The notes beneath the pieces are model-generated. The model had not been told where the DNA came from. It saw only the letters and a list, made by a program, of their open reading frames with translations, and did not search any database. From assembly GCA_012840395.1 (NCBI GenBank), contig DULL01000021.1:1-41503 (forward strand): DNA of 41,503 nt, read 5' to 3'. Each line of letters begins with the position of its first letter. Within the stretch, counting starts at the first letter, position 1. Of the stretch, positions 1-41,503 are shown in pieces. The position numbers were made by a program, and so were the translations under genes. Source of the stretch: Clostridiaceae bacterium. Lineage in GTDB: Bacteria > Bacillota > Clostridia > Acetivibrionales > DULL01.

Positions 1-17
1 ACTCGCTTACGCTCGCC
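1..17 (-). repeat. R1 repeat, 3' tip only (cut by window edge)
   Basis: Read on the minus strand, the first bases end in GAGCGTAAGCGAGT, which resembles the GAGCGAAGCGAGTTT end shared by the full R1 copies at 4239, 17007 and 31303. Only the tip is inside the window, so the assignment rests on about 14 bases and could be chance. Confidence 0.35.
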
Positions 18-575
18 CTTGACATCCTCAGACATAGTAAATAAATGTAAAATATAGAAATTTAAAGAAAGGAGAATCTAACTTAGAAAAGCTGAAAAAT
101 TGTCTTGACAATGGGGGGCATTATAGCTAAATAGCTTAAGCCTCAAAATTTAGTTGTTTCCGGCAAAATAGAATCCAAGCATTTAGGTTCTGTAAAATTT
201 CCAGTTTATCATTGACAATGAGCCTCTGTGAACATGATTTGATGTCAGGGGCGATATGCATAACAACTTTGTGACATCGCCCTCATAAGGATATCATGTT
301 CACTTCTCATCGTAAATGATTCGCTTCGCTAAATTGTAAATTCTTAAGTTCCGCAATGCTCGAAAGTTTAAGTTCCGAATATAATTTAGTCAAGAAAAGG
401 GAATAAAAACAAATATTAAGGGATATTAAATAAATAATCTTTTAAATATAATTTATTATGTAGTAATTCAGAAGCGATAGTTGTTCGCTTAATTTAAGAG
501 TCCGATTATCATAATTATAATTAAAGTCTAGTCAATTAAAAATCTAATTTATCTGAAAGGAGAGGTAGGTATACA
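18..575. other. Gene-free left edge
   Basis: No open frame with coding character was found. The stretch holds the H2 hairpin element (208-320), a direct repeat TTAAGTTCCG at 344-353 and 368-377, and a small inverted repeat AAGCGA-N7-TCGCTT at 472-490. The last could be an operator for the downstream Gfo/Idh gene or a trace of an R1-type tip. CTTGACAATG-like strings recur at about 19, 102 and 210, which suggests decayed mobile-element ends. No clear sigma-A promoter was recognised. Confidence 0.4.
208..320. repeat. H2 hairpin element, copy 1
   Basis: A nested inverted repeat. The outer arms at 208-222 and 306-320 match in 13 of 15 positions. The middle arms GTGAACATGAT (228-238) and ATCATGTTCAC (293-303) pair perfectly. 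The inner arms GGGCGAT (249-255) and ATCGCCC (276-282) also pair perfectly. An alternative pairing GATGTCA (241-247) with TGACATC (272-278) would compete with the inner stem. It shares TTGACAAYGAGCCTCT and the same architecture with copy 2 at 41159-41295, while the middle and inner stems have different sequences but still pair. It could be a miniature transposon, an insertion-sequence end or a structured RNA. Confidence 0.6.
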
Positions 576-1604
576 ATGAGTGTAAGAATGGGTATTATTG
601 GAGCAGGAGTCTGGGCAAAGACACACTGCATAGCTTATCAGTTAGCTCCAAACGCTGAATTAGTTGCTATATGTGATATAATTCCTGAGAAGGCAAAATC
701 TCTTGCAGAAAAGTATGGCGCTAAAAGGGTGTATACAGACTATAAGGAAATGCTAAAAGACCCCGAAATAGATGCGGTCGCTGTTGTAACTCCGGATTAT
801 GCACACAAAGAACCTGTTTTAGATGCAGCTGCTGCAGGAAAGCATATTCTTGTTGAGAAGCCAATGGCTACATCTTTGGCAGATGCTATTGAAATGCATG
901 AAGCGGCAAAAAAATATGGTGTTATTCTCATGCCTGATTTTCATAACAGGTGGAACCCTTGCTTTGTAACAGCTAAAGAAAGTATAGCTGATGGTTCTTT
1001 AGGCGCTCCCAAATATATTTTTATTCGTCATAGTAATACAAAATATGTTCCATTTACTATGTTGAACTGGTCTGCAAAATCTTCTGTTTTATGGTTCCTT
1101 GGATCTCATGCATGTGATTTAGCCCGTTTTATTATGGAGTCTAATGTGAAAAGGGTTTATACTGTGTCAAGAAAGGGTGTTCTTCAAAAGGCTGGCATAG
1201 ATATCCCGGATTTCTTTATTTCTATTCTTGAATTTGAAAATGGTGGGGTAGCTACTATAGAAAACTCCTGGATTCTTCCAGATGTATTGCAAAGTGTTGG
1301 AGAATTCCGTGCTCAAATTGTATGTGAAAATGGAATTCATAATATTGAATTCAATACAAGTGATTCCTGTGTCACATATACAGAAAAACAAGGCCGCGGA
1401 CGTTCAAGAGATTTATATGCACAAAACGTTGTTTATGGCAAACTTAAAGGCTTTTGTTATGACAGTATACTCCACTTTTTGGATTGCGTTGAAAACGGCA
1501 CCGAATTAATATGTAACAGCATTGATGGTATAGAAAATACAAGAACACTTGAGGCTATGTCAAAATCCCTTGAGATTGGTGAACCTGTTGAAGTTGTCCG
1601 CTAA
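576..1604 (+). CDS. Gfo/Idh/MocA family NAD(P)-dependent oxidoreductase
   Basis: A 342-residue cytoplasmic dehydrogenase of the glucose-fructose oxidoreductase / inositol dehydrogenase family, which oxidises or reduces sugars and sugar derivatives with a bound nicotinamide cofactor. The N-terminal Rossmann fold has GIIGAGVWAKTH near residues 7-18. The family Lys is in VEKPMATS near residue 94, and a GSHACDLARF segment near residue 176 supplies the usual C-terminal Asp/His region. The length is normal. The ATG has AAAGGAG about ten bases upstream. It is followed in the same direction by a MATE transporter and a NagB-like protein, so a small carbohydrate or amino-sugar unit is likely. The substrate cannot be told from sequence. 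Confidence 0.88.
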   Translation: MSVRMGIIGAGVWAKTHCIAYQLAPNAELVAICDIIPEKAKSLAEKYGAKRVYTDYKEMLKDPEIDAVAVVTPDYAHKEPVLDAAAAGKHILVEKPMATSLADAIEMHEAAKKYGVILMPDFHNRWNPCFVTAKESIADGSLGAPKYIFIRHSNTKYVPFTMLNWSAKSSVLWFLGSHACDLARFIMESNVKRVYTVSRKGVLQKAGIDIPDFFISILEFENGGVATIENSWILPDVLQSVGEFRAQIVCENGIHNIEFNTSDSCVTYTEKQGRGRSRDLYAQNVVYGKLKGFCYDSILHFLDCVENGTELICNSIDGIENTRTLEAMSKSLEIGEPVEVVR

Positions 1605-1703
1605 GAAACCTGGAATACCAGAGTTAAGATCATAAAAGAACATAGTGCTTATGTAGATAACATCTAATTATTATATAAGCGATAAATAATATTGAGGCAA
1701 AAT

Positions 1704-3086
1704 ATGATTACATATTTTAATGCGCCGCCACCGAATCCCAGACTAAAAGAACTTATGCATGCCTTAATACCTGCAGTAATTGCTGATCAAATTGCGGCGA
1801 CTATGTTAGGTATTGTCAACTCTATTATGGCTTCAAATGTAAGCAGTGTTGCTATAGCAGGAGTGGGACAAGTTGATGCTTTTAACAATATTTTTGTGAT
1901 ATTTTTTAGTGCTTTAGCCGCTGGTGGGACTGTATTGGCGGCACAAGCTGCAGGCTGCAACAACCATGAATCTGTTAATCATATAGCGACTCAGTCTATG
2001 ACATTTGGTTTAGCAATTTCAACATTTGTTAGTTTGTTGATTTTTTGCTTAAGAGAACCAATACTTATGTTTTTATATAGTAGTGTTGATGAGTCTATAC
2101 ACAATGCTTCTATGGATTATTTTTTCTGGGCTTCATTATCTATACCATGCTCTTTTATTATCGCTCAAGGAGGAGGTTTATTCCGTGCTGTTAAGGATGC
2201 AAAAACTCCTATGCGTATTAGCATTCTAACAAATATTATAAACCTTCTTGCTGGCTATGTTTTAATTATAGGACTTCCAGGTAGAACAGGACTAGGAGCA
2301 TGGGGAGCAGGTATTACTATTTTCTTATCACGTTTTATAGGCGCATGTTGGACTATTTGGATAATTAGATTTAAAGGCGCAAGTGTAAAAATCATACCTA
2401 TAAAAAAATACCATCTTGACAAGTCAATTATACAAGATTGCATAAAAATTGGTGTTCCTGCTGCATGCGAAAATGGGCTATATTATTTGGGCAGGCTTGT
2501 AATACAGGTAATGGTATCAAAAATGGGTGCGCTTGCTATATCAGCTAATCAAATAGTCCTTTCTATTTATTCTATCATGACGCTGGTACCGAATTCTTAT
2601 GCCCTTGTTACTCAGACTATTGTGGGTAATTTTGCAGGCAAAGGTAACAAGAAAGAATGTGCAGCAGCTTCATACCATATTGGGAAAATTAGCCTTTATA
2701 CATGTCTTGCTACTTTATTATTTATCATGATATTTTCTAGGATTATTTGTCTTGCATATACCCGGGATGCAGAAATATTGAATCTTGCAAGCACAGCATT
2801 ACGAGTTTTCGCTACTTCACTTTTGTTTTGGGCACGAGCTGTGATACCAGGCTCTTCTTTACGAGCCATGGGTATTTCCTGGTATCCTATGGCAGTAAAT
2901 GCTTCAACTATGTGGGTGTTTCAGGTATTATTTATAGCGGTTATTGTCATACCACTTAACTGGGGAGTATGGGGTGTATGGCTTGGCTATGGGCTATCAA
3001 CTGCTGCACGTGCTGCCTTATACCTTTTATATGAGCAGAAAGGGAAATGGCTTTCTAATGTCAAAGAACAGTCTGGTAATATATAA
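1704..3086 (+). CDS. MATE family multidrug/metabolite exporter
   Basis: A polytopic inner-membrane antiporter of the multidrug and toxin extrusion family, with about twelve hydrophobic segments over 460 residues, the usual length. Segments rich in small residues near the N-terminus (ALAAGGTVLAAQAAG) and the internal duplication of six-helix halves fit MatE domains. A TTG at 1692 would add four residues, but the ATG at 1704 has TTGAGG seven bases upstream and is preferred. It lies 99 bp after the Gfo/Idh gene and is probably co-transcribed. Such proteins export cationic drugs, flavins or metabolites, often driven by Na+ or H+. The substrate here is unknown. Confidence 0.88.
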   Translation: MITYFNAPPPNPRLKELMHALIPAVIADQIAATMLGIVNSIMASNVSSVAIAGVGQVDAFNNIFVIFFSALAAGGTVLAAQAAGCNNHESVNHIATQSMTFGLAISTFVSLLIFCLREPILMFLYSSVDESIHNASMDYFFWASLSIPCSFIIAQGGGLFRAVKDAKTPMRISILTNIINLLAGYVLIIGLPGRTGLGAWGAGITIFLSRFIGACWTIWIIRFKGASVKIIPIKKYHLDKSIIQDCIKIGVPAACENGLYYLGRLVIQVMVSKMGALAISANQIVLSIYSIMTLVPNSYALVTQTIVGNFAGKGNKKECAAASYHIGKISLYTCLATLLFIMIFSRIICLAYTRDAEILNLASTALRVFATSLLFWARAVIPGSSLRAMGISWYPMAVNASTMWVFQVLFIAVIVIPLNWGVWGVWLGYGLSTAARAALYLLYEQKGKWLSNVKEQSGNI

Positions 3087-3214
3087 ATAGTGCGGAAGAC
3101 TTATCTTGTTATTTATATCGCTTATACCGCAATTTATATTTGTTTGTGTTCATTGTTTCAGAAAAATATTTGTGATAAGATGTTGATGAATATTAAGAAA
3201 GGAGATAAGTTGTC

Positions 3215-4156
3215 ATGAGTAGTGATTTCAATTTTATACCTGCCGATTTTTGTCCAATTAAGGACAGGGAACTTCTTGAGAGATTAGCTAAAATGACACC
3301 TGAAGAAATAGAGCAGCACCCCAATCCGGATGTAAAAATTAAAATTCTTCCCAACGCTGGCTCTGTGATGCTTGCAGAGCAGTTCATGGGAATAAAAGAA
3401 TCTTTTGAAAAAGATAAAAAGTTTTCTACAATCTTTGGAAATCCAAATCCCAATGATCACATGCCATTAGCTGAATTAATTAATGTAAACCGCATAAACT
3501 GCAAAAATTGTGTATTTATTACAATGGATGAATGGGCGGATCAGGATGGAAATATAGCCCCGATTACATATAAGTCTGGCTTTACATATTCATTCCTGAA
3601 GTATTTTATTAACAAAATTGATCCGGAACTTCGTCCATTACCTGAAAACATTTTATATCCTACAAACGAAAATATCAATTACTACTCTGACCTTATTGAT
3701 GAAAAGACAGACGGAGGAATTGATTTATTCGTTTCTGGTCCGGGATGGGCAGGACATATTGCTTTTATTGATCCTTGTCCTGAATATACTCAGGTGAACA
3801 GTATTGAGGAATATTTGCAGCAGCCTGCTAAAATAGTTACCTTACATCCATTAACTATTGTGCAGAATTCTCTTCATGGTGTTTTCGGATGTTCAGGTAA
3901 TATTGGAAATGTTCCTCCGAAAGCTGCAACTATAGGACCCAGGGATGTATTGCACGCTAAGAAAAGAATAGAAATTCATTCTATTAGCACAATGGGAACA
4001 TTTTCTTCATGGCAGAGAATGACTTCAAGGCTGATAACCCATGGGCCTGTTACACCTATGGTACCAGGATCTATTTATCAAGTACTGCCTTGTAGAATAT
4101 ATATTGATCCTAATATTGCAAAACCAATTGAGTGCTTAGAAACTGTAGGATATTAG
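3215..4156 (+). CDS. NagB-like sugar-phosphate isomerase family protein, catalytic Asp replaced
   Basis: A 313-residue protein of the glucosamine-6-phosphate deaminase / 6-phosphogluconolactonase fold. The FITMDEW segment near residue 107 matches the family MDEY motif, and SGPGWAGHIAFIDP near residue 175 matches the active-site loop usually written GxGxDGHIAFNEP. In that loop the Asp that acts as general base in NagB is Ala, and the later Glu is Asp, while the His is kept. It is also longer than typical NagB (about 240-270). It may therefore catalyse another reaction or bind a sugar phosphate without deamination. AAAGGAG precedes the ATG. Its partners are the oxidoreductase and MATE genes upstream. 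Confidence 0.75.
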   Translation: MSSDFNFIPADFCPIKDRELLERLAKMTPEEIEQHPNPDVKIKILPNAGSVMLAEQFMGIKESFEKDKKFSTIFGNPNPNDHMPLAELINVNRINCKNCVFITMDEWADQDGNIAPITYKSGFTYSFLKYFINKIDPELRPLPENILYPTNENINYYSDLIDEKTDGGIDLFVSGPGWAGHIAFIDPCPEYTQVNSIEEYLQQPAKIVTLHPLTIVQNSLHGVFGCSGNIGNVPPKAATIGPRDVLHAKKRIEIHSISTMGTFSSWQRMTSRLITHGPVTPMVPGSIYQVLPCRIYIDPNIAKPIECLETVGY

Positions 4157-4169
4157 GTTTACTATAGAA

Positions 4170-4209
4170 GCTGAGCTTTGATAAAAGTAGTTTGGATTTT
4201 TAGCTCAGC
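4170..4209 (+). terminator. Hairpin after the NagB-like gene
   Basis: GCTGAGCT (4170-4177) pairs with AGCTCAGC (4202-4209) just after the stop at 4156. The T-rich run lies inside the loop side rather than after the stem, so termination is possible but not certain. A second small stem GGCAG/CTGCC follows at 4211-4231. Confidence 0.4.
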
Positions 4210-4238
4210 CGGCAGATTCAGGCGACCTGCCTAATCAG

Positions 4239-4357
4239 GCGTCAAGAAGTCTCTCGCTTCTGTAAGCGGGAGCTGAATTGATGTAAATTATAATAACAAC
4301 CTTGTTCAGTTGGAGATTGCAAGACCTCCACTGAATCCCCGGGCAAGCGAGTTTAAC
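4239..4357 (+). repeat. R1 dispersed structured repeat, copy A
   Basis: A full-length member of a roughly 120-bp repeat. It starts CGTCAAGAAGTC, forms hairpin 1 (CTCTCGCTT with AAGCGGGAG), has a constant middle GAATTGATGTAAATTATAAT, and then forms hairpin 2 (TTCAGTTGGAG with CTCCACTGAA). It ends CAAGCGAGTTTAAC. The CAAGAAGTC-hairpin start resembles the right-end hairpins of IS200/IS605 elements, but no tnpA or tnpB is present. It lies between the NagB-like gene and mntP, in the direction of mntP. Confidence 0.75.
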
Positions 4358-4413
4358 GTCCGGTTAGGTTAACTGATTGGTAAAATTATTTCAGCTCATT
4401 TAGAAAAAAAGTT

Positions 4414-4488
4414 TATCCCCGCTTGTTAATGTGAGCATAAATCAGGAGGTTTCTCCAGTTGCATTTTTACAGGCATGGGGATATTTTT
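4414..4488 (+). promoter_or_regulatory. Structured leader upstream of mntP, four-way-junction-like
   Basis: A 7-bp closing stem TATCCCC (4414-4420) / GGGGATA (4477-4483) is followed by a U-run at 4484-4488. It encloses three small stems: GCTT/GAGC, GGAG/CTCC (4444-4455) and TGC/GCA. It sits about 90 bases before the mntP start, so it could act as an attenuator or metal-sensing leader. I do not see the conserved bases of the yybP-ykoY manganese riboswitch that often controls mntP, and tRNA signatures are missing. The function is inferred from position only. Confidence 0.4.
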
Positions 4489-4574
4489 ATTGTTGTAGAT
4501 GATAATATCTAATGATAAAATGGATGGGCAAGTATATTTATTTTATGGACAAGTTTTGTTTAGGAGGCACTGGA

Positions 4575-5195
4575 TTGAATTTTTTTACAGTACTGCTAAT
4601 GTCAGTTGGACTTGCTATGGATGCTTTTGCCGTGTCGGTAACGAACGGTATGTTAATAGCAGGTATTAAGTTTAAACATGCTTTTAAAATAGCTGCTTTT
4701 TTTGGATTTTTCCAGGCTGTTATGCCTATTGTTGGTTGGCTTGCAGGTATAAATTTCAGAAATTTCATAGGAATGTTTGATCACTGGGTCGCATTAATTT
4801 TACTTGGATTTATCGGTGGCAAGATGGTACGGGAATCTTTTGAAATGAAAAAAGAAAGTTGCCCTACTGAGGATCAGAAAAAACATGATATTGATAACAA
4901 GACACTATTAATGCTGGCAGTAGCCACCAGTATTGATGCACTTGCAGCTGGATTAAGTTTTGCCATATTAAGCACATCAATTATTGAAGCAAGTGTTTTG
5001 ATTGGTTTTACTACTTTTTTAATATGCTTTGCCGGGGTTCTTATAGGGAAAAAATGCAATATTTTATTAAAGAGTAGAGCAGAATTAACAGGGGGAATAA
5101 TCTTAATAATAATCGGGTTGGAGATTTTCGCGAAGGATACCGGAATTCTGTCGTCATTTTTATCATATTTAATTTTAAAAATCCAGGGATTATAG
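4575..5195 (+). CDS. mntP: Manganese efflux pump MntP (DUF204)
   Basis: An inner-membrane Mn(II) exporter of about 206 residues with six hydrophobic helices in two homologous halves. The signature acidic residues appear in GLAMDAFAVSVTNG near the N-terminus and in the mirrored SIDALAAGLSFA of the second half, as known for MntP. An upstream in-frame ATG at 4512 exists, but TAGGAGG at 4561-4567 lies seven bases before a TTG at 4575. Starting there gives the normal family N-terminus, so TTG is chosen. A structured leader and an R1 repeat lie upstream. DUF445 follows after 31 bp, probably in the same transcript. Confidence 0.88.
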   Translation: MNFFTVLLMSVGLAMDAFAVSVTNGMLIAGIKFKHAFKIAAFFGFFQAVMPIVGWLAGINFRNFIGMFDHWVALILLGFIGGKMVRESFEMKKESCPTEDQKKHDIDNKTLLMLAVATSIDALAAGLSFAILSTSIIEASVLIGFTTFLICFAGVLIGKKCNILLKSRAELTGGIILIIIGLEIFAKDTGILSSFLSYLILKIQGL

Positions 5196-5226
5196 AGCAG
5201 GTTCATTTTGAAATGAGGTTTTAGCA

Positions 5227-6696
5227 ATGAAATTTTTAGCGCCAATAATAGTCGGAGCTGTAATAGGATATATAACTAACTGGTTAGCAATAAAAATGTT
5301 GTTCAGACCTCATAAAGAGGTCAGGATATTTGGAATACGCCTGCCTTTTACCCCAGGGCTTATACCAAAGGAAAAGGACAGAATTGCCAAGAGCATAGGG
5401 GATGCTGTAGGAACTTATCTTTTGTCACCCGAAACATTTACCCTTGCTTTGCTTAATGATAGGATAAGCCAGCATATTGAATCATGGGTAAATAATATTC
5501 TGAGCAAACAAGATAATGGTGATAAATCCACCAAGACTATGCTGGAAGAAACTTTGGGCGTTAATGTGGATAGTCTGTTAGAAGAAATTGAACAGAGGTT
5601 GGCTTTATTTATATGCTCTCAGTTAAAAGAGAAAAAATTCAAAGACGGACTTATGAATTTTATAGAGTATAAAATCTATGATCAATACGGCTCTTATTTT
5701 TACAATGGAATTAAAGAAAAAGCTGAGGAAATACTGAATATATTCTTTACCTCGGGAGTTATTGAAATTGAGTTGTCAAAATCTTTGAATAATTTAATCA
5801 ATAAGTTGAGTACTGATACCCGGACCTTAGAGAAGGTCTTACCGGATAGCTTTTTAAATTCAGCCAGGGAGTTTATTTATGAACATGCCGGTGATATCAG
5901 GATTAGATTAAAAGAATTACTAGATAGCCCATCCATAAAGAGAAAACTTAGAAATTCCATTTCAGAGATAGCAGAACAAAATATAAATAAGCTGGTTGCC
6001 ATATTTATAACTCCAGATTCAATTGCTGATAAAGTAATTGGAGCCTTGATTAAATATGTTGAAACTCCTGAAAACGAAAAAAACATTGCGTCAATTATGT
6101 TGACTCTTATTGATAGATTTGTTAAAAGCAAAATATCGGATATTATTTCAGCAATATCCGATGAAAGGAAGGAGCAGACAGTATCCCATATTTCTGCTGA
6201 AGTGGTAAAATACTTATCTGACAGGAATAATCAAAGAACTCTGGTAAATTTGGTAGAAGAAAAGCTTATATACTTAAAGCCTGAAATCAAAAAAAGCATA
6301 CTTTCCTTTGTTGAAGATGAATATGAGGGTATTACCTCTTCACCTGATTTATGCGAGAAAATACTTCCTATTGTCCGAGATATTATCAGAGGCATTGTAA
6401 ATAAACCATTTTCTTTAATTATTGGTGCCATTGACGAAAAAACTGTAAGAAATATTACAAACTTTATAGAAGAAGTGTTTAAGTACTTTGTAAATACAAA
6501 AATGACAAACATAATAAGGCAGCTCAATCTATCTGAAATAGTGGAAAATCAGATTAAAGGATTTGATGCTGCCTATACTGAGGATATAATATTAGAAATA
6601 GCCAGCAGAGAACTAAAAGCAATAACGTGGCTTGGTGCACTTCTTGGAGGAATTATGGGTATTCTTATGCCTTTTTTTGAGATGCTGTATAATTAA
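5227..6696 (+). CDS. DUF445 family membrane-anchored protein (YheB-like)
   Basis: A 489-residue protein of the DUF445 family. It starts with a membrane helix and the highly typical stretch GYITNWLAIKMLFRPH, then LPFTPGLIPKEKDRIA. A long, mostly helical middle follows, and it ends with a second membrane helix (WLGALLGGIMGILMPFF). The layout of one helix at each end around a large helical domain fits the family. Bacillus YheB is the best-known member, and its role is not firmly known. It lies 31 bp after mntP in the same direction. Its last four bases overlap the convergent hydrolase gene, so the two mRNAs are antisense at their ends. Confidence 0.85.
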   Translation: MKFLAPIIVGAVIGYITNWLAIKMLFRPHKEVRIFGIRLPFTPGLIPKEKDRIAKSIGDAVGTYLLSPETFTLALLNDRISQHIESWVNNILSKQDNGDKSTKTMLEETLGVNVDSLLEEIEQRLALFICSQLKEKKFKDGLMNFIEYKIYDQYGSYFYNGIKEKAEEILNIFFTSGVIEIELSKSLNNLINKLSTDTRTLEKVLPDSFLNSAREFIYEHAGDIRIRLKELLDSPSIKRKLRNSISEIAEQNINKLVAIFITPDSIADKVIGALIKYVETPENEKNIASIMLTLIDRFVKSKISDIISAISDERKEQTVSHISAEVVKYLSDRNNQRTLVNLVEEKLIYLKPEIKKSILSFVEDEYEGITSSPDLCEKILPIVRDIIRGIVNKPFSLIIGAIDEKTVRNITNFIEEVFKYFVNTKMTNIIRQLNLSEIVENQIKGFDAAYTEDIILEIASRELKAITWLGALLGGIMGILMPFFEMLYN

Positions 6697-7367
6697 CCCT
6701 CAATTGGAAGTTCAAATATCTCATCTGGTTTTAACAGGATAACCTTTGTGTTGGTTTGACTTTCCACCTGGCTTTTAAATTTAGCGGGATCCTGGGAAAT
6801 TGCAGGGAATGTGTCATAATGCATAGGTATGACAAAATCAGGTTTAATCATTTTAACAGCTCTTACGGCATCTTCAGGTCCCATAGTATACAGACCTCCG
6901 ATAGGCAATAGAGCCAATGTAATTCCTTCATCGGCTAGCAGGCTCATATCAGTGGTCAGGGCTGTATCTCCTGCAAAATATACTTTTACATTTTCCGCTT
7001 CCACCACGAAGCCGCAAGCTATTCCACCGGGCACACCACTTCCGTGAACCGCTGCAACAAGTTTGACAGAACCAAATTCAGTCTTCTGGATTCCTCCTAT
7101 ATTCCCCGGAAAGAACTTAATGGGCTCTTTATCCAGCATTCTTGCCAGTTCAAATGTAGTATAAACTTTAGAATTATTTGATTTGGCAATCTTTACAGTA
7201 TCTCCGAGATGATCCCCATGGGCATGTGATACAAATATATGAGTAGCCTTTATTTCCTCAGGTTTTTTTGATGCCGAGGGATTGCCGGTAATGAAAGGGT
7301 CAAAAAGCAGGCTGTGCTGTCCTGTAACAATTAAAAAGGCAGAATGTCCTAAATACTGAATTCTCAT
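6693..7367 (-). CDS. UPF0173 metal-dependent hydrolase (metallo-beta-lactamase fold)
   Basis: A 224-residue cytoplasmic hydrolase of the UPF0173 group (YtkL-like). The zinc motif HAHGDH is near residue 48, a second ligand region FAGDTAL near residue 130, and a C-terminal MHYDTFP His near residue 182. The starting MRIQYLGHSAFLI is characteristic. The natural substrate of this group is not established. The ATG has GGAG upstream. Convergent with DUF445, overlapping by four bases. The upstream 240 bp hold no other gene. Confidence 0.88.
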   Translation of the reverse strand: MRIQYLGHSAFLIVTGQHSLLFDPFITGNPSASKKPEEIKATHIFVSHAHGDHLGDTVKIAKSNNSKVYTTFELARMLDKEPIKFFPGNIGGIQKTEFGSVKLVAAVHGSGVPGGIACGFVVEAENVKVYFAGDTALTTDMSLLADEGITLALLPIGGLYTMGPEDAVRAVKMIKPDFVIPMHYDTFPAISQDPAKFKSQVESQTNTKVILLKPDEIFELPIEG

Positions 7368-7608
7368 TTCACATCTCCATCCTTGTAATTTTCCATTATT
7401 TTCGGTATATACTTATATTTTTTATACTTTATTTTTTTAGTAACAGAATTAATTCTTTCAGTATTATTTTACCAAAAACAATAAGGTTGAGGAATAGAAT
7501 ATTAATTTCTCAATTCTATTTACTACAACTCACTGTTTCTATATAATTAAACATTGTAATTAACACATTGAAATATGGCATGATTAAGAAAAATGAGGAG
7601 GATTTGGC

Positions 7609-8073
7609 ATGGTGGAAAATCTTGTAATCAGAAAATTAGAAAAGGGGGAAGAATTTCCTTATGATTTGCTTCTCCTGGCAGACCCGTCAATGGAAGCCAT
7701 AGAGGATTATATACACAGAGGTGACTGTTACATTGCTTTATTGGATAATAAGGTAGTTGGAGAATATGTTTTAATAAAGACAAGGCCTTTTACAATAGAA
7801 CTTGTAAATATTGCAGTGGACGAGAAATATCAGGGCAAGGGTATAGGAAAGGCTCTGGTTATGGATGCTATTAATAGAGCCAGAGAAAGCAAGGCAAAAG
7901 TTATTGAGGTTGGTACCGGAAATTGCAGTGCTTATCAGCATCTGCTCTATCAAAAATGCGGTTTCCGCATGACCTGGATAGATATAGATTTCTTTAAGAA
8001 GCATTATGATGAAGAAATATATGAAAACGGTGTAAGATGCATTGATATGATTAGAATGAGTATGGATTTATAG
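7609..8073 (+). CDS. GNAT family N-acetyltransferase
   Basis: A 154-residue acetyl-CoA-dependent acetyltransferase. The cofactor-binding motif A is visible as VDEKYQGKGIGKALV near residue 70, preceded by a strand ELVNIAVD and followed by a Cys/Tyr-containing KCGFRMTWIDIDFF segment typical of GNAT motif B. AGGAGG lies nine bases before the ATG. It is monocistronic, since a strong bidirectional hairpin follows its stop. The acceptor (small molecule, antibiotic or protein) cannot be told. Confidence 0.82.
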   Translation: MVENLVIRKLEKGEEFPYDLLLLADPSMEAIEDYIHRGDCYIALLDNKVVGEYVLIKTRPFTIELVNIAVDEKYQGKGIGKALVMDAINRARESKAKVIEVGTGNCSAYQHLLYQKCGFRMTWIDIDFFKKHYDEEIYENGVRCIDMIRMSMDL

Positions 8074-8083
8074 AGAAACAAAT

Positions 8084-8126
8084 AATAACGGCAGCATATT
8101 AAAAATATCCTGCCGTTATTAATATT
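8084..8126. terminator. Bidirectional terminator between GNAT and ferredoxin genes
   Basis: AATAACGGCAG (8084-8094) pairs perfectly with CTGCCGTTATT (8110-8120), followed on the plus strand by AATATTTTT. It lies between two convergent genes and can serve both. Confidence 0.8.
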
Positions 8127-8165
8127 TTTGCATAACTGATATTTTCCTGTACATGGTATTAAGTA

Positions 8166-8354
8166 CTATTCCACAGTAATTACTGACACAGGGCAGCTCT
8201 CTGCTGCTTCCTTTGCAGAATCTTCCACTTCTGCAGGAACTTCGTCAACATATACTTCTGCAAGGCCGTCATCAGCCATTCTGAATACTTCCGGGCAAGT
8301 GCTGGCACAAAGTCCGCAGGAAATACAACCATCTCTATCAATTGAAGCTTTCAT
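8166..8354 (-). CDS. Single-cluster [4Fe-4S] ferredoxin
   Basis: A 62-residue electron carrier. Cys10, Cys13 and Cys16 (CISCGLC) plus Cys54 (ESCPVS) are arranged as in monocluster ferredoxins of Thermotoga and clostridia, where they bind one [4Fe-4S] cluster. Cys20 is also present, but the partner Cys that forms a disulfide in the Thermotoga protein is not, so Cys20 is free. The surface is very acidic, as expected for a low-potential electron donor. A ribosome site TGGAGG precedes the ATG. It is monocistronic. Its redox partner is not evident here. Confidence 0.9.
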   Translation of the reverse strand: MKASIDRDGCISCGLCASTCPEVFRMADDGLAEVYVDEVPAEVEDSAKEAAESCPVSVITVE

Positions 8355-8660
8355 AACTATACCTCCATAAGTTATTTATAGGACTATAATTTTATCATAA
8401 GACAATCATAATATAATAATATATTATATCTCGTATAATCTCAATTATCCAGATAGTATCACATGAAAGTTTCTTTGCTGACAATATATATAAAAATAAT
8501 TAGAATTAATTAAAAAGAATTAGTAAACAACTAATTTAGTAATATATAAAAATAATGTAATCAGTTATAATAGAAATATCGACTTTTTTTAATTTAAGTA
8601 TTTATTTTCATTAGTGGAAATGAGTATTATTATGAATATTTACTAGAATGGAGAGAAATT
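8355..8660. other. AT-rich divergent intergenic region
   Basis: The 306 bp between the divergent ferredoxin and GIY-YIG genes is extremely AT-rich. A TATAAT at 8566-8571 could be the -10 element of the GIY-YIG promoter, but no good -35 is seen 17 bases upstream. No small gene, repeat or hairpin of note was found. Confidence 0.4.
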
Positions 8661-9017
8661 ATGGATAAACAAAGACGTAAGGAATTAGTGGAAAAGTATA
8701 AAGAGATTAAAACTTATATGGGAGTATATAAAATTACAAATCAAGTAAACAGAAAAGTGTTCATATCAGCTACCCCTAACCTTAAAAACCGCTGGCTGAC
8801 GGTTAAAAGTCAACTTGAAATGGGTATGCATGTGAACAGTGAGTTGCAAAAGGACTGGAATGAATTTGGACAGGATGCATTTACCTATGAAGTGATTGAA
8901 GAAAAGGAAATAAAAGAGGGTACTGATGTCCGCTGGGAAATTAAACAAATGGAAAAAAACTGGCTGGAAAAGATCCAGCCATTTGGGGAGAGGGGATATA
9001 ATAAAAGGCAAAAATAA
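8661..9017 (+). CDS. Small GIY-YIG domain protein
   Basis: A 118-residue protein with one GIY-YIG nuclease-like domain. The first motif reads GVYKITN near residue 22, and the second, normally YIG, reads FIS in KVFISATPNLKNRW near residue 35. The following Arg is kept, and a late Glu plus a C-terminal GYN fit the fold. Because the Gly of YIG is missing, activity may be altered. Many Firmicutes carry such short free-standing members of unknown role. GGAGAG lies upstream of the ATG. No partner gene is adjacent, and it does not look like an intron or homing-endonuclease context. Confidence 0.7.
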   Translation: MDKQRRKELVEKYKEIKTYMGVYKITNQVNRKVFISATPNLKNRWLTVKSQLEMGMHVNSELQKDWNEFGQDAFTYEVIEEKEIKEGTDVRWEIKQMEKNWLEKIQPFGERGYNKRQK

Positions 9018-9169
9018 TAACCCTATTTAATAATATTTTTAATAAATATACCACAATTGTAGTTTGAATTAACCTGAAAACAGCCGATATATAATCTAAG
9101 TATTTATGTTTTGAACATTAGGTCTTGGGTAATATTATTTTGAATATTGGTCTGATTACGGGGGGCATT

Positions 9170-11287
9170 ATGAAAAGTATAAGTGTAAGAATTATATTAT
9201 TATTAGGGTTGTTGGTTTTTCTTATTTGCTCTGGATTAGGTATTGGAGCATTTCTTACTACTTCTGATTCCATAATAAATATTTTTAAAGAAACTATGCC
9301 CAAATTTGCTTTAGAAGCATCTATCGTTATACAGAATGAGATACAAAACCAACTCAATACCCTGAGCATCATTGCATCTTTGGAAGTAATGGAAGTATTG
9401 AATGAACCTGATGGAGACCTTTCCTATGTGAGTTCTGTTTTATCAAGAGAATTTAACAGAGCAGGACATAAACGAATGATACTTGCTAACAGACAGGGAA
9501 GTGTGCTTTATGATAGCGGATCATCAGGTGATATACATAATTTAAATGAAAATGTTTATTTTAATAGGGCACTGGAAGGAGAAAATGTGGTATCAGACCC
9601 CATGTTTGATGAAGATGGTGTTAGTGTAATCATTGTATATGCAGTTCCGGTAAAAATTAACGGGGAAATAGCAGGTGCTTTGATTGCAATAAGGGATGGA
9701 CTTGAATTAAGTGAATTTGCTAACAGAATTGAATATGGTGAGTCTGGGGAAGCTTTCATTATTAATAGCCAGGGTAAAACTATAGCCCATGGGAATAAAA
9801 ATCTGATGATAGAAATGATAAAAACTTTTGCTGCAGATACGGTGTCTTCAGCAACAACCAGAGGTTTTTCCGGTGAAGAGGAAGAAAGAAGTGATGTTGC
9901 CACCTCCGCCACTTCATTGTTAGTAAGAGATGATGGTTCTGGTGATAAAACGGGATTTAGAGGTTTTTATGAAGCTCTTGAACAAATGGTCCAGGGAAAA
10001 ACAGGTTTTGAAGAATATGAGTATAAAGGAATTCAAAAAGTTTTAGGTTTTGCACCAATTGAAGGCCGTGGCTGGTCTATTGGAGTTGCTGTTGATAAGG
10101 AAGAGGCATTATCAGGATTGTCAGAACTAAGGAGAGTTTCCCTGTTTGTATCTTTAATTTTTCTTTTTATAGGATTTGTGGTTGCCTATTTTATAGGAAA
10201 GAGTATATCCAAGCCCATTATCGATCTGACAAAACAGTGCAGCATCATGTCTGAAGGTAATTTTACTAAAATGATGGGAGAGAAGTATACCCGCCGGCGT
10301 GATGAGCTTGGGGATTTGGCCAGGGGATTTAATAAAATCAATGTTAACGTATCAAAGATAGTCAAGAATGTAATTTCTGAAACAAGCAACATGAGCAGTG
10401 CAATTGAAATTGCCGATAAAAGTATGTCTGATTTGACGAGAGAAATAGAGTATGTGTCTGATATAATACAGCAATTATCATCAGAAATTCAGGAAACCTC
10501 TGCTATGGCTGAAGAGATGAATGCTACTTCAGTAGAAATAGAGACATCCATAGATTCAATTTCCAACAAGGTTCAGGAGGGTGTAGAATCTGCCGAAGGA
10601 GTAAGTAAGAGAGCTGATGAACTGAAAAACAACGCACTCGACTCTCAGAAAAGTGCCCGTGATATTCTGTTAAATGTTGATGAAAAGTTAAGAGAAGCAA
10701 TTGAAAAATCAAAAGCCGTTGAAAAGATAAGTGTTTTAGCTGACGTAATTTCAAAGATTTCCACACAGACGAATATTCTTGCACTGAATGCATCAATTGA
10801 AGCTTCCCGGGCAGGGGATACAGGAAAGGGTTTTGCCGTTGTTGCGGAAGAAATAAGAAAGCTGGCTGAACATTCTAAGAAGACTGCAAATGAAATTCAG
10901 GAATTAATAAATCAGGTTGTGGATTCAGTTCAGAATCTTTCAACAAATTCGAGACAGGTGCTGGATTTTTTGGAAAGTAAAGTTGTAAAAGATTATGATA
11001 TGCTTGTAAAAACAGGAATTCAGTACAGTCAGGACGCCCAGTTCATTGATAGTATGATGAAAGAATTTAGTGAAGCTTCGGAAAAACTATATATATCTGT
11101 TAATAATATTGTGAAAGCTATAAGCGATGTTGCGGAGGCTGCAAATGAAGGGGCTTCTAATATTTCAGAGATGGCTAATGAAGTCAGTATGATAGTTAAA
11201 GCTGCTAATGAAGTATTAGAGCAGACTCATGTTGTCAGTTCAAGTTCAAGTAAATTATCTGAACTGGTATCTATATTTAAAGTGTGA
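9170..11287 (+). CDS. Methyl-accepting chemotaxis protein with periplasmic-type Cache domain
   Basis: A 705-residue transmembrane receptor. It has TM1 at about residues 5-29, an extracellular Cache-type ligand domain to about 320, TM2 ([16 protein letters not shown]), a HAMP linker, and a long coiled-coil signalling domain. The conserved hairpin tip is [20 protein letters not shown], followed by [16 protein letters not shown]. It would control CheA kinase in response to an outside ligand, probably a small organic molecule. The ATG at 9170 follows a G-rich Shine-Dalgarno and places TM1 at the very start. A TTG at 9125 would add 15 residues and is less likely. It stands alone, with no other che gene nearby. 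Confidence 0.9.
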
Positions 11288-11438
11288 TAAAAGTAAAGAT
11301 TAATGGAAAATTTCCTATCATTTAGATATAATTTAATTTATATGGAATTTTAATTATTGGAATTATAAATGACATTTTTAAAATTTAAGCAACTGAATTG
11401 GTCAACAGAATTAAAGGATTCTGGCTATAAGTATAAGG

Positions 11439-11467
11439 ATAGTGGCTATAATTGAAATAGCCACTAT
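11439..11467 (+). promoter_or_regulatory. Perfect hairpin upstream of the YbaK-BceRS unit
   Basis: ATAGTGGCTAT (11439-11449) and ATAGCCACTAT (11457-11467) form a perfect 11-bp stem with a 7-base loop, 33 bases before the YbaK-like start. There is no clean U-run after it. It may end chemoreceptor transcription or stabilise or attenuate the downstream mRNA. Confidence 0.4.
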
Positions 11468-11500
11468 TAATTGACATCAGAGACACGGGAGGAAGTTATA

Positions 11501-11983
11501 ATGTCAATTGAAAAAGTAAGAAAATATTTTAGTCAATGGAACATGGAAAACAGAATACAGGAATTCGATGTTTCAAGTGCAACTGTTGAATTGGCTGCAA
11601 AAGCACTCAACTGCAAACCTGAGCGAATCGCAAAAACATTGTCTTTTTTGATATACGGACAAGCAATTCTTATTGTTACCGCCGGTGATGCAAAGATTGA
11701 CAACTCAAAATATAAGCAGAAATTTAGAGCAAAAGCAAAGATGCTTACTGCGGAACAGGTTGAAGAGCTGGTTGGACATGCTGTAGGCGGTGTTTGTCCC
11801 TTTGGAATTAATGAAGGAGTTCCTGTTTATCTAGATATATCGCTTAAACGCTTCGAAACTGTATTTCCTGCATGTGGGAGCAGCAACAGCGCCATTGAAC
11901 TAAGTATTCCGGAACTTGAAAAATATTCCGGATATGTTGAATGGGTTGATGTTTGCAAAGGCTGGAGTGATGAGGAAGTTTAA
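11501..11983 (+). CDS. YbaK/ProX family aminoacyl-tRNA deacylase-like protein
   Basis: A 160-residue single-domain protein of the YbaK/EbsC family, whose studied members hydrolyse misacylated tRNAs such as Cys-tRNA(Pro). The core shows CKPERIAKTLSFLIYG with the family Lys, the ILIVTAGDAKID strand, and GHAVGGVCPFGI near residue 94. The ATG at 11501 has GGGAGG upstream, so it is preferred over a TTG at 11471. Only six bases separate its stop from the response regulator, implying co-transcription with the sensing system, although no functional link is known to me. Confidence 0.82.
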   Translation: MSIEKVRKYFSQWNMENRIQEFDVSSATVELAAKALNCKPERIAKTLSFLIYGQAILIVTAGDAKIDNSKYKQKFRAKAKMLTAEQVEELVGHAVGGVCPFGINEGVPVYLDISLKRFETVFPACGSSNSAIELSIPELEKYSGYVEWVDVCKGWSDEEV

Positions 11984-11989
11984 ACTGGT

Positions 11990-12661
11990 ATGTATAAAAT
12001 TTTTATAGTTGAAGATGATTTAGTCATTGCCAGAACTATAAAGGAACATCTGTCAAGATGGAACTACGATGTTGCATATGCAACTGACTTTAAAAATATT
12101 ATAGATCAATTTATCAAATTTGAACCGCATATTGTACTTCTTGATGTAATACTTCCGTTTTTTAACGGCTTTTACTGGTGCGGTGAAATACGTAAGATTT
12201 CAAAAGTTCCGGTCATATTTATATCTTCTGCAGGTGACAATATGAATATTGTTATGGCTATGAACATGGGAGGAGATGACTTTATAGTTAAACCCTTTGA
12301 TCTGAATGTTTTAACGGCAAAAGTAGGAGCTCTCATTAGAAGAACTTACTCTTTTCAAGGCCAGGTCAATATTATTGAGCATAAAGGAGTTGTTTTAAAT
12401 CTGAACGACACAACACTGGCCTATAAGAATAAAAAAATTGAGTTAACAAGAAATGAATATAAGATTTTACAATTGCTTATGGAAAATGCAGGTAAAGTTG
12501 TATCCCGGGAAGAAATTATGGAACGTTTATGGGAAAGTGATGAATTTATTGATGATAATACTCTGACAGTTAATATTACCCGCCTGAGAAAAAAACTTGC
12601 AGAAGCAGGATTAGACAATTTTATAATAACAAAAAAGGGATTAGGGTATATGGTTGAATGA
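11990..12661 (+). CDS. BceR-like OmpR-family response regulator
   Basis: A 223-residue regulator with a receiver domain (acidic EDD near residue 8, phospho-acceptor Asp52 in LLDVILPFF, Lys in VKPFD) and a C-terminal winged helix (residues 130-223). The sequence DVILPFFNGFYWCGEIR is typical of regulators paired with intramembrane-sensing kinases of the BceS/GraS type. It probably activates the transporter genes downstream, where a perfect CTTACA-N4-TGTAAG site lies at 13747-13762. Its stop overlaps the kinase start. Confidence 0.88.
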   Translation: MYKIFIVEDDLVIARTIKEHLSRWNYDVAYATDFKNIIDQFIKFEPHIVLLDVILPFFNGFYWCGEIRKISKVPVIFISSAGDNMNIVMAMNMGGDDFIVKPFDLNVLTAKVGALIRRTYSFQGQVNIIEHKGVVLNLNDTTLAYKNKKIELTRNEYKILQLLMENAGKVVSREEIMERLWESDEFIDDNTLTVNITRLRKKLAEAGLDNFIITKKGLGYMVE

Positions 12662-13670
12662 TATGAAGAATTTGATAAATATTATTGGTTTATATATAAA
12701 GCGGAATATGGTTGCAATTGTTGCCATACTAATATCTTTTGGAATTTTCCTATCGGTTTTTTCCCTTTATTCCCTGCCTTTTGAAGCGGTAGGCTATGCC
12801 GCTTTGCTTACAGGAATTTTTGTTTTGTTAATAGGAGCAATGGATTTTTGGGTTTTTTATAAAAAACACATATTTCTTAATGAAATAAAAAGATGTATTA
12901 CTATTTCTGATTTTACCTTCCCTTCTTCGAAAGATCAGATAGAAAAAGATTACCAGGAATTAATCAGAATTATAAATGAAGATCGTAAAAATATAATAAA
13001 TGAAAAAGACAGGGCCTTTACCGAGATGGTGGAATACTACACTACCTGGGCCCATCAAATCAAAACACCTATTTCTGCAATGGGTTTACTTTTACAATCC
13101 CAGAAATCTGATACAAATACTGAATTATTAAACCAGCTTTTTAGGATAGAAGAATACGTTCATATGGTTCTGCAGTTTCTGCGTACCGAAAGTATGAGTT
13201 CTGATTTAGTATTTGAGAGACACTCTCTTGACGATATTGTAAAACAGGCAATAAGAAAGTATGCAAAATTGTTTATATACAAAAAAATAAAACTGAACTA
13301 TAAGGAACTGAATTGTTATGTGCTGACAGATGAAAAGTGGCTTACTTTTGTTATAGAACAGGTGTTGTCAAATGCCCTGAAATATACTAATGCAGGAGAA
13401 ATATCAATTTACATGGACAATAATTTGGCTGATACATTAGTTATCGAAGATACAGGGATAGGGATTGAAGAAGAAGATTTACCCAGAATATTTGAAAAAG
13501 GTTTTACAGGATATAACGGCCGGGCAGATAAAAAATCTACCGGAATAGGAATGTATCTTTGCAAGAAAATATTAGACAAACTTTCACACACTATAACTGT
13601 TGAATCAATGGTTGGCAAGGGTACCAAAGTGAAAATAGGTCTTGATGTAAATCATATTGAAGCTGAGTGA
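12654..13670 (+). CDS. BceS-like intramembrane-sensing histidine kinase
   Basis: A 338-residue kinase with two N-terminal helices (about 19-40 and 45-67) joined by only a few residues. It therefore lacks an extracellular sensor and is expected to sense through its partner ABC transporter. His134 in TWAHQIKTPISAMG is the phospho-acceptor. The ATPase domain has N, G1 (EDTGIGIEEEDLPRIFEKGF) and G2 (STGIGMYL) boxes. The start is either TTG 12654, behind TTAGGG, or ATG 12663; both overlap or abut the regulator gene. It is followed by a hairpin and then the transporter genes. Confidence 0.88.
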   Translation: MNDMKNLINIIGLYIKRNMVAIVAILISFGIFLSVFSLYSLPFEAVGYAALLTGIFVLLIGAMDFWVFYKKHIFLNEIKRCITISDFTFPSSKDQIEKDYQELIRIINEDRKNIINEKDRAFTEMVEYYTTWAHQIKTPISAMGLLLQSQKSDTNTELLNQLFRIEEYVHMVLQFLRTESMSSDLVFERHSLDDIVKQAIRKYAKLFIYKKIKLNYKELNCYVLTDEKWLTFVIEQVLSNALKYTNAGEISIYMDNNLADTLVIEDTGIGIEEEDLPRIFEKGFTGYNGRADKKSTGIGMYLCKKILDKLSHTITVESMVGKGTKVKIGLDVNHIEAE

Positions 13671-13682
13671 ATTTATGGATAG

Positions 13683-13738
13683 AGGGACATTTCTTAACGC
13701 GAAAGAAAATATTCTTGCCCGGAAAGGAATGTCCCTTT
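13683..13738 (+). terminator. Terminator-like hairpin after bceS
   Basis: AGGGACATTTCTT (13683-13695) pairs with AAGGAATGTCCCT (13724-13736) in 12 of 13 positions, around a 28-base loop, followed by TTTAACTT. It separates the regulatory genes from the transporter genes, which then have their own promoter. Confidence 0.6.
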
Positions 13739-13746
13739 AACTTAAC

Positions 13747-13762
13747 CTTACAAAAATGTAAG
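13747..13762. promoter_or_regulatory. BceR-type operator (perfect inverted repeat)
   Basis: CTTACA-AAAA-TGTAAG is a perfect 6-4-6 inverted repeat. It matches the TTACA-N4-TGTAA type of site bound by BceR/BraR-like regulators. A second half site AAAATGTAAGCC repeats 20 bases further on (13773-13784). Both sit just upstream of the -10 at 13816. Confidence 0.75.
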
Positions 13763-13815
13763 CCTGAAAGAGAAAATGTAAGCCAAAGTTAAGGCAAGGC
13801 ATTTTCTTTTTTTGT

Positions 13816-13821
13816 TATAAT
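13816..13821 (+). promoter_or_regulatory. Predicted -10 of the bceAB promoter
   Basis: A consensus TATAAT lies about 110 bases before the ATPase gene. The -35 position 17 bases upstream (GGCAAG) is poor, which fits an activator-dependent promoter served by the inverted repeat 50-70 bases upstream. Confidence 0.6.
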
Positions 13822-13927
13822 AAGTCAAGAAAACCAGGGGGTAACTGGAATTTTATAAGTATGCAAATCAGTCAATATGGCTGATTATTAAGTTGATAGG
13901 GAAGAAGATTATTGGAGGAAAAGAATT

Positions 13928-14695
13928 ATGCCACTTTTAGAGGTTAATAATCTGAAGAAAATTTATACTACAAGATTTGTAGGAAATTCTGTCCAGGCTC
14001 TTTCCAATGTATCTTTTTCAATTGAAAAAGGAGAGTATGTAGCCATTATGGGAGAGTCCGGATCAGGTAAAACCACTTTGCTAAATATTATTGCAGCCTT
14101 TGATAAACCTACTAGCGGGGAAGTACTGTTAAATGGGAGAAGTATAACTTCAATGAATGAAAAAGAAATCTCCGCTTTCAGGCGTGATAATCTGGGCTTT
14201 GTGTTTCAGGATTTCAATTTGCTGGATACTTTCTCAATTCAAGATAATATACTTCTGCCTTTGGTTTTGGCAGGAAAAACTTATGAGGAAATGAACAGCA
14301 GACTAAAACCTATTGTGAAGAAACTGGGGATAAATGATATACTTTCAAAATATCCTTACGAAGTTTCAGGAGGACAAAAGCAAAGAACAGCTATTGCCCG
14401 TGCAATCATTACCAAACCGCAGTTGATTCTTGCTGATGAACCTACCGGCGCTCTGGATTCCCGTGCTTCTGACAGCCTCTTGAAGTTGTTTGGCGAAATT
14501 AATGGAGAAGGACAGACTATCCTATTGGTTACTCATAGCATAAAAGCTGCAAGTCATGCTAAAAGAGTTCTCTTTATAAAGGACGGAGAATTATTTCATC
14601 AGATTTATAAAGCAACAATGTCAAATGAAGAATTGTATCAGAAAATTTCAGATACACTAACTCTAATTGCGACAGGCGGTGCTAGAAATGAATAG
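13928..14695 (+). CDS. BceA-like ABC transporter ATPase
   Basis: A 255-residue ATPase of the MacB/LolD/BceA group. Walker A is GESGSGKTT (about 41-49), the Q-loop is in GFVFQDFNLLD, the signature is VSGGQKQR, Walker B is LILADEPTGALDS, and the switch His is in THS. With the large permease encoded next, it forms a peptide-sensing and resistance transporter, which in Bacillus frees undecaprenyl-cycle targets from bacitracin-like or lantibiotic peptides. AGGA precedes the ATG. It overlaps the permease gene by eight bases, so the two are translationally coupled. Transcription is probably activated by the upstream regulator. Confidence 0.9.
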   Translation: MPLLEVNNLKKIYTTRFVGNSVQALSNVSFSIEKGEYVAIMGESGSGKTTLLNIIAAFDKPTSGEVLLNGRSITSMNEKEISAFRRDNLGFVFQDFNLLDTFSIQDNILLPLVLAGKTYEEMNSRLKPIVKKLGINDILSKYPYEVSGGQKQRTAIARAIITKPQLILADEPTGALDSRASDSLLKLFGEINGEGQTILLVTHSIKAASHAKRVLFIKDGELFHQIYKATMSNEELYQKISDTLTLIATGGARNE

Positions 14696-16664
14696 GTTTT
14701 TTTATCAAAAGCTTGCAGTAAATAACATAAAAAAGAATGCAAAAGCTTATATGCCATATATACTGGCATGTATTGGCACAATTATAATGTTTTATAACAT
14801 AAACTTTTTGGCTGAGGCAAAAGATATAGAAAATTTAAACGGCAGTAATTCTTTAAGGACAATATTGTTCCTTGGAACAGGAGTAATCGGTGTTTTTTCT
14901 CTTATTTTTTTATTTTATACAAATAGCTTTTTGATTAAACAACGTAAAAAAGAATTTGGTTTGTTTAATATACTTGGAATGGAAAAAAAACATATTGCAA
15001 GAATTATGTTTTATGAAACAATATTTATTGCCTTTTTATGTATTTTTATAGGAATACTGGCAGGGATACTTTTAAGCAAACTAATGATTTTGCTTCTATT
15101 TAAAATTATTTCTTTTAGAGTTGTTTTCGGATTTGAAATACCCGCCGGAGCTGTTTTATTAACAATGGTTTTATTTGCAGGAATTTTCATGTTAAACCTT
15201 ATCTACAATATATTCCAGGTACATTTGTCTAAACCTATTGAACTGTTAAAAGGCGGCAATGCAGGTGAAAAAGAGCCTAAGATAAAATGGGTTTTAACAG
15301 TTATAGGAGCATTATCCCTGGGTATAGGTTATTATATTGCATTAGCAACAGAATCTCCCTTGGAAGCAATAAATATATTTTTCGTGGCTGTGCTTTTCGT
15401 CATAACTGGCACCTATTGTTTGTTTATTGCAGGAAGTATAGCATTATTAAAGATACTTCGAAAAAATAAAAATTATTATTATAATATCAAACATTTTATT
15501 TCAGTTTCAGGTATGATCTACAGAATGAAACGAAATGCTGCAGGACTGGCTAGTATTTGTATCCTGTCAACAGCAGTAATTGTCATGATATCCACTACAG
15601 TTTCGCTGTATACAGGAATAGAGGACGTCTTAAGGACCAGATATCCGAGGAATATAATTGTTACCATTACTGATATTTCAGAACAACAGGTAGAAAAGCT
15701 GGATACTATTATTGAAGAGCAGGTAACTTTAATTAACGCCGTTAAGAAGGATGTCATTCGTTATCGCTATAAAAATTTTCTCACAATCCAGAATGGTACT
15801 GATTTTACTACCGCAAAGGAAGAATATTATCCCGGCAGCAATGTGGCATCAGTAACATTTATTACTCTTCAAGACTATAACAAAATGGAAAACCAGTCTG
15901 TTTCACTATCAGAGGGTGAAGCCTTTTTATATACCCTTAGAGGTAATATTCCCGGTGATGATTTAGACTTTAACGGATATAAAATATCAGTAAAAGAGCG
16001 CCTTCCTTCTCTAAATGTAGAAGGAAGAATGTCGGCTGTGTTGTATAACAATTATTATTTGGTAGTAAGTGATATAAGTACAATTAAAGAAATATATAAC
16101 CGGCTTCATGGAAATGATGATATAATGGAAGAGCTTTCATATTATTATGCTTTTGATATGGAGAGTAGTGGTGATTCTCAGATAAATCTCGTAAAGGAAC
16201 TACAAAAGGCTATCAACAATTTAGGTCTGAAAGGTTATGTAGAGGGACCCGAAATTGCGCGGGAAAGTTTCTATTCCCTTTATGGTGGCCTGTTCTTCCT
16301 TGGTATTTTCTTAGGACTTTTATTTATCATGGCAACAGTCCTTATTATCTACTATAAGCAGGTTGTGGAGGGGCATGAAGATAAGGAGCGTTTTGAAATC
16401 ATGCAAAAGGTAGGCTTAAGCCGTGAAGAAATCAAGAAATCAATTCACAGCCAGGTATTGACGGTGTTCTTCCTGCCTCTTGTTACAGCTGTTATTCACA
16501 TAGCATTTGCTTTTAAAGTAATTACAAAATTGCTCGTAATTCTTAATCTGACTAATATCCCCTTGTTTGCTCTGTGTACAGCATTAACTATACTTGTGTT
16601 TGCATTATTTTATGCCATGGTATATGCATTAACTGCAAAAACTTATTACAAAATAGTGAGCTAA
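14688..16664 (+). CDS. BceB-like FtsX-family ABC permease
   Basis: A 658-residue permease with about ten membrane helices and two FtsX domains. A large extracellular domain of roughly 200 residues (about 315-520) lies between helices 7 and 8, the hallmark of Bce-type transporters that also act as the sensor for their kinase. The ATG at 14688 overlaps the ATPase gene. A TTG at 14667 would add seven residues and is not needed. It completes a four-part module with the regulator, kinase and ATPase. The peptide recognised cannot be predicted, since the extracellular domain varies widely. Confidence 0.9.
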   Translation: MNRFFYQKLAVNNIKKNAKAYMPYILACIGTIIMFYNINFLAEAKDIENLNGSNSLRTILFLGTGVIGVFSLIFLFYTNSFLIKQRKKEFGLFNILGMEKKHIARIMFYETIFIAFLCIFIGILAGILLSKLMILLLFKIISFRVVFGFEIPAGAVLLTMVLFAGIFMLNLIYNIFQVHLSKPIELLKGGNAGEKEPKIKWVLTVIGALSLGIGYYIALATESPLEAINIFFVAVLFVITGTYCLFIAGSIALLKILRKNKNYYYNIKHFISVSGMIYRMKRNAAGLASICILSTAVIVMISTTVSLYTGIEDVLRTRYPRNIIVTITDISEQQVEKLDTIIEEQVTLINAVKKDVIRYRYKNFLTIQNGTDFTTAKEEYYPGSNVASVTFITLQDYNKMENQSVSLSEGEAFLYTLRGNIPGDDLDFNGYKISVKERLPSLNVEGRMSAVLYNNYYLVVSDISTIKEIYNRLHGNDDIMEELSYYYAFDMESSGDSQINLVKELQKAINNLGLKGYVEGPEIARESFYSLYGGLFFLGIFLGLLFIMATVLIIYYKQVVEGHEDKERFEIMQKVGLSREEIKKSIHSQVLTVFFLPLVTAVIHIAFAFKVITKLLVILNLTNIPLFALCTALTILVFALFYAMVYALTAKTYYKIVS

Positions 16665-17006
16665 TAATTAAAATTGCTTCTATCCGGGTAATTTCAATAG
16701 TCCCTGGTTGTATTGGTGTTACAGGTAAAGGAATGCATACATACCTGTATGCCAGAGGATGGAATACGCTGATATATATTTGTGAATCCTGGCTAAAACA
16801 AACTATATGCCATAAATTTGACCCCACTTGTAAATATAATTTTACTTTTATAGTATGGTTTCAGCCCAAATAGATTACTATCATTTTATGTGAACTAGTG
16901 TAAATCAAGTATAAAAAATTTGATATTATATTTATCAAAGAAAAAAGTTGATTGAAAGGCATATATGAAATAAAATATTAAGACAGGTATAAAGAATCAG
17001 ATATTT
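16665..17006. other. Intergenic region without recognised gene
   Basis: This stretch follows bceB and precedes R1 copy B. Open frames exist on both strands (plus to 16873, minus 16588-16827), but neither has a ribosome site or a recognisable family. The minus frame contains PLPVTPIQPGTIEITRI, which has some protein-like character. A small inverted repeat GCATAC...GTATGC lies near 16735-16752. It may be decayed coding DNA. Confidence 0.3.
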
Positions 17007-17130
17007 AACCAAGCATCAGGAAGTTTACTTCTTTAAACTGGAACTGAATTGATGCAAGTTATAATAACTACCTTATTCAGTAGGGGCTGCAAGACCTCAC
17101 TTAGTCCCTGAGTGAAGCGAGTTTACTAAC
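17007..17130 (+). repeat. R1 dispersed structured repeat, copy B
   Basis: A full-length copy, from AACCAAGCATCAGGAAG to GAAGCGAGTTTACTAAC. Hairpin 1 has a different sequence from copy A (AGTTTA with TAAACT), yet still pairs. The middle GAACTGAATTGATGCAAG-TTATAATAAC is conserved. Hairpin 2 is weaker here. It ends directly before the AAAGGAG site of the amidase gene, so it forms most of that gene's leader. Confidence 0.75.
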
Positions 17131-17153
17131 AAAGGAGTCTTGATTATACTAAA

Positions 17154-17960
17154 ATGAGAGTTAAGTTTAACCGTAGAAGGTATTATTTAAAAAACAGATC
17201 ACGGTTTATAACTTTTTTAGCTGTTTTACTTATGTTCATAATATCCATTTATTTATTGGCTGAAATATTTAATCCTGCAGAAGCTGATTCATCTTTACCA
17301 GTTAAAATACCTGTGTTTACACAATCAGATACAAGTAATGAAAATGAAGGTAATAAAAAATCTAACCCTGTTGTGGTTATAGATCCGGGCCATGGCGGAC
17401 GTGATCCCGGGGCAATATCACCATATAAAAATGATTTCTATGAAAAGGAAGTAACTCTTGACATAGGGTTAAGACTTAGAGAAAAGCTGGAGAAAGCAGG
17501 AATTAAAGTTGTGATGACAAGAGAAGAAGATATAGAATTAGATATTAATGTTGAGAAAGACATCCGGGCAAGATCAGTTATTGCCAATGAGGCTGGTGCT
17601 ATATTTTTTATAAGTATTCATGTAAATTCTTTTGATCTTAAGGTAAATAATGGAGATACATATAATGGAACTGAAGTATACTATTTTAGCATTGGTAACG
17701 GTGGATCCGCCAATGAAGAGTATGCAAAGATAATGGGTGAAGAGATTCAGAGGGTAACTGATACAGCATACAATGGAATTAAAAAAGCAAATTATGGTGT
17801 TCTAAGAATGACCAAAATGCCTTCGCTTTTAATTGAAACAGCTTATATTACAAACAGGGAAGACCATAAGCGTTTAGAATCCGGAAAATTCAGGGAAGAT
17901 ATGGCTGAAGGGATTTTCAGGGGCACAGTTAGAATTTTGGAAAAAATGCAAGTGCAGTAG
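17154..17960 (+). CDS. CwlD-like N-acetylmuramoyl-L-alanine amidase
   Basis: A 268-residue, membrane-anchored Amidase_3 zinc enzyme that cuts the amide bond between muramic acid and the peptide in peptidoglycan. It has a basic N-terminus and one helix (about 19-36), with the catalytic domain outside. The zinc ligands are His80 (DPGHGGRDPG), Glu98 and His156 (ISIHVNS). Glu228 (LLIETAYITN) is the catalytic acid. Size and layout match CwlD, which makes muramic lactam in spore cortex, but a vegetative role is possible. AAAGGAG at 17131-17137 is unusually far (16 bases) from the only in-frame ATG. R1 copy B lies immediately upstream. Confidence 0.85.
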   Translation: MRVKFNRRRYYLKNRSRFITFLAVLLMFIISIYLLAEIFNPAEADSSLPVKIPVFTQSDTSNENEGNKKSNPVVVIDPGHGGRDPGAISPYKNDFYEKEVTLDIGLRLREKLEKAGIKVVMTREEDIELDINVEKDIRARSVIANEAGAIFFISIHVNSFDLKVNNGDTYNGTEVYYFSIGNGGSANEEYAKIMGEEIQRVTDTAYNGIKKANYGVLRMTKMPSLLIETAYITNREDHKRLESGKFREDMAEGIFRGTVRILEKMQVQ

Positions 17961-18048
17961 AAATGCGTATATAAAAATATATAATAAAGGTAATCTATAT
18001 AAAATATGTGATATAATTCTATAAAAATAGGCAAAAGAGGGATACGTT

Positions 18049-19206
18049 ATGAAATACAGAAAATTCGGGAAACTGAACTATGAAGTTTCAGCTCTTGGAT
18101 TTGGTTTGATGCGTTTACCGACCTACGGAACAGATGCTCCGGCAGGCAAAGAAGCCAGTGATGTTGTTGAAGATGAAGCAATTAGAATGATCCGGTATGC
18201 TATTGACCATGGTATAAATTATATTGATACTGCCTATCCATACCATAATGGACAAAGTGAAAAAATTCTTGGCAAGGTTTTAAGGGATGGATATAGAAAC
18301 AAGATAATGCTGGCAACAAAGTCCCCTGTTTGGTTATTAAAAGAAGCAAAGGATTTTAATAGGTTGCTTGATGAACAGCTTGAGAGATTGCAGACAGATT
18401 ATATTGATTTTTATTTATTTCACGCTCTGTCAAAAGACAGATGGGAAGATATTATTCTTAAGATGAATATTATTGAACGGGCCGAAGCTGCAAAGAAAGC
18501 GGGAAAGATAAAACATTTAGGTTTTTCTTTCCATGATGAGTTAGATGTTTTCATTAAAATTATAGATTCATATGATAAATGGGATTTTTGCCAGATACAA
18601 TTAAATTATATGGATATAGAGAATCAAGCTGGCATTGAAGGTTTGAAATATGCAGCATCCAAAGGACTTGCTGTTGTAATAATGGAACCCCTTCTTGGCG
18701 GAAAGCTGGCCAACCCTCCGGAAGATATCCGAGCAGTTTTTGACCGCAGTAATATAAAAAGATCTCCTGCTTGCTGGGGGCTACAGTGGTTATGGAATTT
18801 GCCTGAGGTCAGTGTAGTATTAAGCGGTATGAGTAATATGCAGCAGCTACAGGAAAACATAGCCTCTGCAAATAATTCTGGCATTGGAGCATTAACACAG
18901 GAAGAATTAGAAATAGTTAATACTGTAAGACAAAAATATAATGAACGGGCGGCTATCCCGTGTACCGGCTGCAGTTACTGTATGCCATGTCCTAATAATG
19001 TGAATATTCCTGAGAATTTCAGAATATATAATAAAAGCACGATTTATGGAGATATAGCTTCAGCTCGAGGGGAATATAATAACCTCATAAAAGAGGCTGA
19101 ACATGCAGGCCAATGCGCACAATGTAAATTATGTGAAGAAAAATGTCCCCAGAAGATCCCCATAAGCGGCTGGATGACAAAAATAAACAGTGATTTAGGG
19201 AAATAA
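18049..19206 (+). CDS. Aldo/keto reductase with C-terminal ferredoxin-type cysteines
   Basis: A 385-residue two-part protein. Residues 1 to about 285 form an NADPH-type aldo/keto reductase barrel with the catalytic set visible: Asp and Tyr in YIDTAYPYHNG, Lys in LATKSPVW, His in FYLFHALS. The C-terminal part carries CTGCSYCMPC near residue 305 and CAQCKLCEEKC near residue 362, enough for two [4Fe-4S] clusters. Such fusions are common in strict anaerobes and probably pass electrons between ferredoxin and the barrel. The substrate is unknown. GAGG precedes the ATG. It is followed after 27 bp by uppP, so they are probably co-transcribed. Confidence 0.88.
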   Translation: MKYRKFGKLNYEVSALGFGLMRLPTYGTDAPAGKEASDVVEDEAIRMIRYAIDHGINYIDTAYPYHNGQSEKILGKVLRDGYRNKIMLATKSPVWLLKEAKDFNRLLDEQLERLQTDYIDFYLFHALSKDRWEDIILKMNIIERAEAAKKAGKIKHLGFSFHDELDVFIKIIDSYDKWDFCQIQLNYMDIENQAGIEGLKYAASKGLAVVIMEPLLGGKLANPPEDIRAVFDRSNIKRSPACWGLQWLWNLPEVSVVLSGMSNMQQLQENIASANNSGIGALTQEELEIVNTVRQKYNERAAIPCTGCSYCMPCPNNVNIPENFRIYNKSTIYGDIASARGEYNNLIKEAEHAGQCAQCKLCEEKCPQKIPISGWMTKINSDLGK

Positions 19207-19233
19207 ACAAATACCGGGGTTGGAGGTCAATAT

Positions 19234-20058
19234 ATGCTTATTATTGAATTATTAAAGGCTGTTCTGCTGGGAGTAGTGGAAGGAATAACGGAATGGCTTC
19301 CTATAAGCAGCACAGGTCATATGATTTTAGTTGATGAATTACTCCAGCTTAATGCTTCAGATGCATTTAAAGAAATGTTTTTAGTGGTTATTCAGCTGGG
19401 GGCAATACTTGCGGTTATTTTTCTATATTTTCATAAATTAAATCCCTTTTCACCAAAAAAATCCAAAATGGAAATGAAAAGTACACTGGAGCTTTGGTAT
19501 AAAGTAATTGTTGGTGTTATACCTGCAGCAGTGTTAGGAGTATTATTTGATGACTGGCTGAATGATCATTTGTATAATTATAAGACTGTAGCCATTACAT
19601 TAGTATTTTATGGTATTATGTTCATTGTGGCAGAGAATTGGAATAAAAATCGAAAAGCCAGAGTCAATTCAATTAACGACCTAACCTACAAAACTGCTTT
19701 ATTAATAGGAGTATTTCAGGTATTATCCTTGATTCCGGGGACTTCCCGTTCAGGGGCAACCATTCTCGGGGCGATTCTTCTTGGAACATCCCGATATGTG
19801 GCTGCCGAGTATTCTTTCTTTTTAGCTATTCCCGTTATGTTCGGGGCAAGTGCATTAAAGATAGTAAAGTTCGGGTTTGATTTTACCGGTATGGAACTTG
19901 CCGTTTTGCTTACAGGCATGGTTGTGGCTTTTATTGTTTCAATTGTTGCTATTAAATTTTTATTGGGATATATTAAAAATAATGATTTTAAAGCTTTTGG
20001 ATGGTACCGTATATTTTTAGGTTTACTGGTAATTGGATATTTTGTATTAATAAGATAA
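19234..20058 (+). CDS. uppP: Undecaprenyl-diphosphatase UppP (BacA)
   Basis: A 274-residue membrane phosphatase that converts undecaprenyl diphosphate to the monophosphate, recycling the lipid carrier of cell-wall synthesis. Raised levels give bacitracin resistance. The two family motifs are present: [10 protein letters not shown] near residue 21 and PGTSRSGAT near residue 168. About eight helices are predicted, with normal length. GGAGG lies before the ATG. It stands a few kilobases from a Bce-type peptide-resistance module and a cell-wall amidase, which gives this stretch an envelope-stress theme. Confidence 0.95.
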
Positions 20059-20094
20059 TCATCTATTAATTATTTATACCTTCAAGGACAACCG

Positions 20095-20166
20095 TTAACC
20101 AAACATCAAGATGTCTCTCTCTTCTACAAGTGGAATAGATACAAACTATAGAGCGAATGAGTTTGC
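20095..20166 (+). repeat. R1 repeat, degenerate copy D with central deletion
   Basis: It starts TTAACCAAACATCAAGATG as in copies B and C and ends GAGCGAATGAGTTTGC like the R1 tip. Most of the constant middle and hairpin 2 are missing. It lies between uppP and the ABC importer. Confidence 0.6.
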
Positions 20167-20181
20167 TGAGAAGTAAATAAG

Positions 20182-20215
20182 AAACTGCCGTAATTTTACA
20201 GACGGCAGTTTTTTT
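20182..20215 (+). terminator. Intrinsic terminator after uppP
   Basis: AAACTGCCG (20182-20190) pairs with CGGCAGTTT (20203-20211), followed by a T-run. It is a strong rho-independent signal before the ABC importer operon. Confidence 0.88.
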
Positions 20216-20276
20216 ATTCACCCATTCCCGTTTTTGTAAATATACTGTTAAAGAGGCAGAAAAGGGGGAGATTTCT

Positions 20277-21044
20277 TTGAAGTACATTTTGGAATTACAT
20301 AACATTGGGATGAAATATCAATCTCTCAATGGGGAAATACCAGCATTAGATAACGTTAACATGAACGTAAGTGAAGGGGAATTTGTAAGTATAGTCGGCC
20401 CAAGCGGATGTGGAAAGTCCACCCTTCTTTCAATAATCTCGGGATTATTGCCCCCTACTTCGGGAGAAGTTGTTATTGAAGGGGAGATTGTAAAAGGTCC
20501 ATCCAAGAAAATAGGTTATATGCTTCAAAAAGATCATCTTTTTGATTGGAGAACAATTATGCAGAACGTTATGCTGGGATTAGAAATTCAAAAAAGAGTT
20601 TCAGCTGAGGCAAGGGAATATGCTGAACACCTGTTAAGAACCTACGGACTTATTGAGTTCCGGGATAAATATCCCAGCCAGCTTTCAGGAGGAATGAGGC
20701 AACGGGCTGCTCTTATCCGTACTTTGGTTACCAATCCTCAGATATTGCTTTTGGACGAGGCTTTTTCTGCCCTGGATTACCAGACACGTCTTGCAGTTAA
20801 TGATGATATTTACTCCATTATAAAAAAGGAAAATAAAACAGCCATCATGGTTACTCATGATATTGCTGAAAGTATCAGTATGGCTGACCGGGTTATTGTA
20901 CTCACCAAAAGGCCGGGTACAATTAAGAGCTGCCATACCATAAAATTTAACCTGGAAAACCGGACACCGTTGAATACCAGAAAAGTACCGGAGTTTCAGG
21001 TGTATTTTCAGCAGATATGGAAGGAGCTGGACGTACATGTTTAA
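20277..21044 (+). CDS. ABC importer ATPase, SsuB/TauB/ThiZ type
   Basis: A 255-residue ATPase. Walker A is GPSGCGKST near residue 39, the Q-loop is in GYMLQKDHLFDW, the signature is LSGGMRQR, Walker B is ILLLDEAFSALD, and the switch is in VTHD. This group energises import of nitrate, sulfonates, taurine or thiamine-pyrimidine precursors. It starts at TTG, with GGGGGAG about six bases upstream. It overlaps the permease gene by eight bases. No TPP or other riboswitch was recognised in the 60 bases between the preceding terminator and the start. Confidence 0.88.
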   Translation: MKYILELHNIGMKYQSLNGEIPALDNVNMNVSEGEFVSIVGPSGCGKSTLLSIISGLLPPTSGEVVIEGEIVKGPSKKIGYMLQKDHLFDWRTIMQNVMLGLEIQKRVSAEAREYAEHLLRTYGLIEFRDKYPSQLSGGMRQRAALIRTLVTNPQILLLDEAFSALDYQTRLAVNDDIYSIIKKENKTAIMVTHDIAESISMADRVIVLTKRPGTIKSCHTIKFNLENRTPLNTRKVPEFQVYFQQIWKELDVHV

Positions 21045-21891
21045 GTTTAAAAAAAGGCTTTATAAAGTTTCTGCAAATAGAAATGAGACCGGGCAGATCT
21101 CAAAGGAAAGAATGGAATTTTTGAAACGGGTTAGCCGCCAAACAGCAATGGTTAGATTTACGCAATTTTTTATTTTAGTAATGGTTTTTGGCTTATGGGA
21201 AGTCTTCGCATCATTAAAAATAATTGATCCCTTTATTACCAGCCAGCCTTCGCGTGTTATTAATACTTTGATATCTCTTTATAAAGAGGGAGTCCTCTTT
21301 AAACATATATTTATTACTTGTATAGAAACAATAATAGGATTTATCCTCGGAACAGTACTCGGAACACTGGTAGCGATTATTTTATGGTGGTCAGAATTTA
21401 TTTCAAAGGTATCAGAACCTTATCTGGTAATATTGAATAGTCTTCCCAAAATAGCATTAGGCCCTATCTTTATTGTCTGGATAGGAGCAGGACCTGCCGC
21501 CATCATTGTAATGACTCTTGCTATTTCATTGATTGTCACTATTCTTGAGGTACTAAATGGCTTTATTGCAATTGACAAGGAAAAGACCAAGCTTGTGCAA
21601 ACCTTTGGAGGAACCAAGCTTCAGATTATGACAAAAGTAATTCTTCCTGCGTCACTTCCCACAATTATCAATGCCTTGAAAATTAATGTGGGATTATCCT
21701 GGGTAGGGGTAATAGTAGGTGAATTTCTGGTATCAAAAGCCGGATTAGGCTACTTAATTGTTTACGGTGGCCAGGTATTTAAATTGGATCTTGTCATGAC
21801 CAGCGTATTAATTCTGTCTGTTGCGGCTGCACTTATGTATCAGGGGGTGGTTTATCTGGAGAAACTGCTTGTAAAAAGATATGATGATTAA
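21037..21891 (+). CDS. ABC importer permease, SsuC/ThiX type
   Basis: A 284-residue inner-membrane permease with about six helices and the BPD_transp_1 fold. The EAA-like loop that docks to the ATPase is seen in TFGGTKLQIMTKVILPASLP near residue 190. It pairs with the overlapping ATPase gene and with the binding-protein gene 83 bp downstream. The N-terminal 35 residues are hydrophilic and basic. Substrate class as for its partners: sulfonate-like or pyrimidine-like, unresolved. Confidence 0.88.
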   Translation: MFKFKKRLYKVSANRNETGQISKERMEFLKRVSRQTAMVRFTQFFILVMVFGLWEVFASLKIIDPFITSQPSRVINTLISLYKEGVLFKHIFITCIETIIGFILGTVLGTLVAIILWWSEFISKVSEPYLVILNSLPKIALGPIFIVWIGAGPAAIIVMTLAISLIVTILEVLNGFIAIDKEKTKLVQTFGGTKLQIMTKVILPASLPTIINALKINVGLSWVGVIVGEFLVSKAGLGYLIVYGGQVFKLDLVMTSVLILSVAAALMYQGVVYLEKLLVKRYDD

Positions 21892-21974
21892 CTCTCACAG
21901 GAATGAAAAGAAACTAACGATGGCTAGCTATTAATTAATAATTTTTCATTAATAAAGAGAAATGGAGGGTAAGT

Positions 21975-23000
21975 ATGAAGAGGAGAAGTTTTATTTCTTT
22001 ACTTATTGTGGTGCTTTTGGGAATTTCCTTGATTTTATGCGGATGCACCAAGGAAAGTACTCCGCAGAAATTAACAAAAATACGCCTTTCAGAAGTCACT
22101 CATTCAGTTTTTTATGCACCTCAGTATGTGGCTCTGACTCAAGGCTTCTTTGAGGAAGAAGGGCTGGAGATTGAGCTGTATAACGGACAGGGCGCAGACA
22201 AAGTTATGAACGCAGTACTTACAGGTCAGGTAGAAATAGGATTTGCAGGGCCGGAAGCTAGCATATATGTCTATAACGAAGGAAGAGAGGATTACAGTGT
22301 TGTCTTTGCCCAGTTGACTAATGGAGACGGAACCTTTTTAATGGGAAGAGAACCTGATCCGGATTTCAAGTGGAGCGATGTTAAGGGTAAAACCATTATA
22401 GGCGGACGTAAAGGAGGAATGCCTGAGATAATACTTCAGTATGTTCTGAGGAAAAATGGCTTAAAACCAGGAGAAGACGTTTTTATTGATACAACTATGC
22501 AGTTTGCAGCTATGCCTGGAGCTTTCATGGGAGGACAGGGAGACTATGTGATTATCTTTGAACCCACAGCTTCGGAAATGGAAAAGGAAGGTAAGGCATA
22601 TATCCTTGCGTCTTTAGGGGAATCCAGCGGAGAAGTGCCTTACACAGCCTATTTTGCAAGTAAAAAATATATAGAAAAAAATCCTGATATCATTCAGAAG
22701 TTTACTAATGCTATATACAAGGGACAGTTATGGGTAGAAAAACATACTCCTGAAGAAATTGCAAAAGCTATTAAGCCTCATTTCCCTGATACTGACGAAG
22801 AAATATTGGCAACTGTTGCGAAACGTTATAAAAACCAGAATACATGGAAAAAAGATCCCATCCTCTTAGAAAAAGACCTTGGTGTATTACAAAAGGCTCT
22901 TCAAGATGCCGGCGAGCTTGATAAACTGGCTCCCTATGAAAAGATAGTAACTACAAAATTTGCTGAAGAGGCAATTAAGAATATTAAATTGAAAGAATAA
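21975..23000 (+). CDS. NMT1/THI5-like substrate-binding lipoprotein
   Basis: A 341-residue solute-binding protein. A signal peptide ends in the lipobox LCGC with the lipidated Cys near residue 24. An NMT1-type periplasmic-binding fold follows, with YAPQYVALTQGFFEEEGLEIEL and a GQVEIGFAGPEA segment near residue 78. It delivers the ligand to the upstream permease and ATPase. The yeast-type CCCFC motif of THI5 enzymes is absent, as in true transporters. The ligand could be a thiamine-pyrimidine breakdown product or a sulfonate. GGAGG precedes the ATG. Confidence 0.88.
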   Translation: MKRRSFISLLIVVLLGISLILCGCTKESTPQKLTKIRLSEVTHSVFYAPQYVALTQGFFEEEGLEIELYNGQGADKVMNAVLTGQVEIGFAGPEASIYVYNEGREDYSVVFAQLTNGDGTFLMGREPDPDFKWSDVKGKTIIGGRKGGMPEIILQYVLRKNGLKPGEDVFIDTTMQFAAMPGAFMGGQGDYVIIFEPTASEMEKEGKAYILASLGESSGEVPYTAYFASKKYIEKNPDIIQKFTNAIYKGQLWVEKHTPEEIAKAIKPHFPDTDEEILATVAKRYKNQNTWKKDPILLEKDLGVLQKALQDAGELDKLAPYEKIVTTKFAEEAIKNIKLKE

Positions 23001-23046
23001 ATAAGGAAATATCAAAAGGAACTGCATATATGACAGAACCAAGTGT

Positions 23047-23083
23047 AATGGCGTCTGTTTTTAAAGATAGACGCCATTATTTT
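23047..23083 (+). terminator. Intrinsic terminator after the ABC importer
   Basis: AATGGCGTCT (23047-23056) pairs perfectly with AGACGCCATT (23069-23078), followed by ATTTT. Confidence 0.8.
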
Positions 23084-23208
23084 ACGTTATTCACCCGATG
23101 GTGTAATAGCTGTTGGAAATTCCTGTAGAGTAATTAAAATTTTGATATGATATACTTAATAAATTTAATAATATAAACAAAACAAAATTGATGAAAGGAT
23201 GATGAACA

Positions 23209-23730
23209 GTGTTTTATGATTTAATAAAAACCAGAAGAAGCATTAGAAGATTCCAAAGCAGAGAGGTGGAAAAGGACAAAATAGACACAATTTTAAAAAG
23301 TGCCCTGTTATCTCCTTCTTCACGTTCCAGAAGACCCTGGGAGTTCATAGTTGTCACGGACAGGGAATTGTTACAGAAACTTTCGCAATGTAGGGAACAT
23401 AGTTCATCATTTTTGGCAGGTGCGCCAATGGGCATAGTTGTTGCGGCAGATCCGGGCCTTTGTGATGTTTGGGTAGAGGATGCTTCAATAGCTTCAATAA
23501 TAATCCAGTTATCTGCTCATTCACTGGGGCTAGGTTCGTGCTGGATACAGGTCAGGGAAAGATACTATGACAATAATACAAAAGCTGGGGATTATATTAA
23601 AAAAGTTTTAAATATACCTGAGCAATATGAGGTTGAATGCATGATAGCAATTGGTTATCCTGCTGAAGAGAAAAGGCTTTATTCTGAAGAGGATTTACTA
23701 TATAACAAGTTGCATTATAACTATTTTTAA
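23209..23730 (+). CDS. Nitroreductase family FMN protein
   Basis: A 173-residue flavoprotein of the nitroreductase family. The N-terminal RRSIRRF motif binds FMN phosphate, SPSSRSRRPWEFIVV lies near residue 36, and the C-terminal region has IAIGYPAEEKR. It would reduce nitro compounds, quinones or flavins with NAD(P)H, and the true substrate is open. It starts at GTG, with AAAGGA ten bases upstream. It seems monocistronic, although the small helical gene follows 90 bp later. Confidence 0.85.
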   Translation: MFYDLIKTRRSIRRFQSREVEKDKIDTILKSALLSPSSRSRRPWEFIVVTDRELLQKLSQCREHSSSFLAGAPMGIVVAADPGLCDVWVEDASIASIIIQLSAHSLGLGSCWIQVRERYYDNNTKAGDYIKKVLNIPEQYEVECMIAIGYPAEEKRLYSEEDLLYNKLHYNYF

Positions 23731-23820
23731 ACTAACTGATTGAATACTGATTCTTTCAAAAAGACATACTATTTCCAGGATTAAATCTTTTTATAGGACT
23801 TAAAACTGGAGGCAAACAAT

Positions 23821-24252
23821 ATGAATGAAAATACCGAACTGCTAAACTATATTTACCAAAACTCCCAGATGGGTGTCCATACAATTGGTCAACTGATAGA
23901 CATTACTGAAGATGAAGAATTCAAAAAACATTTAGAGTCTCAGTATAAGGAATATAAAGAAATCCATGATGCTGCTCGTGAATTGCTTAATAAACATGGA
24001 TATGATGAAAAAGGAATAGGTACATTTGATAAGATTAAAACTTATCTGATGATCAATATGCAGACCCTGACTGATAAATCTACATCACACATTGCTGAAA
24101 TGCTTATAATCGGGAGCAATATGGGGGTAATTAATGCTGTTAAGAATATAAAAAAATATCAGAATGCTGAACCGGACATAATTAATCTTATGAAAAGACT
24201 GCTTGAGTTTGAAGAAAATAATATACAGCAGTTAAAAGAATTTCTTGCGTAA
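23821..24252 (+). CDS. Small helical protein, ferritin-like four-helix type
   Basis: A 143-residue, soluble, almost wholly helical protein with no signal peptide. The spacing of helices (about 3-22, 33-57, 70-103, 115-141) and residues such as ELLNYIYQNSQMGVHTIGQLI suggest a four-helix bundle of the ferritin-like / DUF2383-like sort. The classical paired ExxH iron ligands are not clearly present. I do not recognise a specific family. GGAGG stands upstream of the ATG. It ends just before a strong hairpin shared with the convergent ABC-2 exporter operon. Confidence 0.6.
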   Translation: MNENTELLNYIYQNSQMGVHTIGQLIDITEDEEFKKHLESQYKEYKEIHDAARELLNKHGYDEKGIGTFDKIKTYLMINMQTLTDKSTSHIAEMLIIGSNMGVINAVKNIKKYQNAEPDIINLMKRLLEFEENNIQQLKEFLA

Positions 24253-24282
24253 ACTTTAGTAATACAGAAAGAGTGTGGAAGA

Positions 24283-24322
24283 GTGGCAGAGGGGTGCGGA
24301 TAAGATGAGGCCTCTCTGCCAC
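24283..24322. terminator. Hairpin between convergent genes
   Basis: GTGGCAGAGGGG (24283-24294) pairs with CCTCTCTGCCAC (24311-24322) in 11 of 12 positions. It lacks a long U-run on either strand but sits exactly between two convergent stops. Confidence 0.65.
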
Positions 24323-24327
24323 ATAAC

Positions 24328-25497
24328 TTATTCTTGGGACATTTTATACTTTCCTATTACCAAAGCTACAGCATAGAAAGCTAAAGCAAAACCAAGCTGC
24401 ACAAGCATATTTGAAAAAACAGGCTTAAGATGTAAGAAGTCAAACTTAGTTAATTCCGCAATGCGGTTGTTTGCGTCAACATACCAATAGGTTGGCGTAA
24501 AGCTGGCTATTTTAAGAACTGTATCATCCAAAAATTCCTGAGGTACGAAAACTCCGCTGATAAAGCTTGTTCCAAGAGTAACAACATTACTGATTGCAGG
24601 CACTGCTCCACGGCTTTTTAATAAGTTGCCGATCAAGAAGCTTATACTTGAGCTGCAGATGGCGAAAATAAAGGAGTTAATAATGAAGTAGACTGTGTTT
24701 ATATTAAAGCTGCCCTTAAAGTTAAGAAGGATACAGAATGTAATAATTATAGCCCATGAAATAAATGTAAACAATAGAGTTGCAAGTATAAATTGTAAAT
24801 TAACACTTTTTGTACTCAAAGGTGAGCAGGCATTTCTACTTTTTAAATCATGATTATTGATAACCAGCATCAGATAGCTCATACCCAATATAAGAACAGA
24901 TAGCAGTGTATAGGACAGGTAATTAAAAAAGTAATGTATATTAGTGCTTTTTTCAATATCAATGCCGCTTGTTTGCATTTCAATGGCAGTACCCATGGCC
25001 AAATCAACCTGGAGATACCGGACTAGGGCTTCCTCCGAAATGTTATCCATGTGCTTTATATAAAGACTTGCGGTATTGAGGTATTTATTAATTGTCAAAT
25101 CAATATAAGTGTTGTCAATGGAGTTGGGTATGGTTATTTTCTCTAATTGTACATTTTCTCCATTCATGAACTTTTCGGTGAAACCTTCGGGTATACGAAG
25201 AATATATGAAACTGTCCTGAAAAACAAAGCATCCTGAAGTGCTTCAGTTTCATCCGGTATATCTATAAAATTTGAGACTTTTTCCAGTTCATTTTTAAGA
25301 CCTTCTACTAACGGACTGCTGTCTTCACTGATAAAAGCAATATTGCTCTTTGCAGGAGTAAAGCTGCTGATTTTATTTTGTTCACTTGCAGTCGATGAAG
25401 ATATTATCAGTGATATTCCAATAAATATAATCAGGTAAATTACCATAGAAGGTATATTCTTTTTCAATATTTTCAAACAAAGTTTAAAGACTTGCAT
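24328..25497 (-). CDS. ABC-2 type exporter permease (second subunit)
   Basis: A 389-residue permease. It has one N-terminal helix, a large extracellular part (about 40-200), then five or six helices, as in YhgE/Pip- and ABC2_membrane_3-type exporters. The gene overlaps the upstream permease by 14 bases and is the last of a three-gene unit with an ATPase. Such pairs of large-loop permeases often export drugs, peptides or lipids. No substrate clue is visible. AGGAGGAGG precedes the start. Confidence 0.8.
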   Translation of the reverse strand: MQVFKLCLKILKKNIPSMVIYLIIFIGISLIISSSTASEQNKISSFTPAKSNIAFISEDSSPLVEGLKNELEKVSNFIDIPDETEALQDALFFRTVSYILRIPEGFTEKFMNGENVQLEKITIPNSIDNTYIDLTINKYLNTASLYIKHMDNISEEALVRYLQVDLAMGTAIEMQTSGIDIEKSTNIHYFFNYLSYTLLSVLILGMSYLMLVINNHDLKSRNACSPLSTKSVNLQFILATLLFTFISWAIIITFCILLNFKGSFNINTVYFIINSFIFAICSSSISFLIGNLLKSRGAVPAISNVVTLGTSFISGVFVPQEFLDDTVLKIASFTPTYWYVDANNRIAELTKFDFLHLKPVFSNMLVQLGFALAFYAVALVIGKYKMSQE

Positions 25498-26638
25498 ATT
25501 TCCTCCTCCTTATAATTAAATAAGTCCCCAGGCAAAATAAGAAGGTAATAATAGTGAGGATTCCCATGTTAAGAATATACCTGAATAAAGTGTCATAGTA
25601 GTAAAGGCTGTAGAAGGCATCTGTAAGCAGGTTAACAGGGTTCAGGTATGAAAGGAGTGGCGCTTTCCGGGCAATAGTATATTTAATACTATGCTGCATC
25701 ATCCCTGCCAAAAAGGAACAGGTCATGCTTATACCAATCAAAACAGCCACTTTAACATTTTCAGACTTTTTGACTATGGCACTTATTACCGTACCAAAGG
25801 AAACACCGGCAATAGAACCTAAAAATGTAGTTAATAGAACTAAATTGGTTTTTTGACCGAAGTCAACCTTGAGGACAAAGTATAAATATGCCAGTAATAT
25901 AAGCATTTCTGTAAAATGCACCAGTAATGATACGCCCATACTGTATATAAATGTCTTTAATTTGTGTACAGGTGCAATATTTATTCTTGCCGCAAGCGGT
26001 GAAATATCAGCCTGAATACGTGCTACTTCCTGCATTCCCCAGAATCCTCCATAAAAACATGCCATAGCAATTAAAGAATAAAAATATGTGAGTACAATAT
26101 CAGGTTCTGCGCTTGAGGCTGAAATTTCTTTAATAAACTGAGTATATTCCCCCTGAGTACCCAGGTCTTTTATAATATCCTGTTGTTTTGCCGTATCTGC
26201 AGTGTTATTCTTAATTAATGTGTTAACAGTGGACAGGGTTTGAATATAATAGTCAATAAATGACTTTATTATATTCTGGTCAAAGCCTGACTTGTTAACT
26301 ACCAGTTTTATAGGCGATTCAACAATTATATATCCGGCAATTTTATTGTCGTTTAGCATTTTTTCAGCTTCACTTTTGGTGACTATATTAAGGTTGAACA
26401 ATCTGTCATTGCCTTTTGACACCTGTTCCAAAGCCAGCCTGAAAGATTGGTCCTTCTGATAATTGATATCATCTACAACGGCTATATCTATAGCTTTAAA
26501 GGCTTCACTGCTGTTAATATTTGAGAGAGCCATATTAAAAAGTGTAGCCAGTATTATTGGAAACATAAGTGTCCAGAACAATGTTACCCGGTCACGCAAG
26601 AGACATTTAAGTTTATATATGATTATATGGGTAACCAT
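25484..26638 (-). CDS. ABC-2 type exporter permease (first subunit)
   Basis: A 384-residue permease with the same architecture as the next gene: an N-terminal helix (TLFWTLMFPIILATLFNMAL), an extracellular domain to about residue 180, then a cluster of helices including CSFLAGMMQHSIKYTI. The two are likely a heterodimer arising from a duplication. AAGGAGG precedes the ATG. It is coupled by overlap to the following permease and preceded by the ATPase gene 14 bp upstream. Confidence 0.8.
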   Translation of the reverse strand: MVTHIIIYKLKCLLRDRVTLFWTLMFPIILATLFNMALSNINSSEAFKAIDIAVVDDINYQKDQSFRLALEQVSKGNDRLFNLNIVTKSEAEKMLNDNKIAGYIIVESPIKLVVNKSGFDQNIIKSFIDYYIQTLSTVNTLIKNNTADTAKQQDIIKDLGTQGEYTQFIKEISASSAEPDIVLTYFYSLIAMACFYGGFWGMQEVARIQADISPLAARINIAPVHKLKTFIYSMGVSLLVHFTEMLILLAYLYFVLKVDFGQKTNLVLLTTFLGSIAGVSFGTVISAIVKKSENVKVAVLIGISMTCSFLAGMMQHSIKYTIARKAPLLSYLNPVNLLTDAFYSLYYYDTLFRYILNMGILTIITFLFCLGTYLIIRRRKYASL

Positions 26639-26652
26639 TTTAATAATCCTCC

Positions 26653-27585
26653 TTAATCTCTTAATTCTTTTCCTGTAATCTCAAGGAATACATCATTCAG
26701 GGTCGGCAGCTCAGAGTATATTTTACCAAATTGTATTTTTTCGCTTTTTATAAACTCCAGAACATTTTCCAGGTTATTTTTGCCTTTGCTTGATTTGATT
26801 TCAATCATATCTTCTTTATAATCAACAGAGACAATGTTAGGTAATTTACGAAGTTTATCCAGTTGTTCCCGTGAAACTCCATAGGTTTCTACAGTTATTT
26901 TTTCTCCAAGGGTGATCATTGATTTAAGCTCTTCTTTAGTTCCGGTTGCGATTGCCTTGCCTTTATCTATGATCATGATTCTGCTGCAAATACGCTCTAC
27001 CTCTTCCATGTAATGGGAAGTATATACTATTGTAGCTCCTTGCCGGTTCAGCTCAAGGATTCCCTCTAAAATTTTGTTCCGGCTCTGAGGATCTACTGCA
27101 ACGGTTGGTTCATCCATAATAATCAGTTTTGGTTTATGGGCAATACCACAAGCTATATTAAGTCTTCTAAGCAGTCCCCCGCTAAGCTTTTTTGGATAGA
27201 ATTTTTTAAAATCACCTAGCCCTACAAAATCAATGGCTTCATCAACAAGCTTCTTTTTTAAATTTCTGTCCTTAACATACAATCCGCAAAAATAGTCTAT
27301 ATTCTCGTATACAGTTAGCTCATCATATACTGCAACATTTTGCATGACAATTCCAATGTCACGTTTTATATGGTAAGCATCCGGTTTCATTGGTTGATTG
27401 AATATTTCTACTTCTCCTTTGTCGTATTTAAGCAACGAAAGTATACAATTAATTGCTGTTGTTTTTCCTGAGCCGTTTGGACCAAGCAAACCGAAGATTT
27501 CCCCTTCTTTAACAGACAGGGAAAGGTGATCTAACGCAATTAGGTCGCCGTACCTTTTGACAAGATTGTTTACTTTAATTACCAT
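26653..27585 (-). CDS. ABC-2 exporter ATPase
   Basis: A 310-residue ATPase of the drug-export (CcmA/DrrA-like) group. Walker A is GPNGSGKTT near residue 35, the signature LSGGLLRR, Walker B LIIMDEPTVAVDP, and a C-terminal extension of about 80 residues is typical of exporters. The Q-loop VMQN is in DIGIVMQNVAVYDEL. GGAGG lies upstream of the ATG. It is the first gene of the exporter unit. The decayed DUF1700-DUF4097 locus lies immediately upstream on the same strand. Confidence 0.88.
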   Translation of the reverse strand: MVIKVNNLVKRYGDLIALDHLSLSVKEGEIFGLLGPNGSGKTTAINCILSLLKYDKGEVEIFNQPMKPDAYHIKRDIGIVMQNVAVYDELTVYENIDYFCGLYVKDRNLKKKLVDEAIDFVGLGDFKKFYPKKLSGGLLRRLNIACGIAHKPKLIIMDEPTVAVDPQSRNKILEGILELNRQGATIVYTSHYMEEVERICSRIMIIDKGKAIATGTKEELKSMITLGEKITVETYGVSREQLDKLRKLPNIVSVDYKEDMIEIKSSKGKNNLENVLEFIKSEKIQFGKIYSELPTLNDVFLEITGKELRD

Positions 27586-27820
27586 CCCAAATACCTCCGA
27601 TAAATATCTGAATTTATTCGATTACTTTTAGCGAACGCTTATCCTTGGAAGATTAAATTATTATATTATTCTTAAATAATAATGTTATCTCTTATATATA
27701 ATGGTAATATGATTGGATAAATTTTTTAAGTGCCGTCAGTCACTTCCTGATATGACAAATGTCACAAGAAAAGGAGTTAGGTTTGGATTATTCACATATT
27801 TATGAGGATGAATACTTTGC

Positions 27821-28166
27821 TTACTTTAGGAGTTCCAGATCACCTGAAACGGTTTTGACTTTAATGCTATTTTTAGAACTAACTACTGTTCCCTCTAAGG
27901 AGTTCTTCTTAACGGTTCCTTTTACAGAAATCGGAAAGTCGCTGCTGACCTCTCCAGAGGTTGAAGTGAAAGAAAGATGGAACTCAGATCCCTCAGGGAG
28001 CTTTATTTTTGAATCCCCGGAGGTTGTTTCAATATTAACACCTTGCCAGATAACAATTTCCTATAATAAACAGCTTCTGTTTATTATATTAAATCTCTTT
28101 TTTATCTTCCGTGGATAAATTATCCAGTGACCAGCCCAGGATACTTAAAAAATCATTCTTGGTCAT
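27821..28166 (-). pseudogene. Remnant of a DUF1700-DUF4097 gene pair joined by a deletion
   Basis: Minus-strand reading gives two coding scraps. At 28166-28089 an ATG opens a 25-residue peptide beginning MTKNDFLSILGWSLDNLS and ending KKEI-stop, which matches the N-terminus of DUF1700 (HAAS) membrane proteins. At 28060-27821 an open frame of about 79 codons without a start ends normally. It contains the repeated VNIETTSGDSKIKLPEGS, SGEVSSDFP and KVKTVSGDLELLK patterns of DUF4097 beta-strand-repeat proteins. These two families usually sit next to each other after a PadR regulator. Between the scraps lies a perfect 11-bp palindrome (28063-28087). Most of both genes is missing. Confidence 0.7.
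28063..28087. repeat. Perfect 11-bp palindrome at the deletion junction
   Basis: ATAATAAACAG (28063-28073) and CTGTTTATTAT (28077-28087) are separated by three bases. It lies exactly between the DUF1700 and DUF4097 scraps, so it may mark the deletion end point or act as a weak terminator. Confidence 0.6.
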
Positions 28167-28345
28167 GTCATACTATCATTCTTTACAATTAGAATAAATA
28201 CGTTACAAGCAATGGGTACATAATTAAAAGTAAAGAAAGGTTGCAAGGGAATATGTACAATAAGTGCTACTGCCATTGACACAATTATACCATAAATATA
28301 CAATAGGTTTAATTATCTAGCTTCAAATTGGAAAGAGGTGGAGAT
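28167..28345. other. Intergenic region between DUF1700 scrap and MutS-like gene
   Basis: These 179 bp hold no gene. TTGTAACG-like and AT-rich stretches could carry divergent promoters. A PadR-type regulator, usual in front of DUF1700, is not found here. Confidence 0.3.
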
Positions 28346-30160
28346 TTGAAGAGCTCAAGAGATCTGTACATTAAGAGAAAAGACACATATAACCGGCTGA
28401 TTGAAAAGCAAACAAAGGCTTCTAACTGCTTAAGCAACCTACGGCTTTTTACTATTGCTGCAGGCATTGCTGCAGCAGTATTCCTATATATAAAACATTA
28501 TTACATTTTACTGGCAGCTACTGTTATGGTTACGCTGATTTTATTTTTATATTTGATAGTTATACATGAAAAACTCACAAAAAATATAGAGTATGCTACT
28601 CTCATATTGAAAATTAATGAAGATTCTATAAAACGCTGTGATGGAAAATGGAATACATACCAGGATGATGGCAGTGAATTCAAAGATGAAAATCATTATT
28701 TTTCTTTCGACCTTGATATTTTCGGAGAAAATTCTCTTTTCCAGTGGATAAATACCGCTAAGACTTATACCGGACGTAATATTTTGGCGCGGCTTTTAAC
28801 ACAGCATCCAGACAATCTGGCAGATATTGTGAAAAGACAAAAAGCTGTAAAAGGGTTGGCCGGAAAGATTGGCTGGAGACAACGGTTTTTAGCAGAAGGG
28901 CTTGTGTCTGCTAAGGGCATGCATAACCCGGAAGACCTGATTGCATGGGTAAATAATGGTGATCCTTACTTTAAAAAGACCTGCATTGTATTCCTGACAA
29001 GGCTTCTGCCTGCAATTACAGTGTTTTCATTATTGCTTGCATCAATAGGCAGTATATCTTATTACATACCGGTTACCGGGTTGATTATACAATTTATATT
29101 ATTATTTATAAAAAGAAGAGAGCGCGAAGAAATTTACCGGTTAGCAAAAAAATATAAAGAAGACATAAGCGTTTACTATCATATGATTAAAATGATTGAA
29201 AGACAAAAATTCAGTGCTGAATATTTAAATGAACTTAAGGAAAGTATGCGTAATAAGGAAGGACAGACTGCCTGGCAACAGGTAAACAAGCTTTTTAAAA
29301 TAGTTGATTCCCTGGAGGACCGCAATAATTTTTTCTATTTCATTTTTAATACACTATTTCTTTGGGATTATCAAAATTTAATTGCATTAGAGAAATGGAA
29401 GGGAAATTCAGGGATGTTCTTAAAAAACTGGATCGATGCAATTGGAAATGTTGAGTCTTTAGCAAGTTTGTCGATTATTGGATTTGACAATCCTGAATGG
29501 GCTATGCCGGAGCTTATATCTTCCCAGGAGTGTATTTTCGAAGCCGAAAGTTTGGGGCATCCTCTTATTACACATCAAAGAGTAAATAATAATCTGAAAA
29601 TTTTGCCGCCAGTTCATACACTTTTGATTACAGGTTCAAACATGTCTGGCAAAAGCACTCTTTTGAGGGCTGCAGGAATCAACCTGGCACTTGCATATGC
29701 AGGAGCACCTGTTTGTGCTCAATATTTTCGTGTTTCTTTGATGAAAATTTATACATGTATGCGAATCAATGACAATTTGAGTAAAAATATATCTTCTTTT
29801 TATGCAGAACTGTTACGTATAAAAACAATTGTTCTTAAAGCATCAGAAGGAGAACCGGTATTTTTCCTGCTGGATGAGATTTTTAAAGGCACAAATTCAA
29901 GAGACAGGCATTTTGGGGCAAAAGTTCTGATAAAGAAGCTTTGCGCTACAAGATCCATCGGAATGGTATCCACTGATGATCTTGAACTATGCATTCTGGA
30001 AAAAGAAAACAGAGCAGTGAGAAATTATCATTTTCAGGAGTATTATAAGGACGGGAAGATCTGTTTTGACTACAAGCTTCGCCCTGGTGCCTCCACTACT
30101 CAAAATGCAATATATTTGATGAAATTAGCAGGAATTGACGTAGATGAGGAGAATAAATAG
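28346..30160 (+). CDS. Membrane-anchored MutS-family ATPase
   Basis: About 604 residues. Two hydrophobic hairpins occur in the first half (about residues 32-78 and 210-255, including LLPAITVFSLLLASIGSISYYI). A C-terminal MutS ATPase domain follows, with Walker A TGSNMSGKSTLLRA, Walker B FFLLDEIFKGTNSRDR and the switch STDDLEL. It lacks the mismatch-recognition and connector domains of MutS1, so it is not a standard repair protein. Related membrane MutS-like proteins are widespread in Firmicutes and Bacteroidetes without known function. The start is probably TTG 28346, behind GAGGTGGAG; TTG 28328 would add six residues. No partner is adjacent. Confidence 0.8.
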   Translation: MKSSRDLYIKRKDTYNRLIEKQTKASNCLSNLRLFTIAAGIAAAVFLYIKHYYILLAATVMVTLILFLYLIVIHEKLTKNIEYATLILKINEDSIKRCDGKWNTYQDDGSEFKDENHYFSFDLDIFGENSLFQWINTAKTYTGRNILARLLTQHPDNLADIVKRQKAVKGLAGKIGWRQRFLAEGLVSAKGMHNPEDLIAWVNNGDPYFKKTCIVFLTRLLPAITVFSLLLASIGSISYYIPVTGLIIQFILLFIKRREREEIYRLAKKYKEDISVYYHMIKMIERQKFSAEYLNELKESMRNKEGQTAWQQVNKLFKIVDSLEDRNNFFYFIFNTLFLWDYQNLIALEKWKGNSGMFLKNWIDAIGNVESLASLSIIGFDNPEWAMPELISSQECIFEAESLGHPLITHQRVNNNLKILPPVHTLLITGSNMSGKSTLLRAAGINLALAYAGAPVCAQYFRVSLMKIYTCMRINDNLSKNISSFYAELLRIKTIVLKASEGEPVFFLLDEIFKGTNSRDRHFGAKVLIKKLCATRSIGMVSTDDLELCILEKENRAVRNYHFQEYYKDGKICFDYKLRPGASTTQNAIYLMKLAGIDVDEENK

Positions 30161-30190
30161 GGAACAAGAGGCCTCTTAATTCCTGGTTTA

Positions 30191-30213
30191 ACTCCGGGCG
30201 AAGCGGGTTTGCT
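30191..30213 (+). repeat. R1 repeat, 3' fragment (copy E)
   Basis: CTCCGGGCGAAGCGGGTTTGC matches the R1 tip (CCCCGAGCGAAGCGAGTTTGC). It lies in the 53 bp between the convergent MutS-like and AEC genes. The upstream part is missing or unrecognisable. Confidence 0.5.
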
Positions 30214-31179
30214 TTAAACTACTGGAAAAAGTATGCGTGACATATAGATTATTAGAGATAGAGTAATAGTACATGCAATAGTTGAGATTAATACCACCTG
30301 GGAAGCAAACTCAGGACAGTTATCGTATTCCACTGCAATTAAAGCTGTATTAACAGCGGTAGGTACTGATGCTGATACCAGAAAAGCCTGGGCAATAACT
30401 CCCTTGAGCGAAAGTGCATAGATAATAAACAATGCAAATAAAGGCCCCCCAATTAAACGAAACAGAACCGACAGAATAACCTCTGGCTTTATAGAATAAA
30501 ATTTAGTTCGGGCAATTTGAATACCCAGAATTAAAAGAGCAGTAGGGACAAGAGCATTTCTTAAATGTACTAATGCCGGCCAGACAGGCAATTTTGTCAT
30601 ATCAAAAGGAAAGAGTTTTAATATTAAAGCCATAGATATTACATATATGGCAGGCATGTGCAATATTTTGCGGACTGATTCCTGCCATTTCATACTGGCG
30701 GATCCTGCGTTGTAAAAACCCAGTGTATTTGTCAGAATATTTTGAACCACCAGTACCATTATCTGTGAAGTTAATGCAAGATTAAGATAAGGAGTTTCAC
30801 CGTCAACAATATAAGGTTTATTGCTGAAAATTAAGGTTATCAGCGGTATTCCAATGTTTCCGCTGTTATAAAAAATGATTGAATTAATGAAGGCATTTTT
30901 CATCTTTTTATCGAAATGACGGAAATGAGATATGACAGAGGCAGATGTGTAATTCAGTATCATCAGAATTAATGCAGCTACCAGAACTTTCAGCATATCA
31001 AGGGGAATGGGAGTACTATACAGGTATACGAAGGTAAAAGAAGGAACCAGGACATAAAAATTTATTTTGGTCAATGTTCCGATATCCATAGAGAATTTTT
31101 TTGCAAGTATAAAACCCAAACCAACCAGTAAAAAAATAGGTAGAATATTATTTGTAAATATATGTAACATTATTTCCAT
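30214..31179 (-). CDS. AEC family transporter (auxin efflux carrier type)
   Basis: A 321-residue membrane protein with about ten helices and the Mem_trans fold. Bacterial members export or exchange small organic acids such as malate. The stretch FINSIIFYNSGNIGIPLITLIF near residue 90 and the C-terminal SASVPTAVNTALIAVEYD with its conserved Asn are typical. GGGGCGG precedes the ATG. A second ATG nine bases on is also possible. R1 copy C lies 120 bp upstream, in the same orientation as this gene. Confidence 0.85.
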   Translation of the reverse strand: MEIMLHIFTNNILPIFLLVGLGFILAKKFSMDIGTLTKINFYVLVPSFTFVYLYSTPIPLDMLKVLVAALILMILNYTSASVISHFRHFDKKMKNAFINSIIFYNSGNIGIPLITLIFSNKPYIVDGETPYLNLALTSQIMVLVVQNILTNTLGFYNAGSASMKWQESVRKILHMPAIYVISMALILKLFPFDMTKLPVWPALVHLRNALVPTALLILGIQIARTKFYSIKPEVILSVLFRLIGGPLFALFIIYALSLKGVIAQAFLVSASVPTAVNTALIAVEYDNCPEFASQVVLISTIACTITLSLIIYMSRILFPVV

Positions 31180-31302
31180 ATGTTATCCGCCCCATTTTTT
31201 AAGACATTAATGCCATATTTTTTTATGATAACATAATATAGTGATATTGCAAGTAGCCTGATAAATGTGTTTGTGCTGACATGAAAAATATGGTAAAATA
31301 AA

Positions 31303-31429
31303 GCAAACTCGCTTCGCTCGGGGATTCACTGGAGGTCTTGCAATCTCCCACTGAACAAGGTTGTTATTATAATTTGCATCAATTCAGCTCCTGCATATAG
31401 AAGCGAGCGACTTCTTGATACTTGGTTAA
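31303..31429 (-). repeat. R1 dispersed structured repeat, copy C
   Basis: On the minus strand it runs from TTAACCAAGTATCAAGAAG to GAGCGAAGCGAGTTTGC. Hairpin 1 is a third sequence variant (GCTC with GAGC). The constant middle GAGCTGAATTGATGC-AAATTATAATAAC and hairpin 2 (around ATTGCAAGA) are intact. It lies between the divergent AEC and kinase genes, ending 124 bp before the AEC start. Confidence 0.78.
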
Positions 31430-31460
31430 AATATTGATGTATTGATGGGATTAAACCTAT

Positions 31461-32534
31461 ATGATTAATTATGCAAATTTAATCTATAAAATAATAATAT
31501 TTTTTTGTTGTATTGCTGTTTTTATCTGCCAGGCTGATTTTAATATAAGTGTAACAACAGTACTTATGGCAACAATTTTCAGCGGATTTCTGGGTTACTT
31601 TGAAGGAGTTATACTTAGAATCGGATTATCATTGGGATTTATAATATTATGCTGCTTTGTTCCCGAGTTGACAATTTTTCTACCTCTGATTGTTTATGAT
31701 GTATTTCTATGTGAATATCAATATATTTTAATCTTAGGGATAATTCCCTTAGCGGTTTTTTCCCAAAATGTTTCTTTGCAGCATTTTTCTATTGTATTGA
31801 TTTTACTGGTACTTTGTTTATTAATCAAATACCTTGCAAAAATGGGATTTGACTTACAAATCAGATTTAACCAACTCCGGGATGAAACCCGGGAGATGTC
31901 TATTCGGCTTAAAAAACAAAACAGAGACCTGATAGAAAAACAGGATAACGAGATTTATTTAGCTGCAATAAATGAGCGAAACCGGATAGCGCGGGAAATC
32001 CATGATAATGTTGGACATTTGCTTTCAAGTGCTATTTTGCAGTCTGCCGCCCTTCTAACTATAAATAAAGATGAAAAAGTAAAAGAACATCTGAATACTT
32101 TGAATGAGACCTTGTCCCAGGCTATGAACAGTATAAGAAACAGTGTCCATGAATTGTATGATGAATCAATTGATTTGAATGCAAGAATTGAAGAACTGAT
32201 CAGAAAATTTGATTTTTGTGAATTGACCTATGAATATGATATAAGCAGCAATCCGGGCAGATCCCTGAAATATGCTTTTATTTCCATTGTAAAAGAGGCT
32301 TTATCCAATATAATGAAACATTCCAATGCAACCCATGTATATATTACATTCCGAGAACATCCCGGATTTTATCAGCTCATCATAAAAGATAACGGCATTG
32401 TAAAAAGATGGAGCAGGGATGAGGGATTGGGAATTAATAACATGATTGAAAGAGTGGAATCATTTAAAGGTAATATAAATATTAAGACGGAAAATGGTTT
32501 TGAGATATTTATCTCTATTCCTAAGGAGGTATAA
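31461..32534 (+). CDS. LiaS/DesK-like sensor histidine kinase
   Basis: A 357-residue kinase. About five N-terminal helices span residues 8-128, with almost no extracellular loops, followed by a short coiled linker. The HisKA_3 motif ERNRIAREIHDNVGHLLSS carries the phospho-acceptor His near residue 181. The HATPase_c domain is short, with VKEALSNIMKHSNATH and GLGINNM. Kinases with such membrane domains sense membrane or envelope state. The gene ends nine bases after the start of the AAGGAGG that serves the response regulator, and both are one operon. Confidence 0.88.
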   Translation: MINYANLIYKIIIFFCCIAVFICQADFNISVTTVLMATIFSGFLGYFEGVILRIGLSLGFIILCCFVPELTIFLPLIVYDVFLCEYQYILILGIIPLAVFSQNVSLQHFSIVLILLVLCLLIKYLAKMGFDLQIRFNQLRDETREMSIRLKKQNRDLIEKQDNEIYLAAINERNRIAREIHDNVGHLLSSAILQSAALLTINKDEKVKEHLNTLNETLSQAMNSIRNSVHELYDESIDLNARIEELIRKFDFCELTYEYDISSNPGRSLKYAFISIVKEALSNIMKHSNATHVYITFREHPGFYQLIIKDNGIVKRWSRDEGLGINNMIERVESFKGNINIKTENGFEIFISIPKEV

Positions 32535-32539
32535 AAAAC

Positions 32540-33175
32540 GTGAGAGTGTTGGTTGTGGATGATGATAAACTGGTAACTGCATCACTAAAGACCATATTGG
32601 AGGCAGATAATGATATTGAAGTAGTTGGAACAGGAAATAGCGGAAAACAGGCAGTTGATATGTATTTTGCTTTAAAACCTGATGTATTGCTGATGGATAT
32701 CAGAATGAACGGTATGACGGGAATAGAGGCTGCCGAAACTATAATTGATAGGGATAATAAAGCTAGAATACTTTTTCTGACAACTTTTTCGGATGATGAG
32801 TATATAGTGAAAGCTTTTCGTATAGGCGCTAAAGGATATATTCTAAAGCAGAATTTTGAAAGTATAAATTCATCGGTAAAAGCGGTTTATATGGGACAAA
32901 GAGTATTTGGTGATGAAATTATTACAAAAATACCCATACTGCTAAATGACAGTGCCGAAAAAGATACAGGTAAATCCAGAATGAATAATTTTAATTTAAG
33001 CCAAAGAGAAATTGAGATAATCACACAAGTAGCAAACGGATTATCAAACAGGGAGATTTCTGAAATGCTTTTCTTAAGTGAAGGAACTGTACGAAACTAT
33101 ATAAGTGCCATACTGGAAAAGCTTAACTTAAGGGACAGAACCCAGCTGGCAATTTTTTATTACAAAAATTTATAA
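32540..33175 (+). CDS. NarL/LiaR-like response regulator
   Basis: A 211-residue regulator with a receiver domain (DDD near residue 6, phospho-acceptor Asp near 54 in LLMDIRMNGMTG, Lys in GYILKQ) and a C-terminal LuxR-type helix-turn-helix (LSQREIEIITQVANGLSNRE, then GTVRNYISAIL). It starts at GTG, with AAGGAGG ten bases upstream, five bases after the kinase stop. Its targets are unknown. The nearest downstream transcription unit is the candidate RNA with a consensus promoter starting at 33214. Confidence 0.88.
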   Translation: MRVLVVDDDKLVTASLKTILEADNDIEVVGTGNSGKQAVDMYFALKPDVLLMDIRMNGMTGIEAAETIIDRDNKARILFLTTFSDDEYIVKAFRIGAKGYILKQNFESINSSVKAVYMGQRVFGDEIITKIPILLNDSAEKDTGKSRMNNFNLSQREIEIITQVANGLSNREISEMLFLSEGTVRNYISAILEKLNLRDRTQLAIFYYKNL

Positions 33176-33213
33176 CCATTGAACTATTGTAGTTAAAAAT
33201 TTAACAAAAAAGA

Positions 33214-33242
33214 TTGACAAAAATTTATCAATATGCTAATAT
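33214..33242 (+). promoter_or_regulatory. Consensus sigma-A promoter for the candidate RNA
   Basis: TTGACA (33214-33219), a 17-base spacer, and TAATAT (33237-33242). This is the best-formed sigma-A promoter in the window. It starts 39 bases after the response-regulator stop and predicts a transcript start near 33249. Confidence 0.8.
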
Positions 33243-33248
33243 GATATT

Positions 33249-33607
33249 GAACAGGATAGTACAACTGTTAATCGTACATCTAAGTGTGTCCTGCTAATTT
33301 TCACTATAACAAGAGTAATTGGGGAAGCACCCTAATGAAATTGATGATATAGATCATATAGATCAAAATATTATTGAATGACGGACCACAAGATTGACAA
33401 CAGAGCAGACAACAAAACGTACAACAAGCGGACAGCAAAAGGATGGATAAAATAAAGACAACAAGATTAACTACTGGATCGACAGTAAAACAGACAGAAT
33501 GAGAGACATAATGATGGACAAAATGCATAAAATTAATAGCACAACTAATTGTTGCTCCTGTTGTGCAAATAATTTTAAATTATTTGCACAACAGGAGCTT
33601 TCTTTTT
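33249..33607 (+). ncRNA. Candidate non-coding RNA or long leader with 12-base periodic repeats
   Basis: A stretch of about 360 bases runs from a consensus promoter to a very strong terminator, without a convincing gene. Near the 5' end CAGGA and TCCTG can close a stem around a GTAC/GTAC pair (about 33252-33298). From 33384 to 33528 GACA or GACC starts units close to 12 bases apart (33384, 33396, 33408, 33431, 33457, 33481, 33493, 33505, 33517). This section is A/C/G-rich, poor in T, and should be unpaired. GCACAAC at 33539-33545 could pair with the left arm of the terminator as an anti-terminator. Short frames inside (for example from ATG 33378, 25 codons) lack ribosome sites. No known RNA family was recognised. 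Confidence 0.5.
33554..33607 (+). terminator. Very strong intrinsic terminator
   Basis: The arms at 33554-33575 and 33577-33598 are perfect reverse complements of 22 bases around one central base, followed by CTTTCTTTTT. In practice the hairpin would be about 19 bp with a TTTTAAA loop. Confidence 0.9.
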
Positions 33608-33701
33608 GAATAGGCCATAAATTCAAATATTACCAACTTGTTTTATATTTTTGCTTTATATTTCAAATGGAACTTTTTAATTTCACATAAGTCTATATTC
33701 A

Positions 33702-33713
33702 TATACGCGTATA
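33702..33713. promoter_or_regulatory. Perfect 12-bp palindrome upstream of the lipoprotein gene
   Basis: TATACGCGTATA lies 34 bases before the lipoprotein ATG. It could be an operator, or chance. No protein is assigned. Confidence 0.35.
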
Positions 33714-33747
33714 CCGAAATAACATTTTAGGCTGAAGGAGAGTTGAT

Positions 33748-34749
33748 ATGAAGTTGGTTTTTAACAAGATTTTTTTTAAAAAGATTATTCCTGCAGTTAT
33801 ATTAATTATTGCCATAACAGTTTCTGCGGCAGGAATGATAACGGGGTGTGCAGCCAGGGATAATCAAAAAGAAACAGGAACCAATATAGAGGATTCAACA
33901 GATAATTCATCGGAAAAACAAAATACTATTGAAAATAATGATAATGAACAAGATGATAAAGAAAATAAAATAATGGAAGAGTATAGGGGTTTGTTTTCAG
34001 GCAATTTTTCAATAAAGGAAATTGTAGAATTTATAGATAAAAATATTTCTCTTGTTTCGGATGAAAATGCAACTTTAATGGTTGATGAATTTGAGAAAAT
34101 GCAGAAAGAATACCTGTCTGAACTGGAAGAGAAATATAATAATGCTACAATACAAGAAGAGTTGGGCAAAAAATATTTATCTGATTTTGACATTAGTAAA
34201 ATAAACAAGATTGATGGCATTGAAAATGTTGGGTTAAGAGAGTTGTTAACTGAAACATTGGAAAGCGGGTATAAAGTAGAGACAGCAGAAGGGATGTTCT
34301 TTCCTGTCATAAACTATGAGTTTTATAAAAAATACAGTGATTATGTAACTTCCGACATCAAGGAATACATTGATATAATGGCGATTGAATCCAGTAATCC
34401 TCCTGCAAAGGATGCAGCTCTTGTAATTAGTTGGGAAGAAATACTGAACCGGGCATTAACCCAGGAGAAGTTCATAATCAAAAATGAAAGCTCAATAAGA
34501 ATTCAGGATATAAAAAACTTATATAATAAATATATGACATTTACCTTATTTGGCTTAAATAACACACCTTTGTTCACCTATGATACAAAGGCCATGGATC
34601 CTGAAGCAAAAGAAGTTTATTTAAGGGCAGTAGAAAAGGTAGAAGAAAGCAATTTCTTAAAAACATTAAAGGAGTATGTGGAATTACTAAAGAAGAATAA
34701 TTATAAGTTAACTGATGAAGTTGAACAGTTCAGGAAAGGTATTCTGTAG
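33748..34749 (+). CDS. Predicted lipoprotein of unknown function
   Basis: A 333-residue protein. It has a basic N-terminus, a hydrophobic core, and the lipobox ITGC with Cys34. An unstructured linker rich in Asp, Glu and Asn follows (about 38-75), then a mostly helical domain to the end. The linker suggests the domain is held away from the membrane. I recognise no family. GGAGAG precedes the ATG. It stands alone between two terminators, downstream of the candidate RNA and the LiaSR-like genes. It could be part of an envelope response, but that is only positional. Confidence 0.7.
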   Translation: MKLVFNKIFFKKIIPAVILIIAITVSAAGMITGCAARDNQKETGTNIEDSTDNSSEKQNTIENNDNEQDDKENKIMEEYRGLFSGNFSIKEIVEFIDKNISLVSDENATLMVDEFEKMQKEYLSELEEKYNNATIQEELGKKYLSDFDISKINKIDGIENVGLRELLTETLESGYKVETAEGMFFPVINYEFYKKYSDYVTSDIKEYIDIMAIESSNPPAKDAALVISWEEILNRALTQEKFIIKNESSIRIQDIKNLYNKYMTFTLFGLNNTPLFTYDTKAMDPEAKEVYLRAVEKVEESNFLKTLKEYVELLKKNNYKLTDEVEQFRKGIL

Positions 34750-34772
34750 AAAAAGAGAATTGGGATGAATGT

Positions 34773-34813
34773 AATAAGCCAGGTCTGGAATAATTGAACC
34801 AGCCTGGCTTATT
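34773..34813 (+). terminator. Terminator after the lipoprotein gene
   Basis: AATAAGCCAGG (34773-34783) pairs perfectly with CCTGGCTTATT (34803-34813). The tail is AT-rich but not a clean T-run. Confidence 0.75.
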
Positions 34814-34886
34814 ATAATTCGCAGAAGCAGTACAATAGCGGAAAAATAATATCAAAAACTGATAGTAAAAAATAATATCTAAAAAA

Positions 34887-34930
34887 TTCAACTAAAAAAA
34901 CTTGATTAAAATCAAGTTTTTTTAGTTGAA
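34887..34930. promoter_or_regulatory. 20-bp perfect palindrome containing a consensus FNR-type box
   Basis: The arms 34887-34906 and 34911-34930 are perfect reverse complements with a TAAA centre. At the heart lies TTGAT-TAAA-ATCAA (34902-34915), the full consensus for FNR-family regulators. The operon downstream encodes a Crp/Fnr protein with the FNR-type recognition residues Glu-x-x-Ser-Arg. A TATAAT at 34943-34948 would place the box centre near -46. The A-run and T-run in the arms also allow it to work as a bidirectional terminator; both roles can coexist. Confidence 0.72.
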
Positions 34931-34942
34931 AATAGGCTAACC

Positions 34943-34948
34943 TATAAT
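34943..34948 (+). promoter_or_regulatory. Predicted -10 of the metal operon promoter
   Basis: TATAAT lies 83 bases before the first HMA gene, with a weak -35 (about 34920-34925) next to the FNR-type box, as expected for a regulator-dependent promoter. Confidence 0.5.
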
Positions 34949-35030
34949 CAATAAGAGATACTAAGAATTAATAAAAGTAAATTAAAAAAGTTGAATTAAT
35001 AATTAATAAAGAAATAGGGAGTGAAAAAAC

Positions 35031-35252
35031 ATGGCAAGAGCAGAATTTCAGTTAGAACCTTTGACCTGTCCGTCCTGTGCTAAAAAAATTGAAACTGTTT
35101 TGAGTAATACAAAAGGAATTGAATCAGCAAAAGTATTATTTAGCTCAAGTAAGGTGAAAGCAGAATTTGATGAATCGCAGATTGATGTAGAACAAATAAA
35201 GAAAACAATAGATAACTTAGGTTTTGAAGTATTATCCTCAAAAATGTCCTGA
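35031..35252 (+). CDS. HMA-domain metal-binding protein 1
   Basis: A 73-residue single HMA domain with the metal-binding CPSC at residues 13-16 (TCPSCAKKIE). The usual Met before the first Cys (GMxCxxC) is absent. It probably acts as a soluble metal chaperone for the P-type ATPase encoded downstream, which has no HMA domain of its own. GGGAGTG precedes the ATG. A terminator-like hairpin stands between this gene and the next, so it may be made in excess. Confidence 0.82.
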   Translation: MARAEFQLEPLTCPSCAKKIETVLSNTKGIESAKVLFSSSKVKAEFDESQIDVEQIKKTIDNLGFEVLSSKMS

Positions 35253-35281
35253 TCAGTTTTTAGTTATTTTATTTGAGAGGT

Positions 35282-35339
35282 GGTTTAGAAGTTATCTTAC
35301 AAAGATTTTTCTTTCGGATAATTTCTGAACCTTTTTTTT
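35282..35339 (+). terminator. Intrinsic terminator between the two HMA genes
   Basis: The arms 35282-35296 (GGTTTAGAAGTTATC) and 35317-35331 (GATAATTTCTGAACC) pair over 15 bases with two G-U pairs, followed by eight T at 35332-35339. Partial termination here would set the ratio between the small chaperone and the rest of the operon. Confidence 0.75.
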
Positions 35340-35400
35340 AATCAATGTTATTTTCTATAAATAATTATGATTATTTTTAAAAGCTTCGGAGGAATAAACA

Positions 35401-35658
35401 ATGCGAAAGATATTATTTGTATTAGAGCAGTTAGAATGCCCCAGCTGTTATAAAAGGATAGAAGATTGTCTTGGTAAACAAAGCGGTATTATTTCAGTAA
35501 CAGTATTACCTGCTCTTGGCAGAATAAGAACGGAATATGATGAAACAGAAATAAACGAAGAACAACTGGAAAGTCTTATATATAATTTGGGATATGTAAT
35601 AGAAGCTAAGAAAAAGCTTGAAAATGGAGAATTAAGGGTTTTAAAGCGTGAGAGTTAA
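35401..35658 (+). CDS. HMA-domain metal-binding protein 2
   Basis: An 85-residue HMA domain with CPSC at residues 13-16 (ECPSCYKRIE) and a short basic tail. It is clearly paralogous to the first HMA protein, but diverged in the loop after the motif (Tyr for Ala). It lies 95 bp before the ATPase gene. GGAGG precedes the ATG. A likely metal donor or regulator of the ATPase. The metal cannot be told. Confidence 0.82.
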   Translation: MRKILFVLEQLECPSCYKRIEDCLGKQSGIISVTVLPALGRIRTEYDETEINEEQLESLIYNLGYVIEAKKKLENGELRVLKRES

Positions 35659-35753
35659 AAGTCAGAGGAGAATTAAGGATAGAATTACGGTGTAAGAAAT
35701 AATAAGCAGGAGATCAAAACTGTAAGCTGAATTATAAAAGGATGTGATATAAA

Positions 35754-37652
35754 ATGTTAAAATATATTAATAAACATAAAAATCATATTACTTTATTTTC
35801 AGGAATATTCATTGCTGCAGGTTTTGCGCTTTCCTTTACAGGTAATATATATTTGAAAGATATTTTTTTAATAATAGCAACAATAGCTGCCGGAACACCT
35901 ATTGCAATAAAAGCCTTCCAGGCCCTTCGCATGAGGGCATTCAGCATTGAGTTATTGGTAACTATAGCAGTAATCGGGGCTTTGTATCTTCGTGAGTATA
36001 CCGAGTCTTCCGTAGTAGGTTTTCTCTTTTTGTTCGGAGATTATCTTGAAGCCCGCACGCTGGAAAAAACGCGTTCTTCGCTTAAAACATTAATAGATAT
36101 GGCTCCGCAGGAAGCAATAGTTATTCGAGAAGGTCAAACAATAACTATTCCTGTTGAAGAAGTAGTAAAAGGTGATAGGGTAATTATCAAAGCAGGCGGA
36201 AAGGTACCTGTGGATGGTAAAATAGTATCGGGTAGGGCTTTATTGAATGAAGCCGCTGTTACAGGCGAATCTGTGCCTGTTTCAAAAAGTGTTGATGATA
36301 AAGTTTTTAGTGGTACAATTGTAGATAACGGTTATATAGAAATTATCGCTGAAAAAGTTGGGGATGACACTACTTTTGCCAGAATAATTGAACTTGTGGA
36401 AGAAGCACAGGAATCTAAAACAAAAACTGAAAAATTCCTGGATAAATTTGCAAATATCTATACACCGTCGATTGTTGTATTGTCAATCCTGGTATATATT
36501 ATTACGAGAAATCTCCATATTGCAATTACTTTTCTTGTGGTTGCCTGCCCTGGCGCCCTGGTAATAGGTGCTCCTGTATCTAATGTGGCTGGAATAGGAA
36601 ATGGCGCAAGAAATGGTGTTCTAATTAAGGGCGGGGAAGTTATGGACAGATTATCCAGGGTTACTGCAGTTGTATTTGATAAAACCGGTACTTTAACAAA
36701 AGGAAAGCCTGAAGTTACTGAAATAAAAGTTTTTAATAATATGAATGGAATTAGTATAGACCCAAATGAGTTGTTAAGGTTGGCTGCTGAAGTTGAAACA
36801 ATTTCTGAACATCATTTAGGCCATACAATTGTTAAAGAAGCAGAGGCAAGGAATTTAAACATCAAAGGTGAAGTGACGGAGGGGGAAATAATTAAGGGTA
36901 ATGGTATTCGTGGAAAAGTCGGCAGCCATGTTATAACTATTGGAAACCGGAAGATGATGAATACTGAAAAAATAGCCATTCCGGATGAAGTGTCAGATTA
37001 TGCGGTAAAGCAGGAGAAAGTAGGTAATACTGCAATATTTACAGCCATAGACGGAAAGGTTGCAGGAATAATATCAATAGCCGACCAAATCCGGGAAGAT
37101 GCCAATTTAGCTTTGTCAGAATTGAGGAGAAACGGTGTTAAAAGAATTATCATGCTCACAGGAGATAACAGGCACACTGCTGAACTAGTTGCAAAACAAC
37201 TTGGCTTATATGAATTCCATGCAGAATTATTGCCTGAAGATAAAGTGGAGTTTATAAAGGAATTGAAGAAAGAAGGGCATGTAGTGGCAATGGCGGGAGA
37301 TGGAATAAATGATGCTCCTGCAATTGCTACAGCTGATATAGGTCTGGCCATGGGTGAAGGGGGTACGGATGTATCAATGGAGACTGCCGATGTAGTACTT
37401 ATGGCCGATAAATTAATACAATTTTCCCATGCGTACTCTCTTTCAAAAGCTACCATAAGAAACATGAAACAGAATACATTTTTTGCCGTGGCAATTGTAT
37501 TTATACTGCTGGCGGGAGTATTATCAGAGAATGTCCACCTGGCGTCAGGTATGTTTATTCACGAAGCCAGTGTATTGGCGGTAATACTGAATGCCATGCG
37601 GTTAATAGGATTTAACAGCAAGGGCAGAAAGGGGAGGAATACAGTTGCATAA
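35754..37652 (+). CDS. P1B-like heavy-metal P-type ATPase with CPG and HH variants
   Basis: A 632-residue membrane metal pump without an N-terminal HMA domain. It has about eight helices, the actuator motif TGES, the phosphorylated Asp309 in DKTGTLTKG, and the hinge GDGINDAPAIA. Two P1B hallmarks differ. The membrane metal site, normally CPC, reads CPG (Cys265-Gly267), and the nucleotide-domain HP of SEHPL reads SEHHLGH (His353-His354). Both changes suggest a distinct subfamily whose metal may not be Cd/Zn/Cu as automatic annotation would say. It is preceded by two free HMA proteins and overlaps the Crp/Fnr gene by eight bases. Confidence 0.85.
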   Translation: MLKYINKHKNHITLFSGIFIAAGFALSFTGNIYLKDIFLIIATIAAGTPIAIKAFQALRMRAFSIELLVTIAVIGALYLREYTESSVVGFLFLFGDYLEARTLEKTRSSLKTLIDMAPQEAIVIREGQTITIPVEEVVKGDRVIIKAGGKVPVDGKIVSGRALLNEAAVTGESVPVSKSVDDKVFSGTIVDNGYIEIIAEKVGDDTTFARIIELVEEAQESKTKTEKFLDKFANIYTPSIVVLSILVYIITRNLHIAITFLVVACPGALVIGAPVSNVAGIGNGARNGVLIKGGEVMDRLSRVTAVVFDKTGTLTKGKPEVTEIKVFNNMNGISIDPNELLRLAAEVETISEHHLGHTIVKEAEARNLNIKGEVTEGEIIKGNGIRGKVGSHVITIGNRKMMNTEKIAIPDEVSDYAVKQEKVGNTAIFTAIDGKVAGIISIADQIREDANLALSELRRNGVKRIIMLTGDNRHTAELVAKQLGLYEFHAELLPEDKVEFIKELKKEGHVVAMAGDGINDAPAIATADIGLAMGEGGTDVSMETADVVLMADKLIQFSHAYSLSKATIRNMKQNTFFAVAIVFILLAGVLSENVHLASGMFIHEASVLAVILNAMRLIGFNSKGRKGRNTVA

Positions 37653-38307
37653 ATCATGTATAACTCTGGTACCAATATTTAACCATTTGGAAGCTGAACA
37701 AATGGATGAGATTATGAAAACGGTAAAATCACGCTCCTTTAAAAGAGGAGAACTGATTTATAGGGCCGGGGATCATTCAGATTCACTTTATATAGTAAAC
37801 AGTGGAAAAATAAAGATTTACCGCCTCTCTGAATCAGGAAAGGAACAATTAGTACGTATTCTTAATCCGGGGGATTTTACGGGAGAATTGGCTTTGTTTA
37901 GTCAATCGGTTCATGAATCATATGCAGAAGCTATGGAGGACACCAAGATATGTATTATTACCCGTTCTGACTTGCAGGAATTTTTAATGAAATATCCCTC
38001 TATTTCATTGAAATTTCTTGCCGAATTTTCCAGGAGACTTGAAAAATCGGAAAAACAAACAGCCAGAGTTTCTACTGAAAAGGTTGAAACCCGGTTGGCT
38101 CTTTTTTTGGCTGAATGTGTTACCAGCAGTGAAGGTCCGATGGAATTTGTATTGCCAATGAGCAGAAAAGATCTTGCTTCTTATCTGGGTACCACTCCCG
38201 AAACTATAAGCAGGAAACTGGCTGAATTTGAGGACGCAGGATATATCAAACAAAAAAAAGGCAGGAAAATTGAAATTTTAGATTTAGACGGAATGTTGCT
38301 TGTTTAA
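37645..38307 (+). CDS. Crp/Fnr family regulator (Flp/FNR-like)
   Basis: A 220-residue regulator. It has an N-terminal cyclic-nucleotide-binding-like barrel (about 15-130), a long dimer helix, and a C-terminal winged helix with MSRKDLASYLGTTPETISRK. Glu186, Ser189 and Arg190 match the FNR recognition helix, which reads TTGAT-N4-ATCAA; exactly such a site lies upstream of this operon. There is no N-terminal four-Cys cluster as in E. coli FNR; a lone Cys5 is present. It starts at TTG with GGGGAGG upstream, overlapping the ATPase gene. The arrangement recalls the Lactococcus flp operons, where an FNR-like protein follows metal-transport genes. Confidence 0.87.
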   Translation: MHKSCITLVPIFNHLEAEQMDEIMKTVKSRSFKRGELIYRAGDHSDSLYIVNSGKIKIYRLSESGKEQLVRILNPGDFTGELALFSQSVHESYAEAMEDTKICIITRSDLQEFLMKYPSISLKFLAEFSRRLEKSEKQTARVSTEKVETRLALFLAECVTSSEGPMEFVLPMSRKDLASYLGTTPETISRKLAEFEDAGYIKQKKGRKIEILDLDGMLLV

Positions 38308-38444
38308 TAGTTAGCTGAATTTTGAAGAATGCTTCACTAAGAAGCAATAAGACAGCTACAATATTAAGCGAAACTAATACTAAATGAAAAACCAGCTACT
38401 ATATAAAAAAGTAGCTGTTAAAAAACTTGCCAGGTAAGGATAAG

Positions 38445-39413
38445 ATGATGTGTAACCAAATATATAATAATAAAAGTATCAAGAAAAAAGACAAAGCCAG
38501 GAATTTAATTAATGAGAGCCACAGGATTTTTAAATGCCCTGTATGCAGTTCTCCAATGTTTGTTAATGATTCTTATAGCCTGATATGTAAATCCAGGCAT
38601 TGTTTTGATATATCAAAGAAAGGATATTTGAATTTATTAACTTCTATTAATTCAACTGTATATTCTAAAGAACTGTTTGAAGCAAGACATAAGGTTTGTG
38701 CGGCAGGCTTTTATGACCCGTTGATAAATATGCTTTCTGAAGCGGTTATAAATTACAAAAACTTGAATCATAAAGAACATATAAACATTCTGGATGCAGG
38801 ATGTGGTGAAGGGTCACATATATGCGGTATTTTTAAAATAGTGCAGAGTGCGCAGAGAAAACAAAGCCAAAATATTCCGGAGATTGAAAGGTCTAAAAAC
38901 ATTTTTTTGGGTGTGGACATTTCCAAAGAAAGCATTAATATGGCAGCAGGAAATGATTCTGATATTATCTGGTGTGTCGCAGATTTAGCTAAACTACCCT
39001 TTCGGGACAAGTGCATTGATGTGTTGTTAAATATACTTTCCCCTGCTAATTATGGTGAATTCTACAGGATACTTAATGATGACGGGATTATTGTTAAAGT
39101 TGTTCCAGGACCTGAGTATCTTAGGGAGATTAGAGAAACAATTTATGATAAGAACGCCACTTATTCAAACAGCAGAGTAATTAAACATTTTAGGGAAAAA
39201 CTGGATATAATAGATATACAAAATGTTAAATACAGATTCTATGTCAACGAAGAACTGCTTGAGCATTTTATTAAAATGACACCGTTAACCTGGGGAAAGA
39301 GTTCTGAAGATTTAAATGAAGTATTTAAAAAAGACATATCTCATATAACAGTAGATTTGGATGTAATATTTGGCAGTAAGAAAAATTGTATTTATAGTAT
39401 TAAGACCAGCTAA
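38445..39413 (+). CDS. RlmA-like 23S rRNA (guanine-N1) methyltransferase
   Basis: About 322 residues. The N-terminal zinc site CPVC...CKSRHCFDISKKGYLNLL is diagnostic for the RlmA family, which methylates a guanine in helix 35 of 23S rRNA and can affect sensitivity to macrolide-type drugs. The SAM-binding motif LDAGCGEGSHI is near residue 112. The N-terminus has about 25 extra polar residues before the zinc site. The ATG 38445 (or 38448) follows AAGGA; a TTG at 38427 is less likely. A substitution of rRNA target is possible, so RlmA(I) versus RlmA(II) is not assigned. Confidence 0.83.
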   Translation: MMCNQIYNNKSIKKKDKARNLINESHRIFKCPVCSSPMFVNDSYSLICKSRHCFDISKKGYLNLLTSINSTVYSKELFEARHKVCAAGFYDPLINMLSEAVINYKNLNHKEHINILDAGCGEGSHICGIFKIVQSAQRKQSQNIPEIERSKNIFLGVDISKESINMAAGNDSDIIWCVADLAKLPFRDKCIDVLLNILSPANYGEFYRILNDDGIIVKVVPGPEYLREIRETIYDKNATYSNSRVIKHFREKLDIIDIQNVKYRFYVNEELLEHFIKMTPLTWGKSSEDLNEVFKKDISHITVDLDVIFGSKKNCIYSIKTS

Positions 39414-39416
39414 AAT

Positions 39417-39446
39417 CTTCAGAGGGAGTAAATACTCCCTCTGAAG
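39417..39446. terminator. Bidirectional terminator hairpin
   Basis: CTTCAGAGGGAGTA (39417-39430) and TACTCCCTCTGAAG (39433-39446) are perfect complements between two convergent genes. The T-rich tail is better on the minus strand (ATTTT). Confidence 0.8.
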
Positions 39447-39473
39447 CGTGGTTAATGACTTTATGAACTCTGT

Positions 39474-40136
39474 TTATCTTGGTAAAAGCCTAAGTTCCAT
39501 CCAGTCAAAAGCTATCCAGTCATTGGGACCGGCAGTGGAAGTATTTTCTATTACTATACTATTGTTTCTTCTTATATTGGCAATATCGAAAGTCAGATCC
39601 CTCCAATTACTGAAAATGCCCCCTGCAGGTGTTCCGTGCTCAAGAGGTAATCTTCCATTATGCACCACGTTGCCGTTAACTGTAATTCTTGCAGAATAAC
39701 GGTTAACCGGAACATTTGAATGATCATCTAAAACGGCACGTATTACTAATTGGGTTCTAAGATTTCCGGGGACGAACAGAAATGCAGGAGAATCGAAAGT
39801 CCAAACTCCCCGGTTCCCGGTATATAGGATATCGGCATTTCTGCTGGGATTTCCGTAGTTGGGGTATCCCGATAATTCTTTGAAAAGGACAATATTGGCT
39901 CTTACCGGGTTGTTGCTTAGTATGGGCGGTGGATCCCCGGCAGAGAGAGCTGCAGGATTTATATCATCCCCATAATCATCATTATAAATTCCAAATGGAA
40001 CTTGCATTGGATTATATTGGGGCATAGGGATTAGCTGCTGATGGTATTGTTGTACTGGGCGAACGGGCGCCTGGTGTGTAAACATAATATTTGGATATTG
40101 GGGTCCAAATGGCCAATTTGTATAGGGCGATAACAT
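39474..40136 (-). CDS. Unrecognised protein with Pro/Gln/Tyr-rich start and beta-sandwich-like domain
   Basis: A 220-residue protein with no signal peptide. The first 50 residues are rich in Pro, Gln, Tyr and Asn (HQAPVRPVQQYHQQLIPMPQ). The rest looks like a beta-sandwich, with alternating hydrophobic strands (RTQLVIRAVLDD, YSARITVNGNVV) and a C-terminal NSIVIENTSTAGPNDWIAFD. This end resembles carbohydrate-binding jelly-roll domains of polysaccharide lyases. The composition would also suit a spore-coat or surface protein. GGAGG lies before the ATG at 40136, which is preferred to an ATG seven codons upstream. I cannot name a family. Confidence 0.6.
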   Translation of the reverse strand: MLSPYTNWPFGPQYPNIMFTHQAPVRPVQQYHQQLIPMPQYNPMQVPFGIYNDDYGDDINPAALSAGDPPPILSNNPVRANIVLFKELSGYPNYGNPSRNADILYTGNRGVWTFDSPAFLFVPGNLRTQLVIRAVLDDHSNVPVNRYSARITVNGNVVHNGRLPLEHGTPAGGIFSNWRDLTFDIANIRRNNSIVIENTSTAGPNDWIAFDWMELRLLPR

Positions 40137-40385
40137 AAATTCACCTCCTGATAGCATTATATACCTATAATATTCAGGATTATTGATTTATGTTACCTTA
40201 TAAAAAATGTTCATAGCTCTTTATATCAAACACTTTGAACAATATCATTAATAATTAACTGGTAATGTTTATACTGTAAACTTGTTTTCTTTCTTTAAAG
40301 TATCTGTGGAATTTTGTCCATAAGCTGACTTGTATAGGCATTGGGATTTACAGTTTTTATGTTAACAACGCTTTTCCAAAATAGT

Positions 40386-40898
40386 TTAAGGCATAATTCT
40401 TTTCTCCAATGACAAAAGCTGTTTCTTAATATCAAGCCCTCCACCGTATCCAACCAAGGAACCGTCTGAACCAATAACACGGTGACAGGGTATTATTATT
40501 GCTATGGGGTTTCTGTTATTTGCCATACCGACAGCACGGCATGCTTTAGGTTTTCCAATCATCATGGCAATCTGCTTATAACTTCTTGTCTCACCATAAG
40601 GAATTGTCATGAGAGCATTCCATACAAGCTTTTGGAAGGGAGTGCCCATAGCTTGTATAGGAACATCAAAAACACGTCTTTTACCTGCAAAATATTCATT
40701 AAGCTGTTGAGCGGCACGACTGATTAATTCAGTAGGGCGGCATTCCCCAAATTCTTCTGTTATTCCGAAATTTACAGAGATAATGGCTTCATTGTTGCTT
40801 GCAATGGTTATTTTTCCTATGTCGGTATCATAAATATAATATGAAACGTCTGCCAGGCTGCTGTGATTTATTGAAGCTAATGATTTTTTACTTATCAT
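40386..40898 (-). CDS. ogt: Methylated-DNA-[protein]-cysteine S-methyltransferase (Ogt)
   Basis: A 170-residue DNA repair protein that moves the methyl group from O6-methylguanine to its own Cys. The active-site PCHRVIGSDGSLVGYGGG is intact near residue 135, preceded by the helix-turn-helix IPYGETRSYKQIA and the arginine-finger region RAVGMANNRNPI. A short N-terminal domain is present, as in Ogt/MGMT, and there is no Ada regulatory domain. GGAG precedes the ATG. It is monocistronic. Confidence 0.93.
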   Translation of the reverse strand: MISKKSLASINHSSLADVSYYIYDTDIGKITIASNNEAIISVNFGITEEFGECRPTELISRAAQQLNEYFAGKRRVFDVPIQAMGTPFQKLVWNALMTIPYGETRSYKQIAMMIGKPKACRAVGMANNRNPIAIIIPCHRVIGSDGSLVGYGGGLDIKKQLLSLEKRIMP

Positions 40899-41158
40899 AA
40901 ATCCATCTCCTTAAAATATTACTGACATAGAAAATAAAATTGTATATGATTATACTCTCCTAAAAATGCCATCCATATTTTTTCTAAAGATAAGTATTAA
41001 GTATATTATATCATGAATATGTGAAAATTCATGATAAAAGGCTATATTATCGTTTGTGTCAAGTACTAGTGGGCAAATTTTTCATTTTTCCTTGTAGTAA
41101 GAATATGCCAGTACTTTTTTACCTGGTTTGATCTTACTTACCGCATTTATTCCACGGT
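40899..41158. other. Intergenic region upstream of ogt
   Basis: It contains a perfect hairpin TATCATGAAT (41009-41018) / ATTCATGATA (41027-41036), of operator or terminator type. From about 41060 the sequence GTGTCAAGTACTAGTGGGCAAA looks like the outer end of an insertion sequence that continues to the right. Minus-strand open frame 41291-41082 crosses the H2 hairpin and has no ribosome site or known family, so it is not called. Confidence 0.4.
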
Positions 41159-41295
41159 TCCCTTGACAACGAGCCTCTATCGGCATGTATCCAGGCATCA
41201 CTGGCACCACCCATCCTGAGCAAGCAGAAGAGCGTTGGAGTATGGGTGATGCCCGGTTAAGTAGCCTAACATGCCGCATACTCATTGTCAAGGGA
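41159..41295. repeat. H2 hairpin element, copy 2
   Basis: The outer arms 41159-41173 (TCCCTTGACAACGAG) and 41281-41295 match in 14 of 15 positions. The middle arms are CGGCATGT (41181-41188) and ACATGCCG (41269-41276). The inner arms GGCATCAC (41194-41201) and GTGATGCC (41246-41253) are continued by ACCCAT (41209-41214) and ATGGGT (41242-41247). It has the same frame as copy 1 but different, still complementary, inner stems. It begins 23 bases downstream of the stop of the partial gene on the minus strand, so it may be the 3' non-coding end of a mobile element. Confidence 0.65.
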
Positions 41296-41317
41296 CTTTC
41301 GCGGCATAAATGCTACC

Positions 41318-41503
41318 TTACCTATATACCATTTCACTGAATACTTTAAGATCAAACATACTACGGATTGCTTTCCTACTATTTGTAGCCTTACAGTTTG
41401 AAAATGGTATTTGTCCTCGGTGTATTGGATATAATGATTTCTTAACTGCTTTCTTTACTGTCGCCTGGGTATTGCTAATAGTTTCTACAAAACGCTCTGT
41501 AAG
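41318..41503 (-). CDS. 3' end of an unidentified gene (possible transposase), cut by window edge
   Basis: An open frame enters from the right edge and ends at TAA (41318-41320), giving 61 residues. It contains VKKAVKKSLYPIHRGQIPFS and TNSRKAIRSMFDLKVFSEMV, so it is basic and protein-like. I could not assign a family. A transposase is suspected because the H2 hairpin and an end-like sequence near 41060 follow directly downstream. The start lies outside the window. Confidence 0.45.
   Translation of the reverse strand, partial: LTERFVETISNTQATVKKAVKKSLYPIHRGQIPFSNCKATNSRKAIRSMFDLKVFSEMVYR

Follow-up and report, generated by a model that had tools for sequence, protein, structure and literature searches.

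Candidate Rex-Controlled RNA Gene Behind a Two-Component System

On contig DULL01000021.1 of the Clostridiaceae bacterium assembly GCA_012840395.1, a stretch flanked by a two-component system and a lipoprotein gene is read here, with slightly better than even confidence, as a stand-alone non-coding unit of ~359 nt under a Rex-repressed promoter; its product would most likely be a regulatory RNA that acts in trans on redox metabolism. The regulatory role of the RNA is the weakest step of this reading and is proposed only tentatively. The DNA analysed (all 41,503 nt of the contig, hereafter the window) contains tandem Rex-like boxes, a promoter, a repeat body and a terminator without an ORF between them, and the genome carries a Rex gene; from these we infer that Rex binds and that the unit is transcribed, and likewise any function that its RNA may have. 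A first-pass annotation of the same DNA had already proposed an independent RNA gene at this place. That proposal still is the best reading and gains the tandem boxes, a putative control element new here that the annotation had missed; its alternative, a decayed repeat gene, is also alive. The features on which the argument rests are the following:

31461..32534, plus strand: sensor histidine kinase gene (HisKA_3 and HATPase_c, Pfam), 5' neighbour of the candidate RNA unit
32540..33175, plus strand: NarL/FixJ-type response regulator gene (Response_reg and GerE, Pfam), 5' neighbour
33190..33207, no strand assigned: Rex-like box 1, TAGTTAAAAATTTAACAA, one mismatch to TTGTTAANNNNTTAACAA, rank 4 of 841,290 with the position weight matrix (PWM)
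33214..33231, no strand assigned: Rex-like box 2, TTGACAAAAATTTATCAA, three mismatches, over the -35, PWM rank 12 of 841,290
33214..33242, plus strand: promoter, -35 TTGACA (33214-33219), 17-nt spacer with TG, -10 TAATAT (33237-33242), consensus scan
33249..33607, plus strand: putative non-coding transcript of ~359 nt, from the promoter and terminator, with no spanning ORF and no Rfam family
33252..33293, plus strand: predicted 5' stem CAGGAUA...UGUCCUG (RNAfold)
33318..33336, plus strand: predicted hairpin UUGGGG...CCCUAA (RNAfold)
33341..33377, plus strand: predicted A/U-rich hairpin (RNAfold)
33384..33528, plus strand: T-poor body of degenerate 12-nt units, consensus about GACAACAARAYD (autocorrelation and reading of the frames)
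33554..33607, plus strand: intrinsic terminator, palindrome 33554-33598 and T tract 33599-33607 (scan and RNAfold)
33748..34749, plus strand: lipoprotein gene 3' of the element, with homologs in 23 of 58 genomes of the order

Promoter, Terminator and Predicted Fold

The element is single-copy in the genome. A consensus scan located the promoter at 33214-33242, as had been claimed, with a score of 10 out of 12 and a TG before the -10 (extended -10), although matches of such quality are not rare alone (14 in 2 kb versus 10.6 ± 3.2 expected). Transcription would start near 33249. The terminator described at the end of the element is also present: its near-perfect palindrome spans 45 bases, 21 bp are paired by RNAfold, and the scan gave two terminator-like rows, both from this single structure, versus 0.7 expected. 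In RNAfold the 5' domain as a whole is slightly more stable than its shuffles (z = -1.4), the transcript minus the terminator folds weakly better than shuffles (z = -1.9) and the repeat body is predicted to be unstructured (z = -0.3).

Tandem Rex-Like Boxes

Relatives gave weak DNA matches to the promoter, one of which lies 5' of a gene (locus L005) that we take to be adhE from reading it, not from a search. These matches led to the Clostridiaceae Rex consensus TTGTTAANNNNTTAACAA, which is documented for clostridia (PMC8457756). A strict degenerate pattern, TTGWYAAWWWWTTWRCAA, was too narrow and had no match; the search was then made with the published consensus, mismatches being allowed. The 2.84-Mb genome has only four sites with at most one mismatch to this consensus: box 1, the sole perfect site, which lies 5' of an operon with DRTGG, ATPase and [FeFe]-hydrogenase-like genes, one intergenic site and one site within a gene. 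When up to three mismatches are allowed, the window holds 11 Rex-like sites versus 10.2 expected, which is no excess; it is therefore box 1, together with the arrangement of the boxes as a pair, that carries the weight of the case for Rex.

To rank the boxes, a PWM was made from five other sites (three hydrogenase-type promoters of this genome, one of a relative, G022, and that of the presumed adhE), which were picked with guidance from their context, and 841,290 positions of this genome were scored with it. Sites scoring at least 13.9 were taken as equally strong. Only two pairs of such sites lie 18-32 nt apart, one at this promoter and one at the promoter of a NuoE/HoxE-like/hydrogenase operon on contig C85, the latter having been in the training set. 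Shuffles of 33176-33250 contained a single site this strong in 0.015% of cases and a pair in 0 of 20,000. Rex itself is encoded in the genome (344 bits versus a cut-off of 233), and the position of box 2, which covers the -35, fits repression. As a further observation, three overlapping GTTAAAT/ATTAAC palindromes 14 nt apart, with high Rex-matrix scores, were found at L209 (G000:C61, 130-175).

The same operator type occurs at Rex-type hydrogenase promoters of this genome (C85:15699/15720 and C66:76520). The C85 promoter likewise has a tandem pair, spaced by 21 nt versus 24 nt here, but the boxes on C85 and C66 precede NuoE/HoxE-like and [FeFe]-hydrogenase-like operons, whereas no gene follows here.

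A 12-Nucleotide Repeat Body in Three Frames

The body consists of 50% A and 12% T. The nine GAC unit starts that had been listed for it are all in place, with steps of 12, 12, 23, 26, 24, 12, 12 and 12 nt, five of the eight being exactly 12. The identity autocorrelation at lag 12 is 0.52 over 33381-33535. Across lags 4 to 40, not one of 5000 dinucleotide shuffles came up to this value, which is also the strongest among 4135 windows scanned in the 41.5 kb; the 12-base period noted in the first pass is thus far above chance. Translated over three frames, the units give DHKI-DNRA-DNKT-YNKR, DSKR-MDKI and DNKI-NYWI-DSKT-DRMR-DIMM-DKMH, and the repeat thus reads as D-x-K-x tetrapeptides divided among the three frames. 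With stops in these frames no ORF crosses the body: the longest stop-free run is 34 codons versus a shuffle mean of 36 (p = 0.56), in agreement with the earlier view that the element holds no convincing gene. The suggestion that the A/C-rich track could bind Hfq found no support, since ARN triplets in it occur at the chance level (4 versus 4.0 expected, p = 0.56), despite the fact that Hfq, like CsrA, is encoded in the genome.

Homology and Family Searches

Rfam returned no family at the gathering score, and only chance hairpin matches at E-values up to 5. The homology search in related clostridia that the first-pass annotation had proposed yielded no homolog at the DNA level, neither in 60 relatives nor in 391 genomes of the class (~450 genomes), only short A/T-rich matches that were mostly to the promoter/operator; the window genome is the sole member of its family among the genomes searched, and at these distances such a search would miss a fast-changing RNA. 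A 33-nt match in genome G277, considered as a homolog, is A/T-rich and was taken as chance, and phage and plasmid records gave promoter-like chance matches alone. None of ~85 loci behind the orthologous response regulator contained a similar element. At one locus (L053, G006:C15, minus strand, ~536-821) T-poor, A-rich degenerate repeats of ~41 nt lie directly behind the orthologous response regulator, without similarity to this element.

Rex-type promoters are found 3' of this two-component system in two genomes, the window genome and G022. In G022 (L050, G022:C123, ~2200-2800), Rex-type boxes and a NuoE/HoxE-like gene lie behind the orthologous kinase-regulator pair. The idea that the element is a relic of a Rex-controlled hydrogenase operon was rejected, as the G022 promoter, on visual comparison, is like the C85 promoter of the window genome and not like this one.

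Alternative Explanations

The next best reading after a Rex-repressed RNA is a broken repeat gene whose signals survive: on this view a Rex-controlled small gene once encoded some 12 or more D-x-K-x repeats and lost its frame to small indels near 33430 and 33455, which would leave the RNA inert. We consider this rather unlikely, but it has gained support since it was raised in the first pass. Units resembling D-N-K-I occur in all three registers. Moreover, an 832-kb sample (~29% of the 2.84-Mb genome) contains 14 windows as T-poor and A-rich as the body, which is one of them; the remaining 13 are located wholly or mostly within same-strand ORFs, so that the body has the composition of a strand coding for hydrophilic repeats. 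In a relative (L009, G044:C140, minus strand, ~1435-1783) an intact ORF of ~28 NERH/NERQ tetrapeptide repeats of 12 nt runs in frame into a lipoprotein signal and lipoprotein, right behind a histidine kinase gene; this array is analogous only, as no homolog of the repeat sequence of the window was found in the genomes searched. Such repeat ORFs of relatives, including the EKNK/TEKN-like N-terminus at L014, share the T-poor strand and the 12-nt period with the element, but they have an open frame, while the element has its units in three frames and no start site. The lack of an ORF across the repeats is joined by the lack of a fitting ribosome-binding site or start, and the stop-free length is at the chance level given above. 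Asp is encoded by GAC in 8 of 8 D-initial units versus 27 of 116 Asp codons in the genes of the window, a point weakened by the shared ancestry of the units, and an intact promoter, operators and a near-perfect terminator would be odd for a dead gene. The two readings are not cleanly separated, and both may be true if the element is a former gene with a surviving transcript.

That the stretch is no transcript unit at all but a random A/G-rich expansion, produced by replication slippage between two unrelated signals, we consider improbable: short T-poor tandem arrays do occur near gene starts in relatives (L014 and L139), but here the array is exactly framed by tandem Rex boxes, an extended promoter and the near-perfect terminator. 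The array at L014 (G008:C24, minus strand, ~2819-2943) consists of apparently non-coding T-poor 12-nt repeats with AGGAGGAA-like (Shine-Dalgarno-like) motifs, and the gene just 3' of it is presumably an AraC-type regulator. Equally little probability is given to a leader of the lipoprotein gene with attenuation at the terminator, in which GCACAAC at 33539 or the 5' AACAGGA would act as anti-terminator. The lipoprotein gene is on the same strand, with 140 nt from the terminator to its start codon, and GCACAAC and AACAGGA, as read from the sequence, can pair with the 5' arm of the terminator. However, such pairing would comprise ~7 bp against the competing 21 bp, all 14 homologous lipoprotein loci examined have neither a strong Rex box nor a 12-nt array upstream, and no known leader family was found in Rfam. 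The GCACAAC motif named in the first pass is present, but an anti-terminator role for it is unlikely on account of the 7 versus 21 bp and of the relatives that have the lipoprotein gene without the element. Still less probable is a decoy RNA that sequesters CsrA through the GGA motifs of its open track. CsrA is encoded, a NarL/FixJ-type regulator adjoins, and GGA occurs 9 times versus 5.4 expected (p = 0.019), but the stricter ANGGA is not significant (p = 0.15), GGA is a by-product of the repeat composition, its placement in hairpin loops is only putative, and a CsrB-type match is absent in Rfam.

Proposed Mechanism and Relation to Known Systems

For the Rex-repressed RNA, the proposed course follows the established mechanism of Rex, which governs fermentation in clostridia and is bound to DNA at low NADH and released as the NADH/NAD+ ratio rises. 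At low NADH, Rex would occupy both boxes (33190-33207, and 33214-33231 over the -35). With a rising NADH/NAD+ ratio it would leave the promoter, upon which RNA polymerase would initiate near 33249 and be halted by the 21-bp terminator. The resulting RNA would consist of a folded 5' domain followed by a long A/G-rich repeat track that stays unfolded, with the terminator hairpin at its end; it might act in trans on redox metabolism in a RoxS-like manner.

The sRNA RoxS of B. subtilis is under direct Rex repression and responds to malate via release from Rex, and RoxS/RsaE is known as a Rex-controlled sRNA of Bacillus and Staphylococcus; the Rex site of RoxS lies just 3' of the start, whereas the boxes here lie upstream and over the -35 (PMC5419742). 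The likeness, judged here by sequence, is that of a short terminated RNA gene with a Rex-type operator at its promoter; in contrast to RoxS/RsaE, the track of the element is purine-rich and T-poor, and no RoxS/RsaE match was obtained in Rfam, at the gathering score or at E-values up to 5. RoxS is also much shorter than the ~359 nt of this element. If Rex binds, the element would be RoxS-like in control, but it does not belong to the RoxS family. More speculatively, and in our view distinctly unlikely as a whole, it would be a Rex-controlled clostridial RNA unrelated in sequence to RoxS, whose active part, the long unfolded 12-nt repeat track, serves at high NADH to attract an RNA-binding protein or to titrate out another RNA, and which descends from a tetrapeptide-repeat gene still transcribed after the loss of its frame. 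If the element is transcribed and obeys Rex, this would imply that NADH control of small RNAs arose separately in clostridia; should the body descend from a repeat gene, the element would exemplify how a coding gene becomes an RNA gene, or how it dies.

Flanking Genes

A two-component system does lie 5' of the element, but the label LiaSR-like given to it is loose, since the LiaS model is outscored for the kinase by the MctS, UhpB and NarX/NarQ models, all far below their cut-offs. Orthologs of the kinase in relatives have 44-67% identity (up to 60% in a scan of genome contigs). On the 3' side, the lipoprotein gene is probably a transcription unit separate from the RNA element. Its product of 333 aa belongs to a family without a Pfam model, the best homologs having 54-56% identity, and no homologs were found in viral contigs. 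A perfect 12-bp palindrome, TATACGCGTATA, at 33702-33713, ~35 bases 5' of the lipoprotein start, is possibly an operator. Further 3', a cluster at 35031-38307 encodes two small HMA-domain proteins, a P-type metal ATPase and what we take, by reading alone, to be a Crp/Fnr-like regulator.

Follow-up and report, generated by a model that had tools for sequence, protein, structure and literature searches.

A four-gene operon in the 41,503-nt stretch of DNA that was analyzed (the window) is probably an FLP-type, self-controlled unit for metal homeostasis. Its own Crp/Fnr regulator, binding as a dimer to the FNR-type box TTGAT-N4-ATCAA before the first gene, would control two small metal-binding proteins of the heavy-metal-associated (HMA) kind, a P1B pump whose CPG/HEAS metal site is unusual, and its own gene, acting as a thiol-switched activator of borderline-metal export. 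What computation shows is the presence of the box, a recognition helix that fits it, the joint conservation of the two, and, among relatives, a spacing typical of class II activators.

Operon organization and related systems

Downstream of a long palindrome, the genes are ordered HMA1-HMA2-P1B ATPase-Crp/Fnr (35031-38307), confirming the sequence-only reading that two free HMA proteins and a P-type ATPase lie between the box and the regulator. All four genes are on the forward strand: the free-standing HMA1 with the TCPSC motif (35031-35252; Pfam HMA, 5.2e-15), the second free HMA protein HMA2 with ECPSC (35401-35658; Pfam HMA, 6.7e-6), the P1B-type metal ATPase (35754-37652; TIGR01525, 3.5e-173), and the FLP-type Crp/Fnr regulator (37645-38307), which has a TTG start and overlaps the ATPase stop. 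Upstream, a G+C-rich hairpin on the forward strand (34773-34816; fold -22.4 kcal/mol), a probable terminator, lies 3' of a lipoprotein-like ORF (33748-34749).

A published reconstruction places FlpA among the regulons for metal homeostasis in lactic acid bacteria (PMC3616900), and Lactococcus plasmids carry ATPase-HMA-Dps-Crp/Fnr clusters with exact boxes; in this outline, and over the plasmid clusters that the comparison covered, the previously proposed similarity to a Flp arrangement in Lactococcus lactis held. The window regulator shares with Lactobacillus casei FLP and L. lactis FlpA and FlpB an FNR-type helix, only two conserved cysteines, and a link to metal homeostasis, but it is tied to a CPG-type P1B ATPase and free HMA proteins. 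The FlpA metal regulon is already known in lactic acid bacteria. Plasmid clusters of Enterococcus, Listeria, Leuconostoc, and Lactococcus share with the window the regulator family, the boxes, HMA, and a CPG pump, but differ in carrying Dps and in regulators that are 38-59% identical to that of the window. FetAB and VIT occur near some plasmid clusters, with no intergenic box before either. No description of the regulon or of the CPG subgroup was found in the titles and abstracts of the open-access literature searched.

Pump motifs and the transported metal

Motif reading placed C265-P-G in TM4 of the pump (36546-36554, forward strand) and H603-E-A-S in TM6 (37560-37571, forward strand). TM4 has neither the CPC of PIB-1 (CopA) and PIB-2 (ZntA) nor the SPC of PIB-4. 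Relative to the PIB-4 motif HEGxT, TM6 keeps the His-Glu and changes the remaining residues, and in the alignment HEAS was paired with HEGST from the PIB-4 pump sCoaT (7qbz), not with the D-T-G of ZntA. This His-Glu pair is the likeness to PIB-4 ATPases (sCoaT and the Fe(II) exporters PfeT and FrvA), from which the window pump differs in TM4 and in having its HMA domains as separate proteins. The overall P1B fold and score are shared with ZntA and CopA, but neither CPC nor the M5 lysine/M6 aspartate of ZntA is present in the alignment.

In relatives, the boxed neighbor genes code for RIC/ScdA, a RIC-like protein of 100 aa, Dps, and OsmC, a context in which RIC, Dps, and OsmC point to oxidative or nitrosative stress and iron stress. 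From the same kind of contextual evidence, the pump would export a metal of the borderline class, with Fe(II) as the likeliest cargo and Zn(II) as the second candidate, once redox stress makes free metal dangerous. It is quite possible, though less likely than not, that the pump instead moves copper or zinc and that this is an ordinary soft-metal resistance operon lying among oxidative-stress genes by chance. The free CopZ-like HMA proteins with their CxxC site, the cysteine in TM4, and CopA as the source of the best-scoring solved structures agree with such a role, but the CPG and HEAS motifs and the boxed partners Dps and RIC argue against it, as does the presence of known Fe(II) exporters among PIB-4 pumps (PMC7762939).

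The regulator

Domains above the Pfam cut-off in the regulator were PF00027, PF13545, and PF00325, describing a cNMP-binding-like sensor and a Crp HTH, and the protein is 63-80% identical to the regulators of its closest relatives. The residues Glu186, Ser189, and Arg190, already noted from the sequence in the last gene of the operon, were found to form the E-x-x-S-R recognition helix of FLP-type regulators and to be invariant in 41/41 homologs, in an alignment that left out L060 and L065, which duplicate L007 and L013, as well as L015 and L081, whose regulator frames are broken. Only three cysteines are present (C5, C103, and C158), bearing out the claim that the iron-sulfur cysteines of FNR are missing: the set of four cluster cysteines is incomplete. 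The fold and the ETISR helix are those of FNR from E. coli and Aliivibrio fischeri (5e44), and C103 aligns with an FNR cysteine, but not all four cluster cysteines are present.

Both C5 and C103 were invariant in the same 41 homologs, which had gone unremarked in the earlier reading. They correspond to the two cysteines of the FLP type, located close to the N-terminus and around residue 102 as in L. casei FLP, in which Cys5 and Cys102 reportedly form a disulfide. By this matching pattern the regulator is predicted to be of the FLP type rather than a [4Fe-4S] FNR, and it would be an activator switched by the C5/C103 thiol state in response to O2, peroxide, or NO, not by an Fe-S cluster. A two-cysteine type is described for Gram-positive FNR-like proteins (PMC5039431). 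It is unlikely that a metal or Fe-S cluster held by a His/Cys-rich N-terminal extension serves as the sensor in the homologs and that the window protein, which has no such extension, is constitutive or differently tuned. In all 21 other close aligned homologs the N-terminus preceding the invariant Cys is indeed longer and, in most, His/Cys-rich, and in the window frame no ATG, GTG, or TTG lies farther upstream than the assigned start; against this, the extension is unconserved in position and residues, C5 and C103 are conserved, and the start codons of the homologs were called mechanically.

Two further assignments were rejected. The genome codes for only two Crp-type HTH proteins above the family cut-off, and the second (contig C109) was discarded as reader of the box with its helix NVSRPSMSREM, which lacks ETISR. 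A role in phage defense was likewise set aside: for the regulator, PADLOC returned nothing beyond weak matches to cNMP-domain and HTH models, and it had none for the pump or HMA1.

The FNR-type box and its conservation

TTGAT-N4-ATCAA is the site type of FNR. As had been claimed, it occurs exactly (TTGATTAAAATCAA, 34902-34915) within a perfect palindrome of 20 pairs and a 4-nt loop (34887-34930), where it is a putative operator conserved in orthologous operons and the only exact match in the whole window. Boxes with at most one mismatch were neither rarer nor commoner in the window than chance (five found, 5.5 expected), so the window box by itself is weak evidence. Seven exact boxes occur in the 2.84-Mb genome; the window box is the only intergenic one, and the other six were rejected as further regulon members because all lie inside coding frames. 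The palindrome was also rejected as a member of a dispersed repeat family, since its 66-bp region had no other match in the genome and AAACTTGAT-N4-ATCAAGTTT occurred exactly once.

The proposed comparative search, for which boxless orthologous operons had been named as the refuting outcome, instead supported the pairing of the FNR-type box with the operon's own regulator. Of the 26 loci with the regulator and a pump or HMA gene, 22 had boxes with at most one mismatch, making 50 sites in all compared to 3.15 in shuffled sequences (sd 1.6, n=60), and exact boxes numbered 13 versus 0.1; in this count L060 and L065 were dropped as duplicates of L007 and L013, L006 and L015 are truncated ahead of their leaders, and several plasmid loci hardly differ from one another. 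In a sample led by the pump and independent of the regulator, an intergenic box was present in the fetched flank of 23/29 CPG pumps versus 1/15 CPC pumps (Fisher p 4e-6), with no box at one mismatch in the remaining 6/29 CPG loci. Exact boxes also occurred at 3/4 CPGALVIG pumps in genomes that have the regulator on another contig (in trans). No box at one mismatch was found in the HMA1 and ATPase leaders of L004, and the excess was absent from regulator loci without a linked pump (two sites versus 0.9 in shuffles). A Paracoccus pump was set aside, being of the CPC type and boxless. Binding of the regulator to the FNR-type site is putative, with a strong comparative association, and the pairing, recurring in many relatives and in plasmids of lactic acid bacteria, looks like a real stress-linked switch.

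A 20-pair palindrome is unusual: other fetched exact boxes have 5-8 pairs, except for a 17-pair, hairpin-like case in the Bacteroidota locus L020. It is improbable, all the same, that the palindrome acts chiefly as an RNA hairpin or as a terminator for both directions (A-tract, stem, T-tract) and contains the FNR consensus by chance. The 20-pair stem (RNA fold -22.3 kcal/mol), the A7 and T7 tracts flanking the core, a terminator-like prediction on the minus strand, the off-family spacing to the -10, and the similar hairpin box in the unrelated Bacteroidota locus would fit such a structure, but the 6-pair core stem reaches just -3.2 kcal/mol, the T-tract is itself paired, and the upstream gene already has its strong hairpin at 34773-34816. 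Orthologous operons moreover have the box without the long arms, and the window box is the sole intergenic exact one in its genome.

Promoter geometry

In FNR class II promoters, the box center lies ~29.5 bp before the -10 (center at -41.5). The -10 hexamer started exactly 22 bp downstream in 59/70 family boxes, listed by hand from intergenic boxes before cluster genes in the fetched loci; left out were near-identical L054/L081 copies, further copies in L080 (5882, 6762), L055 (5094), and L125, the boxes at L078 3073, L064 4536, L066 6261, L073 4823, and L147 3892, boxes within frames, and boxes not before a cluster gene. An automated count gave a -10 hexamer at 22 bp for 65/93 intergenic versus 4/51 coding boxes. 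This spacing in relatives is the geometry of an FNR class II activator.

Of the 70 boxes, 11 miss this spacing, and the window box is among them, departing from the class II arrangement: the perfect -10 hexamer TATAAT (34943-34948, forward strand) follows the box by 27 bp, which puts it out of phase by half a helical turn, and the family position at 22 bp holds only TAACCT (34938-34943, forward strand), with 3/6 matches. Because the box is off the preferred spacing, activation in the window may be weaker, proceed via the degenerate TAACCT, or be combined with repression. No other box with up to three mismatches and 22-bp spacing was found in 34750-35760 as an alternative HMA1 operator. A degenerate box with two mismatches (TTTTTTTTAATCAA, 35332-35345, forward strand) lies 20 bp before TATGAT, at the place ahead of HMA2 where an intact second box is found in relatives. 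That the regulator is purely a repressor here, blocking RNA polymerase from the palindrome near TATAAT until metal or oxidant release induces the pump, is quite improbable: the non-class II 27-bp spacing and the perfect TATAAT are consistent with it, but that hexamer has a poor -35 region, the relatives keep activator spacing in their boxes, and their regulators are closely similar in sequence.

Biological significance

FLP regulators have been known for decades, with few targets known for certain. The fixed 22-bp box-to--10 rule at pump, HMA, RIC, and Dps genes gives a concrete, testable set of FLP targets that spans many Bacillota and plasmids of Enterococcus, Listeria, Leuconostoc, and Lactococcus. 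It also provides a route to learning which metal is carried by a pump subgroup with a TM4 CPG that matches none of the P1B motifs considered. A wider generalization is possible but doubtful, namely that a single widespread circuit linking redox state to metals is built from FLP-type regulators and CPG/HEAS pumps in Bacillota and on their plasmids. In it, a two-cysteine switch would drive class II promoters of an unnamed Fe(II)-exporting P1B subgroup fed by free HMA proteins, with RIC and Dps as partners, so that during stress from oxygen, peroxide, or NO labile iron would be cleared, stored, or repaired.

FNR-type box and metal operon

The perfect palindrome at 34887-34930 (20 pairs, 4-nt loop) centers on an exact FNR-type box, TTGATTAAAATCAA (34902-34915), with genes downstream for two HMA proteins, HMA1 (35031-35252) and HMA2 (35401-35658), and for a P1B ATPase (35754-37652). 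The operon ends with the gene of a Crp/Fnr regulator (37645-38307), which overlaps the pump stop codon and has its TTG start behind the ribosome site GGGAGGAA. This confirmed the sequence-only reading of a box and matching regulator flanking an HMA/ATPase operon, and the residues it had claimed in the regulator helix TPETISRK (E186, S189, and R190) were all present and invariant in 41/41 aligned homologues. Boxes with at most one mismatch were at chance level in the window (five found vs. 5.5 by chance); the operon box is distinguished by its exactness, its position ahead of the operon, and its status as the sole intergenic one among seven exact matches that the genome (2.84 Mb) contains, six of which lie in coding frames.

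Comparative analysis of orthologous loci

A regulator-led set of 43 non-duplicate loci was compiled from 21 loci, matches in 48 of 391 genomes of the class, and plasmid records, where 422 plasmids, many of them conjugative, carried a regulator homologue and ten stretches were taken for comparison. Orthologous operons lacking the box, named by the sequence-only reading as evidence against itself, were searched for, and the box (at most one mismatch) was present at 22 of the 26 loci with a linked pump or HMA gene. These loci held 50 such sites, where dinucleotide shuffling (60 runs) gave 3.15 ± 1.6; 13 of the sites were exact, with 0.1 expected. The counts include some near-identical plasmid copies and hence do not represent independent events. 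The boxless loci were L006 and L015, which end before the leader, L068, and L075, with a box just beyond the counted stretch, 70 bp ahead of a gene resembling RIC (an iron-sulfur repair protein). Regulator loci without a linked pump were near chance (two sites in 17 loci vs. 0.9 expected).

A pump-led set was picked without reference to the regulator, with strong pump matches in 64 of 398 genomes of the phylum. The best 30 loci included 29 foreign ones, all with CPGAL at the TM4 motif, and an intergenic box was identified at 23 of the 29 (exact in six), the others being L128 (contig end), L130, L140, L148, L152, and L153. Among 15 pump loci used as CPC controls, from the genome of the window and related genomes (CPCAL in 14, neither motif in the called frame of L105), one had a box (Fisher p = 4e-6). 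A regulator homologue lay within ~1.5 kb at 14 of the 29 CPGAL loci. Eight genomes of the regulator set were also searched for the pump in trans, and five had a 48-51% match on a contig other than that of the regulator. Four of these were CPGALVIG pumps, three with exact boxes ahead of an HMA or RIC-like gene and the fourth on a contig stopping just upstream of the pump. The fifth, a CPGALVIST pump in genome G109, had no box at the pump, and an exact box precedes the HMA gene near the regulator of that genome (locus L061). Comparative genomics supported the interpretation of box and regulator as a putative pair.

Promoter geometry

A -10 hexamer (at least 4/6 matches, A2 and T6 required) started exactly 22 bp past the box in 59 of 70 hand-listed boxes, with zero to seven boxes at each other offset from 5 to 59 apart from shadows at 17 (14 boxes) and 27 (15 boxes). 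An automated test of 79 loci, allowing both strands, found the hexamer at this offset for 65/93 intergenic vs. 4/51 in-frame boxes. Since this spacing puts the box center 29.5 bp from the -10, it corresponds to the class II activator position (-41.5 for E. coli FNR), indicating that the box is tied to transcription and, in the family, probably to activation. The window is one of 11 exceptions, with TAACCT (3/6) at 22 and TATAAT at 27, and either the degenerate TAACCT is in use or regulator action differs here. A second box ahead of HMA2, intact in the close relatives L003, L008, and L127, is degraded in the window to TTTTTTTTAATCAA, 20 bp upstream of TATGAT, and this region (35332-35371) looks like a decayed second promoter of the FLP type.

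Regulator type and pump metal

Residues C5 and C103 were invariant in 41/41 sequences with identity down to 39%, C103 aligning with an FNR cysteine; C158 was found in 21/22 close homologues. The L. casei FLP reportedly forms a Cys5-Cys102 disulphide. The N-termini of 21 other close homologues are longer and mostly His/Cys-rich; the window regulator has four residues ahead of C5, with in-frame upstream ATG, GTG, and TTG absent. From this comparison and two invariant cysteines rather than four, as described for Gram-positive FLP proteins (PMC5039431), the regulator is classed as FLP-like rather than as a cluster-bearing protein of the FNR kind.

The pump carries CPGALVIG in TM4, its CPG aligning at the SPC/CPC site of solved pumps, and HEAS in TM6. 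In the alignment HEAS matches HEGST in TM6 of 7qbz, a PIB-4 pump, rather than the TM6 aspartate of ZntA. The PIB-4 site is described as SPC plus HEGxT (PMC8880997), and Fe(II) exporters are reported among PIB-4 pumps (PMC7762939). In relatives, boxes stand at genes for HMA and the pump, in some cases for the regulator as well, and for RIC/ScdA, a RIC-like protein of 100 aa, Dps, and OsmC. A softer metal as cargo would fit the CopZ-like HMA proteins; Fe(II) or another borderline metal, exported under oxidative or nitrosative stress, is the favored candidate because of the HEAS-HEGST alignment, the PIB-4 Fe(II) exporters, and the boxed stress genes.

Palindrome as hairpin

The 20 pairs of the palindrome are exceptional, as other exact boxes compared pair 5-8 apart from one 17-pair Bacteroidota hairpin, and the chance probability of 15 pairs beyond the box is ~1e-8 per site, given the box. 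Six perfect hairpins of at least 12 pairs, including the palindrome, occur in 87.6 kb of the same genome, so long perfect hairpins also have other causes. That the palindrome terminates transcription is unlikely, given a core stem of just -3.2 kcal/mol, a T-tract buried within the stem, and a separate hairpin already serving the upstream gene. A second long perfect hairpin at 33554-33598 (21 pairs, 3-nt loop, then TTTCTTTT), between a response regulator and a lipoprotein-like gene, is probably a terminator.

Known regulons and possible modularity

For lactic acid bacteria, FlpA has been listed as one of the regulons of metal homeostasis (PMC3616900), and the kind of regulon is therefore known; for the CPG pump, strict box-promoter spacing, RIC/Dps targets, and clostridial spread, no description was found in the largely open-access literature searched. 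In many genomes a protein of 96-105 aa is encoded between the box and the CPG pump (such as L011 6843-7145 and L118 2961-3278); with weak RIC matches (TIGR03652, far under cut-off), it appears to be a short relative of RIC that has no family of its own. On one Enterococcus faecium plasmid (L082 5376), the boxed gene encodes an OsmC-type peroxide protein in place of a pump. At L011, L012, and L056, identity to the window protein is 73-76% for the regulator but just 46-47% for the pump. The pumps form two subclades (GAPVSN and GVPVSN) that share one regulator type, which suggests modular exchange.
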